Positions 1 through 64,000 of a stretch of 64,000 nucleotides of DNA are shown here, one piece after another. Every line of letters starts with the position of its first letter. Position 1 is the first letter of the stretch. The translations under genes and the position numbers were made by a program. The notes below the pieces were generated by a model. It made no database searches. It worked only from the letters and a program-made list of their open reading frames with translations, and had not been told where the DNA came from. Origin of the DNA: an uncultured Prevotella sp. GTDB lineage: Bacteria > Bacteroidota > Bacteroidia > Bacteroidales > Bacteroidaceae. The stretch spans positions 62,001 to 126,000 of the forward strand of contig CAJOEC010000001.1 of the NCBI GenBank assembly GCA_905233425.1. The letters run 5' to 3'.

Positions 1-1
1 C

Positions 2-298
2 CTCTCCGTCCGACTGGAGTTCTACGACCTGCTGCACCAGCAGTCCAACCTCACCCGCACCGTCAACTCCATGATGCGTAGCGATACCGAGTACAACTCC
101 ATCACCAGCTACGTCATGCTCCGCGTGAACTACCGTCTGAACCTCTTTGGCACCCGTGAAGCCCGACGTGGCATGATGGGCGGCTTCGGCGGAGGCGGCG
201 GTCGTGGCAACCGAGGCGGCGGAGGCTTCGGCGGAGGCGGCGGTTTCGGCGGAGGCCGTGGCGGTGGCGGCGGCTTCGGCGGCCCCGGAAGAATGTAA
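2..298 (+). CDS. C-terminal fragment of an outer-membrane beta-barrel / TonB-dependent-type protein with Gly-rich tail (5' truncated by window)
   Basis: Open frame from window start through ORF 71..298; LSVRLEFYDLLHQQSNLTRTVNSMMRSDTEYNSITSYVMLRVNYRLNLFG resembles the terminal strands of Bacteroidetes OM beta-barrels, followed by a Gly/Phe/Arg-rich tail. Confidence 0.6.
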   Translation, partial: LSVRLEFYDLLHQQSNLTRTVNSMMRSDTEYNSITSYVMLRVNYRLNLFGTREARRGMMGGFGGGGGRGNRGGGGFGGGGGFGGGRGGGGGFGGPGRM

Positions 299-510
299 GC
301 CCTCAAATCATATCCAAAGATGCCCTGTCGCAGAATCGCGGCAGGGCATCTTTGTGTTCGACGGCTGCGGAGTTGAGCACCTCAACGTAGATTAGGCCGT
401 AGATGTCAAAGATATGCTGGTTAATGGCTTGCTGCTTTTTGCTTCTCATGCAAGATTTTTTACTTCAAGATTTGCTTATGTTCAAGATTCTTGCTACCTT
501 TGCATCCAAT

Positions 511-1053
511 ATGAATGATTTCACGGCAGAGTTAGCCAAACTTCACCTGTTGACGGGAGCAGAATTTTCACGTCAGGTTGAGCGGATAGCACTTCGTAAG
601 GAGTTTCATCCGCTCGAAACCGACCCCGAAATCTTTACCGTTGGCGGCGAGAAAAGCGATGACTACCAGAACCTGTTGATGGCAGCAAGAAAGGCCGTGG
701 AACTTGGTTATAAGGTGTTTATTCTGCCCAACCCCAGGGAGATTCGCACACCAGACTTCATATTTGTAAGAAAGAGGGCCTATCGTCTTTATGACCTCAA
801 AACTGTATACGGGAAATCGTCTGTACTTGACAGCCTGCTGGAATCTATTGGGCAATGCAATCGCATTTTGCTTAACCTAACGGTAGAATATAATACGCGT
901 TCACTTGCTTTCGCTATAAACAAATACTTTGAAGTAAACCCAAAAGCTATTGAGGTTCTTGTTTTCAAGGGGCATAAGCAAGTGGCTGTTAACCGAAGTA
1001 TGGCCACCAAACCAGATTTCTTTCTTACTTTCAGAAGGTTATATGAAAGATAA
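511..1053 (+). CDS. Small protein resembling CdiA C-terminal tRNase-type domain
   Basis: Internal ATG at 511 of ORF 403..1053; PDFIFVRKRAYRLYDLKTVYGKSS...ESIGQCNRILLN resembles the CdiA_C/tRNase-like fold family by motif recall. Confidence 0.4.
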   Translation: MNDFTAELAKLHLLTGAEFSRQVERIALRKEFHPLETDPEIFTVGGEKSDDYQNLLMAARKAVELGYKVFILPNPREIRTPDFIFVRKRAYRLYDLKTVYGKSSVLDSLLESIGQCNRILLNLTVEYNTRSLAFAINKYFEVNPKAIEVLVFKGHKQVAVNRSMATKPDFFLTFRRLYER

Positions 1054-1241
1054 AACCACCCTGTTAGGGATGGTTTTAAGTGGAGCAGGGATCGTGATGT
1101 CTTACTCCTGAAGCGGTGTCAATTAAGTCCTGCAACCTCGGGATTCTGCCCGGATAGCCAAAACCATTGTTTTGACGATGCAAAGATAAGAAGTTTTTCA
1201 GTAACCACCAAATGTTTTGGCGTTTTTATTTTCATGCGTCT

Positions 1242-4200
1242 TCATTTTTCTTCTTTATCGTACTCTTCTCGCGTGAATGGCGGTGTGGGGTCAATGATGA
1301 GCACTTCATCGTAGGCCAGGCCGTAGAGGTGATAAACGAGGCGGTCGATGTCATGCTCTTGAAATGATACATCAGCATTGTGGTCTTTGTCTTTCAAAAA
1401 CATTATTTCGTCCACAATTGAGGCTATTATATTAGTATCCTCAGCAACTTTGAACGGAAGAGCAGAAATTGTTGCAGCTTTTAATGTATAAGCACCGCCA
1501 GCGGTCATTACTCCGATATAAGTAAAGTAATAGCTCATCAGTTTACTATTGAGCAATCCAAGTATGTACTTTATATTAAGACTTGTTGATGTAAGAATAT
1601 ATCCGTTACTTGGCAAATAATGTTGAGAATCGTCTAATGTGAATGCCCATTTGTCAGCAGTTAACCCCCAAATTATTTTTTGAGGGCGTTCGAATTCTCT
1701 ATAATATGCAGTATTGTCCAGTATTTCAAACCATTTGTAATTACCGGGTTTCCTTCCTTCAAGATTATTCTCTTCTGTTTTGGGCTTTAATTGGTTATAA
1801 TACCTTGCCAAATGGTTTTTGATCGCAGGATATTTATCAATTATTGTTCCTTTTCGAGTGAAAATTAAATACTCATCACTTTCGTTATAATACCATTTTC
1901 TAATATTCCGTCCTTGAAGCATATTCTTAATGACATCTTTGCTGCTATAATCTTTAGCAACTAAACTTTCTTTCTGTAAGTCATTAATAATGAAGGCCGG
2001 ATTATAACCAGTTGTAACACCTCTATAAATTTTAACTCCTACAATATCACCCAATTGAGTTGTACCATTCTCTAACTTGTTTTTTAATCGCAGCCCTGTC
2101 ATATCAGCAAAAGACCATTCTGTCTCATCAAGTACATTTTGAGGATAAGTTCCAAGTTTGTCTTTATGTTCAACAAACTTGAGTCTAAATTGTTCTTGAT
2201 TTAATTTGAAGAACTTTTCGTATGTGATATTATTATATTGCTTTACTGCATTATTTCCAATACCAATAACTGTACTTGAAACTAAAACGTTCTCAAACAC
2301 CTCTACTTGTTCAAAATCGACGATTCGATGAATATCCTTTTCTGTCAATAATTGGCGCAGTTTCTTACCATATCCTGTAGTAAAAAACTTATTGGTCGTT
2401 ATGTAAGTTAGTTCACCACCTTCTTTGAGAATACGCAGGCCAAGTTCGATAAAGTAAATACTGAAATCTGCTGTACCAGAGTATATGTCATAAATACCTT
2501 TTAAAGTACTTGCAATATACTTCAGTTTCTTGGCTTCCACATACGGTGGGTTCGCAATCACAATATCAAATCCGCCCTTTACCCCAAACATCCACTCTGC
2601 ATCGAAGAAATCGGCGTGGGTATTCTGTTCAAACATATCCCAGTCGGCTAATTTCTGAGCAGCACCTGGGTTGACATAGCCTGTATCCTCGATGGCTTTG
2701 GCGAGAGCCTTACGTGTTTCCTTGATTTGTGCCTTCAGTCGTTGCTTGTCAACATTGCGCTTAGCCAAGAAAATGGCGTGGTTTAGTTCTTTCAGCTTGT
2801 CTTTGTATGAGCGGATGTCCTCTCTGTTCTCGAAGAGTGAGGCATCATATTCGACAGGAATCAGCGTATTCGCCGCCACGAACTTCGATTCGAGGTTGGG
2901 CAGCGGACGTATGCCGAAGTTATGGGCGGCATCGCCTGTTGGGTTCTGGTCAACCACAAGTGAGATAAAGAAGCGGAGTTTCGATATTTGCACGGCAATA
3001 GGCTGAATGTCCACGCCATAGATGCAATGCTCTATCAGGTAGAGTTTGCGGGCATAGTCTGGGTCGTTGACGTGACGGTTGAAGGCTTCCTCGATGTCTG
3101 CCAATCGTGCCTTTCGCTCCTCTTCTTCCTCTGTGCTGAAAGCCTTGCGCGACTGCTCGATGGCAAGGTCAACCATGAAGTCCTTCCACATTTCGTTGGT
3201 GGGATCCACCTGTCGCAGGATATGCACCATCTGCTGGAGCACGCCCATTGGGAAGGCGCCAGAACCACAGGCGGGGTCGAGCACACGGCAGTTGTAGATG
3301 GCTTGCATAATGTTGCGACGCTGGTCTTCATTGAGTGTAGTCTCTTCTGTGGCGTAACTGAGTAGGCTTCGGTATTGCGGTTCCAGTTTGTCACCACAGA
3401 TTCGTTTCAAGTGAGCCACAAGGCTTTCGTCCACCATATACTGCACTATCTCACGAGGCGTATAGAAGGAGCCTGTCTGCTTGCGGGCAGAGGTCTTGGT
3501 CTCAGGGTTATAGGATGCCAGCAGGTTTTCGAAAGCCTTACCCAACAGTTCTGGGTCGAGCGACACTTCCTGGTCAAGCGGTGTGTTCTCCTCGATAGTA
3601 AAGTTGTAACGTTTCAGAATGTCGATGATGCCGCGGGCTGAGACACTTTTCTTCTTACTATCATCGTACCACTTGGAGAGGTCGATACTACGACCTACCT
3701 CGTCGCCGAAGAAGAGCCAGTCGGGCAGATAGAGTTGTTCCAGCGATTCCTTGCGCTCAGAGAAGCCATCATAGTAGAGGTTCTTAGGCTTGTCATCCAA
3801 ACAATCGAAGAGTCCACCATTCAAAAACGGCACACTACTGTTTGCAATCTTCAGAAACTCGTCTGCACCACCATTCTTGAAGTCATCCTTGTAGCGCATC
3901 AGATTATTCACATTATAGTCTGAACGTAAGTATCCCTTCTGACCATCACCTCTAAAACGGCGATTATTGGGCGTATCCTTACCCTCCGGCACGATAGGTC
4001 GGTTCAGCATGGCAAAGAACAAGTTCTGAAGAATCAGACGATAGTACTTGCTATTGTCTGCATCGTAGAGCAACGTCTTCCGCTCGTGAGGATTGAACTC
4101 CTCAATGAAATGGTCACGGATGTAACGTTCATCGAAAAACTCTTCTGGAATGAGGTGTTTCTGTTTCAAGAACCACACGAAGATAATGCGAGTGATGAGA

Positions 4201-4733
4201 CGGATGCAACTCTCATGGTTGAACTTCTCGTCGTCGGCTGTTGTCGAGAGGTCGTTGGGGAAGCGAGCCACCTGAACAGCCCACGCATACCAATCGCTGA
4301 GTTCAGAGTAGAACTTCTTGGTGAGCAGTTCGCTGGAGAATACCTGTATCCAGTGCTTATAAAGCTCTTCAAACGTTGGGTAGGCTTTATCTCCAATGCT
4401 CTCCAAAATGTCAATATGCCCGCGGTGGGGTTGCTGGCAGTTGATGCCTCGAAGCAGGCTCACCTTTCCCAACTTCTCGCCGTCGCGCCATTGCTGGGTG
4501 TATTCGCTGCGCTCGTAAGTGGCGTGTGCCAGACGGTCGCCTTGCTTGATGAATAGCACAACAGGCTGGGCAGCAGCAATGCGATTGAAACCACGAGTCA
4601 GGGTCGCCAACTCTGTACGAGTAAGCGTTTGATTGCGCTTGATGCCAACGGCGAATATCATCATGCCCACATATCTGCCTACGACATTATTGTCGCATTG
4701 CAAATGCTCATACTCGCCAAGGCCGGATTGCAA
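1242..4733 (-). CDS. Eco57I-type N6-adenine methylase / type IIG-like restriction-modification protein, probably 5' truncated
   Basis: 1163 aa ORF with DPACGSGAFPMG and IANPPYVE methylase motifs and TGSFYTPREIVQYMVDESL; only a TTG start is available and the family normally has additional N-terminal sequence. Confidence 0.8.
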   Translation of the reverse strand: MQSGLGEYEHLQCDNNVVGRYVGMMIFAVGIKRNQTLTRTELATLTRGFNRIAAAQPVVLFIKQGDRLAHATYERSEYTQQWRDGEKLGKVSLLRGINCQQPHRGHIDILESIGDKAYPTFEELYKHWIQVFSSELLTKKFYSELSDWYAWAVQVARFPNDLSTTADDEKFNHESCIRLITRIIFVWFLKQKHLIPEEFFDERYIRDHFIEEFNPHERKTLLYDADNSKYYRLILQNLFFAMLNRPIVPEGKDTPNNRRFRGDGQKGYLRSDYNVNNLMRYKDDFKNGGADEFLKIANSSVPFLNGGLFDCLDDKPKNLYYDGFSERKESLEQLYLPDWLFFGDEVGRSIDLSKWYDDSKKKSVSARGIIDILKRYNFTIEENTPLDQEVSLDPELLGKAFENLLASYNPETKTSARKQTGSFYTPREIVQYMVDESLVAHLKRICGDKLEPQYRSLLSYATEETTLNEDQRRNIMQAIYNCRVLDPACGSGAFPMGVLQQMVHILRQVDPTNEMWKDFMVDLAIEQSRKAFSTEEEEERKARLADIEEAFNRHVNDPDYARKLYLIEHCIYGVDIQPIAVQISKLRFFISLVVDQNPTGDAAHNFGIRPLPNLESKFVAANTLIPVEYDASLFENREDIRSYKDKLKELNHAIFLAKRNVDKQRLKAQIKETRKALAKAIEDTGYVNPGAAQKLADWDMFEQNTHADFFDAEWMFGVKGGFDIVIANPPYVEAKKLKYIASTLKGIYDIYSGTADFSIYFIELGLRILKEGGELTYITTNKFFTTGYGKKLRQLLTEKDIHRIVDFEQVEVFENVLVSSTVIGIGNNAVKQYNNITYEKFFKLNQEQFRLKFVEHKDKLGTYPQNVLDETEWSFADMTGLRLKNKLENGTTQLGDIVGVKIYRGVTTGYNPAFIINDLQKESLVAKDYSSKDVIKNMLQGRNIRKWYYNESDEYLIFTRKGTIIDKYPAIKNHLARYYNQLKPKTEENNLEGRKPGNYKWFEILDNTAYYREFERPQKIIWGLTADKWAFTLDDSQHYLPSNGYILTSTSLNIKYILGLLNSKLMSYYFTYIGVMTAGGAYTLKAATISALPFKVAEDTNIIASIVDEIMFLKDKDHNADVSFQEHDIDRLVYHLYGLAYDEVLIIDPTPPFTREEYDKEEK

Positions 4734-4757
4734 ATCCGCCCTAACGGAACTTGCACC

Positions 4758-5012
4758 TCAGCCGACATTAGTCTTTTTCTTTCCTCTGTTCCCCTTTATC
4801 GACAGGATAGTACCTTTCCTTATGATACATTTTTTGTTTGAATATGGCTTGTCTTGTGATAAGCCATAGCAACGAAGGGTATTATATGTAACCCCAATGG
4901 TCTCATAGTCGTTGTTTTCACAAAGACTTTTGATCGAGCCATAATAACGGTGCTCGTCACCCACTTGAAGATGTATGACGGTTCTGTCACTATTTGAATT
5001 GTTTTCTTTCAT
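4758..5012 (-). CDS. Small hypothetical protein (84 aa) at edge of R-M cassette
   Basis: ATG-started ORF; TVIHLQVGDEHRYYGSIKSLCENNDYETIGVTYNTLRCYGLS resembles small accessory-region proteins of Bacteroidales. Confidence 0.5.
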   Translation of the reverse strand: MKENNSNSDRTVIHLQVGDEHRYYGSIKSLCENNDYETIGVTYNTLRCYGLSQDKPYSNKKCIIRKGTILSIKGNRGKKKTNVG

Positions 5013-5126
5013 CTGGATGCAAAATTACAACAAAGTTTTTGAATCAACAAATGTGTCTTGAAACTCTTATTACCCCCAATTAACTTCTTTTATTATTCAA
5101 AATTATGCTTTTATTAAATAAATGTA

Positions 5127-5134
5127 TAACTTTG
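5127..5134 (+). promoter_or_regulatory. Bacteroidetes -7 element TAACTTTG upstream of small ORF in R-M cassette
   Basis: TAnnTTTG match 28 nt before ATG at 5155. Confidence 0.5.
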
Positions 5135-5154
5135 CACACAAAAAGAGTTATAGT

Positions 5155-5424
5155 ATGACAAATGCAGAATTAAGAAATCTTATCATCTTGTTCCAGAAGA
5201 ACAGCATGATTACACTGTCGTGGGGTATGGAAACTGTAACGATGGATGTCGGCGGCTTGAAGTTTAAGGTTAGTGGCAAGAAATATCAAGGCGACGTATC
5301 TGTAACAAAGTGTGATAATTCATATAGAGTAGTCGCAAAGGGTGAGGTTATCATTACAAAACGCGCAAAGTTGATAGATGTGATAGACTCTCTTATTGAG
5401 ACAGACGAGTCTCAAAATCTGTAA
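5155..5424 (+). CDS. Small hypothetical protein preceding the m5C methyltransferase
   Basis: ATG at 5155 (MTNAELRNLIILFQ...) within ORF 5122..5424, just after a TAACTTTG promoter element. Confidence 0.5.
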   Translation: MTNAELRNLIILFQKNSMITLSWGMETVTMDVGGLKFKVSGKKYQGDVSVTKCDNSYRVVAKGEVIITKRAKLIDVIDSLIETDESQNL

Positions 5425-5472
5425 AATGTCTAAAAAAAAGGTTCCATTTTGTTGGTTCTCAAATAAAATGCG

Positions 5473-5480
5473 TAACTTTG
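5473..5480 (+). promoter_or_regulatory. -7 element TAACTTTG upstream of m5C methyltransferase
   Basis: TAnnTTTG match 26 nt before the methyltransferase ORF start. Confidence 0.5.
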
Positions 5481-5498
5481 CAAACTAAAGAGTAAGAC

Positions 5499-6599
5499 AT
5501 GGAAATGGAGATTAGGACAATATCACTTTTTTCGGGTGCCGGTGGGCTTGATACTGGTGCCATAAAGGCGGGAGCTTCTATCATCTGGGCTAATGACATG
5601 ATGAAAGAAGCCTGCGAAACTTATAGAAAGAACATTGGCCCACATATTGAACAGGGCGATATCAATACGAAGATAGAGAAACTGAAGAGTTTTGAGAATA
5701 TCGACCTTGTCATAGGTGGCCCCCCTTGCCAAGGCTTCTCAGTGGCAGGCAAGATGGATGCCAACGATCCGAGGAGCCAGCTTATATGGTCTTACGCGCA
5801 CGTCATTGATACGGTTAGACCAAGGGCTTTCGTGATGGAAAATGTAAAGGCACTGGCTACTCTCGACAAGTGGAACGCTGTTCGTGAGCGTCTTCTTCGT
5901 GAATTGCGCTCATACGGATACATGGTCAACCTGATGGTCCTTGATGCTTCTAACTATGATGTTCCCCAGTCACGTGAGCGTGTTTTTGTCGTAGGCTTCA
6001 AGGGTGTGGAATGTCACATACCTGACATTGAAAGGATGATTCTTCCTTACGCCCACAAGGCTCCAACGGTACGTGAAACACTCAGTGTGCTAGATCGCGC
6101 CGGCGAAGGAAACAACAAGGGAACCTGTAAGGCCAAAGTGACACTTGCCGAGCATCCTGTGCTCAGGAAATCGCCTTATGCCGGAATGATTTTCAACGGT
6201 TTGGGCAGGCCCACAAGAGTAGACGGGTATAGTGCAACGCTCCCTGCATCGATGGGTGGCAACAAGACCCCTATCATTGACGAGCATGAACTATATAATG
6301 GTGAGGAGCCTTGGGTGAAGAAATATCATGATAGAATCATGCACGACCCGCAAGCGGCCAAATTCACGCCAGCCCCTCCATTCCTTCGTAGGCTGACTGT
6401 GCAGGAAGCTGCCTTGTTGCAGACGTTCCCTCTTGAATACAAGTTCTGCGGTTCCCAGAGTGCTCAATACACACAGATTGGAAATGCCGTGCCTTGCAAC
6501 CTTGGTAAAGCTGTGATCAGCATGGTTGTTGACGTGTTGAGGGGCAAAAGCCAAATACAATACAAATATGGTGTGCAGACGTCAATAATTTTTAATTAA
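5499..6599 (+). CDS. DNA (cytosine-5)-methyltransferase
   Basis: SLFSGAGGLD (motif I), GGPPCQGFS (motif IV), MENV (motif VI), IGNAVPCNLGKAV (motif X). Confidence 0.93.
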   Translation: MEMEIRTISLFSGAGGLDTGAIKAGASIIWANDMMKEACETYRKNIGPHIEQGDINTKIEKLKSFENIDLVIGGPPCQGFSVAGKMDANDPRSQLIWSYAHVIDTVRPRAFVMENVKALATLDKWNAVRERLLRELRSYGYMVNLMVLDASNYDVPQSRERVFVVGFKGVECHIPDIERMILPYAHKAPTVRETLSVLDRAGEGNNKGTCKAKVTLAEHPVLRKSPYAGMIFNGLGRPTRVDGYSATLPASMGGNKTPIIDEHELYNGEEPWVKKYHDRIMHDPQAAKFTPAPPFLRRLTVQEAALLQTFPLEYKFCGSQSAQYTQIGNAVPCNLGKAVISMVVDVLRGKSQIQYKYGVQTSIIFN

Positions 6600-6600
6600 G

Positions 6601-7680
6601 ATGACAGAAGTAATAGTTGATAAGGCGAGGGCAAGGAATGTCCTTCTAACTGCTTACTGGAAGAAGAAAGAACAGAAAGATGTCTTAGGCAAGTCCATCC
6701 GTGAAGTGATAACAGGTAGCCATAAGACATATCGGTATGTTTTGGTAACGGGATTGTTAGCTAAAGCCACTGAAAAGGCAGTCGATCCATTGTCGCTACA
6801 GGCAAAAGACGCATCCGACGGTGCATACGATGCGCGTTCAATAGCCCATAAGGTTCTCGTACCTTTTGAGCGTGAGCATCTGCCTAACAGCCTTGGAAAC
6901 TCAAACGAGCCATACCTGAATAAGCCAGCCCGTTTCCCCCGGCTGTCATTGGATAATGCCGTAAGAAAGGGGGGCGACAGGATTATTCTTGAAAAGACCA
7001 TTAGCATCTTGTCACAGATGAACACTGTAGCAAAGGCATTGAAGTATTTGAAGTCAGCCTTGTCTGTTATGGAAGAAGTATCAAGAGAGTTCAACAAGAA
7101 ATACGAGATAGACGATACTGGGATTGAGCCAGACAAAACTGCCCAATCCATATTGGATTATGTATGTCGACTGGTAGATAAACCTTGTGAGGGTGAGATT
7201 TGCCCGATTGTAGTTTCCACCCTTGAATCACTTTATCAGCCCAAGACGCTGACTGTGAGGCCACACAAGGTGAATGAAAGCGGCTCATCTTCAAAGGAGA
7301 TAGGTGATATTGACATTACCAATGCAAAGGGTAAGGTCTTGACATCAATAGAAGTCAAAGACAAGAATTTCGGGAAAGAAGATGTGGAGCATGCTATAAG
7401 AAAGTTCCGTGCTGCAGGACTAAAAAGAACAATGTTCGTGTACGGCAAAAATGTGACTTTCGACCATATTAGCGTTTACCAGCTTGCAGCCCGTTATGGA
7501 CGTATGGATTGCTATTGCTGCGTCATATCTATTCTCGACTATGCAAAGTTACGTCTATATTCAATAGATGACATTGATTTGCGCAGTTTTGAGTCCTCAC
7601 TGTTGTGTGTGGCCAAATGTATAAATGCTAAAGACTCTACAATAGAGTGGATAAAGAACAGTGCTGCATTATCAGAATAG
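6601..7680 (+). CDS. Restriction endonuclease, SacI-family-like
   Basis: Starts 1 nt after the methyltransferase stop; GAYDARSIAHKVLVPFE...LGNSNEPYLNKPARFPRLSLDNAVRKGGD resembles the SacI family by recall. Confidence 0.65.
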   Translation: MTEVIVDKARARNVLLTAYWKKKEQKDVLGKSIREVITGSHKTYRYVLVTGLLAKATEKAVDPLSLQAKDASDGAYDARSIAHKVLVPFEREHLPNSLGNSNEPYLNKPARFPRLSLDNAVRKGGDRIILEKTISILSQMNTVAKALKYLKSALSVMEEVSREFNKKYEIDDTGIEPDKTAQSILDYVCRLVDKPCEGEICPIVVSTLESLYQPKTLTVRPHKVNESGSSSKEIGDIDITNAKGKVLTSIEVKDKNFGKEDVEHAIRKFRAAGLKRTMFVYGKNVTFDHISVYQLAARYGRMDCYCCVISILDYAKLRLYSIDDIDLRSFESSLLCVAKCINAKDSTIEWIKNSAALSE

Positions 7681-7689
7681 AAAAACTTA

Positions 7690-8427
7690 CAGTATGGCAA
7701 TGTATCTGATAGTCGAAGCGGTCTTTGTCGAAGCGCGAACCGGCGCCTTTCAGGTATTGCGTCCAGTTCTGCTGTAGTTTCTTGGGGCAGAGCAAGACGG
7801 TGGTATAACCCTGAATCTGAAAGAACTTGATGACGGCCAGGGCCGAGAATGTCTTACCTAAACCGACGGCATCGGCGAGGATGGCACCGTTGTACTTGCG
7901 AATCTTCTCCTTTGCCTTCTTCCAGATGTCCTCAAACCAGTGGCACACCTCCTTGTAGTCAGAATTGGCCTTGTTCACAGAGTCGCCGATGGTCAGTTCT
8001 ACGTTTGAGGTGGGCTTCAGGCCGAGGCCTGCGTCCGTCAGATTGCTACTGCCCGTGAGGTAGTAGCCGTTGTTAGTTGCGATGTTGTTCTTGAACATAT
8101 AGACCTTGGCGTGGCAGAAGGCGTTGTGGCGTCCACAGAGAAGTCGCCATTGAGCAGGTCTTTGATGTCCTCCAACTGTTTCTCCTCACGTACCATTTCG
8201 GAGGAGACGATGCGAAACTCGTCCTCTGCGGGCAGCTCGCGATAGAGCTTGCTGAGCGCACGGATGGTGAAATAGCCCGTCACGATGTCGAGCTTACCCG
8301 TCTGGCCAGACTGGCGGCCGGAATACAGGTTGATGAAATCCCACACGGTCCTGATGCCAAGACCATCATCGGGATAGCGGTCCACTTTGTTGTCTATAAG
8401 CATACGCGATAGTTTTAGGCAGCACAC
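7690..8427 (-). pseudogene. Truncated, frameshifted helicase with N-terminal PLD-like nuclease domain
   Basis: Two ORFs (8038..8427 and 7637..8098) join by frameshift near 8125: ...DLLNGDFSVD / AFCHAKVYMFKNN...YYLTGSSNLTDAG (PLD HxK..N) then GAILADAVGLGKTFSALAVIKFF (Walker A); homology ends about 7690. Confidence 0.8.
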
Positions 8428-8522
8428 GTTATCGGCATGATTATAGGCGTTTTGCGGGCGTGGACGCCCGCGTTCCTAAAAAGGTCCCCGGACATGGAAA
8501 TAGCGTAGAACGCTACTTACCC

Positions 8523-8643
8523 ATATCTGGAGGCCCTAGGAATAGCCTATATAGCTTGATAAGCTGTGCCTACGCTATCGCATAGGCATTAACTTGTCGT
8601 AAGCTATATAATATCATTGAGAGTTTCCTAGGTTCCCAGATAT
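8523..8643. repeat. 121-nt imperfect foldback (large inverted repeat)
   Basis: ATATCTGG/CCAGATAT, CCTAGGAA/TTCCTAGG, CTATATAGCTT/AAGCTATATA, TGCCTA/TAGGCA paired in nested order. Confidence 0.7.
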
Positions 8644-8892
8644 TACCAACAACATTAATGCTGTTAATTGTTTTTCCTCAAAAGTCATACCGCCACCCTG
8701 CGCTCAGGGAATAGTTATGGCCGGCTCTTGTGCGGGCTGACACGGGGTCTGCACCTACACCGTCTGCTGCCAGTAGGCACCGTTTACGATGCGTCGGCGA
8801 TACTTGATGGCAAAATTACAAAAGAATTCTGAAACTGGATTGCTTTCAATCAAATTTACACATAATTTAACGGAAAGGAATGACAAACCACC

Positions 8893-9774
8893 CTAATTCT
8901 GCCTTATATTGCTGTAACTAAAGCAGATGGTGTCAGCATGGGTGACGCTTGTTGCGGTGAAATAGCCCAGGCATTCGCCGCCGTTGATGTTGCCTGTCGG
9001 GTTGGCGCCGCCGCTCTGGCCAGAGCGCAACGAGCGGAAGAAGTCGTAGGTGGGGCGGTCGATGGTCATCAGTGTGAAGGTGATGGTGTCGCCCTCGTAG
9101 AGTATGCTCTTCCAGTTGTCTTTCTCGTTCTCCTCGGCAGCGCGTTCGCTCATACACATCACGTCGCGGTAGATGAGGCCCGGCGGACAGCCCCGGTCAT
9201 CGAACACATTCCAGCGGTAGGCATCGGTGGTGGCAGAGATATAGGCGGAAATGTCCTCACGTGTGGTAGCGGTGCGGCGGTCCATCCGATACCAGTAGTA
9301 GTTGCGCACGTCGGGTTCGGGGTCGAAGGCCCACACCTCGTAGGCCAGCAGACGCTCCTTCATGACAGGTTGCCAGATGAACTCAGCCGACTTTACCGTA
9401 GCCGGGGCGGGCATAGTGGATGTGGCCTCGTAGTGACACCCCTCGAACACGATGTCGAGATGGTAGGTATGGCCGGCCGTTCCGCAGAATGGCGAGCGGT
9501 AGCTACGTGTGACGGGGTCGAAGGGCAGACGCTCCTCGATGCCGTCAGAGGTGATGACAACCTCGGCACCCTCTATGCACTGGCTCTTCACCGATTCCTC
9601 CATGTTGCGCGTGCGGGTGATGAGCACCTCGCAGCCCTCGTTTGTCACGCGGCCTTCAATCATCAAGACCGGCTCCACCGTGCGGTAGTCGAAGTCAATC
9701 TCCTTGGTGCAGGACGGGAAGCCTAAGAGGAAGAGACAAGAGGCAAGAACAGGAAAGAGATCTTTCGTTTTCAT
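8893..9774 (-). CDS. DUF4249-type lipoprotein
   Basis: Lipoprotein signal LFLLGFPSCTKEIDFDYRTVEPVLMIEGRVTNEG; adjacent to TonB-dependent receptor as usual for this family. Confidence 0.75.
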   Translation of the reverse strand: MKTKDLFPVLASCLFLLGFPSCTKEIDFDYRTVEPVLMIEGRVTNEGCEVLITRTRNMEESVKSQCIEGAEVVITSDGIEERLPFDPVTRSYRSPFCGTAGHTYHLDIVFEGCHYEATSTMPAPATVKSAEFIWQPVMKERLLAYEVWAFDPEPDVRNYYWYRMDRRTATTREDISAYISATTDAYRWNVFDDRGCPPGLIYRDVMCMSERAAEENEKDNWKSILYEGDTITFTLMTIDRPTYDFFRSLRSGQSGGANPTGNINGGECLGYFTATSVTHADTICFSYSNIRQN

Positions 9775-9780
9775 TCGGGG

Positions 9781-11850
9781 CTAATACTTGATGGTGAACG
9801 ATACGGAGGGGATGATTCCAAAGAGCGATGTCTGCTCGGCCACGCTGCCGGTGGGCGATTCAATGTCGTTCTTGAATCGTATGACAAACGGATTGTAGCG
9901 GCAGTAGGCGTTGTAGATGCCGAAAGCCCAGACATGGGTCATGCGTCCCACTGGCCGCGTCCACGTGGCGCTCAGGTCCAGACGATGATAGGCTGGTGTG
10001 CGGTAGCCGTTGCGCTCGGCATAATAATAATAGGTGGTGCCGTCGACCTCGTACTTCGCGCTCGGAGCGGTTAGTGCCTGCCCGGTGTTGTAGCGCCATG
10101 TGGCAGCCAGCTCCCACTTCGGGGCCAGACGGTAGAGGGCGACAAGGGCAATGTCATGGCGGCGGTCGTTGGCAGCGGTGTACCAACGCCCTTGGTTTAT
10201 GCCCTCAATCTTGTTCTCCGACCATGACAGAGTGTAGCTAACCCATCCCGTCAGCCGCCCGGTGTTCTTGCGGGCGCATAGCTCCAGACCGTATGCACGG
10301 CCCTTGCCGCCAAGCAGCAGCCGCTCAATCTCAATCTCGGAGTGGAACGACTTGCCGTCGCGATAGTCATAGACGTTGCTGATGTGCTTGAAGTAGGTCT
10401 CGGCAGAGAAGTCGTAGTCGCCCTGTGGCGTGATGCCCACCCATCCCATCGCCACTTGGTCGGCCCGCTCGGGGAGCACAATGTTGCTGCTCATGGTGTA
10501 GCGGTCGAAAGGCATCGACATGGAGCTGCCGCGTATGGCGTGGATGTCCTGCGACGTGCGGCTGTAGCCCAGCTTCAGGCTGTTCTGCCGGTCGATGTTC
10601 CACTTCATGCTCAGTCGCGGCTCCACATCGGCGTATGTCTTCACGATACCTTCGGGATGGAGTGTCTCCAAGATGTTGCCCTCGTTGTCGAGTTGGTAGT
10701 ACGGCTTTCCCCCAAGCACCGAGAACAGGTGCAGGCGCACCCCTGCCGACACATCGAGGCGCGAGCCGAGATGCCAGTCGTCGTTAAGCCAAAGGGCCGA
10801 TGTCCAGGCATCGCGCTTCTCGCGCTGGTGCAGCAGGTTGATGTCCCATTCGGCCGACTGCAGCTGTAGGAATGTGGACTCCAGTCCGGCGTTCATGCGG
10901 TGGCTGCCCATCGTCAGACTGTGGTTGTGGCGCAGGGTGGCATGACGTATGAAGCCCTTCATGGTGTAGTAGATGTTGAGCATGTCGATGCCCACGTCGC
11001 TCATGAAGTCGCTGTAGACAAGTTTAGTGTTAGTGTAGTGGCTGTCGCCGAAGGTGTGCAGCCAGTCGGCAGTAGCTGTCGTGTTGCCCCACTCCATATC
11101 CATGAGGTCCTCAACACCCATCTTGTCACGCCCACGGAACAACGACAGCGACAGACGGTCGCGGTCGGAGAGGCGGAAGTTCAGACGCAGGTTGGCGTCG
11201 TAGAAGTGCATGGTGTTGTTCTTGTAGTCTTCGGTGGCCTTCAGGAACAGGTCGAGGTATGAGCGTCGCCCGGCGAAGAGAAACGAGGATCGGTCCTTGC
11301 TGACAGGCCCTTCGGCCACCACCTTTGCCGAGAGCAGTCCGACGGTGCCGCCGAAATGGTAGGCGTGGAGGTCGCCGGGACGGGTGTCGATGTCGAACAC
11401 CGACGATGTGCCGCCGCCAAGCTGTGCGGGCACCAGCCCCTTGTAGAGCGAGCCGCCCGTCAGCGCGTCGTCGTTGAAAGTGGAGAAAAGGCCCATCAGG
11501 TGGCCGGCGTTATACACCGTCGCGCCGTCGAGAAGAATGAGGTTCTGCGCCGCCGTACCGCCGCGCACCTCGTAGCCGCCCGACGCCTCGCTCTCGCTCT
11601 TCACACCAGGAAGCAGCTGAAGGCTCTTTATGATGTCCTTTTCGCCGAAGAGCGCGGGCATCTTCGCCAACGTGGCTATCTCAACCTTCTCCACGCCTAT
11701 CTGCACCTCGGCCATGCGCTTCTGCGCCGACCGCGAGGTGACGGTCACCTCCTGGAGGGTGTCCTCGCGCTGAACGTCGTCAACCGTCTGCGCCCTGGTT
11801 ATGGGCACGACGAGAGCCAGCAAAAAGGTTGTCAGTATAAGTCTGCTCAT
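9781..11850 (-). CDS. TonB-dependent receptor (plug plus beta-barrel)
   Basis: Plug domain LQEVTVTSRSAQKRMAEVQIGVEKV...LLPGVKSESEASGGYEVRGGTAAQNLILLDGATVYNAGHLMGLFSTFNDDAL and OM barrel. Confidence 0.9.
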   Translation of the reverse strand: MSRLILTTFLLALVVPITRAQTVDDVQREDTLQEVTVTSRSAQKRMAEVQIGVEKVEIATLAKMPALFGEKDIIKSLQLLPGVKSESEASGGYEVRGGTAAQNLILLDGATVYNAGHLMGLFSTFNDDALTGGSLYKGLVPAQLGGGTSSVFDIDTRPGDLHAYHFGGTVGLLSAKVVAEGPVSKDRSSFLFAGRRSYLDLFLKATEDYKNNTMHFYDANLRLNFRLSDRDRLSLSLFRGRDKMGVEDLMDMEWGNTTATADWLHTFGDSHYTNTKLVYSDFMSDVGIDMLNIYYTMKGFIRHATLRHNHSLTMGSHRMNAGLESTFLQLQSAEWDINLLHQREKRDAWTSALWLNDDWHLGSRLDVSAGVRLHLFSVLGGKPYYQLDNEGNILETLHPEGIVKTYADVEPRLSMKWNIDRQNSLKLGYSRTSQDIHAIRGSSMSMPFDRYTMSSNIVLPERADQVAMGWVGITPQGDYDFSAETYFKHISNVYDYRDGKSFHSEIEIERLLLGGKGRAYGLELCARKNTGRLTGWVSYTLSWSENKIEGINQGRWYTAANDRRHDIALVALYRLAPKWELAATWRYNTGQALTAPSAKYEVDGTTYYYYAERNGYRTPAYHRLDLSATWTRPVGRMTHVWAFGIYNAYCRYNPFVIRFKNDIESPTGSVAEQTSLFGIIPSVSFTIKY

Positions 11851-11949
11851 TCATTCTCAAACTTTTTCGGATGCAAAATTACGACTTTTTTTTTGAATAA
11901 CCACACTATATGGTGAAAAAGTTCGTCATGCGGTTGAAAGCACGGAACA

Positions 11950-12030
11950 TTCCCCCGGTGGGAACAATATATTCCCACTGGGGGAACAATTTATTCCCAC
12001 CGGGGGAATGATTTGTTCCCACCGGGGGAA
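11950..12030. repeat. Four 15-bp palindromes TTCCCnCnGGGGGAA with exact 22-bp period
   Basis: Copies start at 11950, 11972, 11994, 12016; 7-nt A/T-rich spacers. Confidence 0.95.
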
Positions 12031-12202
12031 TTTTCAACACACTCCGTGATGTCTTTCAGTCGCACAGCACGAAAAAGTTGAAAAAATGGAAGCATACCAA
12101 ACGTTTCATGGAAAATGTTTTGCCGTTTCGCTGTTTTTCCGTAAATTTGCACCCCACAAAGAGCCAGTCCCGCCAATCTTCAATCCTCTCACATTGAACA
12201 AC

Positions 12203-13114
12203 ATGAAGCACATATTTCAACTCACACTGCTACTCGCCTTTCTGTCCTGCAGCGCAGATGACGACCAAAGGAAAACAGTGCTGTGGTTGGGCACGTCAAT
12301 ACCTCAAGGATGTTCATATCCAAGAGTCTCCTGCGAAAACAACCAGATGAAATGCATAAACAAAGCCGTGGGGGCCTCTTTCCTTTGCCAGTGGTCTGAG
12401 GATTATGATTTCCAGAAAACATCCTCGGGCCTTTCATTGTCGATGTCATCGGACGAAAAAGAGACAATGTTCCGCAAATATGTGGAGAACGACAGTATAA
12501 CAGAGGAAACGCTGGACTTCTGGAAAAAGTCATCCTACGACTATCTGTTGCTTCCTTACGTCAGGAATGCCGACATTGTTGTCATTGACCATGGTTACAA
12601 CGATAACTTCTCGTTACAGAAAATCTATGACGAGGGAGAGGCGAATATAGACTGGAATACCGACGACCGAACCAGTTTCATCGGGGCGTTCAATTTCATC
12701 TACCGCTTGATAAGAGACAACAACCCCGAAGCCAAAGTCATCTTAGGAGGCTATTTCCAGGACAAATGTACGACAGACTATTTCATTCGCGGCAAATGGA
12801 CGGCGACAGTCCTGACATGGATGGCCAGGCATTACGACCTGGCGTTGTTGGATGTATGGAACTATACCGACATACCCGACGGATACATGCCCGACTCGCA
12901 AGACTATCTTTCGCTGCTTAATGAGCAATATGGCAAATCGTTTGAGAAACTCTTTCCCGATGAGGACGGCAATATAACGTGGTTTCAGAAGTTCTGCCCC
13001 GACGGGGTGCATCCATACTCCGACCCTACCGGCCATTCAGACCAGACGCTGAACCGCATTTTCTCTGACATGCTCTTCCAGGTGACAAACGAGTTGGAGG
13101 CAAGCAACCCATAG
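12203..13114 (+). CDS. SGNH/GDSL-hydrolase-like lipoprotein
   Basis: MKHIFQLTLLLAFLSCSADD lipoprotein signal; VLWLGTSIPQGCSYP block I and PDGVHPYSD terminal block. Confidence 0.6.
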   Translation: MKHIFQLTLLLAFLSCSADDDQRKTVLWLGTSIPQGCSYPRVSCENNQMKCINKAVGASFLCQWSEDYDFQKTSSGLSLSMSSDEKETMFRKYVENDSITEETLDFWKKSSYDYLLLPYVRNADIVVIDHGYNDNFSLQKIYDEGEANIDWNTDDRTSFIGAFNFIYRLIRDNNPEAKVILGGYFQDKCTTDYFIRGKWTATVLTWMARHYDLALLDVWNYTDIPDGYMPDSQDYLSLLNEQYGKSFEKLFPDEDGNITWFQKFCPDGVHPYSDPTGHSDQTLNRIFSDMLFQVTNELEASNP

Positions 13115-13275
13115 CCAGGAGGCAAGTCAAAGCGGGCAACAGCCAATGCGAAAACGCAAAAAGCACGGCTCCACCAAACGTTTCGTCGTTTTTATTTGGC
13201 CGTTTCACGCTTTTTCCGTAAATTTGCACCCAACAAATAGTTAATTGCATATTCATTATATAGTAAATCCACACT

Positions 13276-14853
13276 ATGGGAATATACATCAACAAAGGTA
13301 ACGAGGAGTTCAGAAGAGCCCGCAAGGGGGAATATGTGGACAAGTCGGGGCTGATAGCCGTAGTGAATAATAGTTTATTCAGCGAGCGGAGTTTCAGCTG
13401 TGTCACCCGCAGCCGCCGCTTCGGCAAGACAATGGCGGCAAAGATGCTCTACGCCTACTACGACCACTCGTGCGACTCACGGCAGCTGTTCGCCGACTTA
13501 GAGATTGCCAGCCACCCTTCGTTTGAGGAGCACCTGAACAAGTACCCCACCATATTCCTCGACATGACACGCTTCACATCGCTCAACGACGGAACTGGCA
13601 TGGTGGAAAACATTGAGCGGCGGCTGACAGAAGAGATAGCCGAGACCTATCCCAACGTGCCCCGCAAGGACAACGATGACATGATGGACTTCCTGCTTCG
13701 CATTGCCGTTATCACGGGCGAGCGTTTTGTGTTCATCATCGACGAGTGGGACGCCCCCTGCCGCATATTCGACCCCAAGACGAAGGCCATGGATCATTAC
13801 GTGGACTGGCTGCGCCGCATGTTCAAGGATGTGACAGCCATGAAAGCCTTTGCCGCCGTCTACATGACCGGCATTTTGCCCATCAAGAAATACAAGACAG
13901 AGTCGGCACTGAACAACTTCACCGAGTATTCTATGGTGGAACCCCGCAGGATGGCACGCTATTTCGGCTTCACCAAAGACGAGGTACGACAGTTGGCCGA
14001 GAAGTACGACATGGACTTCGACGAAATGGAAAAATGGTACGATGGTTACCAGATAGGCAGCGAGCAGTCGATGTTCAACCCCAACAGTGTGATGCAGGCC
14101 ATTGACACTGGCCGTTGCCGCAGTTTCTGGACTGCCACAGGTTCTTTCGATGCAGTGACTGGCTATATCAACAGGAACTTCGACGGACTGAAAGACGGCA
14201 TCATTGGGATGCTTGCCGGGGGAAGGGAAAAGGTAGACCCCACACGCTTCCAGAACGACATGTCTATTGTGCTCAACAGTGACGATGTTTACACCGTTCT
14301 CATTCATCTTGGTTACCTTAGTTATGACTGGCAGCGCAATGAATGCTACATACCCAACCGTGAGGTGGGCGGCGAGATGGTGAACGCCGTTAAAGAGAAC
14401 AAATGGGAGGAGGTGGTGAAAGCCCTTGAGCAGTCGGAGAAACTTCTCGACGCCACCCTGCGCGGCGACGCTGACTACGTGGCGGCACGTATAGAGGATC
14501 TGCACTCGGAAAGCGCCAGTATCTTCAAGTATAACGACGAGAACTCGCTCTCGTGTGTCATCAGCCTGGCCTACTACTACGCCCGCAACGACTATCATTT
14601 CATCCGCGAGATGCCCACAGGCAAAGGATTCGCCGACATAGTGTTCCTGCCCCGCAAGAACGTCAGCAAGCCCGCATTGGTCATCGAACTGAAGAAAGAC
14701 CGCAATGCCAGCGCCGCCATCGCACAGATCAAGGAAAGGAGCTACCCCCAACAGGTGGAGAAATACACAGGCGACATGCTCCTCGTGGGCATCAACTACA
14801 ACGCCGATACCAAGAAGCACGACTGCAAAATAGAGACGTGGAGAAAGGATTAA
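13276..14853 (+). CDS. AAA-ATPase-like / PD-(D/E)XK nuclease superfamily protein
   Basis: YVDKSGLIAVVNN...SRRFGKTMAAKML (P-loop), IDEWDAP, C-terminal DIVFLPRKN..LVIELKKD. Confidence 0.85.
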   Translation: MGIYINKGNEEFRRARKGEYVDKSGLIAVVNNSLFSERSFSCVTRSRRFGKTMAAKMLYAYYDHSCDSRQLFADLEIASHPSFEEHLNKYPTIFLDMTRFTSLNDGTGMVENIERRLTEEIAETYPNVPRKDNDDMMDFLLRIAVITGERFVFIIDEWDAPCRIFDPKTKAMDHYVDWLRRMFKDVTAMKAFAAVYMTGILPIKKYKTESALNNFTEYSMVEPRRMARYFGFTKDEVRQLAEKYDMDFDEMEKWYDGYQIGSEQSMFNPNSVMQAIDTGRCRSFWTATGSFDAVTGYINRNFDGLKDGIIGMLAGGREKVDPTRFQNDMSIVLNSDDVYTVLIHLGYLSYDWQRNECYIPNREVGGEMVNAVKENKWEEVVKALEQSEKLLDATLRGDADYVAARIEDLHSESASIFKYNDENSLSCVISLAYYYARNDYHFIREMPTGKGFADIVFLPRKNVSKPALVIELKKDRNASAAIAQIKERSYPQQVEKYTGDMLLVGINYNADTKKHDCKIETWRKD

Positions 14854-14873
14854 CAAACCAAATAATATAAACA

Positions 14874-16691
14874 ATGAAACACCAACTTAGAAGCAGCGTC
14901 TGCACCGATGGCAGACGCATGGCCGGAGCCCGCGCACTGTGGGTGGCCACAGGAATGAAACAGGAGCAGTTTGGCAAGCCTATCATTGCCATAGTAAACT
15001 CGTTCACACAGTTCGTGCCAGGACACACACACCTGCACGAGATAGGACAGATAGTGCGCGAGGAAATTGAGAAGCTGGGCTGCTATGCCGCCGAGTTCAA
15101 TACCATAGCCATTGACGACGGCATAGCCATGGGCCACGACGGGATGCTCTACTCCCTACCCTCACGCGACATCATCGCCGACTCGGTGGAGTATATGGTC
15201 AACGCCCACAAGGCCGACGCCATGATCTGCATATCGAACTGCGACAAGGTGACACCCGGTATGCTCATGGCCGCCATGCGCCTGAACATCCCCACCATCT
15301 TCTGCAGCGGCGGTCCCATGGAGGCTGGTCGCTGGCGTGGCGAGAACGCCGACCTCATCACCGCCATGGTGAAAGGTGCCGACCCAACCGTCAGCGACGA
15401 GGATCTGGCCGAACTGGAGCGTTGCGCCTGCCCCGGATGCGGCTCATGCAGCGGAATGTTCACCGCCAACTCCATGAACTCGCTCACCGAGGCCATTGGA
15501 CTGGCTCTGGCCGGCAACGGCACCGTATTGGCCACTCATGTTGAGCGCGTAAAGCTGTTCAAGAAGGCTGCCAAGCAGATTGTCGAGAACACCCTGGCCT
15601 ACTATGAAGACGGCGACGACAGCGTGCTGCCACGCTCGATAGCCACACGCGAGGCCTTCCTCAACGCCATGGCTGTAGACATTGCCATGGGCGGAAGCAC
15701 CAACACCGTGCTACACCTCCTCGCCGTGGCCCAGGAGGCCGGAGTGGACTTCACCATGAAGGACATCGACGAGCTTAGCCGAAAGGTGCCCTGCCTCTGC
15801 AAGCTGGCACCAAACACGCAGAAATACAGCGTTCAGGAGTGCAACCGGGCTGGTGGCATCATGGGCATCATGGAGCAGCTGCTCAAGGGCGGACTGATTG
15901 ACGGAAACGTGAAGCGCGTGGACGGTCTTCCCTTATGCGGGGCAATACGTAAATACACCATAGTAGACCCCATGACATGCTTCAGCGGCATAGACTACGA
16001 TGCCTACGACATGTACATGAGCGCCCCCGGCGGAAAGTTCTCCACCAAGATGGGCAGCCAAAAAGAGAGCTACGACTCGTTCGACTGGGATCGCGAGAAC
16101 GGCTGCATCCGCGACATCGAACATGCCTACACCAAGGACGGCGGACTGGCCGTGCTCTTCGGCAACATCGCCCAGGACGGCTGCGTGGTGAAGACCGCCG
16201 GCGTCGACGAGAGCCTGTGGCACTTCGAAGGCCCCGCCGTATGCTTCGACTCACAGGAGGACGCCTGCGAGGGCATCCTCGGCGGCAAGGTGAAGAAGGG
16301 CGACTGCGTGGTCATCACCCACGAGGGACCGAAGGGCGGCCCCGGAATGCAGGAAATGCTCTACCCCACATCTTATATAAAGAGTATGCACATGGGCAAG
16401 GAGTGCGCCCTCATCACCGACGGACGCTTCTCAGGAGGCACCAGCGGACTGAGCATCGGCCACATCTCGCCCGAGGCAGCCAACGGCGGCAACATAGGCA
16501 AGATAAAGGACGGCGACATCATTGTTATCGACATCCCATCGCGCAGCATCAACGTAAAGCTCAGCGACGAGGAACTGGCCGCACGCCCGCAACAGCCGCT
16601 GAAGCGCAACCGCGTGGTCAGCAAAGCCCTCCGCGCATACGCCCAGAGCGTGGCCAGCGCCGACAAGGGAGGAGTCAGAATCATCGACTAA
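14874..16691 (+). CDS. ilvD: Dihydroxy-acid dehydratase
   Basis: Full-length IlvD-like sequence including [31 protein letters not shown]. Confidence 0.96.
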
Positions 16692-16694
16692 CGA

Positions 16695-17264
16695 ATGAGT
16701 AGTATAGACATTCTACTGCTGGCCGTGGCTTTGGCCATGGACTGCTTCACCATCTCTGTGGTAAGCGGAGTGGTGCTCCGACAATGGGAAGGACGGGTCA
16801 TACTCTGGCTCGCCTTCCTTTTCGGCTTCTTCCAGGCCGCCATGCCACTGTTCGGATGGCTTGCCACGACGAGTTTCGCCCATTACATCGAGGCATACGA
16901 CCACTGGGTGGCTTTCGGGCTGTTGCTTTTCCTCGGCCTGAAGATGATACGCGAAGCCTTCCTGCCCGACGAGCAGCAGACCTTCAATCCACGGCTTCTG
17001 GCCACACAGCTGATGCTCGCCGTTGCCACCAGCATCGACGCTCTGGCTGTAGGAATCTCCATGGCCGTCACGGGCTACGACACCCTTCTTTCGCTTCTCT
17101 GGCCGCTCTCAGCCATAGGCCTCTGCTCGATGCTGTTCACCATCTTAGGCCATGCCTTGGGCATACGTTTCGGGCGCATGATATGCAAACGGCTGAAGCC
17201 GGAACTGCTTGGAGGAGTGCTCCTCATTCTCATTGGCGTTAAGGTGCTTGCAACCCATCTGTAG
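16695..17264 (+). CDS. mntP: Manganese efflux pump MntP family
   Basis: Six-TM protein LLLAVALAMDCFTISVVSG...ATSIDALAVGISMA duplicated motif. Confidence 0.88.
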   Translation: MSSIDILLLAVALAMDCFTISVVSGVVLRQWEGRVILWLAFLFGFFQAAMPLFGWLATTSFAHYIEAYDHWVAFGLLLFLGLKMIREAFLPDEQQTFNPRLLATQLMLAVATSIDALAVGISMAVTGYDTLLSLLWPLSAIGLCSMLFTILGHALGIRFGRMICKRLKPELLGGVLLILIGVKVLATHL

Positions 17265-17359
17265 GACATTTGCTTACAAAAACGATTGATTTAAGTCAAA
17301 TAAAGGCAATTTCCTTATTATTTTCCGCAAAAAAGTTTGTATCTGTAAGCAAAACAGCG

Positions 17360-17367
17360 TACCTTTG
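17360..17367 (+). promoter_or_regulatory. -7 element TACCTTTG with -33 TTTG at 17336
   Basis: Bacteroidetes sigma-A-type consensus with 20-nt spacing, upstream of aquaporin. Confidence 0.6.
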
Positions 17368-17476
17368 CAACGTGTTTTTCATAGTATTAGATTTAAGGTT
17401 AACAAAGGTTGGGTCACAGCGGTGACCCTTTTTTCATTTCAATCATCCTTATTATTAACTTAAAATTAAAAAGGTT

Positions 17477-18151
17477 ATGAAAAAGTATTTAGCAGAAGCA
17501 GTGGGCACAATGGTGCTCGTGTTAATGGGATGCGGCGTGGCGGTGAGCCTTGGCTGCGACCCTGTGAACAACATTCCCGCCGTGGTGGGTACAGCTCTGG
17601 CCTTTGGCCTTGCCGTCGTTGCCATGGCCTACACTATCGGCGGTATCTCAGGTTGCCACATCAACCCGGCAATCACACTGGGATGCTTCCTCACAGGCCG
17701 TATGAACGGCAAGGATGCCGCAGGATATATCTGCGGCCAGGTTGTGGGAGCATTCATCGGCTCGGCACTACTCTTCGCGCTGACAGCCAACGTGCCAGGA
17801 CTCGAGGGAACAGGAGCCAACGACCTTCAGACAAACGTGAGCGTAACGGGTGGACTGCTGGCTGAGATCATCTTCACCTGCGTATTCGTGCTCGTAGTGC
17901 TCGGTGCCACGGCCAAGACCAACGGCGCGACAAACAACTTCGCCGGCCTGGCAATAGGTCTGTCGCTGGTGCTCGTCCACCTGGTGTGCATACGCTACAC
18001 AGGAACGTCGGTGAATCCTGCACGCTCGATTGCTCCGGCCATCTTCCAGGGAGGCACGGCTCTCACCAACCTCTGGATTTTCATCGTCGGGCCGTTTGTT
18101 GGTGCCGCATGTGCTGCCGGAATATGGAAACTCATTGACACTGGGAAGTAA
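17477..18151 (+). CDS. aqpZ: MIP-family aquaporin (AqpZ-like)
   Basis: Two NPA motifs (GCHINPAITLG; GTSVNPARSIAPA). Confidence 0.85.
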   Translation: MKKYLAEAVGTMVLVLMGCGVAVSLGCDPVNNIPAVVGTALAFGLAVVAMAYTIGGISGCHINPAITLGCFLTGRMNGKDAAGYICGQVVGAFIGSALLFALTANVPGLEGTGANDLQTNVSVTGGLLAEIIFTCVFVLVVLGATAKTNGATNNFAGLAIGLSLVLVHLVCIRYTGTSVNPARSIAPAIFQGGTALTNLWIFIVGPFVGAACAAGIWKLIDTGK

Positions 18152-18160
18152 CATCTGCAC

Positions 18161-19198
18161 ATGACGCTGAGCATCATCATTCCTGTCTACAACGTAGAGA
18201 AATACATACGTCCCTGCCTGGAGAGCGTCTTCAGGCAGGGACTTGACGACAACGATTTCGAGGTCATCGTGGTGAACGACGGCACGCCCGACCATAGTAT
18301 GGAGATTGTCGCCTCTTTCGCCGAGCTTCATCACAACGTCAATATCGTTGAGCAGTCAAACCAGGGACTCTCGGCAGCAAGAAACACCGGGCTGGACAAT
18401 GCCAAGGGAGATTACATATTCTTCCTTGACAGCGACGACATTCTAATTCCAGACACCCTGCCCTTGCTGTTGAAAGAGGCTGAAAGCCATAATACCGACA
18501 TGGCTGTGGCCGACTTTGTGAAAATGGACGATGATGCCATAGAGGCTACCCAACTCTCAACACTCAACACTCAACACTCAACGCTCAACGCTCAACTCTC
18601 AACACTCAACACTCAACACTCAACGCCCAGCGCTCAATGCCCAACGCCAAAAATATTGAGCGGCACCGAGATGTTCCTTGGCAAGTTGTTCAATCCTCGT
18701 GCGTGTTACGTGTGGCACACGCTCTACAAGCACACGTTTCTTCTTCAGAACGGCCTTCGCTTCATACCCGGCATCTATTTCGAGGACGTTCCTTTCACCA
18801 CCAACTGTTATCTCAAGGCCGACAGGTGTTTGTTTACAAAATTGCCTATTTACATCTATCGCCAGAGGAAGGACTCCATTGTCTCGTCGATTAACATGAG
18901 AAAGGTGACCGACATGAACACGGTCATAGCACACCTGTGGCAGATGAAGTCCGACCTTTGCACCACGCCTGAACTGCGCCAGCGCATGGACGAAACAATA
19001 TTCGCCACATTCTCAATTGCTTCGTGGTATGTCGCCAACGACAAGAAACTGTTGGACGACAGGCACACCTTCGTTGCCGACTTGCGCAGCAAGGTGCCGC
19101 AACTTACGTTCAGCGGTGGAGTGAAGCAACGGCTGACATCAGCCTTCTTCAAACTCATGCCCGAAACATATCTGTGGCTGAGGTCGAAGAAACCCTGA
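18161..19198 (+). CDS. Glycosyltransferase family 2, carrying a heptamer-array-encoded insert
   Basis: LSIIIPVYNVEKYIRPCLESVFRQ...FFLDSDD; low-complexity insert QLSTLNTQHSTLNAQ. Confidence 0.88.
   Translation: MTLSIIIPVYNVEKYIRPCLESVFRQGLDDNDFEVIVVNDGTPDHSMEIVASFAELHHNVNIVEQSNQGLSAARNTGLDNAKGDYIFFLDSDDILIPDTLPLLLKEAESHNTDMAVADFVKMDDDAIEATQLSTLNTQHSTLNAQLSTLNTQHSTPSAQCPTPKILSGTEMFLGKLFNPRACYVWHTLYKHTFLLQNGLRFIPGIYFEDVPFTTNCYLKADRCLFTKLPIYIYRQRKDSIVSSINMRKVTDMNTVIAHLWQMKSDLCTTPELRQRMDETIFATFSIASWYVANDKKLLDDRHTFVADLRSKVPQLTFSGGVKQRLTSAFFKLMPETYLWLRSKKP
18551..18648 (+). repeat. (CAACNCT)n heptamer array, 14 units, in GT2 coding sequence
   Basis: CAACTCT CAACACT x3 CAACGCT x2 CAACTCT CAACACT x3 CAACGCC CAGCGCT CAATGCC CAACGCC. 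Confidence 0.95.
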
Positions 19199-19213
19199 AC
19201 CACACTACAATTA

Positions 19214-19238
19214 CGGACGCGACACGTCGCGTCCCTAC
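19214..19238 (-). repeat. GTAG-headed palindrome GTAGGGACGCGACGTGTCGCGTCCG (REP-like)
   Basis: Exact copy (reverse complement) of the elements at 31693 and 47125. Confidence 0.85.
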
Positions 19239-19337
19239 TTTGGTTTGCACCAAGCGTTAATGTTCCAAAAATAGCTTGGCCGTTACGCCGATAATTATTA
19301 ATTTTGCAGCCAGTTTTATTTACGAGACAACGTTTCC

Positions 19338-20339
19338 ATGACAAAGAAAGAGATTTCCGAGCTGTACACGCTGCTGGCTGAAGGCAGCAACGGCAAGCTC
19401 GACCTTGTGGCTCACAAGGAGGGATTCTGCACGCTCGAGGCCAAAGGGCTGGTGAAGCGCTATGGCAAGCGCACAGTGGTGAACGACGTGAACTTCAACG
19501 TTACGCAGGGAGAGATAGTAGGGCTGCTCGGACCGAATGGAGCCGGCAAGACCACATCGTTTTACATGACCACCGGCCTGGTACTCCCTAACGCGGGCAG
19601 GGTCTACGTTGTCGACGAGACGAAGACCGACGATGACAACCAGAAATGGAAGGAGATAACCGACTATCCCGTGTACAAGCGAGCCCATACCGATGTGGGC
19701 ATAGGCTATCTGGCTCAGGAGGCGTCGGTGTTCCGCAAGATGAGCGTCGAGGACAACATTTTTTCTGTCCTGGAGATGCGCAAGCTGAAGAAAGACATCA
19801 CGCAGACCACCATTGAGAATCTGGGCAGGATCTACGAAATGCCTGAGCTGAAAGAGCGTCTGTCGGCATTCCCCCGTCCTGAGAGCTTTTCCGAATACGA
19901 CTGGAAACGCCTGATGACCGAGGATCTCATACACGTGTTCCGTCTCAACAAGGTGCGCAAGAACCTTGGCGACCAGCTGTCGGGCGGTGAGCGCCGACGC
20001 TGCGAGATAGCCCGATGCGTGGCCATCAGCCCGAGGTTCATAATGCTCGACGAGCCATTCGCCGGCGTCGACCCAATAGCCGTCGAGGACATCCAGTTCA
20101 TTGTGTGGGACCTGAAGCAGCGCAACATCGGAATACTCATCACCGACCATAACGTCCAAGAGACGCTCTGCATCACCGACCGTGCCTATCTGCTATTCGA
20201 GGGGCGCATACTTTTCGAGGGAAGACCCGAGGAGCTGGCGGCAAACAAGGTGGTGCGCGAGAACTACCTCTCCAATTCTTTCGTCTTGAAGAAGAAGGAC
20301 TTCAAGAAACTGGCCGAGGAACGCCGCAACAAGGAGTAG
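19338..20339 (+). CDS. lptB: LPS export ABC transporter ATP-binding protein
   Basis: LEAKGLVKRYGKRTVVNDVNFNVTQGEIVGLLGPNGAGKTTSFYMTTGLV...LSGGERRRCEIAR...DEPFAGVDPIAV. Confidence 0.93.
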   Translation: MTKKEISELYTLLAEGSNGKLDLVAHKEGFCTLEAKGLVKRYGKRTVVNDVNFNVTQGEIVGLLGPNGAGKTTSFYMTTGLVLPNAGRVYVVDETKTDDDNQKWKEITDYPVYKRAHTDVGIGYLAQEASVFRKMSVEDNIFSVLEMRKLKKDITQTTIENLGRIYEMPELKERLSAFPRPESFSEYDWKRLMTEDLIHVFRLNKVRKNLGDQLSGGERRRCEIARCVAISPRFIMLDEPFAGVDPIAVEDIQFIVWDLKQRNIGILITDHNVQETLCITDRAYLLFEGRILFEGRPEELAANKVVRENYLSNSFVLKKKDFKKLAEERRNKE

Positions 20340-20356
20340 ACCTATACCCGAATCCC

Positions 20357-21106
20357 CTATTCTTTTGTGAACCCTATCGACATGATGCTAATCCTCACGC
20401 CAGGGGCTTTGCACAGCTGTTGAGCGCACGAAGCCACCGTTGCCCCGGTGGTCACAATGTCGTCGATGACAAGTATGTGTTTCCCCTCTGCCTTCGACGC
20501 GTCCTTCAGCCTGAACACGCCATCCACGTTTTGCGTCCGCTCCCATCCGTGCTTCCTTGTCTGGCTGCCGTCGAACCTCACCCTCCTTACAATATCGTTA
20601 CACACAGGAATGCCCGTGACGCTGCTAACGCCACGGGCTATTTCCATGCTTTGGTTGTAGCCGCGCTTCCACTGCCGGAGACGTGTCAGCGGCATAGGCA
20701 CGATGATGTCTATGCCCTCGAAGAATCTGTCGGCCGCCATCATGTTTGCCGCCATTCGGCCTAATGACTCCCCCGCCTCTATCCATCCATTGTATTTCAT
20801 ATTGTGTATCAGACGGCTCACCGGAGTCTGCGCCCCGTAGAAGAACAGAGCCGCCACGCGCTCCACGCTGTTGGGCCGCTGCCCGTCATCCCCGCCCGCA
20901 AAGGGAATCTTTCCCCAGAACAGGCGGGCCATTTCGTTGTCGTAGGGAGTGCGCCATAAATAGGTGAAAGGCAGATGTAGATGGCACACGCCGCACAACA
21001 CGCTCTCGCCCACAGACAGCCGACGGCCGCAAATGCCACACGTGCGGGGAGCCACCAAGTCGAACAATCGCGTCAGGAAACTACTCTTCATCCAAGCACT
21101 TGTCAA
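20357..21106 (-). CDS. ComF family phosphoribosyltransferase-like protein
   Basis: CGICGRRLSVGESVLCGVC zinc-ribbon-like N-terminus; ILVIDDIVTTGATVASCAQ PRTase motif. Confidence 0.88.
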   Translation of the reverse strand: MTSAWMKSSFLTRLFDLVAPRTCGICGRRLSVGESVLCGVCHLHLPFTYLWRTPYDNEMARLFWGKIPFAGGDDGQRPNSVERVAALFFYGAQTPVSRLIHNMKYNGWIEAGESLGRMAANMMAADRFFEGIDIIVPMPLTRLRQWKRGYNQSMEIARGVSSVTGIPVCNDIVRRVRFDGSQTRKHGWERTQNVDGVFRLKDASKAEGKHILVIDDIVTTGATVASCAQQLCKAPGVRISIMSIGFTKE

Positions 21107-21581
21107 TCACCTCCATAGTGAAACCGCGACCCAAGGCGAACCTCACGACCTTCATCCTCAGTTCATAGTCGTTAGCGGCACGTGTGGTGCGCTTTTTCTG
21201 CTCCACCAACGGGCGCAGCACCTCCACATATTCCTCGTCGCTGATGTCGTCAAGGGCTTCCTGCACCGTGGCCTCGTCGATATGTTTCATCCATAGGGCC
21301 TGCTCAATCTTCCTCCGCCCCCACTTGCTGTATCTGACCTTGTCGTTGACGAATGCACGGGCATAGCGCGCATCGTCCACGTAGCGCCCGTCGGCAAGGC
21401 GTTGCAGCACCTCGGCCTGCTCGTCGTCGCCAAGTCCCCAACGGCCCATCTTCTCCACCATCTCCTGGCGGCAATGCTCACCCTTGGCGCATAGGGCGGA
21501 CAGACGCGAGAAAGCCTCCTGTGCCGTCATCGCCGAAGCTTCGCTATTGTTGTTCCAGCTTTTCATGTTCTGCCTTTCCAT
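21081..21581 (-). CDS. recX: Regulatory protein RecX
   Basis: LSALCAKGEHCRQEM...YVDDARYARAFVNDKVRYSKWGRRKIEQAL. Confidence 0.85.
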   Translation of the reverse strand: MERQNMKSWNNNSEASAMTAQEAFSRLSALCAKGEHCRQEMVEKMGRWGLGDDEQAEVLQRLADGRYVDDARYARAFVNDKVRYSKWGRRKIEQALWMKHIDEATVQEALDDISDEEYVEVLRPLVEQKKRTTRAANDYELRMKVVRFALGRGFTMEVIDKCLDEE

Positions 21582-22542
21582 CTCTCATTTTGTAATAAAT
21601 CTCCATGCTGTTAATGATGTTCTGCCACAGAATGTAGCACCCAGGTCCCACCGACGACAGAGGCTGCAGGTATGTCGTGGAGAGCCAGATAGCCAGTGCC
21701 GTGTTCTTCTGCCCCAACGCCTGTCCTGCCTCCTGTGCCCTTCCTGAGAAATGGCCCACATAGCGTCCCAAGGCAAACTGCGCCACACAGACGGCCAGCC
21801 CCAGAAAGGCTATGGCCAGAAGAAGTTGCAGCGAAGCCTGTGCATGGACAATATTGCGCACGGTGATGCCCGTGACAATGGTCAGCGAGCAACCCCACAG
21901 ATAGAACGACAGGTCGCGCACGCCAATGATGAAACGGTGGAGACGGTGGCAGAAGTGCTTGACAATGTATGCCAGAAGCATTGGCAGCACCAGCAGCGAA
22001 GCCACCTCGCAGAGTGTCTTGCTGAAGGCCGCCAAGAACGTCACCTCCATGCCTTTCTCTATCAGCGGGAAGCACAGGGGCACAAGAAGGGCCGTGATAA
22101 TGTTTGATATGAAGGTGAACGTAGTGGTCTGCTCCAGCGAGCCTCCCAGCTTCTGCGTCACCACTGCCGCCGCCGTTGCGCAAGGGGCGATGATGCACAT
22201 CAGCACCGACTCCAAAAGCACCTTTGTCGAAGCAGGAAACGTTGTCCCGAAGAGGGGGAGCGACAGCAACGCCGCCATGGCCATGGCCACAATGACGAGG
22301 TTGAGCACCGACACCCACAGATGCCACCACACGGGCCGCATCTTGTGGAAATCGACCTTGCAGAAGGTGACGAAAAGAACCAGGAACATGAACAGCGGAA
22401 GCACAGCCTCCATCACCGGGGCGAAGAACTGGGAGCAGCCGTCGAGCCACGGCACAAAGGCGAACACCAGATAGACCAACGTGCCAAAAGCCATGGCCAC
22501 CGGCAGCGTCCACTCCTTTATTATTCTCGTCCCTGTAATCAT
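21544..22542 (-). CDS. Bile acid:sodium symporter-family transporter
   Basis: Multi-TM; ALPFLFMFLVLFVTF-like start, GQKNTALAIWLSTTYLQPLSSVGPGCYILWQN. Confidence 0.75.
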   Translation of the reverse strand: MITGTRIIKEWTLPVAMAFGTLVYLVFAFVPWLDGCSQFFAPVMEAVLPLFMFLVLFVTFCKVDFHKMRPVWWHLWVSVLNLVIVAMAMAALLSLPLFGTTFPASTKVLLESVLMCIIAPCATAAAVVTQKLGGSLEQTTTFTFISNIITALLVPLCFPLIEKGMEVTFLAAFSKTLCEVASLLVLPMLLAYIVKHFCHRLHRFIIGVRDLSFYLWGCSLTIVTGITVRNIVHAQASLQLLLAIAFLGLAVCVAQFALGRYVGHFSGRAQEAGQALGQKNTALAIWLSTTYLQPLSSVGPGCYILWQNIINSMEIYYKMRDGKAEHEKLEQQ

Positions 22543-22596
22543 CTAAGGAACTGACACTAAATAAACTTTACAATTGCCCTCCTTTATTATGAACGT

Positions 22597-23190
22597 TTAT
22601 GGCTTGTTGTGCTTGCCCAGCGCGCCGTAGACGAACTTCGCCACCTGTGGCTTCGTGTCCTCCTCGGTGTTCCCATGGGCAATACGGCCGTAGATATAAG
22701 GTACCTCAAGGCCTTTTATGCAATAATGGGTGATGTCGGCCACAAGGTTCACGTTGTCAATGTCGAACTCACCCTCCTCCTTTCCCTCGGCGAAGACCTT
22801 ACGGAAAAGTTCCATCTCGGCACGGTCGAAATGCTTGCGCACCTTCTCCACCATCCAGATGTTGCGGAAGAACTCGGCGCGGAGGTTACCGTTTCGCACC
22901 ACCGTCTCGCGTATCATTGCCAGGTGAGTGTATATCAGTTCGATGACTTTCTCGTGTGGGCTTATCTTGCGTGCCGCCACCTCGTCGAGCTTGTCCGAAA
23001 GGCGTTCAAGCTCTGTCTCAATGACGGCGTAGTAGATGTCCTCCTTCGACTTGAAATAGGTATAGAGCGTGCGCCGCCCCTTGCCCGATGCCTGGGCAAT
23101 GTCGTTCATCGTGGTGTTCTCCATGCCATTCTTGGCAAACAGCTGGCGGGCCACGTCGACCAGCATTTGTCTCGTCTTCGATATTGACAT
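22597..23190 (-). CDS. TetR/AcrR family transcriptional regulator
   Basis: ARQLFAKNGMENTTMNDIAQASGKGRRTLYTYFKSKEDIYYAV. Confidence 0.92.
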   Translation of the reverse strand: MSISKTRQMLVDVARQLFAKNGMENTTMNDIAQASGKGRRTLYTYFKSKEDIYYAVIETELERLSDKLDEVAARKISPHEKVIELIYTHLAMIRETVVRNGNLRAEFFRNIWMVEKVRKHFDRAEMELFRKVFAEGKEEGEFDIDNVNLVADITHYCIKGLEVPYIYGRIAHGNTEEDTKPQVAKFVYGALGKHNKP

Positions 23191-23304
23191 ATACCTATCT
23201 TTTTTCAGTTAGACAATCGTTCACTTTTTTTGCACACTCTCTACAAGTGTGCAAAATTAGTGTTTTTTTTCCAAACGGCAAAAGTTTTTAACAATAATTT
23301 TACT

Positions 23305-23976
23305 TTACGCTCCTACGACAACCACCCTGCGGCCTTCGACGCGGAATTTCACGTCACGTCCTGCGTAGGGCATACCGTAGACACGCTCTTCGTCGTTGTG
23401 ATAGCGCGGACGCGGATCCTGGGCCAGCAGCTGCCTGAGTGCCGACAGCTCGTCGTCGCTGAAGAGACGTGCCACCTCCGCCGGCACGTCGACCTCCAAC
23501 TGCTCCCAGTGGTGGCTGTCGACGAAGCCGCAACGTGCGTCGGCATGGCAGTCGGTATAGGCCACGTAGGGCTTTATGTCGTAGATGGGTGTCCCGTCCA
23601 TGAGGTCGGCACCGAGGACATTGATGACAGGCCCGGCGGCGGTCATTTCCACACTCTCGATCCTCACCGACGACAGTCCGAGGCTGTTTGGCCTGAACGG
23701 CGACCGCGAGGCGAAGACTCCCACACGCTCGTTGCCGCCAAGTCGCGGCGGGCGTACCGTCAGCCCTGAAGGTGCGTGTGGGTTTGCAGAGAAGCCCCAG
23801 ATGAGCCAGGCATGGGAGAAGGCTTCAAGGCCGCGCACGGCATCGGCGCTGCGATACTCAGGCACAAGCTCCACCCTGCCCGGCAGCTTGTCGGCGACGC
23901 CGCTCTGACGGGGGACGCCGAACTTCGATGTCAGTGGTGAACGGAAAAATGCTACTGGTTCTATATTCATTTTCAC
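23305..23976 (-). CDS. trmO: TrmO/TsaA-type tRNA methyltransferase
   Basis: FRSPLTSKFGVPRQSGVADKLPGRVEL; FASRSPFRPNSLGLSSVRI; LDGTPIYDIKPYVAYTDC. Confidence 0.88.
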   Translation of the reverse strand: MKMNIEPVAFFRSPLTSKFGVPRQSGVADKLPGRVELVPEYRSADAVRGLEAFSHAWLIWGFSANPHAPSGLTVRPPRLGGNERVGVFASRSPFRPNSLGLSSVRIESVEMTAAGPVINVLGADLMDGTPIYDIKPYVAYTDCHADARCGFVDSHHWEQLEVDVPAEVARLFSDDELSALRQLLAQDPRPRYHNDEERVYGMPYAGRDVKFRVEGRRVVVVGA

Positions 23977-25115
23977 AGACTCTCAAAGAGCGAGCGCCAA
24001 CGGCCCATAATCGTATCGGTATCGAAAATTCTGGCACGCTCCACGGCGGCCTGTGCATATCGGCGCCGCAGTTCGTCGTCGCCCATCAGTCGGCCCATCT
24101 TCGCGGCCAAGTCGGCGGGGTCGCCATCCTTGGCCAGCAGCCCACAGATGCCGTCGCCCATCACGTCGGAAGGGCCGTAGGGGCAGTCGAACGACACGCA
24201 CGGCACACCATGACGCATGGCTTCGAGCAGAACGAGCGAGAAGCCCTCGAAGCGCGACGACAACACGAACAGCGAGCTGGCGGCATACTCGCGGCCTATC
24301 TGCGAGGTGAAAGGCGAGATAGCCACATTCGTAAGCCCGGCCTTCGCAATGCGCCCCCGAAGCTCGTCCTCAAGCATCCCTGAGCCGATGATGTCGAGCC
24401 GCCATCCGGGATGCTCCTTGCTGGCCACGGCCCAAGCATCGATCAGCAGGTCGAAGCCTTTCTGCCACTCCAACCGTCCCACGGCCAGCACACGCTTCTC
24501 CGCGCCTGTGCTCATGGCCTTGACGGGCATGACCGAGAAATTGGGGATCACCTCCACGCGCCTCGCTCCGGCCCACTCGCGGGCATCGCCTTTGGTGAGC
24601 GTCACCACCACGTCGGCCTGTCGCTCCACCTGCCGGAAATAGTGACGGCGGTACCATTTCATGTATGTCTCGGAGAGGAACGAGCGGCTCAGACCCTGCC
24701 GTTGCAAGGTGAACTGGCGTGCGTCGTGCGACTCGATGATTTTCTTTGCCCTGCAGCGTATGCCGCAAACCACGTCGGCCGAGAAATAGCCCATGCCGAT
24801 GAGGATGTCGGGGTCGGCAGCCGCAACGGCTGCCGTGAGTTCGTTTACCAGCCGGCGGCGCAACTGCGACTTCACCAAGAGACGCTTCGGGTAGCCCACG
24901 CGATACTGCGAATAGTAGGGAATGGACAGACACACCTGCCTGACATTGGGAGACAGTTCGTAGGCGTTTGGCATGGTCTTCAGATCCTGGTAGCACGTCA
25001 CCACCGTCACGTCGTAGCCGAACCGCCCGGCCAGATAGTTCATCTTTTCCGTCACGATGCGCTCGGCTCCGCCCTTGCTGGCCAGCGAGTCTATTACATA
25101 AAGTACCTTCATCAT
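23973..25115 (-). CDS. Glycosyltransferase family 4
   Basis: VLYVIDSLASKGGAERIVTEKMNYL; VGRLEWQKGFDLLIDAWA; SSRFEGFSLVLLEAMRHGVPCVSFD. Confidence 0.9.
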   Translation of the reverse strand: MMKVLYVIDSLASKGGAERIVTEKMNYLAGRFGYDVTVVTCYQDLKTMPNAYELSPNVRQVCLSIPYYSQYRVGYPKRLLVKSQLRRRLVNELTAAVAAADPDILIGMGYFSADVVCGIRCRAKKIIESHDARQFTLQRQGLSRSFLSETYMKWYRRHYFRQVERQADVVVTLTKGDAREWAGARRVEVIPNFSVMPVKAMSTGAEKRVLAVGRLEWQKGFDLLIDAWAVASKEHPGWRLDIIGSGMLEDELRGRIAKAGLTNVAISPFTSQIGREYAASSLFVLSSRFEGFSLVLLEAMRHGVPCVSFDCPYGPSDVMGDGICGLLAKDGDPADLAAKMGRLMGDDELRRRYAQAAVERARIFDTDTIMGRWRSLFESL

Positions 25116-26791
25116 TGAGTGCTGTTGTTGAACGTTATGCTTGGCCCCGGCTGGTTGTCACCTATCTCCTCGCGGGTAATGGGCCGTCCGTCGGTAGTGT
25201 TTCCGCTGATGGCAAAGCCGTCGGTGCGGGCGTCGAGGTAGATGCGGAATGCGCGGTCGTTGGTGGCGTAAGGCGCAACGGCGGGCGGACCGATCTCGTT
25301 GTCGCGTATGGTCGAGCCGGGCTGGTTGCTCAAGGTGTAGATGCCTCCGGCATCATAAAGCTGGCGTGCATAGTCGCTCACATTATTATTATATATAAGG
25401 TTCTGCTCCATTCCCGTGTCCTTTGCTGTCCACCCCCACCCCACGCAGATGCCGCTGTAAGGTGTATCGCTGACAATGTTGTCGCAAATAGTGGCGTGGC
25501 TGACATAGCCGCAGGCGATGGCCACGGCCCCCCAGTCCTCTGTGCCCACACGGCTGATGGTGTTGCCGCTGATGGTGAGGTGGCTGCATCGCTGGGTCAG
25601 GTCGGAATATGGCCGGTGCACCTCTCGTGGACTCTCGGCAAACGAACCCGCCATGATGGCCGTGCCGCCGATGTCGTCGAAGCGGCAGCGGTCGACGGTG
25701 CAGCTGTCGGTGGCGTCGGCGAAGTCGATGGCCGTCGCCCCTAACCGTCGGAACGTGCAGCCGGTGAACGCCACGTTGCAGCTTTGGCTGATGTTCACAG
25801 CGGCCACAGGACGCTCTATCCATGCCTGGTTCTCAAGTGTCGCGTCCCATGGCAGTCCCTCGTGGTCTTTCAGCTTGTAGGCGTCGATGAGGGGCATCCC
25901 TCCCTGCAGCGTCACGTGACCAAGGTTCAGCGGACGGTTCCAACAGGTGTTCTCGAAGGTGATATTCTCCAATCGCACATGTTCCACGCGATGCCCGTCA
26001 ACGCCTCCGATGACCACCAGCCGCTCCACGCCCTCGCGCTGCTCGGTGGTGCGCAGCAGGAATGAGCTGTTGCCCTTCTCGCCGCCGATGACAGGCTGTG
26101 GCCAGGGGTGGTCGAACTCCAGTCGGCTCTCGGGTTCCATGAATGTGAGCGTCGTCTTTCCGCCGTTCACGGTCATGCCCTTAACCCTCAGTATGGCTAT
26201 AGCCCACCGCTGGTGCACCACCATCTCAAGCCCGTAGGCGTCCATGCCCCATGGCAGCATCGTCGGCGAGGTGCCTTGCCTGGCGGGCTGGCCGTCCCGG
26301 CTGTGCGTGGCACGGTCTCCCCGGCTGCTCTGTTCCAGATGTGCCATGCTGAGGTCATACGTCCCGTCCTGCCACCCCGGCGGTGTGGCTATGGTCATGG
26401 TGCGGCTGTCGGCGTCGAAGTCCAGCAGCCGCTCCATTCCCTCGCGTGGCCACAGCTGCAGATGGCGCTGTCGCATGTTGCCGCAGACCACCGCCCCCTC
26501 CTCGCCGCGTATGACGGTGGGCGCGTCGGCTGTGCCGCTGTCCTCGGGCCTGATGAACAGCGGCTCGGCCATGTAGTAGCGTCCCGCCTTCATAGTGATG
26601 GTCACTCCGCCACGGCAGCGCTCGTCGCCCGTGCGCCGCCATTCGCGCACCTGGCGCACGGCTGAGTGCAGGCTGGCGGCATCGTCGACCACTATCTCGT
26701 AAGCGGGTGCCGCCTCGCAAGTCGTGGCTTGCAGCGCGGCACCCGGCAATAGCAACATCAGCGCGACAATAACTGCTGGTTTCTTTACCAT
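25112..26791 (-). CDS. Right-handed parallel beta-helix repeat secreted protein
   Basis: Signal peptide; CTFRRLGATAIDFADATDSCTVDRCRFDDIGGTAIMAGS repeats. Confidence 0.8.
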   Translation of the reverse strand: MVKKPAVIVALMLLLPGAALQATTCEAAPAYEIVVDDAASLHSAVRQVREWRRTGDERCRGGVTITMKAGRYYMAEPLFIRPEDSGTADAPTVIRGEEGAVVCGNMRQRHLQLWPREGMERLLDFDADSRTMTIATPPGWQDGTYDLSMAHLEQSSRGDRATHSRDGQPARQGTSPTMLPWGMDAYGLEMVVHQRWAIAILRVKGMTVNGGKTTLTFMEPESRLEFDHPWPQPVIGGEKGNSSFLLRTTEQREGVERLVVIGGVDGHRVEHVRLENITFENTCWNRPLNLGHVTLQGGMPLIDAYKLKDHEGLPWDATLENQAWIERPVAAVNISQSCNVAFTGCTFRRLGATAIDFADATDSCTVDRCRFDDIGGTAIMAGSFAESPREVHRPYSDLTQRCSHLTISGNTISRVGTEDWGAVAIACGYVSHATICDNIVSDTPYSGICVGWGWTAKDTGMEQNLIYNNNVSDYARQLYDAGGIYTLSNQPGSTIRDNEIGPPAVAPYATNDRAFRIYLDARTDGFAISGNTTDGRPITREEIGDNQPGPSITFNNSTQ

Positions 26792-26795
26792 GGTC

Positions 26796-27203
26796 TTAGT
26801 ATGTCACGCGGGGTTCCAGCTCCTTGGCCTGGTCAATCATCTTCTGCAGTTCGGCCACCACAGGCACACGGCCGCAGATGTGGCGCTCCTCGTTCAGCTC
26901 GGCCAGTTTCGGCTGGAGGTTCTCTGCCACACGGTGGCGGAACTCTTTCACGGTGTCCACGCCGCCGGCCTCGAGCAGTTCGGCAAACTGCGGTCCCACA
27001 CCGTTGATGCGGAACAGGTCGGCATGGTTCGTCCAGCGCAGTATGAGCTTCTCGCTAATGCCTGTGGCCTCGGCCAGCTCCTTGCGGCCCTTGGGGGCAG
27101 CGCACTTGTCGAGCAGTTCGCTAACCTTGTTTATTCCTGCTGCAAGCAGCTTCTCGGCGTAGACCTCGCCTACTCCCTCAATGTCGATAATCTTGTAGTC
27201 CAT
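26796..27203 (-). CDS. DUF4332-type helix-hairpin-helix protein
   Basis: IIDIEGVGEVYAEKLLAAGINKVSELLDKCA...LFRINGVGPQFAELLEAGGVDTV. Confidence 0.75.
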   Translation of the reverse strand: MDYKIIDIEGVGEVYAEKLLAAGINKVSELLDKCAAPKGRKELAEATGISEKLILRWTNHADLFRINGVGPQFAELLEAGGVDTVKEFRHRVAENLQPKLAELNEERHICGRVPVVAELQKMIDQAKELEPRVTY

Positions 27204-27345
27204 AGTAGTTTGTTTTTTAGGGTTAAGTTATTAATAATAGGAATATGTACTAATCTACCCGCAAATTTAGCCCTTTTTCTCCACAACGGCACACAACGAG
27301 CCAGTTATTTGTGATAATTTAACGTATTCCCCGAAAGGCCTTCGA

Positions 27346-27406
27346 GTTCGCGCCGGGCGAACTCAGAGTTCGCACGGCGCGAACTGACAGTTCGCCCGGC
27401 GCGAAC
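27346..27406. repeat. Three 17-bp palindromes GTTCGCnCnGGnCGAAC, 22-bp period
   Basis: Copies start at 27346, 27368, 27390. Confidence 0.95.
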
Positions 27407-27425
27407 TCTTAGAGCCTCCGAAGCC

Positions 27426-27486
27426 CGGATCATGGGGACAGGAACATTGCCCCAAGTCTGGGTCAAGTGCCTGTCCCCATGACCCG
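27426..27486. repeat. 61-nt nested hairpin element, copy 1
   Basis: CGGATCATGGGGACAGG...CCTGTCCCCATGACCCG with inner TGGGTCAA arm; near-identical to 36592..36652. Confidence 0.95.
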
Positions 27487-27595
27487 GCAATCCTTAGCTT
27501 TTAACCATTTTTACGGGTTGTGAGGCAGAAAAAGGACGGAAAAGTTTGGAGGTGTGACAAAAAACAGCTACTTTTGCACAGTAATCTATCGAGAT

Positions 27596-29278
27596 ATGAC
27601 AAGAATGAAGAACATACTCCTTTTTCTGTCTTTTCTTCTGGGCGTGCACGTGACCCACGCCCAGAACGGACAGGTGGCCACAGAGGGCGCCTGGTGCTGG
27701 TTTGCCGACCCACGGGCACTTCACTATGAGAATGACGGGGGCAGCATAAACGCCACGTACATTGGATATATCGACGTGCATGGCAACGTGAAGGCCACGC
27801 AATACGACTGGCTGACGAAGCGGAAGACCGACGTGCTGGTGCGCTCGTTCTTCCAGCCCGACGACCACAACAACCCGACGTTCCTGGTGCTCCCCGACGA
27901 GCGCGTGATGATATTCTACACACGCCACACCGACGAACCGTGCATCTGGTACCGCATATCTGTCAAGCCGGGCGACATTACCGCATTGGGCGAGGAGAAA
28001 CGGATAGCCACGGCGAATAACACCACATACCCCTCGCCGTTCATACTCAGCGACGACCCGCAGCACATCTACCTGTGCTGGCGCGGGATAAACTGGCACC
28101 CGACAATAGCCCGCCTTACCATGCCCGACACCAACGACGACTGCCAGATAGACTACGGCCCGTACCAGATGGTGCAGTCGACAGGGGCACGGCCTTACGC
28201 CAAGTATGCCAGCAATGGCAAGGACAGGATTTACATGGCCTACACGACTGGGCACCCCGACAACGAACAGCCCAACTGGCTATACTTCAACGTGATAGAC
28301 ATAAACAGCGGGAACGGGCCTCTGCTACGCGACCTCAACGGCCGACAGCTGTGCGTCATCGGCGACGGGCCGTTCCGAGTGAGCAAGACCGAGGAATATG
28401 CCGCCGAACATCCCGCCACAATCATCGACCGCACGCCACAAGTGCGCAACTGGGTGTGGCAGATAGATGTTTCAGCCGGGCATCCCGTGGTGGCATACAC
28501 GCATATCGACGACGCGAAAACCTCGCACGAATACTGGTACGCACGTTGGACGGGCGCGACATGGGAGAAGACTTTCATATCACCCGCCGGACACGCCTTC
28601 CACCAAAACTGGGACAAAACTGAGCGTTGCTACAGCGGCGGCATGGCCATCGACCCTGCCGACACGCATCAGTTGTACCTCTCTATTCCCACGAAGGACG
28701 GAGCCTTTGACCGCGACGGCACTTACGAGATATGGCGCTACACCCTCGCCGACAACGGTACTGTCAGCAGCATGGAGCAAGTGACTCACGGCTCGGCGAA
28801 AGGCAACGCCCGGCCTTACGTCGTCCCCGGCTCGGAAAAGTCGGACATACGACTACTGTGGATGCAGGGCGACTACTTCTACTGGATGGTGAACAAATGG
28901 TATCCACAGGGCTATCCCACCGCCATCATGAGCGACCACGACTGGAAGGGGACGACATTGGCTGAGGCCTCGACAAGCCTCTACCAAGGGGAAGCGCAGA
29001 AAGCATTCACCATCACCCTGCCCGACGGCCAAAGCCTCCACTACAGCGTCAACCCCAACGACCTGCGCCCCGAAATCAATATCGGCAGCAAGACGTATCG
29101 TTTCCAGAACCGTATGCTGACAAGCGACAACTGGGCGCTACACAGCACGGGAACCAACGGCGACAGCCATCCCACGGAGCCGACAGCGGCCAGCCTGAAG
29201 CTGACATACGACGGAAAGCGGATCATCGTCTTCCGCGACGGGTTCGTTGACCAGGTCGTAGAAATGGAAAGTGAATAG
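27596..29278 (+). CDS. BNR repeat-containing secreted glycosidase/lyase-like protein
   Basis: Signal peptide MKNILLFLSFLLGVHVTHA; GAWCWFADPRALHYENDGGSINATYIGYIDVHGNVKATQYD; ATG at 27596 or 27605. Confidence 0.75.
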   Translation: MTRMKNILLFLSFLLGVHVTHAQNGQVATEGAWCWFADPRALHYENDGGSINATYIGYIDVHGNVKATQYDWLTKRKTDVLVRSFFQPDDHNNPTFLVLPDERVMIFYTRHTDEPCIWYRISVKPGDITALGEEKRIATANNTTYPSPFILSDDPQHIYLCWRGINWHPTIARLTMPDTNDDCQIDYGPYQMVQSTGARPYAKYASNGKDRIYMAYTTGHPDNEQPNWLYFNVIDINSGNGPLLRDLNGRQLCVIGDGPFRVSKTEEYAAEHPATIIDRTPQVRNWVWQIDVSAGHPVVAYTHIDDAKTSHEYWYARWTGATWEKTFISPAGHAFHQNWDKTERCYSGGMAIDPADTHQLYLSIPTKDGAFDRDGTYEIWRYTLADNGTVSSMEQVTHGSAKGNARPYVVPGSEKSDIRLLWMQGDYFYWMVNKWYPQGYPTAIMSDHDWKGTTLAEASTSLYQGEAQKAFTITLPDGQSLHYSVNPNDLRPEINIGSKTYRFQNRMLTSDNWALHSTGTNGDSHPTEPTAASLKLTYDGKRIIVFRDGFVDQVVEMESE

Positions 29279-29322
29279 TGGTGACAAATCGTAAATCGTA
29301 AATTCGTAAATCGTAAATAGCA

Positions 29323-32157
29323 ATGGTTTATTCAATAGAAAAAGTGGCGACGTTGATAGGCGCCCGCCGCTATGGCAACAGCGACACCACCGTGGGATGG
29401 CTTCTCACCGACAGCCGCTCACTGTGTTTCCCCGAACAGACACTCTTCTTCGCACTCCGCACCAAGCGCAACGACGGCCACCGCTACATCGACGAGCTGT
29501 ACCGCCGTGGTGTGCGCTCATTCGTGGTTGAGGTGGTGCCCGACAACTATCCGAGTGTCTACCCGCAAGCCAATTTCCTGCGCGTGCCCTCATCGATAGC
29601 CGCGCTGCAGCGTCTGGCCGAGCGCCACCGCGACGAGTTCGACATCCCCGTTGTGGGCATCACCGGCTCCAACGGCAAGACGTGGGTGAAAGAATGGCTC
29701 TACCAGATTCTTTCGGGCGTAAACACCCAGCACTCAACACTCAACCCTCAACCCTCAACACTCAACACTCAACCCTCAACCCTCAATGTCACCCGCTCGC
29801 CACGGTCGTACAACTCGCAGATTGGCGTGCCCCTGTCCGTGTGGCTCCTCAACGAGCAGACGCAGGTGGCGCTTTTCGAGGCCGGCATCAGCGAGCCTGG
29901 CGAAATGCTTCCACTTAGCGACATCATTCAGCCTACCATCGGCGTGTTCACATCGTTGGGGACGGCACATCAGGAGAATTTCCGCACTATGGAGGAGAAA
30001 TGCCTTGAGAAGATGCAGCTCTTCCACGGCACCAAGGCCATTGTCTATCCCACCGACGACGACACCGTCTCTCGCTGCATACGCCGCAGCGGATACCAGG
30101 GAGAGCGAATAGGATGGAGCCGATACGACAGCAAAGCCCCGTTCTTCGTGGAAAGCATCTCAACCCCCACCCCCTCAACACTCAACACTCAAATCACATA
30201 TATATATAAAGGAACGCGAGGGACCTACTCCATCCCCTTCGACGACGAGGCTTCCATAGAGAACAGCATCACCTGTGCCGCCACGGCCCTCATTCTCGGC
30301 ATCGACGCGCAACAGCTCGCAGCTGCCATGGAGGCCCTGGAGCCGATAGCCATGCGCTTGGAGGTGAAGCAAGGGCAGCGGGGGCTGACACTCATCAACG
30401 ACTCGTACAACAACGACCTGCAGTCGCTCGACATCGCCCTTGACATCATGGCACGAAGGGGGGGCAAAAAGACTCTGATCCTCAGCGACATCTACCAGAG
30501 CGGGGAACAGCCGCAGGAACTCTACCGGCAGGTGGCCGACCTCGTGGCAAAGCGTGGAGTGGAAAAGCTCATCGGCATAGGCCCGGAAATATCGGCACAT
30601 GCCGACATCTTCAACTCACAACTCTCAACGCTCAACTCTCAACACTCAACTCTCAACACTCAACACTCAACTCTCAACACTCAACTCTCAACGCTCAACA
30701 CTCAACTCACATGGTTCTTCCCCAATGTGACGCTGTTCATGCAGAGCGACATATTCCACCAGCTGCGCGACGAGGTGGTGCTGCTCAAGGGAGCACGCCG
30801 CTTCGGCTTCGAGCGCATCTGCGAGGAGCTGGAGCAGAAAGTCCATGAGACAATCCTCGAGGTCGACCTCAACGCTGTGGTCGCCAACCTGAACCACTAC
30901 CGCTCGCTGCTGCGACCAGAGACGAAGATGGTGTGCATGATAAAGGCCGACGCCTACGGTGCCGGAGCCATCGAGATAGCCAAGACTCTGCAGGAGCACC
31001 GCGTGGACTACCTTGCCGTGGCCGTCGCCGACGAGGGCGTGGAGCTGCGCAAGGCAGGCATCACGCAGAACATCATCGTCATGAACCCCGAAATGTCGTC
31101 GTTCAAGACGCTCTTCGACTACGGTCTGGAACCGGAGGTCTACAGTTTCCGACTGATGGACGCTCTCATAAAGGCAGCACGCTCGCAGGGCATCACCGGC
31201 TGGCCTGTGCACATCAAGCTCGACACCGGGATGCACAGACTGGGGTTCAATGTTCAGAGTTCAGAGTTTAGCGACAATCCTTCAGCAAACAATAGTCACT
31301 CAACCCTCAACCCTGAACTCTCAACACTCAACCCTGAACTCTCAACACTCAACCCTGAACTCTCAACACTCAACCCTGAACTCTCAACCCTCAACCCTGA
31401 ACTCTCAACCCTCATCTCCCGTCTCACCCACCAGCAGGCCATCATCCCGCGCTCGGTGTTCACCCATTTCGTGGGCAGCGACAGCACCGACTTCGACGCT
31501 TTCTCAGCCCGCCAGTTCCAGCTCTTCGACGAGGCCAGCCGAAAGCTGCAGGCCGCCTTCAGCCACAAAATCCTGCGCCACATCGACAACTCCGCCGGCA
31601 TAGAGCACTTCCCCGAGCGACAGCTCGACATGTGCCGATTAGGCATCGGCCTCTACGGCATTCCCGCTTCATCCCCCAACGCCGCCACCCCCGTAGGGAC
31701 GCGACGTGTCGCGTCCGCCACCGCCACCGTGCCCAGCGCGTTAGCGTCGGGTCGTTCCAGCCTCCTCACCCCCGTCTCTTCCCTTTTCACCACCATCCTC
31801 CAGCTCCGCCATGTCCCCAAGGAGGACACCGTTGGCTACAGCAGGAAGGGCACCCTTACCCGCGACAGCATCATCGCCGCCATCCCCATAGGCTATGCCG
31901 ACGGCCTGGACCGCCGGTTGGGCAACCGCAAGGGCTACTGCTTGGTGAACGGCCAGCGGGCGGAGTACGTAGGCAACATTTGCATGGACGTGGCTCTCGT
32001 AGACGTCACCGACATCCCGTGCCAGGAAGGCGACCGCGTGGAGATCTTCGGCCGCAACCTGCCCGTCACCGTCCTCAGCGATGCCATGCAGACCATCCCC
32101 TACGAGGTGCTCACCTCCGTCTCCAACCGGGTGAAACGAATCTATTTCCAAGACTAA
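29323..32157 (+). CDS. murF-alr: Bifunctional UDP-MurNAc-tripeptide:D-Ala-D-Ala ligase / alanine racemase, with several repeat-derived inserts
   Basis: MurF: GITGSNGKTWVKEWLYQIL, LINDSYNNDLQSLD; Alr: LEVDLNAVVANLNHYRSLLRPETKMVCMIKADAYGAG, KLDTGMHRLGF, YSRKGTL. Confidence 0.93.
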   Translation: MVYSIEKVATLIGARRYGNSDTTVGWLLTDSRSLCFPEQTLFFALRTKRNDGHRYIDELYRRGVRSFVVEVVPDNYPSVYPQANFLRVPSSIAALQRLAERHRDEFDIPVVGITGSNGKTWVKEWLYQILSGVNTQHSTLNPQPSTLNTQPSTLNVTRSPRSYNSQIGVPLSVWLLNEQTQVALFEAGISEPGEMLPLSDIIQPTIGVFTSLGTAHQENFRTMEEKCLEKMQLFHGTKAIVYPTDDDTVSRCIRRSGYQGERIGWSRYDSKAPFFVESISTPTPSTLNTQITYIYKGTRGTYSIPFDDEASIENSITCAATALILGIDAQQLAAAMEALEPIAMRLEVKQGQRGLTLINDSYNNDLQSLDIALDIMARRGGKKTLILSDIYQSGEQPQELYRQVADLVAKRGVEKLIGIGPEISAHADIFNSQLSTLNSQHSTLNTQHSTLNTQLSTLNTQLTWFFPNVTLFMQSDIFHQLRDEVVLLKGARRFGFERICEELEQKVHETILEVDLNAVVANLNHYRSLLRPETKMVCMIKADAYGAGAIEIAKTLQEHRVDYLAVAVADEGVELRKAGITQNIIVMNPEMSSFKTLFDYGLEPEVYSFRLMDALIKAARSQGITGWPVHIKLDTGMHRLGFNVQSSEFSDNPSANNSHSTLNPELSTLNPELSTLNPELSTLNPELSTLNPELSTLISRLTHQQAIIPRSVFTHFVGSDSTDFDAFSARQFQLFDEASRKLQAAFSHKILRHIDNSAGIEHFPERQLDMCRLGIGLYGIPASSPNAATPVGTRRVASATATVPSALASGRSSLLTPVSSLFTTILQLRHVPKEDTVGYSRKGTLTRDSIIAAIPIGYADGLDRRLGNRKGYCLVNGQRAEYVGNICMDVALVDVTDIPCQEGDRVEIFGRNLPVTVLSDAMQTIPYEVLTSVSNRVKRIYFQD
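29728..29790 (+). repeat. Heptamer array in murF part
   Basis: CAGCACT CAACACT CAACCCT x2 CAACACT x2 CAACCCT x2 CAATGTC. Confidence 0.9.
30161..30196 (+). repeat. Short degenerate heptamer array in murF part
   Basis: CAACCCCCACCCCCT CAACACT CAACACT CAAATCA. Confidence 0.7.
30612..30709 (+). repeat. Heptamer array, 14 units, at MurF/Alr junction
   Basis: CAACTCA CAACTCT CAACGCT CAACTCT CAACACT CAACTCT CAACACT x2 CAACTCT CAACACT CAACTCT CAACGCT CAACACT CAACTCA. Confidence 0.95.
31301..31419 (+). repeat. Heptamer array with 21-bp higher-order unit in alr part
   Basis: (CAACACT CAACCCT GAACTCT) repeated; encodes STLNPEL repeats. Confidence 0.95.
31693..31717 (+). repeat. GTAG-headed palindrome (REP-like) inside alr coding sequence
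   Basis: GTAGGGACGCGACGTGTCGCGTCCG, read as VGTRRVAS. Confidence 0.85.
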
Positions 32158-32199
32158 CAACAACAGCCACCTATTTCCAAGACTAACAACAACAGCCAC
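32142..32199 (+). repeat. 29-bp perfect tandem duplication across the murF-alr stop codon
   Basis: CTATTTCCAAGACTAACAACAACAGCCAC x2. Confidence 0.97.
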
Positions 32200-32236
32200 C
32201 GTGCCCGGCGCGTTAGCGTCGGGAGACCCCTACACT

Positions 32237-33016
32237 ATGAACTACAAACTTATCGCCGGCCCCTGCGTCATCGAGAGTGCCGAACTGCTCGACACCGTGG
32301 CCGCCCGCTTAGTGGAAATCAACCGCCACTTGGGCACCGACATCATCTTCAAGGCCTCGTTCGACAAGGCCAACCGCACGTCCATCCACTCCTTCCGCGG
32401 CCCCGGCCTGGAGCGCGGTCTGCAAATGCTCGCCGACGTGAAGAACCGCTACGGCCTTCGTCTGCTCACCGACATCCACGAGGCATGGCAGGCCGAGCCT
32501 GTAGGGCAGGTCGTCGACGTCATCCAGATTCCCGCCTTTCTCTGCCGTCAGACCGACCTCCTCGTTGCCGCCGCACGCACAGGCCGCACGGTGAACATCA
32601 AGAAGGCGCAGTTCCTCTCAGGCCGCGACATGCGCTACCCCTTGGAGAAAGCCCGCGAGGCCGGAGCCAAGGAGGTATGGCTCACCGAGCGCGGCAACAT
32701 GATGGGCTACGGCAACCTCGTCGTCGACTTCCGCAACATCACCGACATGCTCGAACTCTTCACTTCCTCTTCCCTGCCGCACAACGGCTGCGTCATCATG
32801 GACTGCACCCACAGCGTGCAGCGCCCCGACTCTGCTGGTGGCAAGACCGGCGGCGACCGCCGCTTCGTCCCCGCCATGGCCTTAGCCGCCAAGGCCTTCG
32901 GTGCCACCGGCTTCTTCTTCGAGGTGCACCCCGACCCCGACCGCGGCCTCAGCGATGCCGCCAACATGCTGCCCCTCGACCAGCTGGAGCCGCTGATTCG
33001 GAGGCTATTGGACTGA
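32237..33016 (+). CDS. kdsA: 3-deoxy-8-phosphooctulonate synthase
   Basis: AGPCVIES, FKASFDKANRTS, DCTHSVQRP, EVHPDPD. Confidence 0.95.
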   Translation: MNYKLIAGPCVIESAELLDTVAARLVEINRHLGTDIIFKASFDKANRTSIHSFRGPGLERGLQMLADVKNRYGLRLLTDIHEAWQAEPVGQVVDVIQIPAFLCRQTDLLVAAARTGRTVNIKKAQFLSGRDMRYPLEKAREAGAKEVWLTERGNMMGYGNLVVDFRNITDMLELFTSSSLPHNGCVIMDCTHSVQRPDSAGGKTGGDRRFVPAMALAAKAFGATGFFFEVHPDPDRGLSDAANMLPLDQLEPLIRRLLD

Positions 33017-33215
33017 CCCTGTCATATTCGTATGGTGGAATGAATAACTGGCGAAAATCTGGTCGTATCACAAGAAAATTATACTTTTAACACCAATAAC
33101 GCACGCTATTCCAAAAATAATGCTTATCTTTGCAGCCGAAAGGCTGCGAAACGCAGCGACACCTAAAGCTTATTAGTTAATCTTTCAATATTCACATTAC
33201 TTAAACACAAAAAGC

Positions 33216-33824
33216 ATGAAAAAGAATTTGTTTTTATTGATCTTGGCTCTATTTGCCATCGTTCCAGCAAGTGCCCAGGGCATTTTCTTCGGAGTCAAGG
33301 GCGGTGTTAACAACACCCGCTTAGGTGTAGATTGCGAAGGTCTCAATACCAAGAGTGGCTACGGATGGTTCGTCGGCCCGACGCTGAAAATCGACATCCT
33401 GCCGTTCCTCGGAGTACAAGGTTCTGTGTTCTACAGCCAGAACAACTGCAAGATTGAGGATGAGAAAATCAAGCAGAAGAGCATTCTCGTCCCCATTGAT
33501 GTACGTTTGAACCTCAAGATCAACGAGGAGGCCGGCCTCTTCCTCTCTACCGGCCCGCAGGTCGGCTTCAATGTCGGCGATGCCGACTACAACATTTTCG
33601 GCAGCAACAGTAGCGAGGCCAAGGAGAACATCAAGAGCACGTTCCAGCTCAGCAAGTCAACATTCAACTGGAACTTCGGTGCCGGCGTCTCGCTCACCAA
33701 AAACATAGAGCTTGGCATCATCTACAGCCTCGGCCTTGGAAAGACCGGCGAACTGGAGCACCTTACCAAGGAAGACAAGCCAAAGTCGAGGGGATGGGCT
33801 GCCTCGGCAACTCTGTACTTCTAA
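33216..33824 (+). CDS. Porin-family outer membrane beta-barrel protein
   Basis: Signal peptide; GIFFGVKGGVNNTRLG...terminal aromatic ATLYF. Confidence 0.8.
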   Translation: MKKNLFLLILALFAIVPASAQGIFFGVKGGVNNTRLGVDCEGLNTKSGYGWFVGPTLKIDILPFLGVQGSVFYSQNNCKIEDEKIKQKSILVPIDVRLNLKINEEAGLFLSTGPQVGFNVGDADYNIFGSNSSEAKENIKSTFQLSKSTFNWNFGAGVSLTKNIELGIIYSLGLGKTGELEHLTKEDKPKSRGWAASATLYF

Positions 33825-33852
33825 ACAATAGAGCCATTCCTCTCATTCATTT

Positions 33853-33881
33853 GTAGGGGCTGGTTCACAAGTCAGCCCCTG
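33853..33881 (+). terminator. Rho-independent-like hairpin formed by GTAG-headed palindrome
   Basis: GTAGGGGCTGGTTCACAAGTCAGCCCCTGT followed by ATTTTTTC, after porin stop. Confidence 0.6.
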
Positions 33882-33894
33882 TATTTTTTCTATT

Positions 33895-35436
33895 ATGAAA
33901 AACTATACGAAATGGATGCTTGCCGCCATCCTTATCTGCGGCAGCACGACGGCACAGGCCGTCGAGGTATCAGACAGTCTGACGACGGTCTCCAAGTCGA
34001 GCCAAACCGTGTTCTACACATTCACCTACCCGTCGGTAAGCGCTACGGGCGAGGAAGTGGTGCTGTCGTCATCGCTCATAGCCTGGATGCCAGAGGAGCC
34101 GAATGAGTCAGACAGCATCGAGTCGCTCCACATCTACAGCCACTACACCATCATGGCCGACAAGGAGTGTCCCACGTCGAACCTGAACATCAAGGACCGT
34201 GCAATCTTCTCCCTGCTTGTGAAGAACTCGTACGGGTTGGGCCTTGACGATAACCTGAACTTCATAGCCCATAGCGTGGTCATCGCGCCCGACTATGAGG
34301 GCTACGGCGAGACCCGCGACAGGGCGCATCCCTACTTGGTGCAGGAGCTGACCGCCCGCCAGGTGATGGATGCCGTGGATTACGGACTGAAACTCTACCG
34401 AAAGCATGTCAACGACAAGCAGGCACTCGAGTTCAAGAGCACATGGCGGTCGTTTGGCTTCGGATTCTCTCAGGGTGGCGCCGTGGCTCTGGCCGTGCAG
34501 CGGTATATGGAACGTGAAGGACTGGACGAGACGCTGCGCTACCGTGGAACAATCTGTGGCGACGGCCCCTACGACCTCATCGCCACCATGCGCTACTACA
34601 TGGAGGACGACGGCAACAGCTACGGCCAGGAGACCGACCACCGCAAGGGGATTAGCACCATGCCGATGGTGATACCGATGATTGTCAAGGGCATGCTGGA
34701 CACCCACCCCGACATGAAAGGCCACCGCTTGGAGGACTACCTATCGCAGCAGTTCCTCGACACGGGCATCATGGAGTGGATAGAGAGCAAGGACTTCGTT
34801 ATCAACGACATCCACGAGAAATGGTACAACCAGCTGCAGGAGGGTTTTGAGGCCAACGGGCGCAGCTACACCAAGGAGCAGATGGCCGAACTGTTCGAGT
34901 CGCCCAAGAAGAACCGAGTGTGGGCACACATAGACAAGCTCTTCGCCCCAGATTTCTACAATTACCTCGCCAATGCCGACAACTTCAACGCTGTGCCCAA
35001 GGAGAAGGGTGATGCCTTCAAGGACTTCCACCGTGCCCTGGCCGACAATGGAGTCTGCACAGGATGGGAGCCGAAGCACCGCATACAGTTCGTACACTCG
35101 AAGGGCGACATGGTGGTGCCCTTCGCCAACTATCTCTCCTTCCGCGACGCCCACCCCAACGGTGAGGGCACGCTCTACAAGATTGACGACAGCTTAAGCC
35201 CCTCCGACCACATAGACGTTGGCACCGTGTTCTTCCTCAATCTCTCCACTACTGGCTCCTACGGAGAGATATTCCAGTGGCTCGACGAGGACGGCAAGGC
35301 TTCGGGCATCAAGGACAATAAACGTGAAACGATAAACGACATACATTGGTACACCCTCGATGGCCGTTGCCTCGTCGGCAAGCCCGCCCAGAAGGGTATC
35401 TATATTCACCAGGGCAAAAAGCAAATCGTGAAATAA
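33895..35436 (+). CDS. Secreted alpha/beta-hydrolase (lipase/esterase-like)
   Basis: Signal peptide, VVIAPDYEGYGET, nucleophile elbow GFSQGG. Confidence 0.7.
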   Translation: MKNYTKWMLAAILICGSTTAQAVEVSDSLTTVSKSSQTVFYTFTYPSVSATGEEVVLSSSLIAWMPEEPNESDSIESLHIYSHYTIMADKECPTSNLNIKDRAIFSLLVKNSYGLGLDDNLNFIAHSVVIAPDYEGYGETRDRAHPYLVQELTARQVMDAVDYGLKLYRKHVNDKQALEFKSTWRSFGFGFSQGGAVALAVQRYMEREGLDETLRYRGTICGDGPYDLIATMRYYMEDDGNSYGQETDHRKGISTMPMVIPMIVKGMLDTHPDMKGHRLEDYLSQQFLDTGIMEWIESKDFVINDIHEKWYNQLQEGFEANGRSYTKEQMAELFESPKKNRVWAHIDKLFAPDFYNYLANADNFNAVPKEKGDAFKDFHRALADNGVCTGWEPKHRIQFVHSKGDMVVPFANYLSFRDAHPNGEGTLYKIDDSLSPSDHIDVGTVFFLNLSTTGSYGEIFQWLDEDGKASGIKDNKRETINDIHWYTLDGRCLVGKPAQKGIYIHQGKKQIVK

Positions 35437-35460
35437 AGAGTTTTTTCCTTTTATTTAATT

Positions 35461-36579
35461 ATGAGAAGAATAACCATATCAATCGTATTCTCCACAAGCG
35501 TATTGTTTGTGGCTTGTGGCGGACGTTTTTCGTCCAGTTCAGACAACAGTATAAACCCTCGAGACACGGTTAAGGTGCCAGAATGGTACACCGGCGAGGA
35601 CAGCATCGCCTATATTGAGAACGCTATACTGCAAAGCCCTATATCGGTCGAAGACCTGCTCGGACTGGCAGAAGTCCATTCCGTGGAAGACCGACTCTTC
35701 TACTACAACAACGAGGAGATGGCCAAGGATGATCCCGAATTTGCCGAAGCATACAGGGCTACGCATCGAGACTCAGCGGACTTGCGACTGGCAAACCGCT
35801 TCATGCGAATGGCGAACTTGGTGAATATTAATGGTAAGGCCAACGATAAGTTGCAGTGGGCTATAGCCGTCAATGCCATCATCGACACATTCCGTGTGGC
35901 TGTTCCGGCTGTTCAAAAGGACTCGGTGATTTATGAGATTCCCCGCGTCGCAGGGAGGTTCTCATCGGAGACACAAAGTGAGATGAACTTCCAGTGTTAT
36001 GTCGACGCGACGGTGGACTACTACCTGACCATCGAGGCCTACCGCAAATGGATTGAGGCAGTCCCTTCGGACATCAGGCCACTGGTGAAGGAGGAATACG
36101 AGGCATGGCATGACCTTCATGATGCGCGTTTCGCCCTATGGACCGACGTGTCGTACACGCAGGGATGGTACAGCATGAAGCCGATGGAAATTGAAGGTTA
36201 CTACGAGAACCTGTCGGAAAACCGCCGGGCGGAACTGGAGATAGAACGCAGCATAATCTTTGGGGCAAAGCCATACCAGCAGAAAGGCACTACCGTGACT
36301 GCTAAAGAATGGGATGAATGGATAAGCGAGAATTCCGTACCCGATGATATTGACTACCTGAATGAAATGGATCATGCCGACCTGATTCCCAGCGACAGCC
36401 TCGTCACCGACCGCGTGAATACGCTGAAGTCCACATTCTCACGATGGCTGAAGGCCAGGCAGACCCTTGCTGCCGCACTCCCGAAAGAGCAGGGCGACTC
36501 ATACGACAACCTGACTGCGGACATACACAGCCGCATGATCGGCAAACTCGAAAACATTATCCCATACGAGATTTACTAA
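35461..36579 (+). CDS. Hypothetical lipoprotein
   Basis: Lipobox VLFVACGG; intact 372 aa ORF. Confidence 0.65.
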   Translation: MRRITISIVFSTSVLFVACGGRFSSSSDNSINPRDTVKVPEWYTGEDSIAYIENAILQSPISVEDLLGLAEVHSVEDRLFYYNNEEMAKDDPEFAEAYRATHRDSADLRLANRFMRMANLVNINGKANDKLQWAIAVNAIIDTFRVAVPAVQKDSVIYEIPRVAGRFSSETQSEMNFQCYVDATVDYYLTIEAYRKWIEAVPSDIRPLVKEEYEAWHDLHDARFALWTDVSYTQGWYSMKPMEIEGYYENLSENRRAELEIERSIIFGAKPYQQKGTTVTAKEWDEWISENSVPDDIDYLNEMDHADLIPSDSLVTDRVNTLKSTFSRWLKARQTLAAALPKEQGDSYDNLTADIHSRMIGKLENIIPYEIY

Positions 36580-36591
36580 TGAACTTTAACG

Positions 36592-36652
36592 CGGGTCATG
36601 GGGACAGGAACATTGACCCAAGTCTGGGTCAAGTGCCTGTCCCCATGACCCG
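36592..36652. repeat. 61-nt nested hairpin element, copy 2
   Basis: CGGGTCATGGGGACAGG (17 nt) perfectly complementary to CCTGTCCCCATGACCCG; inner TTGACCC/GGGTCAA. Confidence 0.97.
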
Positions 36653-36706
36653 CCCATGCCCCGCGCTGGAGGCCGCTGAAATTTTAATATTACGAATTGC
36701 AGAGAA

Positions 36707-37657
36707 ATGACTACCCGCGACTACGGAATACAAGCTATAAAAGACGAGGCCGAAGCCTTGCTCGACCTCATACCAAAGATGGATGAATCATTTGACCGCG
36801 CTGTGGACCTCATGCTCCATTGCCGTGGTAAAATCATTGTTACTGGCGTGGGCAAGAGCGGACACATTGGCGCGAAGATTGCCGCCACGTTGTCGTCAAC
36901 AGGCACTCCGTCGTTCTTCGTCAACCCCCTTGACGCCTATCACGGCGACCTCGGCGTGATTACGCCCGACGACGTGGTGGTCGCGCTGTCGAACTCAGGC
37001 CAGACCGATGAGCTGCTGCGCTTTATCCCCATTGTGCTCCAACAGAAGATACCCATAATTGCCCTTAGTGGAAACCCGCAGTCGCTGCTGGCAAAATATG
37101 CCACGTGCCACATCAATGTGGGGGTGAGCCGCGAGGCGTGCCCGCTGAACCTCGCCCCCACCAGCTCCACGACGGCAGCACTGGCCATGGGCGACGCACT
37201 GGCCATAGCGCTGATGCGGCTGCGGCATTTCGAACCGCAGGACTTCGCCCACTACCATCCAGGCGGAGAACTGGGACGGCGGCTGCTCACCACGGCGCAG
37301 GACGTGATGCACAGGGACAATCTTCCTGTCATATCACCACAGATGCACCTCGGCGAAGCAATCATTCTCGTGAGCAAAGGCAAACTCGGACTGGGAGTGG
37401 CTACCGAACAGGAGCGCATCGTCGGACTGATCACCGACGGCGACATACGCCGCGCCATGGAGCGCTGGCAGGCAAAGTTCTTCGACCATACCGTCAGCGA
37501 CATCATGACACGTGAGCCGAAGACCGTCGCCCCTGAAACGAAAATCACGGAGATACAGCAGATACAACAGCGATACAAGATACATTCGTTGCTTGTGGTC
37601 GACGGCGACCGCCACTTGCTCGGCGTTGTAGACCACTATTCGTGCATGGGGATATAA
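36707..37657 (+). CDS. kdsD: Arabinose-5-phosphate isomerase (KpsF/GutQ family)
   Basis: SIS domain GKIIVTGVGKSGHIGAKIAATLSSTGTPSFFVNPLDAYHGDLG plus CBS domains. Confidence 0.92.
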   Translation: MTTRDYGIQAIKDEAEALLDLIPKMDESFDRAVDLMLHCRGKIIVTGVGKSGHIGAKIAATLSSTGTPSFFVNPLDAYHGDLGVITPDDVVVALSNSGQTDELLRFIPIVLQQKIPIIALSGNPQSLLAKYATCHINVGVSREACPLNLAPTSSTTAALAMGDALAIALMRLRHFEPQDFAHYHPGGELGRRLLTTAQDVMHRDNLPVISPQMHLGEAIILVSKGKLGLGVATEQERIVGLITDGDIRRAMERWQAKFFDHTVSDIMTREPKTVAPETKITEIQQIQQRYKIHSLLVVDGDRHLLGVVDHYSCMGI

Positions 37658-37664
37658 AAAGTGG

Positions 37665-38834
37665 TTAGAGAGTGCTCTTGTACCACTCGAAGAGCCGGCC
37701 TACGCCCTCTTCCAGCTCCACTTTGTGCGTCCATCCCAGACTGTGCAGCTTCTCCACGTCAATGAGCTTGCGCATGGTGCCATCGGGCTTCGTGGCGTCG
37801 AATTCTATTGTCCCCTCGAAACCAGTTGCCTTTGCCACTAATTGCGACAGTTCGCGGATGGTCAGTTCCTTGCCAGTGCCAACGTTGATGTGGCAGTTGC
37901 GTATCTCTCCCAGCTTGGGCAGTGCACCGCCACGACCCTCCGAGTGGTTGCGGTCGACGGCCCCGTCGGTGGAGGCTCCGTAGTGTACTGAAGAATATTT
38001 CTCTATGCCGATGATGTCCTTGAAGTCGACATTGAGCAGCACGTGTACCGAGGCATCGGCCATGTCCTCGCTCCACAAGAACTCGCGCAGCGGAGTGCCA
38101 GTGCCCCAGAGCACCACCTTATTATTATATATGCCGTATTTCCCCAGCACGTCAATAATGTCGCTGCTCTGCGACGACCCGTCCACGCCCTCCACCGGCC
38201 GTTTGTTGAGGTCGGTGCGTATGGTGTCCCACTGCCCTTCGTGCAGCAGACGCGAGAGGTAGACCTTGCGCATCATGGCGGGCATGACATGTGAGTTCTC
38301 CAGATGGAAGTTGTCGCCTGGGCCGTAGAGGTTGGTGGGCATGACGGCGATATAGTTGGTGCCGTACTGCAGGTTATACGACTCGCACATCTTCAGTCCG
38401 GCAATCTTTGCGATGGCATACTCCTCGTTGGTGTATTCCAGTGGAGATGTCAGCAGACAGTCCTCCTTCATGGGCTGTGGCGCGTTCTTGGGATAAATGC
38501 ATGTGCTTCCGAGGAAGAGCAGCTTCTTCACCCCGTGGCGGTAGCTCTCGCCAATGACGTTGCACTGCATGAGCATGTTCTGCATGATAAAGTCGGCGCG
38601 GTAGAGCGAGTTGGCCATGATGCCGCCCACGAAAGCCGCTGCCAGCACCACGCCGTCGGGGCGTTCCTGGTCGAAAAAGTCCTTCACTGCCTGCTGGTTC
38701 GTCAGGTCGAGTTCACTGTGCGTGCGCCCCACGAGGTTCGTGTAGCCACGCATCTTCAGGTTGTTCCATATTGCCGAGCCCACGAGTCCGCGGTGTCCGG
38801 CAACGTAAATTTTCGAGTCTTTGCTTAGTGTCAT
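37665..38834 (-). CDS. fcl: GDP-L-fucose synthase
   Basis: KIYVAGHRGLVGSAIWNNLK...MPTNLYGPGDNFHLENSHVMPA; start placed at internal ATG 38834. Confidence 0.92.
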   Translation of the reverse strand: MTLSKDSKIYVAGHRGLVGSAIWNNLKMRGYTNLVGRTHSELDLTNQQAVKDFFDQERPDGVVLAAAFVGGIMANSLYRADFIMQNMLMQCNVIGESYRHGVKKLLFLGSTCIYPKNAPQPMKEDCLLTSPLEYTNEEYAIAKIAGLKMCESYNLQYGTNYIAVMPTNLYGPGDNFHLENSHVMPAMMRKVYLSRLLHEGQWDTIRTDLNKRPVEGVDGSSQSSDIIDVLGKYGIYNNKVVLWGTGTPLREFLWSEDMADASVHVLLNVDFKDIIGIEKYSSVHYGASTDGAVDRNHSEGRGGALPKLGEIRNCHINVGTGKELTIRELSQLVAKATGFEGTIEFDATKPDGTMRKLIDVEKLHSLGWTHKVELEEGVGRLFEWYKSTL

Positions 38835-38936
38835 AATTGTTTGTTCTGCTTGTACGCTGCAAAAATACAGCTTTTTCCCGAAACAGCCAAACATTTGCAG
38901 GAAAAACTACAGACAAGCCCCCGAAAGACCGAAAAA

Positions 38937-39019
38937 GTTCGCGCCGGGCGAACTCGGTGTTCGCACGGCGCGAACTGACAGTCCGCCCAGCGCGAACTGG
39001 AAGTCCGCGCCGGGCGGAC
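38937..39019. repeat. Four 17-bp palindromes GTTCGC/GTCCGC family, 22-bp period
   Basis: Copies start at 38937, 38959, 38981, 39003. Confidence 0.95.
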
Positions 39020-39258
39020 TTTTTGGCATGTCGGAGACGATTTTGACAGAGACACGGGCAGAGGCTGACATTGCCCCTGGCTGGACATCGGGCTGGCCCG
39101 TGGCCTACCCCTACAGAAAACCAAGGTGCAAAAATAATAAAAAAGCGATACGGCCAAAGGTTTTCGGGAAAACTTTGGAAAACTTTTGGCTGTTCGGCGG
39201 AAAATGCTTAATTTTGCAGCTGTATTCAATTTAAAATCGTAAATACAAAGATTGGTAT

Positions 39259-40899
39259 ATGGCAGAGAAGAGGGGATATGGCGTAGGTCTGCAGACATTT
39301 GCAGACATGATAAAGCGAAAGGCAGTCTATGTAGACAAGACAGCGTTTGTGTATAAGATGGCACATAGTACGGGTAAGAACTTCTTCCTGAGCCGTCCCC
39401 GGCGGTTTGGCAAGTCGTTGCTGGTGACCACGCTGCAGGCTTATTTCGAGGGGCGCAGGGAGCTATTCAAGGGGCTGGCAATTGAGAAGTTGGAGACGGA
39501 GTGGACGCAGTACCCCGTGATTCACCTTGATCTGTCGAATGGTAAGTACTACGAGGAGACAAGCGTGGACAAGATTTGTGGCGGATTGTTAAAGTGGTAT
39601 GAGAGGGATTACAGCCTTCATCCGAAAGAAGATGACAGTCTGAGTGACCGTTTTACCGCCATCATCAAGGCTGCATACGAAAAGACACAGCGTGAGGTGG
39701 TGATTCTCATCGACGAGTACGACGCGCCGATGCTCGACAGCATCCACGACCCGAAGCTGCAAGACCACCTGCGACAACGCGTCCGCGACCTGTTCTCGCC
39801 GCTGAAGGCACAGGAGCAGTACCTGAAGTTCGTGTTCCTCACAGGTATCTCAAAGTTCTCGCAACTGAGCGTGTTCAGTGAGCTGAACAACCTGAACATC
39901 CTGACCTTCGACCCGGAGTATGAGGGTGTCTGCGGCATCACCGAGGAGGAACTCTTCACACAGCTGAAGCCCGACATCGAGTGGCTGACGGAGGCCATGA
40001 GCCGCCGTGTACACCGCACCTTTACCTACGAAGACACGGTAGCCAAGCTGAAGCACATGTACGACGGCTATCATTTCACCGACATGATGACCGATATCTA
40101 CAACCCGTGGAGCCTGATTTATTCATTTGAGAAAGGCTGGATAGACAACTACTGGTTCGGCACCGGCACACCCTCGTCGCTCATCAATCTGCTTCGCGTG
40201 AAACAGCTCGTCATACCCGACCTTGAAGGCTTTGAGGCCGACAAGGAGACTTTCGACGCACCCACGGAACGCATTTCCGACCCTGTGCCAGTGCTTTTCC
40301 AGAGCGGCTACCTCACCATCAAGGGCTATGACTACGAGGACAACACCTTCACGCTCGGTTTCCCCAATGAGGAGGTTTATCGGGGCTTTTCCAAGTCGCT
40401 CTACAATTATTATTGCGAAGAATACGTCGGCAGCCGTAATCAGATGAACAACGTATTCCGCGACCTGCGCCGAAAGAGAATCACCTTTGAGCAGTTCCTT
40501 GAGAGTGTGCGGAAATGGTATGCAGGAATCCCTTATTCAATTACTGACAAGAACCAGAACGAGCAGTTCTACCAGGCACTGTTCTATTCGCTGATGGTCG
40601 GAGTGGGTGCTGATGTCAGTGCTGAGGAGCAGACCAGCGACGGGCGTATGGACATCGCATTGAAACTGGCCGATGCCATCTACATTCTGGAGTTCAAGTA
40701 TGGCAAGACCGCCGTAGGGGCAGACCCCGTGCCAGCCCGCACAGGCCCCGTGCCAGCCCTCAAAGCCACGGAGCAGATCATCGCAAAGGACTATGCCGTG
40801 CGCTTCGCCGCCGACGCCCGCCCCGTCTGGGCGGTGGGTCTGAACATCAGCGCGGACTGTCGCACCATCGAGAGCTTCGAAGTGGTGAAAGTGAAATAA
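39259..40899 (+). CDS. AAA-ATPase-like / PD-(D/E)XK nuclease superfamily protein, second copy of family
   Basis: RRFGKSLLVTTLQAYFEGRRELF, LIDEYDAPM, FKYGKT near C-terminus. Confidence 0.88.
   Translation: MAEKRGYGVGLQTFADMIKRKAVYVDKTAFVYKMAHSTGKNFFLSRPRRFGKSLLVTTLQAYFEGRRELFKGLAIEKLETEWTQYPVIHLDLSNGKYYEETSVDKICGGLLKWYERDYSLHPKEDDSLSDRFTAIIKAAYEKTQREVVILIDEYDAPMLDSIHDPKLQDHLRQRVRDLFSPLKAQEQYLKFVFLTGISKFSQLSVFSELNNLNILTFDPEYEGVCGITEEELFTQLKPDIEWLTEAMSRRVHRTFTYEDTVAKLKHMYDGYHFTDMMTDIYNPWSLIYSFEKGWIDNYWFGTGTPSSLINLLRVKQLVIPDLEGFEADKETFDAPTERISDPVPVLFQSGYLTIKGYDYEDNTFTLGFPNEEVYRGFSKSLYNYYCEEYVGSRNQMNNVFRDLRRKRITFEQFLESVRKWYAGIPYSITDKNQNEQFYQALFYSLMVGVGADVSAEEQTSDGRMDIALKLADAIYILEFKYGKTAVGADPVPARTGPVPALKATEQIIAKDYAVRFAADARPVWAVGLNISADCRTIESFEVVKVK
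40714..40738 (+). repeat. GTAG-headed palindrome inside PD-(D/E)XK coding sequence
   Basis: GTAGGGGCAGACCCCGTGCCAGCCC, followed by a partial second copy to about 40760. Confidence 0.8.
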
Positions 40900-41009
40900 A
40901 AAGCGCCCAAAACGCTGTTTTCGCACACAACGAATTGACTTTAGTCAAGAAGAGCGCATTTTTATGCACAATATTTCGGCTAAGTATTGCGGGAATGAAA
41001 AAATCGCCG

Positions 41010-41017
41010 TACCTTTG
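41010..41017 (+). promoter_or_regulatory. -7 element TACCTTTG upstream of possible ncRNA/leader
   Basis: TAnnTTTG match. Confidence 0.5.
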
Positions 41018-41019
41018 CA

Positions 41020-41295
41020 CCGTCAAACAGACAAAGTGAGTACCGCAAGGGGCGGGAAAGCAAGCTCAGAAAGATTGTTTTAGGTTAGTAGTAATATTTA
41101 TAGTTTTAGGTTTTTAGTTATTGGTAAAGAAAGTTTTCAACTGCGGATAACAGGTGGTCGCTGTGAAGCTCCCATTTAAACTTTCGAATTTTTAGTCCTA
41201 CGTGGACTGAGAATTCTTTTAAGAGAAAAAGGATTTTTAGTTAAACATAGGCTTGTTCCGCTGTAGCTCGAGAGAGTTGCAGCGGACTTTTTTAT
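41020..41295 (+). ncRNA. Candidate structured ncRNA or long leader
   Basis: Preceded by TACCTTTG, no plus-strand ORF, ends in TCCGCTG...CAGCGGAC + TTTTTTAT terminator. Confidence 0.4.
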
Positions 41296-41406
41296 GTAAA
41301 AATTTTGCTGGTTGGAAAAAAAGCAGTAACTTTGCACGGAATTTGCGCTTATGAGACTCATTGAGTTGGGTTTTTTAAGTCAAGAGTAAAGAATTAACGA
41401 GCAAAA

Positions 41407-42096
41407 ATGGTACACAAAATAAAGAAACTGAAGAAGATACGAATACACCGTGAGGGAACCAACGAACTGCTATACAGCCTTATTGCCATAGTTGCCGTAG
41501 GCATGGCACTATGGCGCTGGTTTGACACTCCCATCCCATTTGTCCTTTTCGCCATAGTGTTTGGCGCTGCCTGGCTTTTGATGCTTAATTTCTACCGCTG
41601 CCCCATACGCTATTTCAATGGTGACACGGAGAAAATCGTGGTGGCCCCTGCCGATGGCAAGATTGTCGTTATCGAGGAGACTGAGGAGGATGACTATTTC
41701 CACGACCGTCGGCTGCTGATAAGCATCTTCATGAGTCCGCTGAATGTCCATGCCAACTGGTTCCCGGTCGACGGGCGGGTGAAATTCGTGAAGCATTTCG
41801 ACGGCAACTACCACAAGGCATGGCTGCCAAAGGCCAGCGAGGAGAACGAGCGTGCCGACATAATGATTGAGACACCCGGCGGGCAGGAGGTTCTGGTGAG
41901 GCAGATTGCCGGAGCCATGGCACGCCGCATTGTGACATACGCCAAGGATCAGGAAGAATGCTTCATCGACGAACACTTGGGGTTCATAAAACTGGGTTCG
42001 AGGGTCGATGTCTATCTGCCATTAGACACCGAGCCGGCAGTGAGGATGGGGCAGCCCACGACGGGCGACCAGACGGTCATTGCAAGGTTAAAGTGA
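41407..42096 (+). CDS. psd: Phosphatidylserine decarboxylase family protein
   Basis: [43 protein letters not shown]. Confidence 0.92.
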
Positions 42097-42132
42097 TGAG
42101 TGAAAAGTGAAGAATTTGCTACCGCGCATAAT

Positions 42133-42831
42133 ATGAAGAAGCATATCCCAAATATGATAACTTGTTGCAACCTCATTTCCGGTTGCATTGCCACGTGGTT
42201 TGCCTTCGACGGCCGCTACCATGAGGCACTGTTGTTTATCATCATCGGAGCGGTGTTCGACTTCTTCGACGGCATGACGGCGCGCCTGCTCCACGTGTCG
42301 TCGCCCATCGGCAAGGAGCTTGACTCGCTGGCCGACGTCATCACATTCGGCTTCGCCCCCTCGGCCATGGTGTTCAGTTTCCTTTGCTCGTTCCATATCC
42401 ACGTGTTTGTTGTACCGTTCCTGGCTTTTGTCATGGCAGCCTTCTCGGCACTACGCTTGGCAAAGTTCAATCTCGACGAGCGTCAGGCCTTGGGGTTCAT
42501 CGGACTGCCAACGCCGGCAAACGCCCTGTTCTGGGGGGCGCTGATAACAGGTGTGAACTTTCAGAGGTTTTTCGAGCCATACCAGCTTCCCACATATTAT
42601 ATATATATAGCACTGGTGCTGCTGGCTCTGAGCTGCTGGCTATTAGTGAGCGAAATACCGATGTTCGCGCTGAAGTTCAAGACATGGGGCTGGCGCGGCA
42701 ACGAGGTGAAATACATATTCCTGATCACTTGTATTCCGCTACTGCTCCTGCTGGGCACCATGGGTCTGGCGGCCATCATAGCCTGGTACGTGGTGCTGTC
42801 GGTGTTTACAGTTAAAAAAGCTGAGAGTTGA
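42133..42831 (+). CDS. pssA: CDP-diacylglycerol--serine O-phosphatidyltransferase
   Basis: DFFDGMTARLLHVSSPIGKELDSLADVITFGFAP CDP-alcohol phosphatidyltransferase motif. Confidence 0.92.
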   Translation: MKKHIPNMITCCNLISGCIATWFAFDGRYHEALLFIIIGAVFDFFDGMTARLLHVSSPIGKELDSLADVITFGFAPSAMVFSFLCSFHIHVFVVPFLAFVMAAFSALRLAKFNLDERQALGFIGLPTPANALFWGALITGVNFQRFFEPYQLPTYYIYIALVLLALSCWLLVSEIPMFALKFKTWGWRGNEVKYIFLITCIPLLLLLGTMGLAAIIAWYVVLSVFTVKKAES

Positions 42832-42892
42832 GTGTTGAGAGTTGAGTGTTGAGTGTTGAGTGTTGAGTGTTGAGTGTTGAGAGTTAAGAGTT
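42823..42892 (-). repeat. Heptamer array (GAGNGTT)n, 10 units, filling pssA/DUF4834 intergenic gap
   Basis: Reverse complement of the CTCAACN family; supplies the pssA stop codon. Confidence 0.95.
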
Positions 42893-42898
42893 AGGCAC

Positions 42899-43276
42899 AT
42901 GAAATACTTTTTGGCATTTTTCATAGTATTGCTGCTTTTTGTCACCATCGGGATGTTGGTGGGGTTTTACTATGTGCGCAAGGGCATACGCTATTTCCGC
43001 CGTTTCAGCAACGACAGCCTGAGCGATGAGGAGTTTGAGCGCATGGCAAACAAATACTACCGCGATCAAGACGATGACAGCGAGCAATTCGACAAGGACT
43101 ACTTCAAGGGCAAAGGATGGCAGCAACGTCAGGATAGACAGCAAGATGCACACCGACGACGCACCACACAGGGACCCGGCGGCATCACCATCGAGGACCG
43201 CCGCTCTCCAAGCCAGGCTAACAAGAAAATTTTCACCCGCGACGAGGGCGAATACGTTGAATTCACTGAAAGCTGA
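42899..43276 (+). CDS. DUF4834-type membrane protein
   Basis: N-terminal TM then RKGIRYFRRF...KIFTRDEGEYVEFTE. Confidence 0.7.
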   Translation: MKYFLAFFIVLLLFVTIGMLVGFYYVRKGIRYFRRFSNDSLSDEEFERMANKYYRDQDDDSEQFDKDYFKGKGWQQRQDRQQDAHRRRTTQGPGGITIEDRRSPSQANKKIFTRDEGEYVEFTES

Positions 43277-43294
43277 AACGAAAAAACGAAAATA

Positions 43295-46200
43295 ATGAGC
43301 ATCAACCTGAAAAGGATATTTCTTTTGGCAGCCATAGTGCTGCTGCATACGACCCTGCGTGCAGACAACGTGTTCAAGACCCTTGACGCACGCGACGGTC
43401 TCACGTCGAGCCAGGTGAACTGCATACTGAAGGACTCGCGTGGCTTTGTCTGGTTTGGCACTCCCGCCGGCCTCTACCGCTACGATGGCTACACCTTCCG
43501 CCATTTCCAGTGCGACTCACAGGACGGCTCGTCGCTGCCCGACAGCTACATTGAGAGCGTACAGGAAGCGCTCAACGGCAAGCTGTGGGTGAAGACAACG
43601 GCCGGATATTGCATCTACGACCCACTGTATGAGAGCTTCGAGCGCGACATGCGCCAGTTCTTCAACCGCCTTGGCATAAAGGAGGTGCCGCAGACCATCT
43701 ACATCGACAGGTTCAAGAACCTGTGGGGTGTCATTGCCGGGAAGGGCGTGGTGTGCTACAACCTGCAGCAGCAACTCCAATATATGTTCCAGATAACCGA
43801 CGACTTGCGAGGTCTGCCGTCGGGGACTATCTGCTCCATCAGCGAATGCCGCGACGGCACACTTCTCGTCTACGACGACGGAACCATTGTTTGCTGCAAG
43901 GTGGTGAACGAGGAGCAAGTGCTCTGGCGCACAGACTATGTGGCAAAGCAGAAACTGCGCAAGACAAAGACCCTCAAGGCCTTCGCCGACCAGCAGGACA
44001 ACATCTGGCTCTACGGCCAGGGCACACTTTTCATGTACAACAAACGGTCGAACACATGGGACACCACTCGGGGAACACAGCTCAACATGACGGGGACGGG
44101 TGTCGACTACGCTGTCAATTCAATGGGCGGCGACCGCAACGGCAACGTGTGGATTGGTACGTCGAGAGGAGGACTGGTGCGCATGAACGTGAACACGCTC
44201 GAAATGGAACCCGTGAAAATGAAGAGCATGAGCATCCTGAGCCGACTGGAGAGGAACACCGGCATACGCAGCATCTACATCGACGACAGCGACCTGCTGT
44301 GGGTGGGAACGGCAAAGGCCGGAGTGGCCTATTTCGGCAACAACATCTACAAGTTTGAGGCCAGCATCATGGGCGACATAACGGCCATGTGCCAGGACGG
44401 CGAGGGAAACATGTGGTATGGCACCAGCGACAACGGTATCATAGGCTACGATGGCCCCTTGGCCAGCGTGAAAGTGTCGGCACTGGCAAGCACCTCCGAC
44501 GGAAGCCTGTGGGTGGGGTCACCCCAAAACGGACTGACACGAATAGTCAACGGGCAGACAATGTTCTACTCAGTGACAAGAGACAGCACGCATCGCACCA
44601 TGATCGACGACCACATCAACGCCATGACATGCGACAACCAGGGGAACCTATGGATTGCAACAGAGGGGGGACTGCAGATATACAACCCGAAGATGAACCA
44701 GTTCTCGAACTACACCAAGGAGCTGGGAAAGATTAAGACCAACAACATCACGTCGCTATACTACTCAAGGGGAAACCGAATGCTCCTCGGCACGTCGGAA
44801 GGGCTGATAATAATGACCATCTCAACCGGCGACATGAAGCACCTCACGGGAAACTTCAGGAACCTGGAGAAATTCACCAACAACTACGTCACCCAGGTGT
44901 ATGAAGACTCACGCGGACTGATATGGGTGGGAACACGCGAGGGCGTGAACGTGCTCAATCCCGATAACGACAAGCTGGACCACATAACCGAGAAAAGCTA
45001 TGGGCTGTGCAACAACAACATCTGCGGCATAGCGGAGGACGTGAGCCACAATATATGGATAACGACGAGCAACGGAGTGACACGTATCGTTGCCCAGCGC
45101 AACCATGAAGACGGGACGTTCAACTACGGTCTGTACAATTATAATGTGCGCGACGGACTGCAGAGCGACGAGTTCAACCCCGGGGCAATAATGACAAAGA
45201 GCAACGGAAGTGTCATCATGGGCGGCATAAACGGAATCAACTGGGTCAGGCCGAAAACACAGGACGAGCGGGAGGCTCTGCCATCGGTGATCCTTACGGA
45301 GCTGCTCATTGGCGAAGAGGAAATCCATGTCGGACAGAGCTACGACGGGAATGTGCCCCTGCCAATGGCACTGAACGAGATAAACCGCATAAAGCTGAAC
45401 AGCGATCAGAACACATTCACCATAAAGTTTGCGGCAGGAAGCTACAACCAGAGCGAGCGACTGCAGTTCGTCTACATGATGGAGGGACACGGCGACAAGG
45501 CATGGTACGACGGCGACGCAATGAAGCACGGGGTGACATTTGAGGACCTCTCCTTCGGCACATACAAACTCCACGTGAAGGCCATCAGCGCGGAGAGGAA
45601 GAACAGCGACAAGGAGCGCGTGATAGAGATTAAGATAGAACGCCCACTGTACCTGGAGTATTGGATGCTCGTCATCTACGCATTGATTATCGCCGTGGCC
45701 ATATACATGTGGAAGCAGGGCATCGACCATCTGCGGAGGCTGTGGAAACGCAAGAAGGCCATTTTAGGGGAACTCGTCAGGCAGCGTGAGGAGATAAAGG
45801 CGGCCAGCGACGAACTGAGACAGCCGATGTCGAGAATGACATCGATAATCATGAACCTCGCCGAGAAAGACTCCTCGCTCGAGGAACGCGAGCAGCTCAA
45901 CGCCCTCCACTCGCAGATGCTACAGCTCATAACACGTGTCAGCGACATGCAGACGGCTCTCGAGCATCCCGAGGAAAGGGCACAGCAGACTGTGAGAAGA
46001 AACTACATGCTGGAAGGACAAGGCGAGATGAACATGCCTGTCGTAGCCGACGACGAGCTGACTTCGGAGATAAAACCCATCGACGGAGAGTCGCCGACGG
46101 CAAGGTTCAGCATCGTCTTCATCGACAGCAACACGGAGTTCGTCAAGTTTGTCAGCTCAAGGCTGAAATACATCTACGATTTCCACCCATACAACGACAT

Positions 46201-47052
46201 ACACAAGGCTGCAACAGACATCGAGACAATGATTCCCGACATCGTGGTGTGCAAGCAGGACATGGACGGGATGACGGGCAGTGAGCTGTGCAAGAACATA
46301 AAGCTCCACCCAAAACTCAACAAGATAAAGTTCGTGCTGATGACCGACAGCCGGCTCAGCGCAAAGGATATGCTCGACAGGGGCATCGCAATGAGCGCCG
46401 ACGACTATCTGGCCAAGCCGTTCAACCTCCAGGAAGTAATCATGCGGTTCAACAATCTGCTCGGCGTAGGCCCGATAGAGATTGACAGCAGGCTCATAGC
46501 GGGGGCAGAGACACGTATGCTCGAAGACCGCAACTCCAGCATGACAACGGCATCGGAGAGCAACCCCTCGGCATTAGCAGGAAGCAACTACACCGTAGTC
46601 GAAGACGAGCAGATAAACGCCGTCACCATCGTGCCACTGAAAAGCAACGGCAGTAAGGCCATCGACAAGAACGTCAATTTTGCCGATGAAGACGAGATAC
46701 GCGAGAAATACAGCATGGCCGACACCATTGACCGGCAGCTGCTCGACAGCATTGAGCAGTATGTGCAGCAGAACATGAGCCGCGGCACCATCAACCTCGA
46801 GGAGATGGCACAGGCAATGGGCATGGCTATGAAGCCTTTCTTCCAGAAAGTGCGCGACATCACGGGGAAAACGCCAGCCGAGGTAGTCCGCGACATACGC
46901 CTGCGCCACGCCTGCATACTCCTGCAGCGCACCGACCTCAACATGAGCGTCCTGGCAAACAACGTGGGGTTTGCGACGGGCGAGCATTTCATATCACTCT
47001 TCAAGGACCGTTTCGGCATGTCGCCATCGGAATACAGGCTGAGATACAGGAA

Positions 47053-47056
<4 letters not shown>
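43295..47056 (+). CDS. Hybrid two-component-like regulator (propeller + REC-like + AraC HTH), degenerate in phosphorelay
   Basis: Propeller repeats, Y_Y_Y-type domain, TM, SDELRQPMSRM in place of a His-containing HK motif, PDIVVCKQDMDGMTG receiver, AraC HTH at C-terminus. Confidence 0.88.
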
Positions 47057-48510
<1,454 letters not shown>

Positions 48511-48581
48511 ACAATAAACACTCAACAGCCACTGTGTCCGAAGCGTTAGCTTCGTGACCACTCAACACTCAACTCTTCATA

Positions 48582-49340
48582 ATGATACCTAAAATCCTTC
48601 ATCTGTGCTGGCTCAGCGGCGATGCTTATCCGCCCAAGATAGCCCGATGCATCGACTCATGGAAGAAAATCCTCCCCGACTACGAGATTATGCTGTGGGA
48701 CACCAAGCGGTTCCCATTGGAACAGTCCCAGTGGGTGCGCGAGGCATTCGAGGCCCGCAAGTATGCCTTTGCCGCCGACTACATCCGCTTCTACGCCCTC
48801 TACCATCACGGCGGCATCTACTTGGACAGCGACGTAGAAGTTCTACGCCGATTCGACGACCTTCTGGATCTCCCCTATTTCATCGGGGCTGAGAAGGCGG
48901 GCACTCCCGAAGCCGCAATCATCGGTGCCGAGGCTGGCTGCGACTGGGTGAAGCAGTGTCTCGACTACTACGACGGCCGACCGTTCCGCAAGGCCGACGG
49001 CACATTAGACATTACCAAGCTACCAGAGATAATGGTCAGTCAGATAAGCCGGCTTAAGCCCGTGAGAGTACTCTCCCTCGACGAGAGCAGGAACATCCGC
49101 CAATTGGACATGCAGAGCGAGGTGCTCGTCATGGCCGACGAATATTTCTCGCCCAAGGTGTTCGACTCACGCGAAGTGGAGGTGACTCCCAACACCTACG
49201 CCATCCACCACTACCAGAACTCCTGGTTCTCGCCCAAGGCCAAGGTCTACTACCGCACACGCACATGGTTCATCCGCCTCCTGGGCTACGACACAATAAG
49301 AAAAGCGGAAAAGCTCGTTTTCAAGCTTTTCCGCAAATAG
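48582..49340 (+). CDS. Glycosyltransferase with DXD sugar-binding motif (GT32-like)
   Basis: IPKILHLCWLSG; AFAADYIRFYALYHHGGIYLDSDVEVLR. Confidence 0.85.
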   Translation: MIPKILHLCWLSGDAYPPKIARCIDSWKKILPDYEIMLWDTKRFPLEQSQWVREAFEARKYAFAADYIRFYALYHHGGIYLDSDVEVLRRFDDLLDLPYFIGAEKAGTPEAAIIGAEAGCDWVKQCLDYYDGRPFRKADGTLDITKLPEIMVSQISRLKPVRVLSLDESRNIRQLDMQSEVLVMADEYFSPKVFDSREVEVTPNTYAIHHYQNSWFSPKAKVYYRTRTWFIRLLGYDTIRKAEKLVFKLFRK

Positions 49341-49503
49341 GCAACCCGTTGTCCGAGTAGTTGGCATCTATGGTGGCAGCATCGACGGAAAAGGCGGAGC
49401 GAACTGTTAAAGGTTGTTATATCGTGAAAGTTTCCATTGAAATATTTTTTCCGTTGAAAAAAAGTTTATACCTTTGCACCCGCTAAACAGAAAAGTGCTG
49501 ACT

Positions 49504-49577
49504 GGTGCGTTAGTTCAGTAGGTTAGAATGCCTGCCTGTCACGCAGGAGGTCACGAGTTCGAATCTCGTACGCACCG
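49504..49577 (+). tRNA. tRNA-Asp (GTC), copy 1
   Basis: GGTGCGT...CCTGC CTGTCAC GCAGG...GTTCGAATC...ACGCACCG cloverleaf. Confidence 0.95.
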
Positions 49578-49623
49578 CGCAAGGCACGAAGTCTGGGAAG
49601 CTGATAATAGTATAGCATGGTTT

Positions 49624-49697
49624 GGTGCGTTAGTTCAGTAGGTTAGAATGCCTGCCTGTCACGCAGGAGGTCACGAGTTCGAATCTCGTACGCACCG
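49624..49697 (+). tRNA. tRNA-Asp (GTC), copy 2
   Basis: Sequence identical to 49504..49577. Confidence 0.95.
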
Positions 49698-49910
49698 CAA
49701 ACCCAAGTGGAGAGCCAGACATACAAGTGTCTGGCTTTTTTCGTCATAGTACTGCCGGCTCGCTGCCATACTGTCTGCTCATTGTTAAATTTGCAGAAAT
49801 AATTTGTCAGGCTCATAGATTCTTTGTACTTTTGTGGCCGCAAAAAAACAATACACAATAATAATAATATATACACAATAAAACAATAAACAACAAACCA
49901 AAAGGAAACT

Positions 49911-51512
49911 ATGGAAAAAAGTGCATTGCAGATTGCCCGTGCCGCCTACCAGCCAAAGCTGCCACGCGGACTGAAGGGCGCAGTGAAAGCAGTGGAGGGT
50001 GCCCCCACGCAGAGTGTTGACAATCAGGAAGAGATCAAGGCCCTCTTCCCCAACACCTACGGTATGCCCCTCGTGGAGTTCGTTCCCGGCGAGGATACGA
50101 AGCATGAGCCCATGAACGTGGGCATTATCCTCAGCGGTGGCCAGGCCCCTGGCGGCCACAACGTCATCACCGGCCTCTTCGACGCCGTGAAGCGCCTGAA
50201 TCCCGAGAACCGTCTCTACGGCTTCATCCTCGGCCCCGGCGGTCTGGTGGACCACAACTATATGGAGCTGACCAAGGAGTATGTCGACGAGTACCGCAAC
50301 ACCGGCGGCTTCGACATGATCGGCTCTGGCCGCACGAAGTTGGAGAAGGTGGAGCAGTTTGAGAAGGGTCTGGAGATTATCCGCCAGCTCAACATCAAGG
50401 CCATCGTCATCATCGGCGGCGACGACTCGAACACCAACGCCTGCGTGCTGGCCGAATACTATGCCGCCAAGAACTACGGCGTGCAGGTCATCGGCTGCCC
50501 GAAGACCATCGACGGCGACCTGAAGAACGAGCAGATTGAGACATCGTTTGGCTTCGACACAGCCTGCAAGACCTACTCGGAGCTTATCGGCAACATCGAG
50601 CGTGACTGCAACTCAGCCCGCAAATACTGGCACTTCATCAAGGTGATGGGCCGCTCGGCAAGCCACATCGCACTGGAGTGCGCCCTGCAGACACAGCCCA
50701 ACATGAGCCTCGATGACATCGTGGAGTACATCGCCAATGCCGTGGCCGTGCGCGCTGCCGACGGAAACAACTTCGGCACCGTCGTCATTCCCGAGGGTGT
50801 CATCGAGTTCATCCCCGCCATCAAGAAGCTCATCGCACAGCTCAACGACGTGCTCGCCATGCCCGAAGCTAAGGAGATCAGCCGCGACGAGCAGGTGGAC
50901 TTCGCAAAGAGCCACCTCACCGAGGAGAACCTCAAGGTGTTCAACAGTCTGCCAGTCGGCGTGGCACGCCAGCTGGCCCTCGACCGCGACCCCCACGGAA
51001 ACGTTCAGGTTTCGCTTATCGAGACGGAGAAGCTGCTCTCAACGATGGTCGCCCAGAAATTGGAGAAGATGAAGAAGGCCGGCAAATTCACTGGCAAGTT
51101 CGGCACCCAGCACCACTTCTTCGGCTATGAAGGCCGCTGCGCCGCTCCGTCGAACTTCGACGCCGACTACTGCTACGCCCTTGGCAACAGTGCCGCACAG
51201 CTCATAGCCTGCGGTAAGACCGGCTATATGGCCATCGTGCAGAACACTACGGCTCCCGCCGACGAGTGGAAGGCCGGAGGTGTGCCCATCACGATGATGA
51301 TGAACATGGAGAAACGCAACGGCGAGATGAAGCCCGTCATCCGCAAAGCCCTCGTGGAGCTCGACGGCGCTCCCTTCAAGGAGTTCGCCGCCCACCGCGA
51401 CGAGTGGGCACGCAAGACGGCATACGTTTATCCCGGCCCCATCCAGTACTGGGGACCGACAGAGGTCTGCGACCAGCCTACGAAGACTCTGGCGCTGGAA
51501 CAGGCTAAGTAG
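49911..51512 (+). CDS. pfp: Diphosphate--fructose-6-phosphate 1-phosphotransferase
   Basis: ILSGGQAPGGHNVI, IGGDDSNTNA, CPKTIDGDLKN. Confidence 0.93.
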   Translation: MEKSALQIARAAYQPKLPRGLKGAVKAVEGAPTQSVDNQEEIKALFPNTYGMPLVEFVPGEDTKHEPMNVGIILSGGQAPGGHNVITGLFDAVKRLNPENRLYGFILGPGGLVDHNYMELTKEYVDEYRNTGGFDMIGSGRTKLEKVEQFEKGLEIIRQLNIKAIVIIGGDDSNTNACVLAEYYAAKNYGVQVIGCPKTIDGDLKNEQIETSFGFDTACKTYSELIGNIERDCNSARKYWHFIKVMGRSASHIALECALQTQPNMSLDDIVEYIANAVAVRAADGNNFGTVVIPEGVIEFIPAIKKLIAQLNDVLAMPEAKEISRDEQVDFAKSHLTEENLKVFNSLPVGVARQLALDRDPHGNVQVSLIETEKLLSTMVAQKLEKMKKAGKFTGKFGTQHHFFGYEGRCAAPSNFDADYCYALGNSAAQLIACGKTGYMAIVQNTTAPADEWKAGGVPITMMMNMEKRNGEMKPVIRKALVELDGAPFKEFAAHRDEWARKTAYVYPGPIQYWGPTEVCDQPTKTLALEQAK

Positions 51513-51587
51513 CACTTTTTTGTAAACAACGAATTTGACGAATTACACGAATTCTTATTCGTGTAATTCGTTGTTAAAAAGCAGGCA

Positions 51588-52358
51588 GTGAAGAACAAGA
51601 GCAGCAGGAGGATGGGCATTTCCCGCCGTTGGTGGGTGATTGCATCGTTGGCTTTCGTGTGCGCCGTTGCCTGCTACGTGTTCTTCTTCTCACGACACAG
51701 TCTGCGCAAGTGGATCTGCGATGTGAGCTACCCTGTGGGCTACGACATCCACGGCATCGACATCAGCCACTACCAGGGCGACATCGACTGGAAGGAGCTG
51801 CGGCAGCACGGCACCATCGACGAGTGCCCCATACGTTTTGTGATGATAAAGGCCACCGAGGGCGCCGACAAGGTGGATGAAAAGTTCAAGCGCAACTTCC
51901 ACCTCGCCCGCGAGCACGGCTTCACTCGCGGAGCCTACCATTTCTTCAGCACACAGTCGCCAGCCGCCGCCCAGGCTCGGCTGTTCATTTCCACGGTGAA
52001 ATTGGAACGAGGTGACCTGCCGCCTGTGCTTGACGTGGAAAAAAAGCCCAAAAACCAGACACGCGAGCAGTTCCGCCAGAGTCTGCTGACGTGGCTGCAC
52101 ACCGTGGAGAAGCACTACGGCGTGAAACCAATACTCTACACCTACTACAAGTTCAAGATGGAGTATCTCAACGACTCTGTATTCAACCAGTACCCCTACT
52201 GGATAGCCCACTACTATGTAGAAAGAGTGGAGTACCCTGGCGAATGGAAATTCTGGCAGCACACCGACGAAGGCCGTCTGCCGGGAATCAATGGCGACGT
52301 GGATTTCAATGTCTACAACGGCTCCTACTATGACCTTCAGCAGTTGACGCTGAAATAG
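51588..52358 (+). CDS. Glycoside hydrolase family 25 (lysozyme-like)
   Basis: GIDISHYQGDIDWKEL, FVMIKATEGADKVDEKF, GAYHFFS, DVDFNVYNG. Confidence 0.88.
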   Translation: MKNKSSRRMGISRRWWVIASLAFVCAVACYVFFFSRHSLRKWICDVSYPVGYDIHGIDISHYQGDIDWKELRQHGTIDECPIRFVMIKATEGADKVDEKFKRNFHLAREHGFTRGAYHFFSTQSPAAAQARLFISTVKLERGDLPPVLDVEKKPKNQTREQFRQSLLTWLHTVEKHYGVKPILYTYYKFKMEYLNDSVFNQYPYWIAHYYVERVEYPGEWKFWQHTDEGRLPGINGDVDFNVYNGSYYDLQQLTLK

Positions 52359-52428
52359 GAGTTGGGGAGTTGAGGAGTTGGGGAGTTGAGGAGGTAAAGG
52401 AGTTGGGTAGTAAAAACAGATTTTCATA

Positions 52429-53664
52429 ATGTACAACTTTTCAGACTTTGAGGTGATGGCCCCTGTTGGCAGCCGTGAGTCGCTCATGGCCGCACTTCAG
52501 GCCGGGGCCGACTCCATCTATTTCGGCATCGAGCGGCTGAACATGCGTGCCGGCTCGGCATCGGCATTCACCATCGACGACCTGCGCGAGATTGCCCAGA
52601 CATGCCGCGAGCACGGAGTGAAATCGTATCTCACGGTGAACACCATCATCTACGACGAGGACATCGCGCTGATGCACCAGATAGTCGACGCCGCCCGCGA
52701 GGCAGGAATCTCGGCCATCATTGCCAGCGACGTGGCCGTGATGCAATACTCTCAACTCGAAGTTCACCTCAGCACCCAGCTCAATATCTCAAACGTCGAG
52801 GCACTACGTTTCTACGCCCAGTTTGCCGACGTGGTGGTGCTGGCCCGCGAGCTGTGCATGGAACAAGTGGAGAAAATCCACCGCGCCATTGTCGAAGAGA
52901 ACATCTGCGGTCCCTCCGGCCAGCAGGTACGCATCGAGATGTTCTGCCACGGCGCACTGTGCATGGCCGTCAGCGGCAAGTGCTACATGAGCCTCCACGC
53001 CGCCAACCGCTCGGCCAACCGGGGCGAGTGCATACAGGTGTGCCGACGCTCATACACCGCCACCGACAACGAGACGGGCTATCAGTTGGAGATAGACAAC
53101 AAATACATCATGAGTCCCAAGGACCTGAAGACCATACGCTTCATCGACCGCCTGATGAACGCCGGCGTGAGGGTGTTCAAAATCGAGGGCCGCGCCCGTG
53201 GGCCGGAATATGTCTATACGGTCGTGAAATGCTACAAGGAAGCCATCCGCGCCGTCATCGACGGAACGTTCACCAAGGAGCGCAAGGACGAGTGGGACCG
53301 TAGGCTTTCCGCCGTCTTCAACCGCGGCTTCTGGGACGGCTACTATCAGGGCCAGCTCATGGGCGAATGGAACAAGGAGTACGGCTCGTGCGCCACCGAA
53401 CGCAAGGTCTACATAGGGCGCGGGGTGAAGTATTTCTCCAAGATTGGCGTGGCAGAGTTCACGGTCGAGGCTACAACGTTCAGCGTAGGCGACCGCCTTT
53501 TGGTCACCGGCCCCACGACAGGCGTGATGTACCTCACCGCAACCGAGATTCACGACAACGACGGCAACGCCGTGGAGACAGCCCCGCAAGGCCAGCGCGT
53601 AGCCATTCCAGTGACGGCGAAGGTGCGACCAAGCGACAAGCTCTTCAAGCTGGTCTCAGAATAA
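52429..53664 (+). CDS. Peptidase U32 family protein
   Basis: VMAPVGSRESLMAALQAGADSIYFGI; EMFCHGALCMAVSGKCYMS; NRGECIQVCRR. Confidence 0.9.
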   Translation: MYNFSDFEVMAPVGSRESLMAALQAGADSIYFGIERLNMRAGSASAFTIDDLREIAQTCREHGVKSYLTVNTIIYDEDIALMHQIVDAAREAGISAIIASDVAVMQYSQLEVHLSTQLNISNVEALRFYAQFADVVVLARELCMEQVEKIHRAIVEENICGPSGQQVRIEMFCHGALCMAVSGKCYMSLHAANRSANRGECIQVCRRSYTATDNETGYQLEIDNKYIMSPKDLKTIRFIDRLMNAGVRVFKIEGRARGPEYVYTVVKCYKEAIRAVIDGTFTKERKDEWDRRLSAVFNRGFWDGYYQGQLMGEWNKEYGSCATERKVYIGRGVKYFSKIGVAEFTVEATTFSVGDRLLVTGPTTGVMYLTATEIHDNDGNAVETAPQGQRVAIPVTAKVRPSDKLFKLVSE

Positions 53665-53679
53665 GCATAGACTCTGCTT

Positions 53680-56265
53680 TTACCACACGTATCCGGCTCC
53701 GAAATAGCTGTAGCGCGAATTGTCGGGATTGACGACAATCTGCTCTATGACTATTTCGGGGTCTATCATTATTAACTTCAGCGTGTGCTTGCCGGGGGTG
53801 GCTTCGGGGAACTTGACCTCCAACCAGCGGATGTTGTCAAATACCTCATCGCGGCGGAGCATCTTGTGCCCGTCGTTCCAGCCGCTGAGCAGCAAGTTGT
53901 TGTGCGGCGGGAGGGGCTTCAGGTTCTTCGACTGGGCGAGGTTCTTCGGTGTGTACTCCTGGAACTCGTCGTGCAGTCCCTGTCGGGCGTCGATGACCTG
54001 CATCGGCTGGTCGTCGAGCTTCACGCCGAGGCGAAGGCCACGGGCAGGCATGATGTCCTGTGTAGGCAGGATGCCGATGGCAATCTTTCCCTCTTCCGTC
54101 AGGTCTATATTGTACTCCAGTTTCGGTCCACTACCATCAATCGGCCATTCCTTCATCACGTCGGCGGCCCCCATACAACCGTCGCTGCGACCAAGGCCGT
54201 CAAGGTATATCCAACCGTAGTCATCACACTTGCCCTTATATGCAGGAATGGTGTATTCCTTTGTATCTTTCGAGGCGTTCAAGTCATGGTTCACTTTGTA
54301 ACCAAGGTCCATCGGGTTTGTGTTCTTGTCGGGAATGCTCCACTTGGTGTAGCCTATGTGATTGTCCATCATCATGCCGTCCCATTTTCCTCCTGCCAAC
54401 ACCTTATTATAATAGTCGGCGAGACGCTGGTCTTTCTCCATAAGAGCCTCGACGGTCTCGCGGTCGCCCATCGTAGCGGCGTTGTACATCATGGCGACGC
54501 CGGCACTGGCCATGGCGGGGTAATAGACCAGTTGGTAGAAGGCATCCTGCGCTTCGGCGGGAATCTTGTCCTTGATGTTCTCACAACGCACCACGATGGA
54601 CTGCCACTGGTTGTTCAGGCGTAGCATCTCCTCGTAGTTGAAGAGTCCAGGCACCTGCACCTCGGGCTTGCGCATGAGGTTGAGTTTCGAGTACTGGGCA
54701 ATAATCTCTGCGCACTCGTCGGTGATGTTGGCGGGTAAACCGCCGACCGCAGCCTCGTCGCCAAACCAAACCTTGGCAGCGTAATTGCCGCCCAACACGC
54801 TGGCCGTCCACTGGCGCAGCCACTCCTTTTCGTCGTCGTAAACGGTATGCTTCACCCAATTGGGGTCGGGGGCGAGGGGGCCGAAGGCGTTGGGGCACCA
54901 TGCGTAGTCCATGATAAACGAGATGGGCATCTCCTTCGGCTTCAGGTCGCCAACGTTGATGATCCAAATGCGGTCTATGCCGCTCTGATAGGCCAGGTTC
55001 AGCTGTTCGCGCAGCTTCGGCACGGTGGTAGTGTTCACCCAGCGGTCATTCCACGGGCCGCCGTTCATGTCGATGTGATAGTAAAGGCCGAGTCCGCCCT
55101 TGCGCTTGCGCTCCTTTTCGGTTCCCTTGCGGCGTATGTAGCCCCAGTTGTTGTCGCAGAAGAGCAGCGTCACGTCGTCGGGCACGGTGAATCCCGCGTC
55201 GTAGTAGCGTTGAACCTCGGTGAAGATTGCCCAAAGCTGCGGCACAGCGTCGGGTCGTCCGTATATGTCCTTTATTATCTTTCGCTGACCATCGATGACA
55301 TTGTGTAGAGTCCGCATGTTCTCCTGGTCATCGCCTTTGCCCATGGCCACGTCGCCGTCGCCGCGCATACCGATGGTCACGAGGTTGTCGTAGGCTTTGT
55401 TGCGCTCCATGCCCTCGCGGAAGAAGGCGTCGACACGCTCCTTGTTCGTGGCGTAATCCCAAGGGCCGACCTGCTCCTTGCGCTGAAGATACTCACGGTG
55501 CGAGCGCATCATCGGCTCGTGGTGCGACGTCCCCATGACGATACCCATCTCGTCGGCTAAGCGTGGCGATTCGGGGTCGTCCTCGTTGAAGTTCGTCGCC
55601 CACATGGCGGGCCAGAAATAGTTGGCCTTCAAGCGCAGCAGCAGCTCGAAGATGTGCTCGTATGCCTTGGAGTTCACGCCACCGAAGTGTTTCTGACACC
55701 ATGTTCCGAACGACGGCCACTCGTCGTTGATGAAGATGCCACGGTACTTCACCTTCGGGCTGTCAACATACCGTCCGGCAGGCCAGTAAAGCTCATCCTT
55801 GTGGACTACAGGGGCATCGGCCATCCAGTACCAAGGCGACACGCCAATGCGGCGCGAAATCTCGTAGATGCCGAAGATGGTGCCGCGCTTGTCGCTGCCG
55901 GCGATGACGAGGTTGCCGTCTACGGTCTCGATGACGTAGGTTTCCCACTTGCCACGGATTTCCTTCACGTCGAGCTTCTTCTGTTTTATAAGACCGTCGA
56001 TGACTCGGCTCTTGCCGATGGTGCCGACGAGGATGGCTGGAGACTGAGGCAATGCAGCAGTGAACGGGACAATGGGAGAGTTTGTTCCAGTGACTTTGCG
56101 TACGTCGTCGCCCAGGTCGTTGGCGGCGCGGAGAACACCCTTCCAGTCGTTCTCATCTACTACTATGGTCGCGGTCTTGCCATCCTTGGCTATACAGAAC
56201 CTTTCTTGTGCCGAGGCAGACATGGCTACCCACAGCACAGACAGAATCACAGAAAGTTTTCTCAT
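53680..56265 (-). CDS. Glycosyl hydrolase 115 family (alpha-glucuronidase-type)
   Basis: GTIFGIYEISRRIGVSPWYWMADAPV; KYRGIFINDEWPSFGTW; DMNGGPWNDRWVNT. Confidence 0.9.
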   Translation of the reverse strand: MRKLSVILSVLWVAMSASAQERFCIAKDGKTATIVVDENDWKGVLRAANDLGDDVRKVTGTNSPIVPFTAALPQSPAILVGTIGKSRVIDGLIKQKKLDVKEIRGKWETYVIETVDGNLVIAGSDKRGTIFGIYEISRRIGVSPWYWMADAPVVHKDELYWPAGRYVDSPKVKYRGIFINDEWPSFGTWCQKHFGGVNSKAYEHIFELLLRLKANYFWPAMWATNFNEDDPESPRLADEMGIVMGTSHHEPMMRSHREYLQRKEQVGPWDYATNKERVDAFFREGMERNKAYDNLVTIGMRGDGDVAMGKGDDQENMRTLHNVIDGQRKIIKDIYGRPDAVPQLWAIFTEVQRYYDAGFTVPDDVTLLFCDNNWGYIRRKGTEKERKRKGGLGLYYHIDMNGGPWNDRWVNTTTVPKLREQLNLAYQSGIDRIWIINVGDLKPKEMPISFIMDYAWCPNAFGPLAPDPNWVKHTVYDDEKEWLRQWTASVLGGNYAAKVWFGDEAAVGGLPANITDECAEIIAQYSKLNLMRKPEVQVPGLFNYEEMLRLNNQWQSIVVRCENIKDKIPAEAQDAFYQLVYYPAMASAGVAMMYNAATMGDRETVEALMEKDQRLADYYNKVLAGGKWDGMMMDNHIGYTKWSIPDKNTNPMDLGYKVNHDLNASKDTKEYTIPAYKGKCDDYGWIYLDGLGRSDGCMGAADVMKEWPIDGSGPKLEYNIDLTEEGKIAIGILPTQDIMPARGLRLGVKLDDQPMQVIDARQGLHDEFQEYTPKNLAQSKNLKPLPPHNNLLLSGWNDGHKMLRRDEVFDNIRWLEVKFPEATPGKHTLKLIMIDPEIVIEQIVVNPDNSRYSYFGAGYVW

Positions 56266-56285
56266 TATATATTACAGTTGTGAGA

Positions 56286-58919
56286 TTATGAATTACTTGA
56301 AGCCATAATGCTTACGACGGTGGCGATGTCGGCCACATCTACGGTACCGTCGCCGTTCACGTCGGCAGTACACGACGGAAAATCTTCGGGAACAGCAGTT
56401 CCTGCCATGACGGAGATAATGGAGGCAATATCGGCCACGTCGACGACACCGTCACCATTCACATCGCCCTTAACACTTGTTCCTGGAATCTCTATCGGGA
56501 TAAACGTCTCCTGCGAGCTGAGGCTGACGTAGACATCAAAGGGGTTGAGCACTGTCGTGGCCGTTACACGCTTGAGTCCCCACTGTCCGTCCTGCTGTGC
56601 CAGCACGTAGTCGCCGGCAAAGACCGAGATGGGAGTGTACGTTCCGCGCAGCTTGTTGGTGATGGGCGACTTGGCAAACGACACTTCGCCATCACCGCTG
56701 AAGGTCATCGTGAATGATTGAGGATTGATGGTCGAGGTTTTAAGATTGGCCACCAGCACAGGCTGATGTGCTGGGATTGCGTCGATGGCTGTCAGAGCCA
56801 GGTCGTCGCCCATGCTGTATGCCTTGACACCCTGTGGCACCTCAGCAGCGAAGGGCAGCATGAGCAGGCGGCATCCGTCGACCGTCGTGGTTAGCGAAGC
56901 ATTCTGTGCCCGGAATGAACGGGCGGGGCGGAACGGGCCGCCGTCGGCAAAGAGCTTGAGGTTGAAGCAAACGTCGCCATGGACTATGTTTGTCCAGTCC
57001 ACAGAGCTATTGTCGGGAATCCATACCACGCGGTTGGTGCCATCTATCCATGGGAACGTTGACGGGCATCCGTTGCAGGCCGCCATGTCGAGGCTGGTGC
57101 AGAGCGGATCGGCGGTGTATTCTATCACGTTGCTGTCGTCGGCCACGTATGTTCCACTCAACGTGGCTGCGTATGGGCCGATGAATCCATAGTCGAGAGT
57201 CACATCTCCCAGTGTCAGCGTAAGTGTCGACGACCAATTGTTGTTCGTCAGCGAGACGAGGCCCTTGCAGCCGTCGGCCAGCGTCGCCGACGAGAGGTCG
57301 AAGACAAGGTCGAAGTTCTCCCGACGCTCAAGGTTGATGTCGCCATAGTCGTGCGATGACAGTTTTCCGGCAGCATTGACGTATGTGAGCGTGGTCTTCG
57401 CCGAACTGTAGTTCATCGTCGACGACACCTTCTGCACGTTCAGCACCAGACGACTGTATCGGTCGTCGAGGGCGACATAACCGTAAAAGGTGTTTGTGCG
57501 CGAGGATATGAGCGCGTTGTTATGGTCGAAAGTCATCGTCTTGCCGCTCATCTTATACGTGTCGCCGAAGTTGGTCTTTGTTACCTCCATGTCGTCCAGC
57601 CGGTCGAATCGCGCCATGGTGCCCTTCATGTCGGAATGCTGGCGGTCGCGGCTCTTAACGAAGAGCACAGTGCTGACACTCATGGCTGGCACGGTGACGA
57701 CGGGAAGGAAGGTTTCAGTCTCCAATGTCAGAGTTGTGGAGTACATGCTGCGTCCCTTCGTCGTACTCCAGATTTTCCCTGCTTGTGTGTAGAAAGGCAG
57801 GTCCATCTTCATCTCCACATTCTCTGAGCCGGTATTTGCAACAACTGCCACAACGGTGTCGGCGGTCTGCGAGATATAGGCAGAACCTTCCAAGCCCGCT
57901 GCGCCAAAATTGGCTTCAATGCGCGTCATGCCCGTCACGTATTTTGCGAAGTGGGCCATGACGTAGCCGCGCTTCGTCACCGTTCCGCTCGACGTTCCGT
58001 TCTGGCCGTCGCCCAACATGCCGTAGTAGCGCTTGGCGGCATAGTGAATCCACGCATTGAAATCGCCGAGCATACATACGTTGATGGCACGGAAGAAGTC
58101 GAAGAAGTCCTTAGAGAAATCGAAATTACGCTCGTTTGACTGGTTGGCGTTCCAGTTTATGAGATACTCAGTCATCCACAGCTCCTTGCCCTTCTCGGCT
58201 AACTGCTTATAGGTAGAGCCTATGCCGCCGTACTGGTGGCCGCCGTAGATGTCGAAGCCATTCAGCACCTCGCTGTTGTTCAGCGGGCTTGCGTAATGGT
58301 CGCTGGCACCCACTGACTCAGGAGCCATCACGCGGCAGCTGATGGTCGGGCCGTAGGTCTTCACAAATTCGGCCATGTCGGCGGGCGACCACAGGCAACC
58401 GGCGTATGTGGCCTGCTCGTCGGGCTCGTTCTGTATGGAGATGGCATCAAGATCCACGCCATTGTCACGCAGGTACTGCACGTAGTCCTCCAAGTACTGG
58501 GCGTAGTCGGGCCAGTTCTCCTTCTTCAGGTGTCCCAGGGTGCCGTCGCTGTTTTTCGCGTTGCTGGTGCCGTTGTCTTTCCACTCGGCGGGCTGTCCCC
58601 ACGGCGAGGCGAAGACTATAAGCCCCATCTGCTTTGCGTTCTTAGCCGTCTGCAGCGACTGGTTCCAAGTGTTCCGGCCTATGGGGAGATATAGTCGCAT
58701 AATGTTGCAGCCCACGGTGCTCTCCGAACCCCACACTTTCTTGATGTCGGAGGTCGACATGTGGTTGTACTGGAACTGAGGCGAGCAGACGAAGCCGCCG
58801 AAGCCCGTCACACGCTGGTGCGTATTGGTGGCGTCGAGCCTGACTGTGGGCTGTGCTGCCACACCGAGGTTCGACAACAAGGAAATGGCAATCGATAAAC
58901 TCAGGAAAAGTCGTTTCAT
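56286..58919 (-). CDS. GH30-like xylanase with C-terminal dockerin-like repeats
   Basis: QRVTGFGGFVCSPQFQYN, ISIQNEPDEQATYAGCLWSP, LWMTEYLINW; C-term GDVNGDGVVDVADIASIISVMAG ... ADVNGDGTVDVADIATVVSIMASS. Confidence 0.85.
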   Translation of the reverse strand: MKRLFLSLSIAISLLSNLGVAAQPTVRLDATNTHQRVTGFGGFVCSPQFQYNHMSTSDIKKVWGSESTVGCNIMRLYLPIGRNTWNQSLQTAKNAKQMGLIVFASPWGQPAEWKDNGTSNAKNSDGTLGHLKKENWPDYAQYLEDYVQYLRDNGVDLDAISIQNEPDEQATYAGCLWSPADMAEFVKTYGPTISCRVMAPESVGASDHYASPLNNSEVLNGFDIYGGHQYGGIGSTYKQLAEKGKELWMTEYLINWNANQSNERNFDFSKDFFDFFRAINVCMLGDFNAWIHYAAKRYYGMLGDGQNGTSSGTVTKRGYVMAHFAKYVTGMTRIEANFGAAGLEGSAYISQTADTVVAVVANTGSENVEMKMDLPFYTQAGKIWSTTKGRSMYSTTLTLETETFLPVVTVPAMSVSTVLFVKSRDRQHSDMKGTMARFDRLDDMEVTKTNFGDTYKMSGKTMTFDHNNALISSRTNTFYGYVALDDRYSRLVLNVQKVSSTMNYSSAKTTLTYVNAAGKLSSHDYGDINLERRENFDLVFDLSSATLADGCKGLVSLTNNNWSSTLTLTLGDVTLDYGFIGPYAATLSGTYVADDSNVIEYTADPLCTSLDMAACNGCPSTFPWIDGTNRVVWIPDNSSVDWTNIVHGDVCFNLKLFADGGPFRPARSFRAQNASLTTTVDGCRLLMLPFAAEVPQGVKAYSMGDDLALTAIDAIPAHQPVLVANLKTSTINPQSFTMTFSGDGEVSFAKSPITNKLRGTYTPISVFAGDYVLAQQDGQWGLKRVTATTVLNPFDVYVSLSSQETFIPIEIPGTSVKGDVNGDGVVDVADIASIISVMAGTAVPEDFPSCTADVNGDGTVDVADIATVVSIMASSNS

Positions 58920-58996
58920 GCTTTGTTCGGGTCTTAGTTATTACTTAGTTGTTGGGAATCTTAGTTACTTAGTTGGTCAGGGATCTTATGTTATTA

Positions 58997-59620
58997 CTAT
59001 TCTAAAAAACAATAGTCGAAGACGCGCTGGTACATCGAGGCCTTTTTCTCCAAGGCCATGGGATAGGCGCGGCTGCTGCTTGGCATACGGTAAAGGCGCA
59101 ACTGACGTCCGCCGACTGTGACTGTGGCATACTCCCCAACCTTCGGGCAGACGCAGTGGTTTTCCGCTGTCGCGCCTTCTCTCTGTCTTTCAGCCTCTGC
59201 CAAGGCATCTAACTGACGACAGCAGAGGGTGGTGGCCAACTGTCCGGCTGTGACAATGGCGCGACACTGGGGCAGACGGTCGAGAAGCGACACGATGTCG
59301 GTCTGCTCAACCACCAGCAGGTCTTTGTCGCTTGCCGTGCCTTGGGTGCGGACAATGCGGGTACAAGTGTCGTAGAGTGCAATGCCCTGACAGGTGAGGA
59401 AGGCCTTCAACTCTTCCTCACGGTAGTGCCTGCCGTCGGGGGCAATGAAATGTTGTTTGTCGGCGAAGAAACAGAGTCCGACAATGCGCCACATGTCGTT
59501 CTGTATGTTGGGATAGTAGAAAGCCATGGCCCATCGCTTCGGTGCTGGCGGGAATGTGCCGAGCATCAACAGTCGCGCCCCGACAGGAAGAAAAGGCTCA
59601 AAGGGATGGGTCTCTGGCAT
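58997..59620 (-). CDS. Uracil-DNA-glycosylase-fold family protein
   Basis: ARLLMLGTFPPAPKRWAMAFYYPNIQNDMWRIVG ... YRMPSSSRAYP. Confidence 0.7.
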   Translation of the reverse strand: MPETHPFEPFLPVGARLLMLGTFPPAPKRWAMAFYYPNIQNDMWRIVGLCFFADKQHFIAPDGRHYREEELKAFLTCQGIALYDTCTRIVRTQGTASDKDLLVVEQTDIVSLLDRLPQCRAIVTAGQLATTLCCRQLDALAEAERQREGATAENHCVCPKVGEYATVTVGGRQLRLYRMPSSSRAYPMALEKKASMYQRVFDYCFLE

Positions 59621-59671
59621 TGAATTGATTGGGGAGCCTATAGGTCATCAAACCCTGTAAGGCCTGTTGGC

Positions 59672-60745
59672 TTATTTCTGTTCTTTTATGACGTAGAGCA
59701 CCGTGGGCAGATGGTCGCTGTAGCCGTCGAGCCATGAGCCGCCGGCATGTGTGCGCAGCGTGTTGCCCTTGTATTTCCCATCTTTCTGGAAAAGGTAGTC
59801 GCGGCGGAATATCTGGTGGCGGAAATATTTCAAAGTCGAGCAGTCCACGTCGCCCGGCTTGAAGTCCTTGTTCGACATAGCCTTAGGTTCGATGAGCGAG
59901 CGTGAGATGATTATCTGGTCGAAGAGGTTCCACTTGCCGTCGTACTGCAGAGTGCCTGTGCCGCTGGCAAGCACGTCCCACCAGGGGTTCCACAGTCCGC
60001 CGTCCTCCACATCCTTCATTTTGCGCTTAGCCCCGAGGAACTTGGCCATGGACTGGTTATGCGGGTCGTCGTTCATGTCGCCCATGATGAATATTTTCAC
60101 ATCCGGGTCCTCGCGCAACAGCGAGTCTTTCACCAGCCTTATCTGTCGTCCGCCCTCGTTTCTGTAGAACGCCTCGGCGCCTCTCGAAGGCAGATGGTTG
60201 ACGATGACCACGACATGCTCTCCGGCCATGGTTCCGCTCACGGTGAGGAATCCTCGGGTGGCGCGATCCCTGTCTTCAGGCTTTATATAGACGTAGGGCA
60301 CAAGCTTCACATCCCTGACGGAGAAGAGCTTTGGGTTGTAGAGCATGGCACAGTCCACACCGCGCTTGTCTGGTCCCTCGATATGCACAAACTTGTAGTC
60401 GCGTGCTTTCAGAGGCTCCTGGTTGCACAAGTCAGTGAGGCAGCTGGCGTTCTCCACCTCGCTGACTCCGATGACGGCACACCCCTGTGGAGTCTTATCG
60501 GTGCCCATCTCGGCGAGCACACGCGCCATGTTGCGCAGCTTGCGGTTGTACTTCAGCCCCGTCCAGCGGTTCTGTCCGTCGGGCAGGTACTGGTAGTCGT
60601 TCTTGCCCACGTCATGGCATGTGTCGAACAGGTTTTCAAGATTGTAGAAGCCTATGCCATAAAGTGAATATTTCTTTTCACCGGCAAAGGCTGTGGCCAT
60701 GCCCAGCATGAGCATGATGAAGACAAATAGAGATTTTTTTTTCAT
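59672..60745 (-). CDS. Endonuclease/exonuclease/phosphatase family protein
   Basis: GIGFYNLENLFDTCHD, GVSEVENASCL, IFIMGDMNDDP, YSDHLPTVL. Confidence 0.9.
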   Translation of the reverse strand: MKKKSLFVFIMLMLGMATAFAGEKKYSLYGIGFYNLENLFDTCHDVGKNDYQYLPDGQNRWTGLKYNRKLRNMARVLAEMGTDKTPQGCAVIGVSEVENASCLTDLCNQEPLKARDYKFVHIEGPDKRGVDCAMLYNPKLFSVRDVKLVPYVYIKPEDRDRATRGFLTVSGTMAGEHVVVIVNHLPSRGAEAFYRNEGGRQIRLVKDSLLREDPDVKIFIMGDMNDDPHNQSMAKFLGAKRKMKDVEDGGLWNPWWDVLASGTGTLQYDGKWNLFDQIIISRSLIEPKAMSNKDFKPGDVDCSTLKYFRHQIFRRDYLFQKDGKYKGNTLRTHAGGSWLDGYSDHLPTVLYVIKEQK

Positions 60746-60846
60746 AGTTGTTCACAATTATGGGGCGAAGATACGAAAAATTCTTGAAAAAACAAAATAA
60801 CTTGAAGATATTTTATAAAAATCTTGTCGCTTTGGCATTTTTTGCC

Positions 60847-60854
60847 TAACTTTG
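60847..60854 (+). promoter_or_regulatory. -7 element TAACTTTG
   Basis: TAnnTTTG 29 nt before ATG at 60884. Confidence 0.5.
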
Positions 60855-60883
60855 CAACACTTTAACAATAAATATTAACAGAA

Positions 60884-62029
60884 ATGAACATAAAAACAAC
60901 GTTGCTGGCAGTTGTCGCCTTTCTTTCGGCAGGCCATGCCACAGCCCAGTGGGCATCCGAGCAAGAGGGCATTTTCACCTTGGGACATCTTGATTTGGGA
61001 GTGGAGGTTGGCACCACTGGCGTAGGCTTCCAGTTGTCGACCCCATTGGCAAAATTTGCGACCGTCCGCACGGGTTTCACATTCATGCCCAACATAGAGG
61101 TGCCCATGTCTTTCGGCATACAGGTGGGCGATGACCCCACGAAGAGCAAGAGCAAGTTCAACAAGATGAGCAGACTGATATACGACAACTACGGCATGGA
61201 GCTCGACGACAATATCGACATGATAGGCAAGCCGTCGAATTTCTGGAACTGGAACGTGATTGTCGACATCTACCCGCTGAAGAATAACCGCCATTGGCAC
61301 ATCAGCGGCGGATTCTACCTTGGCCCGTCGCACATAGCCAAGGCATACAACACCACCGAGGACATGCAGTCGCTCCTGGCCGTGAACATCTACAACAACA
61401 TGTACGGAAAGTTCGTGAACGACCGCATCGACTACTATAACGAAAAGGGCACCGACCACTACATTCCCGAGGTGCTCTACGAGGTGAAACTCTTCGACTT
61501 CAGTGCTCTCGACGGCAACTACGACTTCAGCAGCGACCCCAATATGCTCGAAACACTTTCAAGGAAATTCAGGGACTACGGCCCCATGGGTGTGCATGTG
61601 GGCAACTACGTTCACGACGTGCTTTACCCCGAGGATGTCTACATCGACGTCGACGACGGAGAGGGGAACATGGAGCAAGTGCTGGTCCACCACAAGGGCG
61701 ACGTCATGTACAAGGCCGGCGACCCCTACATAATGAAGCCCGACGCCACGGGAATGGTTAAGGCCGACATGCACGTGAACCGCTTCAAGCCCTACGTGGG
61801 CATAGGCTACGAGGGACGTCTGATGAAAAACGACCCGCGATGGAAGATTGCCGTCGACGGCGGTGTGCTCTTCTGGGGAGGCTCGCCGAAAGTGATGACC
61901 CACGAGGGCGTAGACCTGGTGCACGACGTTGAGAACATTGGCGGAAAGGTGGGCGACTATGTCAAGGCCATCGACGCATTCAAGGTCTACCCCATGCTCA
62001 ACGTGCGTCTGACCTACCGATTGTTTTGA
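60884..62029 (+). CDS. Hypothetical secreted/outer-membrane protein
   Basis: Signal peptide VVAFLSAGHATAQ; terminal NVRLTYRLF strand-like end. Confidence 0.6.
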   Translation: MNIKTTLLAVVAFLSAGHATAQWASEQEGIFTLGHLDLGVEVGTTGVGFQLSTPLAKFATVRTGFTFMPNIEVPMSFGIQVGDDPTKSKSKFNKMSRLIYDNYGMELDDNIDMIGKPSNFWNWNVIVDIYPLKNNRHWHISGGFYLGPSHIAKAYNTTEDMQSLLAVNIYNNMYGKFVNDRIDYYNEKGTDHYIPEVLYEVKLFDFSALDGNYDFSSDPNMLETLSRKFRDYGPMGVHVGNYVHDVLYPEDVYIDVDDGEGNMEQVLVHHKGDVMYKAGDPYIMKPDATGMVKADMHVNRFKPYVGIGYEGRLMKNDPRWKIAVDGGVLFWGGSPKVMTHEGVDLVHDVENIGGKVGDYVKAIDAFKVYPMLNVRLTYRLF

Positions 62030-62078
62030 ATCTTAACTTATTTTTTTTACCGACTTATTTATTTACAAGAAAACAATT

Positions 62079-63869
62079 ATGCGCAGAGATTACTCAATTC
62101 GTATTTTCTTCCTGTCGTTCATGCTTCTTGCCGGCACACTGGCCGCACAATCGAAGATAGCAACGACAGGCAATGCTGCCATGGCAGCAAGTTATTCTTT
62201 CCAGGCTCCAGACGATGATGATGAGGGGGAGGGTGATATACCTGAACTGCCCGTGGTGGCTCTGGTCAACGACACCACAGAGTGTACGTCGCTGACAGAA
62301 GCTATATGGATGGCCCCTACTGACAGCACGCTGACACGTATCAAACTCATTGAAGACGTCAGCTCTACCACCGTGATAGTGAAGGAGGGGAAAAACATCG
62401 CCCTCGACCTCAACGGACATGAAGTCACCTTAGACGAAGGGGGAATATATAATTATGGTGAACTGGCCATCATCGACGAGTCGGGCAATGGCATTGTCAA
62501 GATGGACAGCGTCAACCAGAGCATCGTGTACAACTATGGCAAGCTGACAATTAGCGGCGGACAATACGCCAACAACACCGAGGCGCCGAAAGACGAGACC
62601 GACCGCCGGCGCTGTGTGCTCACCTTCGAGGATTCCGAGACCATCATCAATGACGGCACGTTCACCTCAGGCTACCAGACACTCTACATTGGCGGCGATG
62701 CCACCATCGACGGAGGAACATTCCTGGCCGGAGGAAACACCGACGTGATTGCAAACTACGGCACCAAGGGCCAGCTTGTCATCAATGGCGGCGCTATCAC
62801 AAATAATGCCGACAAGCCTGAGGGGACCGACTTCCGCCGCTGTCTGCTGACAAACCCGAAATCGACCACAGTGATAAAGGGTGGAGTGTTCACATCGGGT
62901 GGCGCGGTGCTCTACCTTCGCGGCAACACCACCATCGACAACGGTTTGTTTGAGACCACTGGCAACGCCTTCGTGGTGGGCAACTACGACGCCGAGGTGA
63001 CCATCAACGGCGGCACGTTCACCAACAACGCCGACGATGCCGAGAGCACCGACTCACGACGCTGCCTCTACACCAGCAAGGAGACGAAGACCGTCATCAA
63101 TGGCGGAACTTTCACCACGGCAGGACAGACACTGTGCTTCAACGGCGAAGGCATCATCACCGACGGAACATTCACTTCGACGGGCAACACCGTGGTGTGC
63201 GGTAACTATAACACCAACGGAAACCTGGAAATCAGCGGCGGCACATTTGTCAATGACGGAAAAGAGGCCGAGGAAGAAGGCGAGGAAGAAGGCGGCGAAG
63301 AGACAACAACCCAAGACAACCGCCGCTGTGTTTGGGGCAGCAAGAACACCAACACGCTCATCAGCGGCGGATCGTTCACCAACGAGTCGTCGGCACAGAC
63401 GCTCTGCTTCTACGGCGAGGCAACCATAAGTGGCGGCACCATAGAGAACAAGGGCAAGGGTTCGGGCTGCGCCTCAAACGGAAAGGTGACTGTCACCGAC
63501 TGCCGCATCAGCGCAAGAAACGTGTTCATCTGCTGGGAGGACGCCACACTGACATGCTCAGGCGGTCTCTACTCGAACCCCGTCAGGGAGGAACTGCTCG
63601 TCGAGGGATATGTCTGCGTGGCCAACACCGACAATGCCACAAAGAGCAAATACCCCTACAAGGTGATGAATGAAGACGACGTTGTGGAAGTGGAAGGCGA
63701 CGTCAACGGCGACGGCACAGTCGACGTGGCCGACATCTCCTCCGTCATCAATGTCATGGCAGGTGGCAGCAACGACGAACAGGTTGTCGCCAAGGCAGAT
63801 GTAAACGGAGACGGCGCAGTAGACGTGGCCGACATTTCGAGCATCATCAACATCATGGCTTCGAATTAA
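62079..63869 (+). CDS. Secreted repetitive beta-helix-like protein with C-terminal dockerin-like repeats
   Basis: Signal peptide; repeated GGTFTS/INGGTFTN motifs; GDVNGDGTVDVADISSVINVMAGG ... ADVNGDGAVDVADISSIINIMASN. Confidence 0.8.
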   Translation: MRRDYSIRIFFLSFMLLAGTLAAQSKIATTGNAAMAASYSFQAPDDDDEGEGDIPELPVVALVNDTTECTSLTEAIWMAPTDSTLTRIKLIEDVSSTTVIVKEGKNIALDLNGHEVTLDEGGIYNYGELAIIDESGNGIVKMDSVNQSIVYNYGKLTISGGQYANNTEAPKDETDRRRCVLTFEDSETIINDGTFTSGYQTLYIGGDATIDGGTFLAGGNTDVIANYGTKGQLVINGGAITNNADKPEGTDFRRCLLTNPKSTTVIKGGVFTSGGAVLYLRGNTTIDNGLFETTGNAFVVGNYDAEVTINGGTFTNNADDAESTDSRRCLYTSKETKTVINGGTFTTAGQTLCFNGEGIITDGTFTSTGNTVVCGNYNTNGNLEISGGTFVNDGKEAEEEGEEEGGEETTTQDNRRCVWGSKNTNTLISGGSFTNESSAQTLCFYGEATISGGTIENKGKGSGCASNGKVTVTDCRISARNVFICWEDATLTCSGGLYSNPVREELLVEGYVCVANTDNATKSKYPYKVMNEDDVVEVEGDVNGDGTVDVADISSVINVMAGGSNDEQVVAKADVNGDGAVDVADISSIINIMASN

Positions 63870-63881
63870 AGCCATCCCTGT

Positions 63882-63906
63882 GTAGGGGCAGGCCCTGTGC
63901 CAGCCC
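63882..63906 (+). repeat. GTAG-headed palindrome (REP-like)
   Basis: GTAGGGGCAGGCCCTGTGCCAGCCC. Confidence 0.8.
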
Positions 63907-63926
63907 TTTACTTACAGCAACAGACT

Positions 63927-64000
63927 ATGAAACGACCAGCTATCGTAATACCTGAAGGCGTGGAGGGGGAAATACTCCTCCACGCTTGCTGTGCGCCCTG
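63927..64000 (+). CDS. queH: 5' end of epoxyqueuosine reductase QueH (truncated by window)
   Basis: MKRPAIVIPEGVEGEILLHACCAP matches QueH N-terminal LLHxCCAPC motif. Confidence 0.8.
   Translation, partial: MKRPAIVIPEGVEGEILLHACCAP

Follow-up and report, generated by a model that had tools for sequence, protein, structure and literature searches.

Dispersed palindromic repeats of bacteria are usually explained by RAYT transposases, and palindromic sites set in a row are familiar from lambda-type phage operators, in which three 17-bp sites follow one another. REPIN and BIME elements, which depend on RAYTs, are short intergenic palindromes with inverted units, high copy number, lineage-specific amplification and a presumed spread in trans (PMC3116915, PMC6006769). 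The Bacteroidales also harbor BrickBuilt, a non-coding intergenic MITE of Porphyromonas gingivalis that comprises tandem units with a 23-nt period between leader and tail flanks (PMC4596501).

The palindrome array beside fcl, in the 64,000-nucleotide stretch of DNA analysed here (the window), shares the listed features of REPIN/BIME. It differs in having 3-4 units at a rigid 22-bp step where REPINs are doublets with variable spacing, in arms that vary by family and species, and in lacking both a GT[AG]G foot and an adjacent RAYT. With BrickBuilt it has in common the intergenic, non-coding, tandem and flanked organization, but the 23-nt BrickBuilt consensus AGAYCATARTATCCTCTCRTRTG is a direct repeat of unrelated sequence, whereas the units here are palindromic with a 22-bp step, and the IS5-type terminal inverted repeats of BrickBuilt (GAGACC...) were not recognised. 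The 17-bp symmetric sites about every two turns are reminiscent of lambda-type operators, and sister arrays are found in viral contigs, some near integrase or lysis genes; unlike those operators, the array has about 100 dispersed chromosomal copies and a linked repressor was not found. The 22-bp architecture and the absence of a linked RAYT separate these arrays from REPIN/REP, MITEs and BrickBuilt, their closest kinds. No description of them was found in the literature.

The palindrome array and its surroundings

The array consists of four 17-bp palindromes with an exact 22-bp step, starting at positions 38937, 38959, 38981 and 39003 of the window (Table 1). The sequence-only reading had described it exactly so, with one altered arm in the third palindrome and two in the fourth. 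Its homology to the 27346 cluster is also confirmed, the first two units and one TGACA spacer being matched, as is its place between fcl (minus, 38834) and the AAA/PD-(D/E)XK gene (plus, 39259), by gene and domain assignment. By our own gene calls, three of the five divergent gaps in the window carry a 22-bp palindrome array (11949, 27346 and 38937), in agreement with the earlier count. The array at 11949 belongs to a family distinct from the other two, with RTTCCC arms.

Table 1. Arrays, units and neighboring features of the window.
Feature	Position	Strand	Description
Family-A palindrome-array element, whole	38926..39025	minus (canonical orientation)	A5 / four units at 22 bp / T5
Unit at 38937	38936..38954		GTTCGCGCCGGGCGAAC; A-GTTCGC-GCCGG-GCGAAC-T; canonical unit 4
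Unit at 38959	38958..38976		GTTCGCACGGCGCGAAC; GTTCGC-ACGGC-GCGAAC; canonical unit 3
Unit at 38981	38980..38998		GTCCGCCCAGCGCGAAC; GTCCGC-CCAGC-GCGAAC; left arm alone altered; canonical unit 2
Unit at 39003	39002..39020		GTCCGCGCCGGGCGGAC; GTCCGC-GCCGG-GCGGAC; both arms altered; canonical unit 1
Flank	39021..39066	minus	TTTTGGCATGTCGGAGACGATTTTGACAGAGACACGGGCAGAGGCT; common to many copies
REP-like sequence	39067..39115	minus	GACATTGCCCC...CCCCTACA; adjoins the array; resembles the REP pair at L019
fcl-like NAD-dependent epimerase gene	37665..38834	minus	NAD-epimerase family; starts 38834
AAA-ATPase_like / PDDEXK_9 gene	39259..40899	plus	PF09820 / PF08011
Family-A array	27345..27407		three units at 27346, 27368, 27390; gap between DUF4332 gene and BNR_4 gene
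Family-B array	11949..12031		RTTCCC-N5-GGGAAY; four units at 22 bp

An Rfam search of the window left the arrays unmatched; its sole matches were a Bacteroidetes FopS paralogous sRNA (RF04319, 17372-17438) and two tRNAs, an identical gene pair at 49503-49698 with 120 bp between. The window contains other repeats as well. A 66-bp inverted-repeat element, CGGGTCATGGGGACAGG...CCTGTCCCCATGACCCG, is found at 27425-27491 and 36591-36657 (94% identical) and also beside other family-A arrays. Heptamer tandem repeats (CTCAACA/CTCAACC) occur at 18510-18680, 29680-31457, 42808-42898 and 47809-48576, in and between genes and with many copies in phase, and dispersed GGGACGCGACGTGTCGCGTCC palindromes at 31688, 47069-47151 and 19206. 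The REP-like sequence adjoining the array is of the type seen elsewhere in the same genome at L019 (C75:35536), where a RAYT-like Y1 transposase gene stands beside an inverted pair of GTAGGGGCAGGC... REP sequences (2041-2190). Other Y1 transposase genes of this genome (L016, L017 and L018) have differing flanking palindromes, CCAGGGCRNYGCCCTGG and GGGGGTTGTCACCCCC.

Copy number and architecture of family A

The pattern GTTCGC-N5-GCGAAC occurs 209 times in the array's own genome (4,926,113 bases), against one occurrence of the reversed control, and the wider pattern AGTYCG-N7-CGRACT 373 times against 3. The former was absent from all 23 sampled genomes of the same genus. Family A is thus a lineage-specific amplified repeat, with roughly 100 copies as estimated from the palindrome count. 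Nineteen further same-genus genomes contained nothing beyond isolated single family-A matches, none forming an array; these genomes include G131, the closest relative found, with 88% identity over the matched fcl stretch. One family-A copy lies on a contig of the Bacteroidales MAG RUG12913, whose 2.2 Mb contain no other array, and is possibly a binning error.

Where neighboring exact units lie closer than 200 bp, the spacing is 22 bp (52 cases) or 44 bp (5 cases), and no other distance occurs. A typical copy reads A5, unit-TTCCA, unit-TCCCA, unit-TCCGA, unit, T5, and both orientations occur. Among the 49 copies read with at least three units, 36 have four and 11 have three. The four-unit copies have recurring flanks, CTCCGACATGCC on one side and GGGCCTCCCAAGCCC or GGACTTTCGGGGGC on the other, and family-A flanks harbor a weak 22-bp periodicity (lag-22 identity 33%, versus about 26%). 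Family A has the MITE features of a non-coding element under 1 kb with many copies and shared ends; these ends are of several flank types, and clean ends or duplications were not found. Since the gene order around the array differs in relatives, no insertion junction could be read there, and neither an orthologous empty site nor a target-site duplication was obtained. The shared flanks, the roughly 100 copies and the absence from sampled sister species show that the element spread through one lineage as a unit.

Constraint on the palindromic units

Oriented by its core, the motif is AGTYCGC-GCCGK-GCGRACT, 19 bp in length (190 units). Pairwise divergence among the 36 four-unit copies is 3% in the arms, 1.4% at core positions 2 and 4, and 0.9% at the T and A that end the spacers. 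In the same comparison, freely drifting sites reach 55% at core positions 1, 3 and 5, 31% at arm position 3 and the spacer middles, and 43-55% in the flanks. Palindromes kept near letter-perfect amid drifting surroundings are probably still read by a putative protein. Gene conversion among copies is the main alternative to binding in place as the source of this low divergence, and would then have to spare the spacer middles.

The 36 copies provide 144 units for an analysis of the arms. Ten of the twelve arm positions are 98% conserved, and arm position 3 alone varies much, with the pairs T-A (74 units), T.G (37), C-G (22) and C.A (11), about one third of the units being half-changed. The GTTCGC and GTCCGC sides are combined nearly independently within units (permutation p = 0.14; Mantel-Haenszel odds ratio 2.0). 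The paired change in the fourth unit (at 39003), read earlier as compensatory, is thus one of the ordinary states of a degenerate Y/R position, and the arms do not covary between copies. Covariation clearly above column shuffles was likewise absent from the 36 copies for four short hairpins, for two long ones (minimum-energy fold) and for one long hairpin. In family B, one-sided changes are frequent at the outer arm position too.

The C and G at positions ±1 are fixed, where a hairpin loop would leave both unpaired, and one-sided transitions are tolerated at ±6 (arm position 3). Together these argue for a symmetric protein that reads duplex DNA and not a stem, and the unbroken two-turn (22-bp) step suggests binding side by side. 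The dimeric binder proposed in the sequence-only reading is consistent with this, as the duplex motif resembles, in its sequence pattern, the site of a dimeric protein.

Inversion of the cores

The four common cores are two sequences, each found in both orientations: GCCGG (29) and CCGGC (29), GCCGT (28) and ACGGC (25). In copies differing at no more than 2 of 73 other sites, 25 of the 72 unit comparisons are core inversions (with 0-2 substitutions), 21 are single substitutions and 2 double substitutions; many of the 73 sites are constrained, so near-identity over them is a weaker mark of recent copying. The copies L155 and L158, for instance, agree at all 73 sites outside the cores, and for unit 3 one copy has GTTCGC-GCCGT-GCGGAC, the other GTTCGC-ACGGC-GCGGAC. 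As only the orientation of the core differs, it was inverted while the asymmetric arms were kept. In plastid genomes, hairpin loops are known to invert. The palindromes may sometimes extrude as hairpins, or cores may be exchanged by template switching, which would produce core inversions between copies; a plastid-like template-switch route is what we infer here.

Sister families and viral contigs

A sister family B, RTTCCC-N5-GGGAAY, has 94 occurrences in the own genome with a restricted-core pattern and is found in about 20 of 150 same-genus genomes or species. Its arrays mostly comprise 3-6 units with a 22-bp step and species-specific cores. A third arm type, AGTTCG-N7-CGAACT, forms two arrays with a 22-bp step in another Bacteroidales genome (G167; L062, 6360-6425). 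AGTTCGATATAA is present both in the first unit at L062 and in the terminal repeat printed for P. gingivalis MITE239 in PMC4596501. In most pairs of sister copies the homologous stretch spans 70-110 bp, that is the array and little else. In two species, G018 (L146) and G151 (L219), an orthologous array occupies the same place next to shared sequence; all 36 arm bases are the same there, and the cores and one spacer differ.

The strict family-A pattern had no match in viral contigs, and the 42 matches of a loose 15-base pattern are about the chance expectation; family A was thus rejected as a viral repeat. The strict family-B pattern matches 17 viral contigs; of these, L245 represents a different kind of repeat, and L249, from a GC-rich contig, is doubtful. 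Several groups of viral contigs have the array either 45-60 bp ahead of a small membrane-protein gene or within that gene in frame, and one group has it close to genes for integrase and endolysin. The viral loci L246, L248, L252, L254 and L256 carry a three-unit array of 66 bp (22 codons) in frame within the small gene MKQAIQLEIPFDYSQ...

Position relative to genes

Arrays of both families were surveyed in 1.15 Mb of the own genome, where a three-periodic Markov model supplied the gene calls. The 35 arrays comprise 13 in divergent, 15 in tandem and 7 in convergent gaps, versus 83, 248 and 36 gaps of at least 100 bp (chi-square p 0.004; divergent versus rest p 0.053). Tandem gaps are depleted, and divergent and convergent gaps mildly enriched, as expected of an insertion tolerated outside operons. 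The distance from array to start codon is below 98 bp in 1 case of 41, whereas a gene end can be as near as 4 bp. Given this spread and the avoidance of about 100 bp before start codons, no divergent-only rule applies: the restriction to divergent gaps noted earlier holds inside the window and fails in the genome, where 22 of the 35 arrays are tandem or convergent. A positional bias to divergent regions was not borne out by ten related species either, as their sister arrays are mostly tandem (15) or convergent (5), with 3 divergent and 3 overlapping called genes. One window in which three of five divergent gaps carry an array does not establish a rule, nor does a paired arm change in one copy establish covariation. 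The two outcomes that the sequence-only reading had named as speaking against it, arms that do not covary and no divergent bias, are thus largely what was found, across copies and related species rather than strains.

Genes adjoining the arrays are functionally unrelated to one another in the own genome and in relatives. In four relatives, no array was found upstream of the single conserved flanking gene. A DUF6078 gene lies near several sister arrays, but was rejected as an array partner since it stands beside only about 4 of 26 arrays.

Discussion

The reading that we prefer, and give about an even chance on the strength of the sequence patterns, is that the array is one copy of a non-coding, REPIN/MITE-like dispersed repeat and that a putative dimeric protein occupies its units side by side. 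The element body is usually four 19-bp palindromes, AGTYCGC-GCCGK-GCGRACT with the core either way round, spaced by 22 bp or two helical turns and ended by A5 and T5. Its units are conserved as double-stranded DNA words. A putative two-fold symmetric protein may sit on neighboring units along one face of the helix, and this protein would most likely execute or control the spread of the element, or its upkeep. Weighing against this reading are the negative outcomes for a linked transposase or recombinase (below) and for a target-site duplication or clean empty site, and gene conversion as another possible source of the low unit divergence.

A symmetric, conserved duplex motif with two-turn phasing is also what operator arrays would present, with a dimeric transcription regulator on 3-4 phased sites, mainly at divergent promoters, controlling the flanking genes. 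Such a role agrees with the share of arrays found in divergent gaps (13 of 35; p about 0.05 compared with the other gaps) and with several viral contigs in which a small membrane-protein gene begins about 45-60 bp downstream of an array. This reading is rather unlikely, as it fits the positions of the arrays poorly: 22 of 35 are in tandem or convergent gaps, a start codon is closer than 98 bp just once in 41 while gene ends come as near as 4 bp, the neighboring genes are functionally unrelated, the conserved flanking gene has no array upstream in four relatives, and the copies share flanks in the fashion of a mobile unit. Somewhat less probable still is an RNA device, in which transcribed tandem hairpins would serve as insulators, as mRNA stabilisers or as terminators in both directions. 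The very high fold stability of either strand (z -7.1 and -9.3), the A5 before and T5 after the array, which give a terminator-like stem and T run at 39003, and the excess of T.G over C.A half-changes on the canonical strand (37 versus 11) are in its favor, but neither the four short nor the two long nor the one long hairpin shows covariation, and the C and G at ±1 are fixed within what would be the loop. Moreover, no gene ends in the divergent gaps that contain 13 of the 35 arrays, a regular T run is missing from sister arrays, and Rfam gave no match to the arrays.

The arrays being intergenic, palindromic, of high copy number, a REP/REPIN feature, and lineage-specific, they might form an ordinary REP/REPIN family of a RAYT (TnpA-REP) transposase. 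The own genome has four Y1_Tnp genes, the RAYT-associated REP of the L019 type adjoins the window array and is no more than 250 bp away from 16 of the 49 arrays (about a third of family-A copies), and three-unit arrays lean to dyad symmetry (p 0.02-0.03). However, the fetched flanks of 18 Y1_Tnp genes from 9 genomes contain other palindromes and no array, which leaves the arrays without a linked transposase or recombinase there, and two genomes, G051 and G020, have arrays and no Y1_Tnp; a RAYT is therefore improbable. The units also lack the GT[AG]G tetranucleotide at their foot, being bounded by A5, T5 or TNNNA spacers. As REPs of Bacteroidetes subclass 2.6 are likewise without it (PMC6006769), this absence alone is not decisive. 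We attach the same low probability to chromosome-organising sites, bound genome-wide by a nucleoid protein, gyrase or a condensin-type complex. Roughly 100 intergenic arrays of strongly conserved duplex units with no link to promoters would suit them, but for a core chromosome function it would be odd that the sister species sampled have no family A and that about 130 of the 150 same-genus genomes have no family B.

The preferred reading, a dispersed repeat with units bound by a putative dimeric protein, may extend beyond family A. More tentatively, and with a clearly smaller probability, we suggest an undescribed class of Bacteroidales elements, consisting of mobile arrays of 3-4 palindromic protein-binding sites with a two-turn step, with GTYCGC, RTTCCC or AGTTCG arms, and common to chromosomes and viruses. 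In this class, a putative DNA-binding or recombinase protein would keep hundreds of sites intact and often invert their 5-bp cores. Family A has the life style of a RAYT repeat with no sign of a RAYT, and its rigid 22-bp design recurs with other arms across the genus, as well as in viral contigs and one further Bacteroidales genome. The division of each unit into arms and core offers a direct test of specificity. If the arrays are read by a dedicated protein, this would be a new site-specific system, and its natural targets would number in the hundreds.
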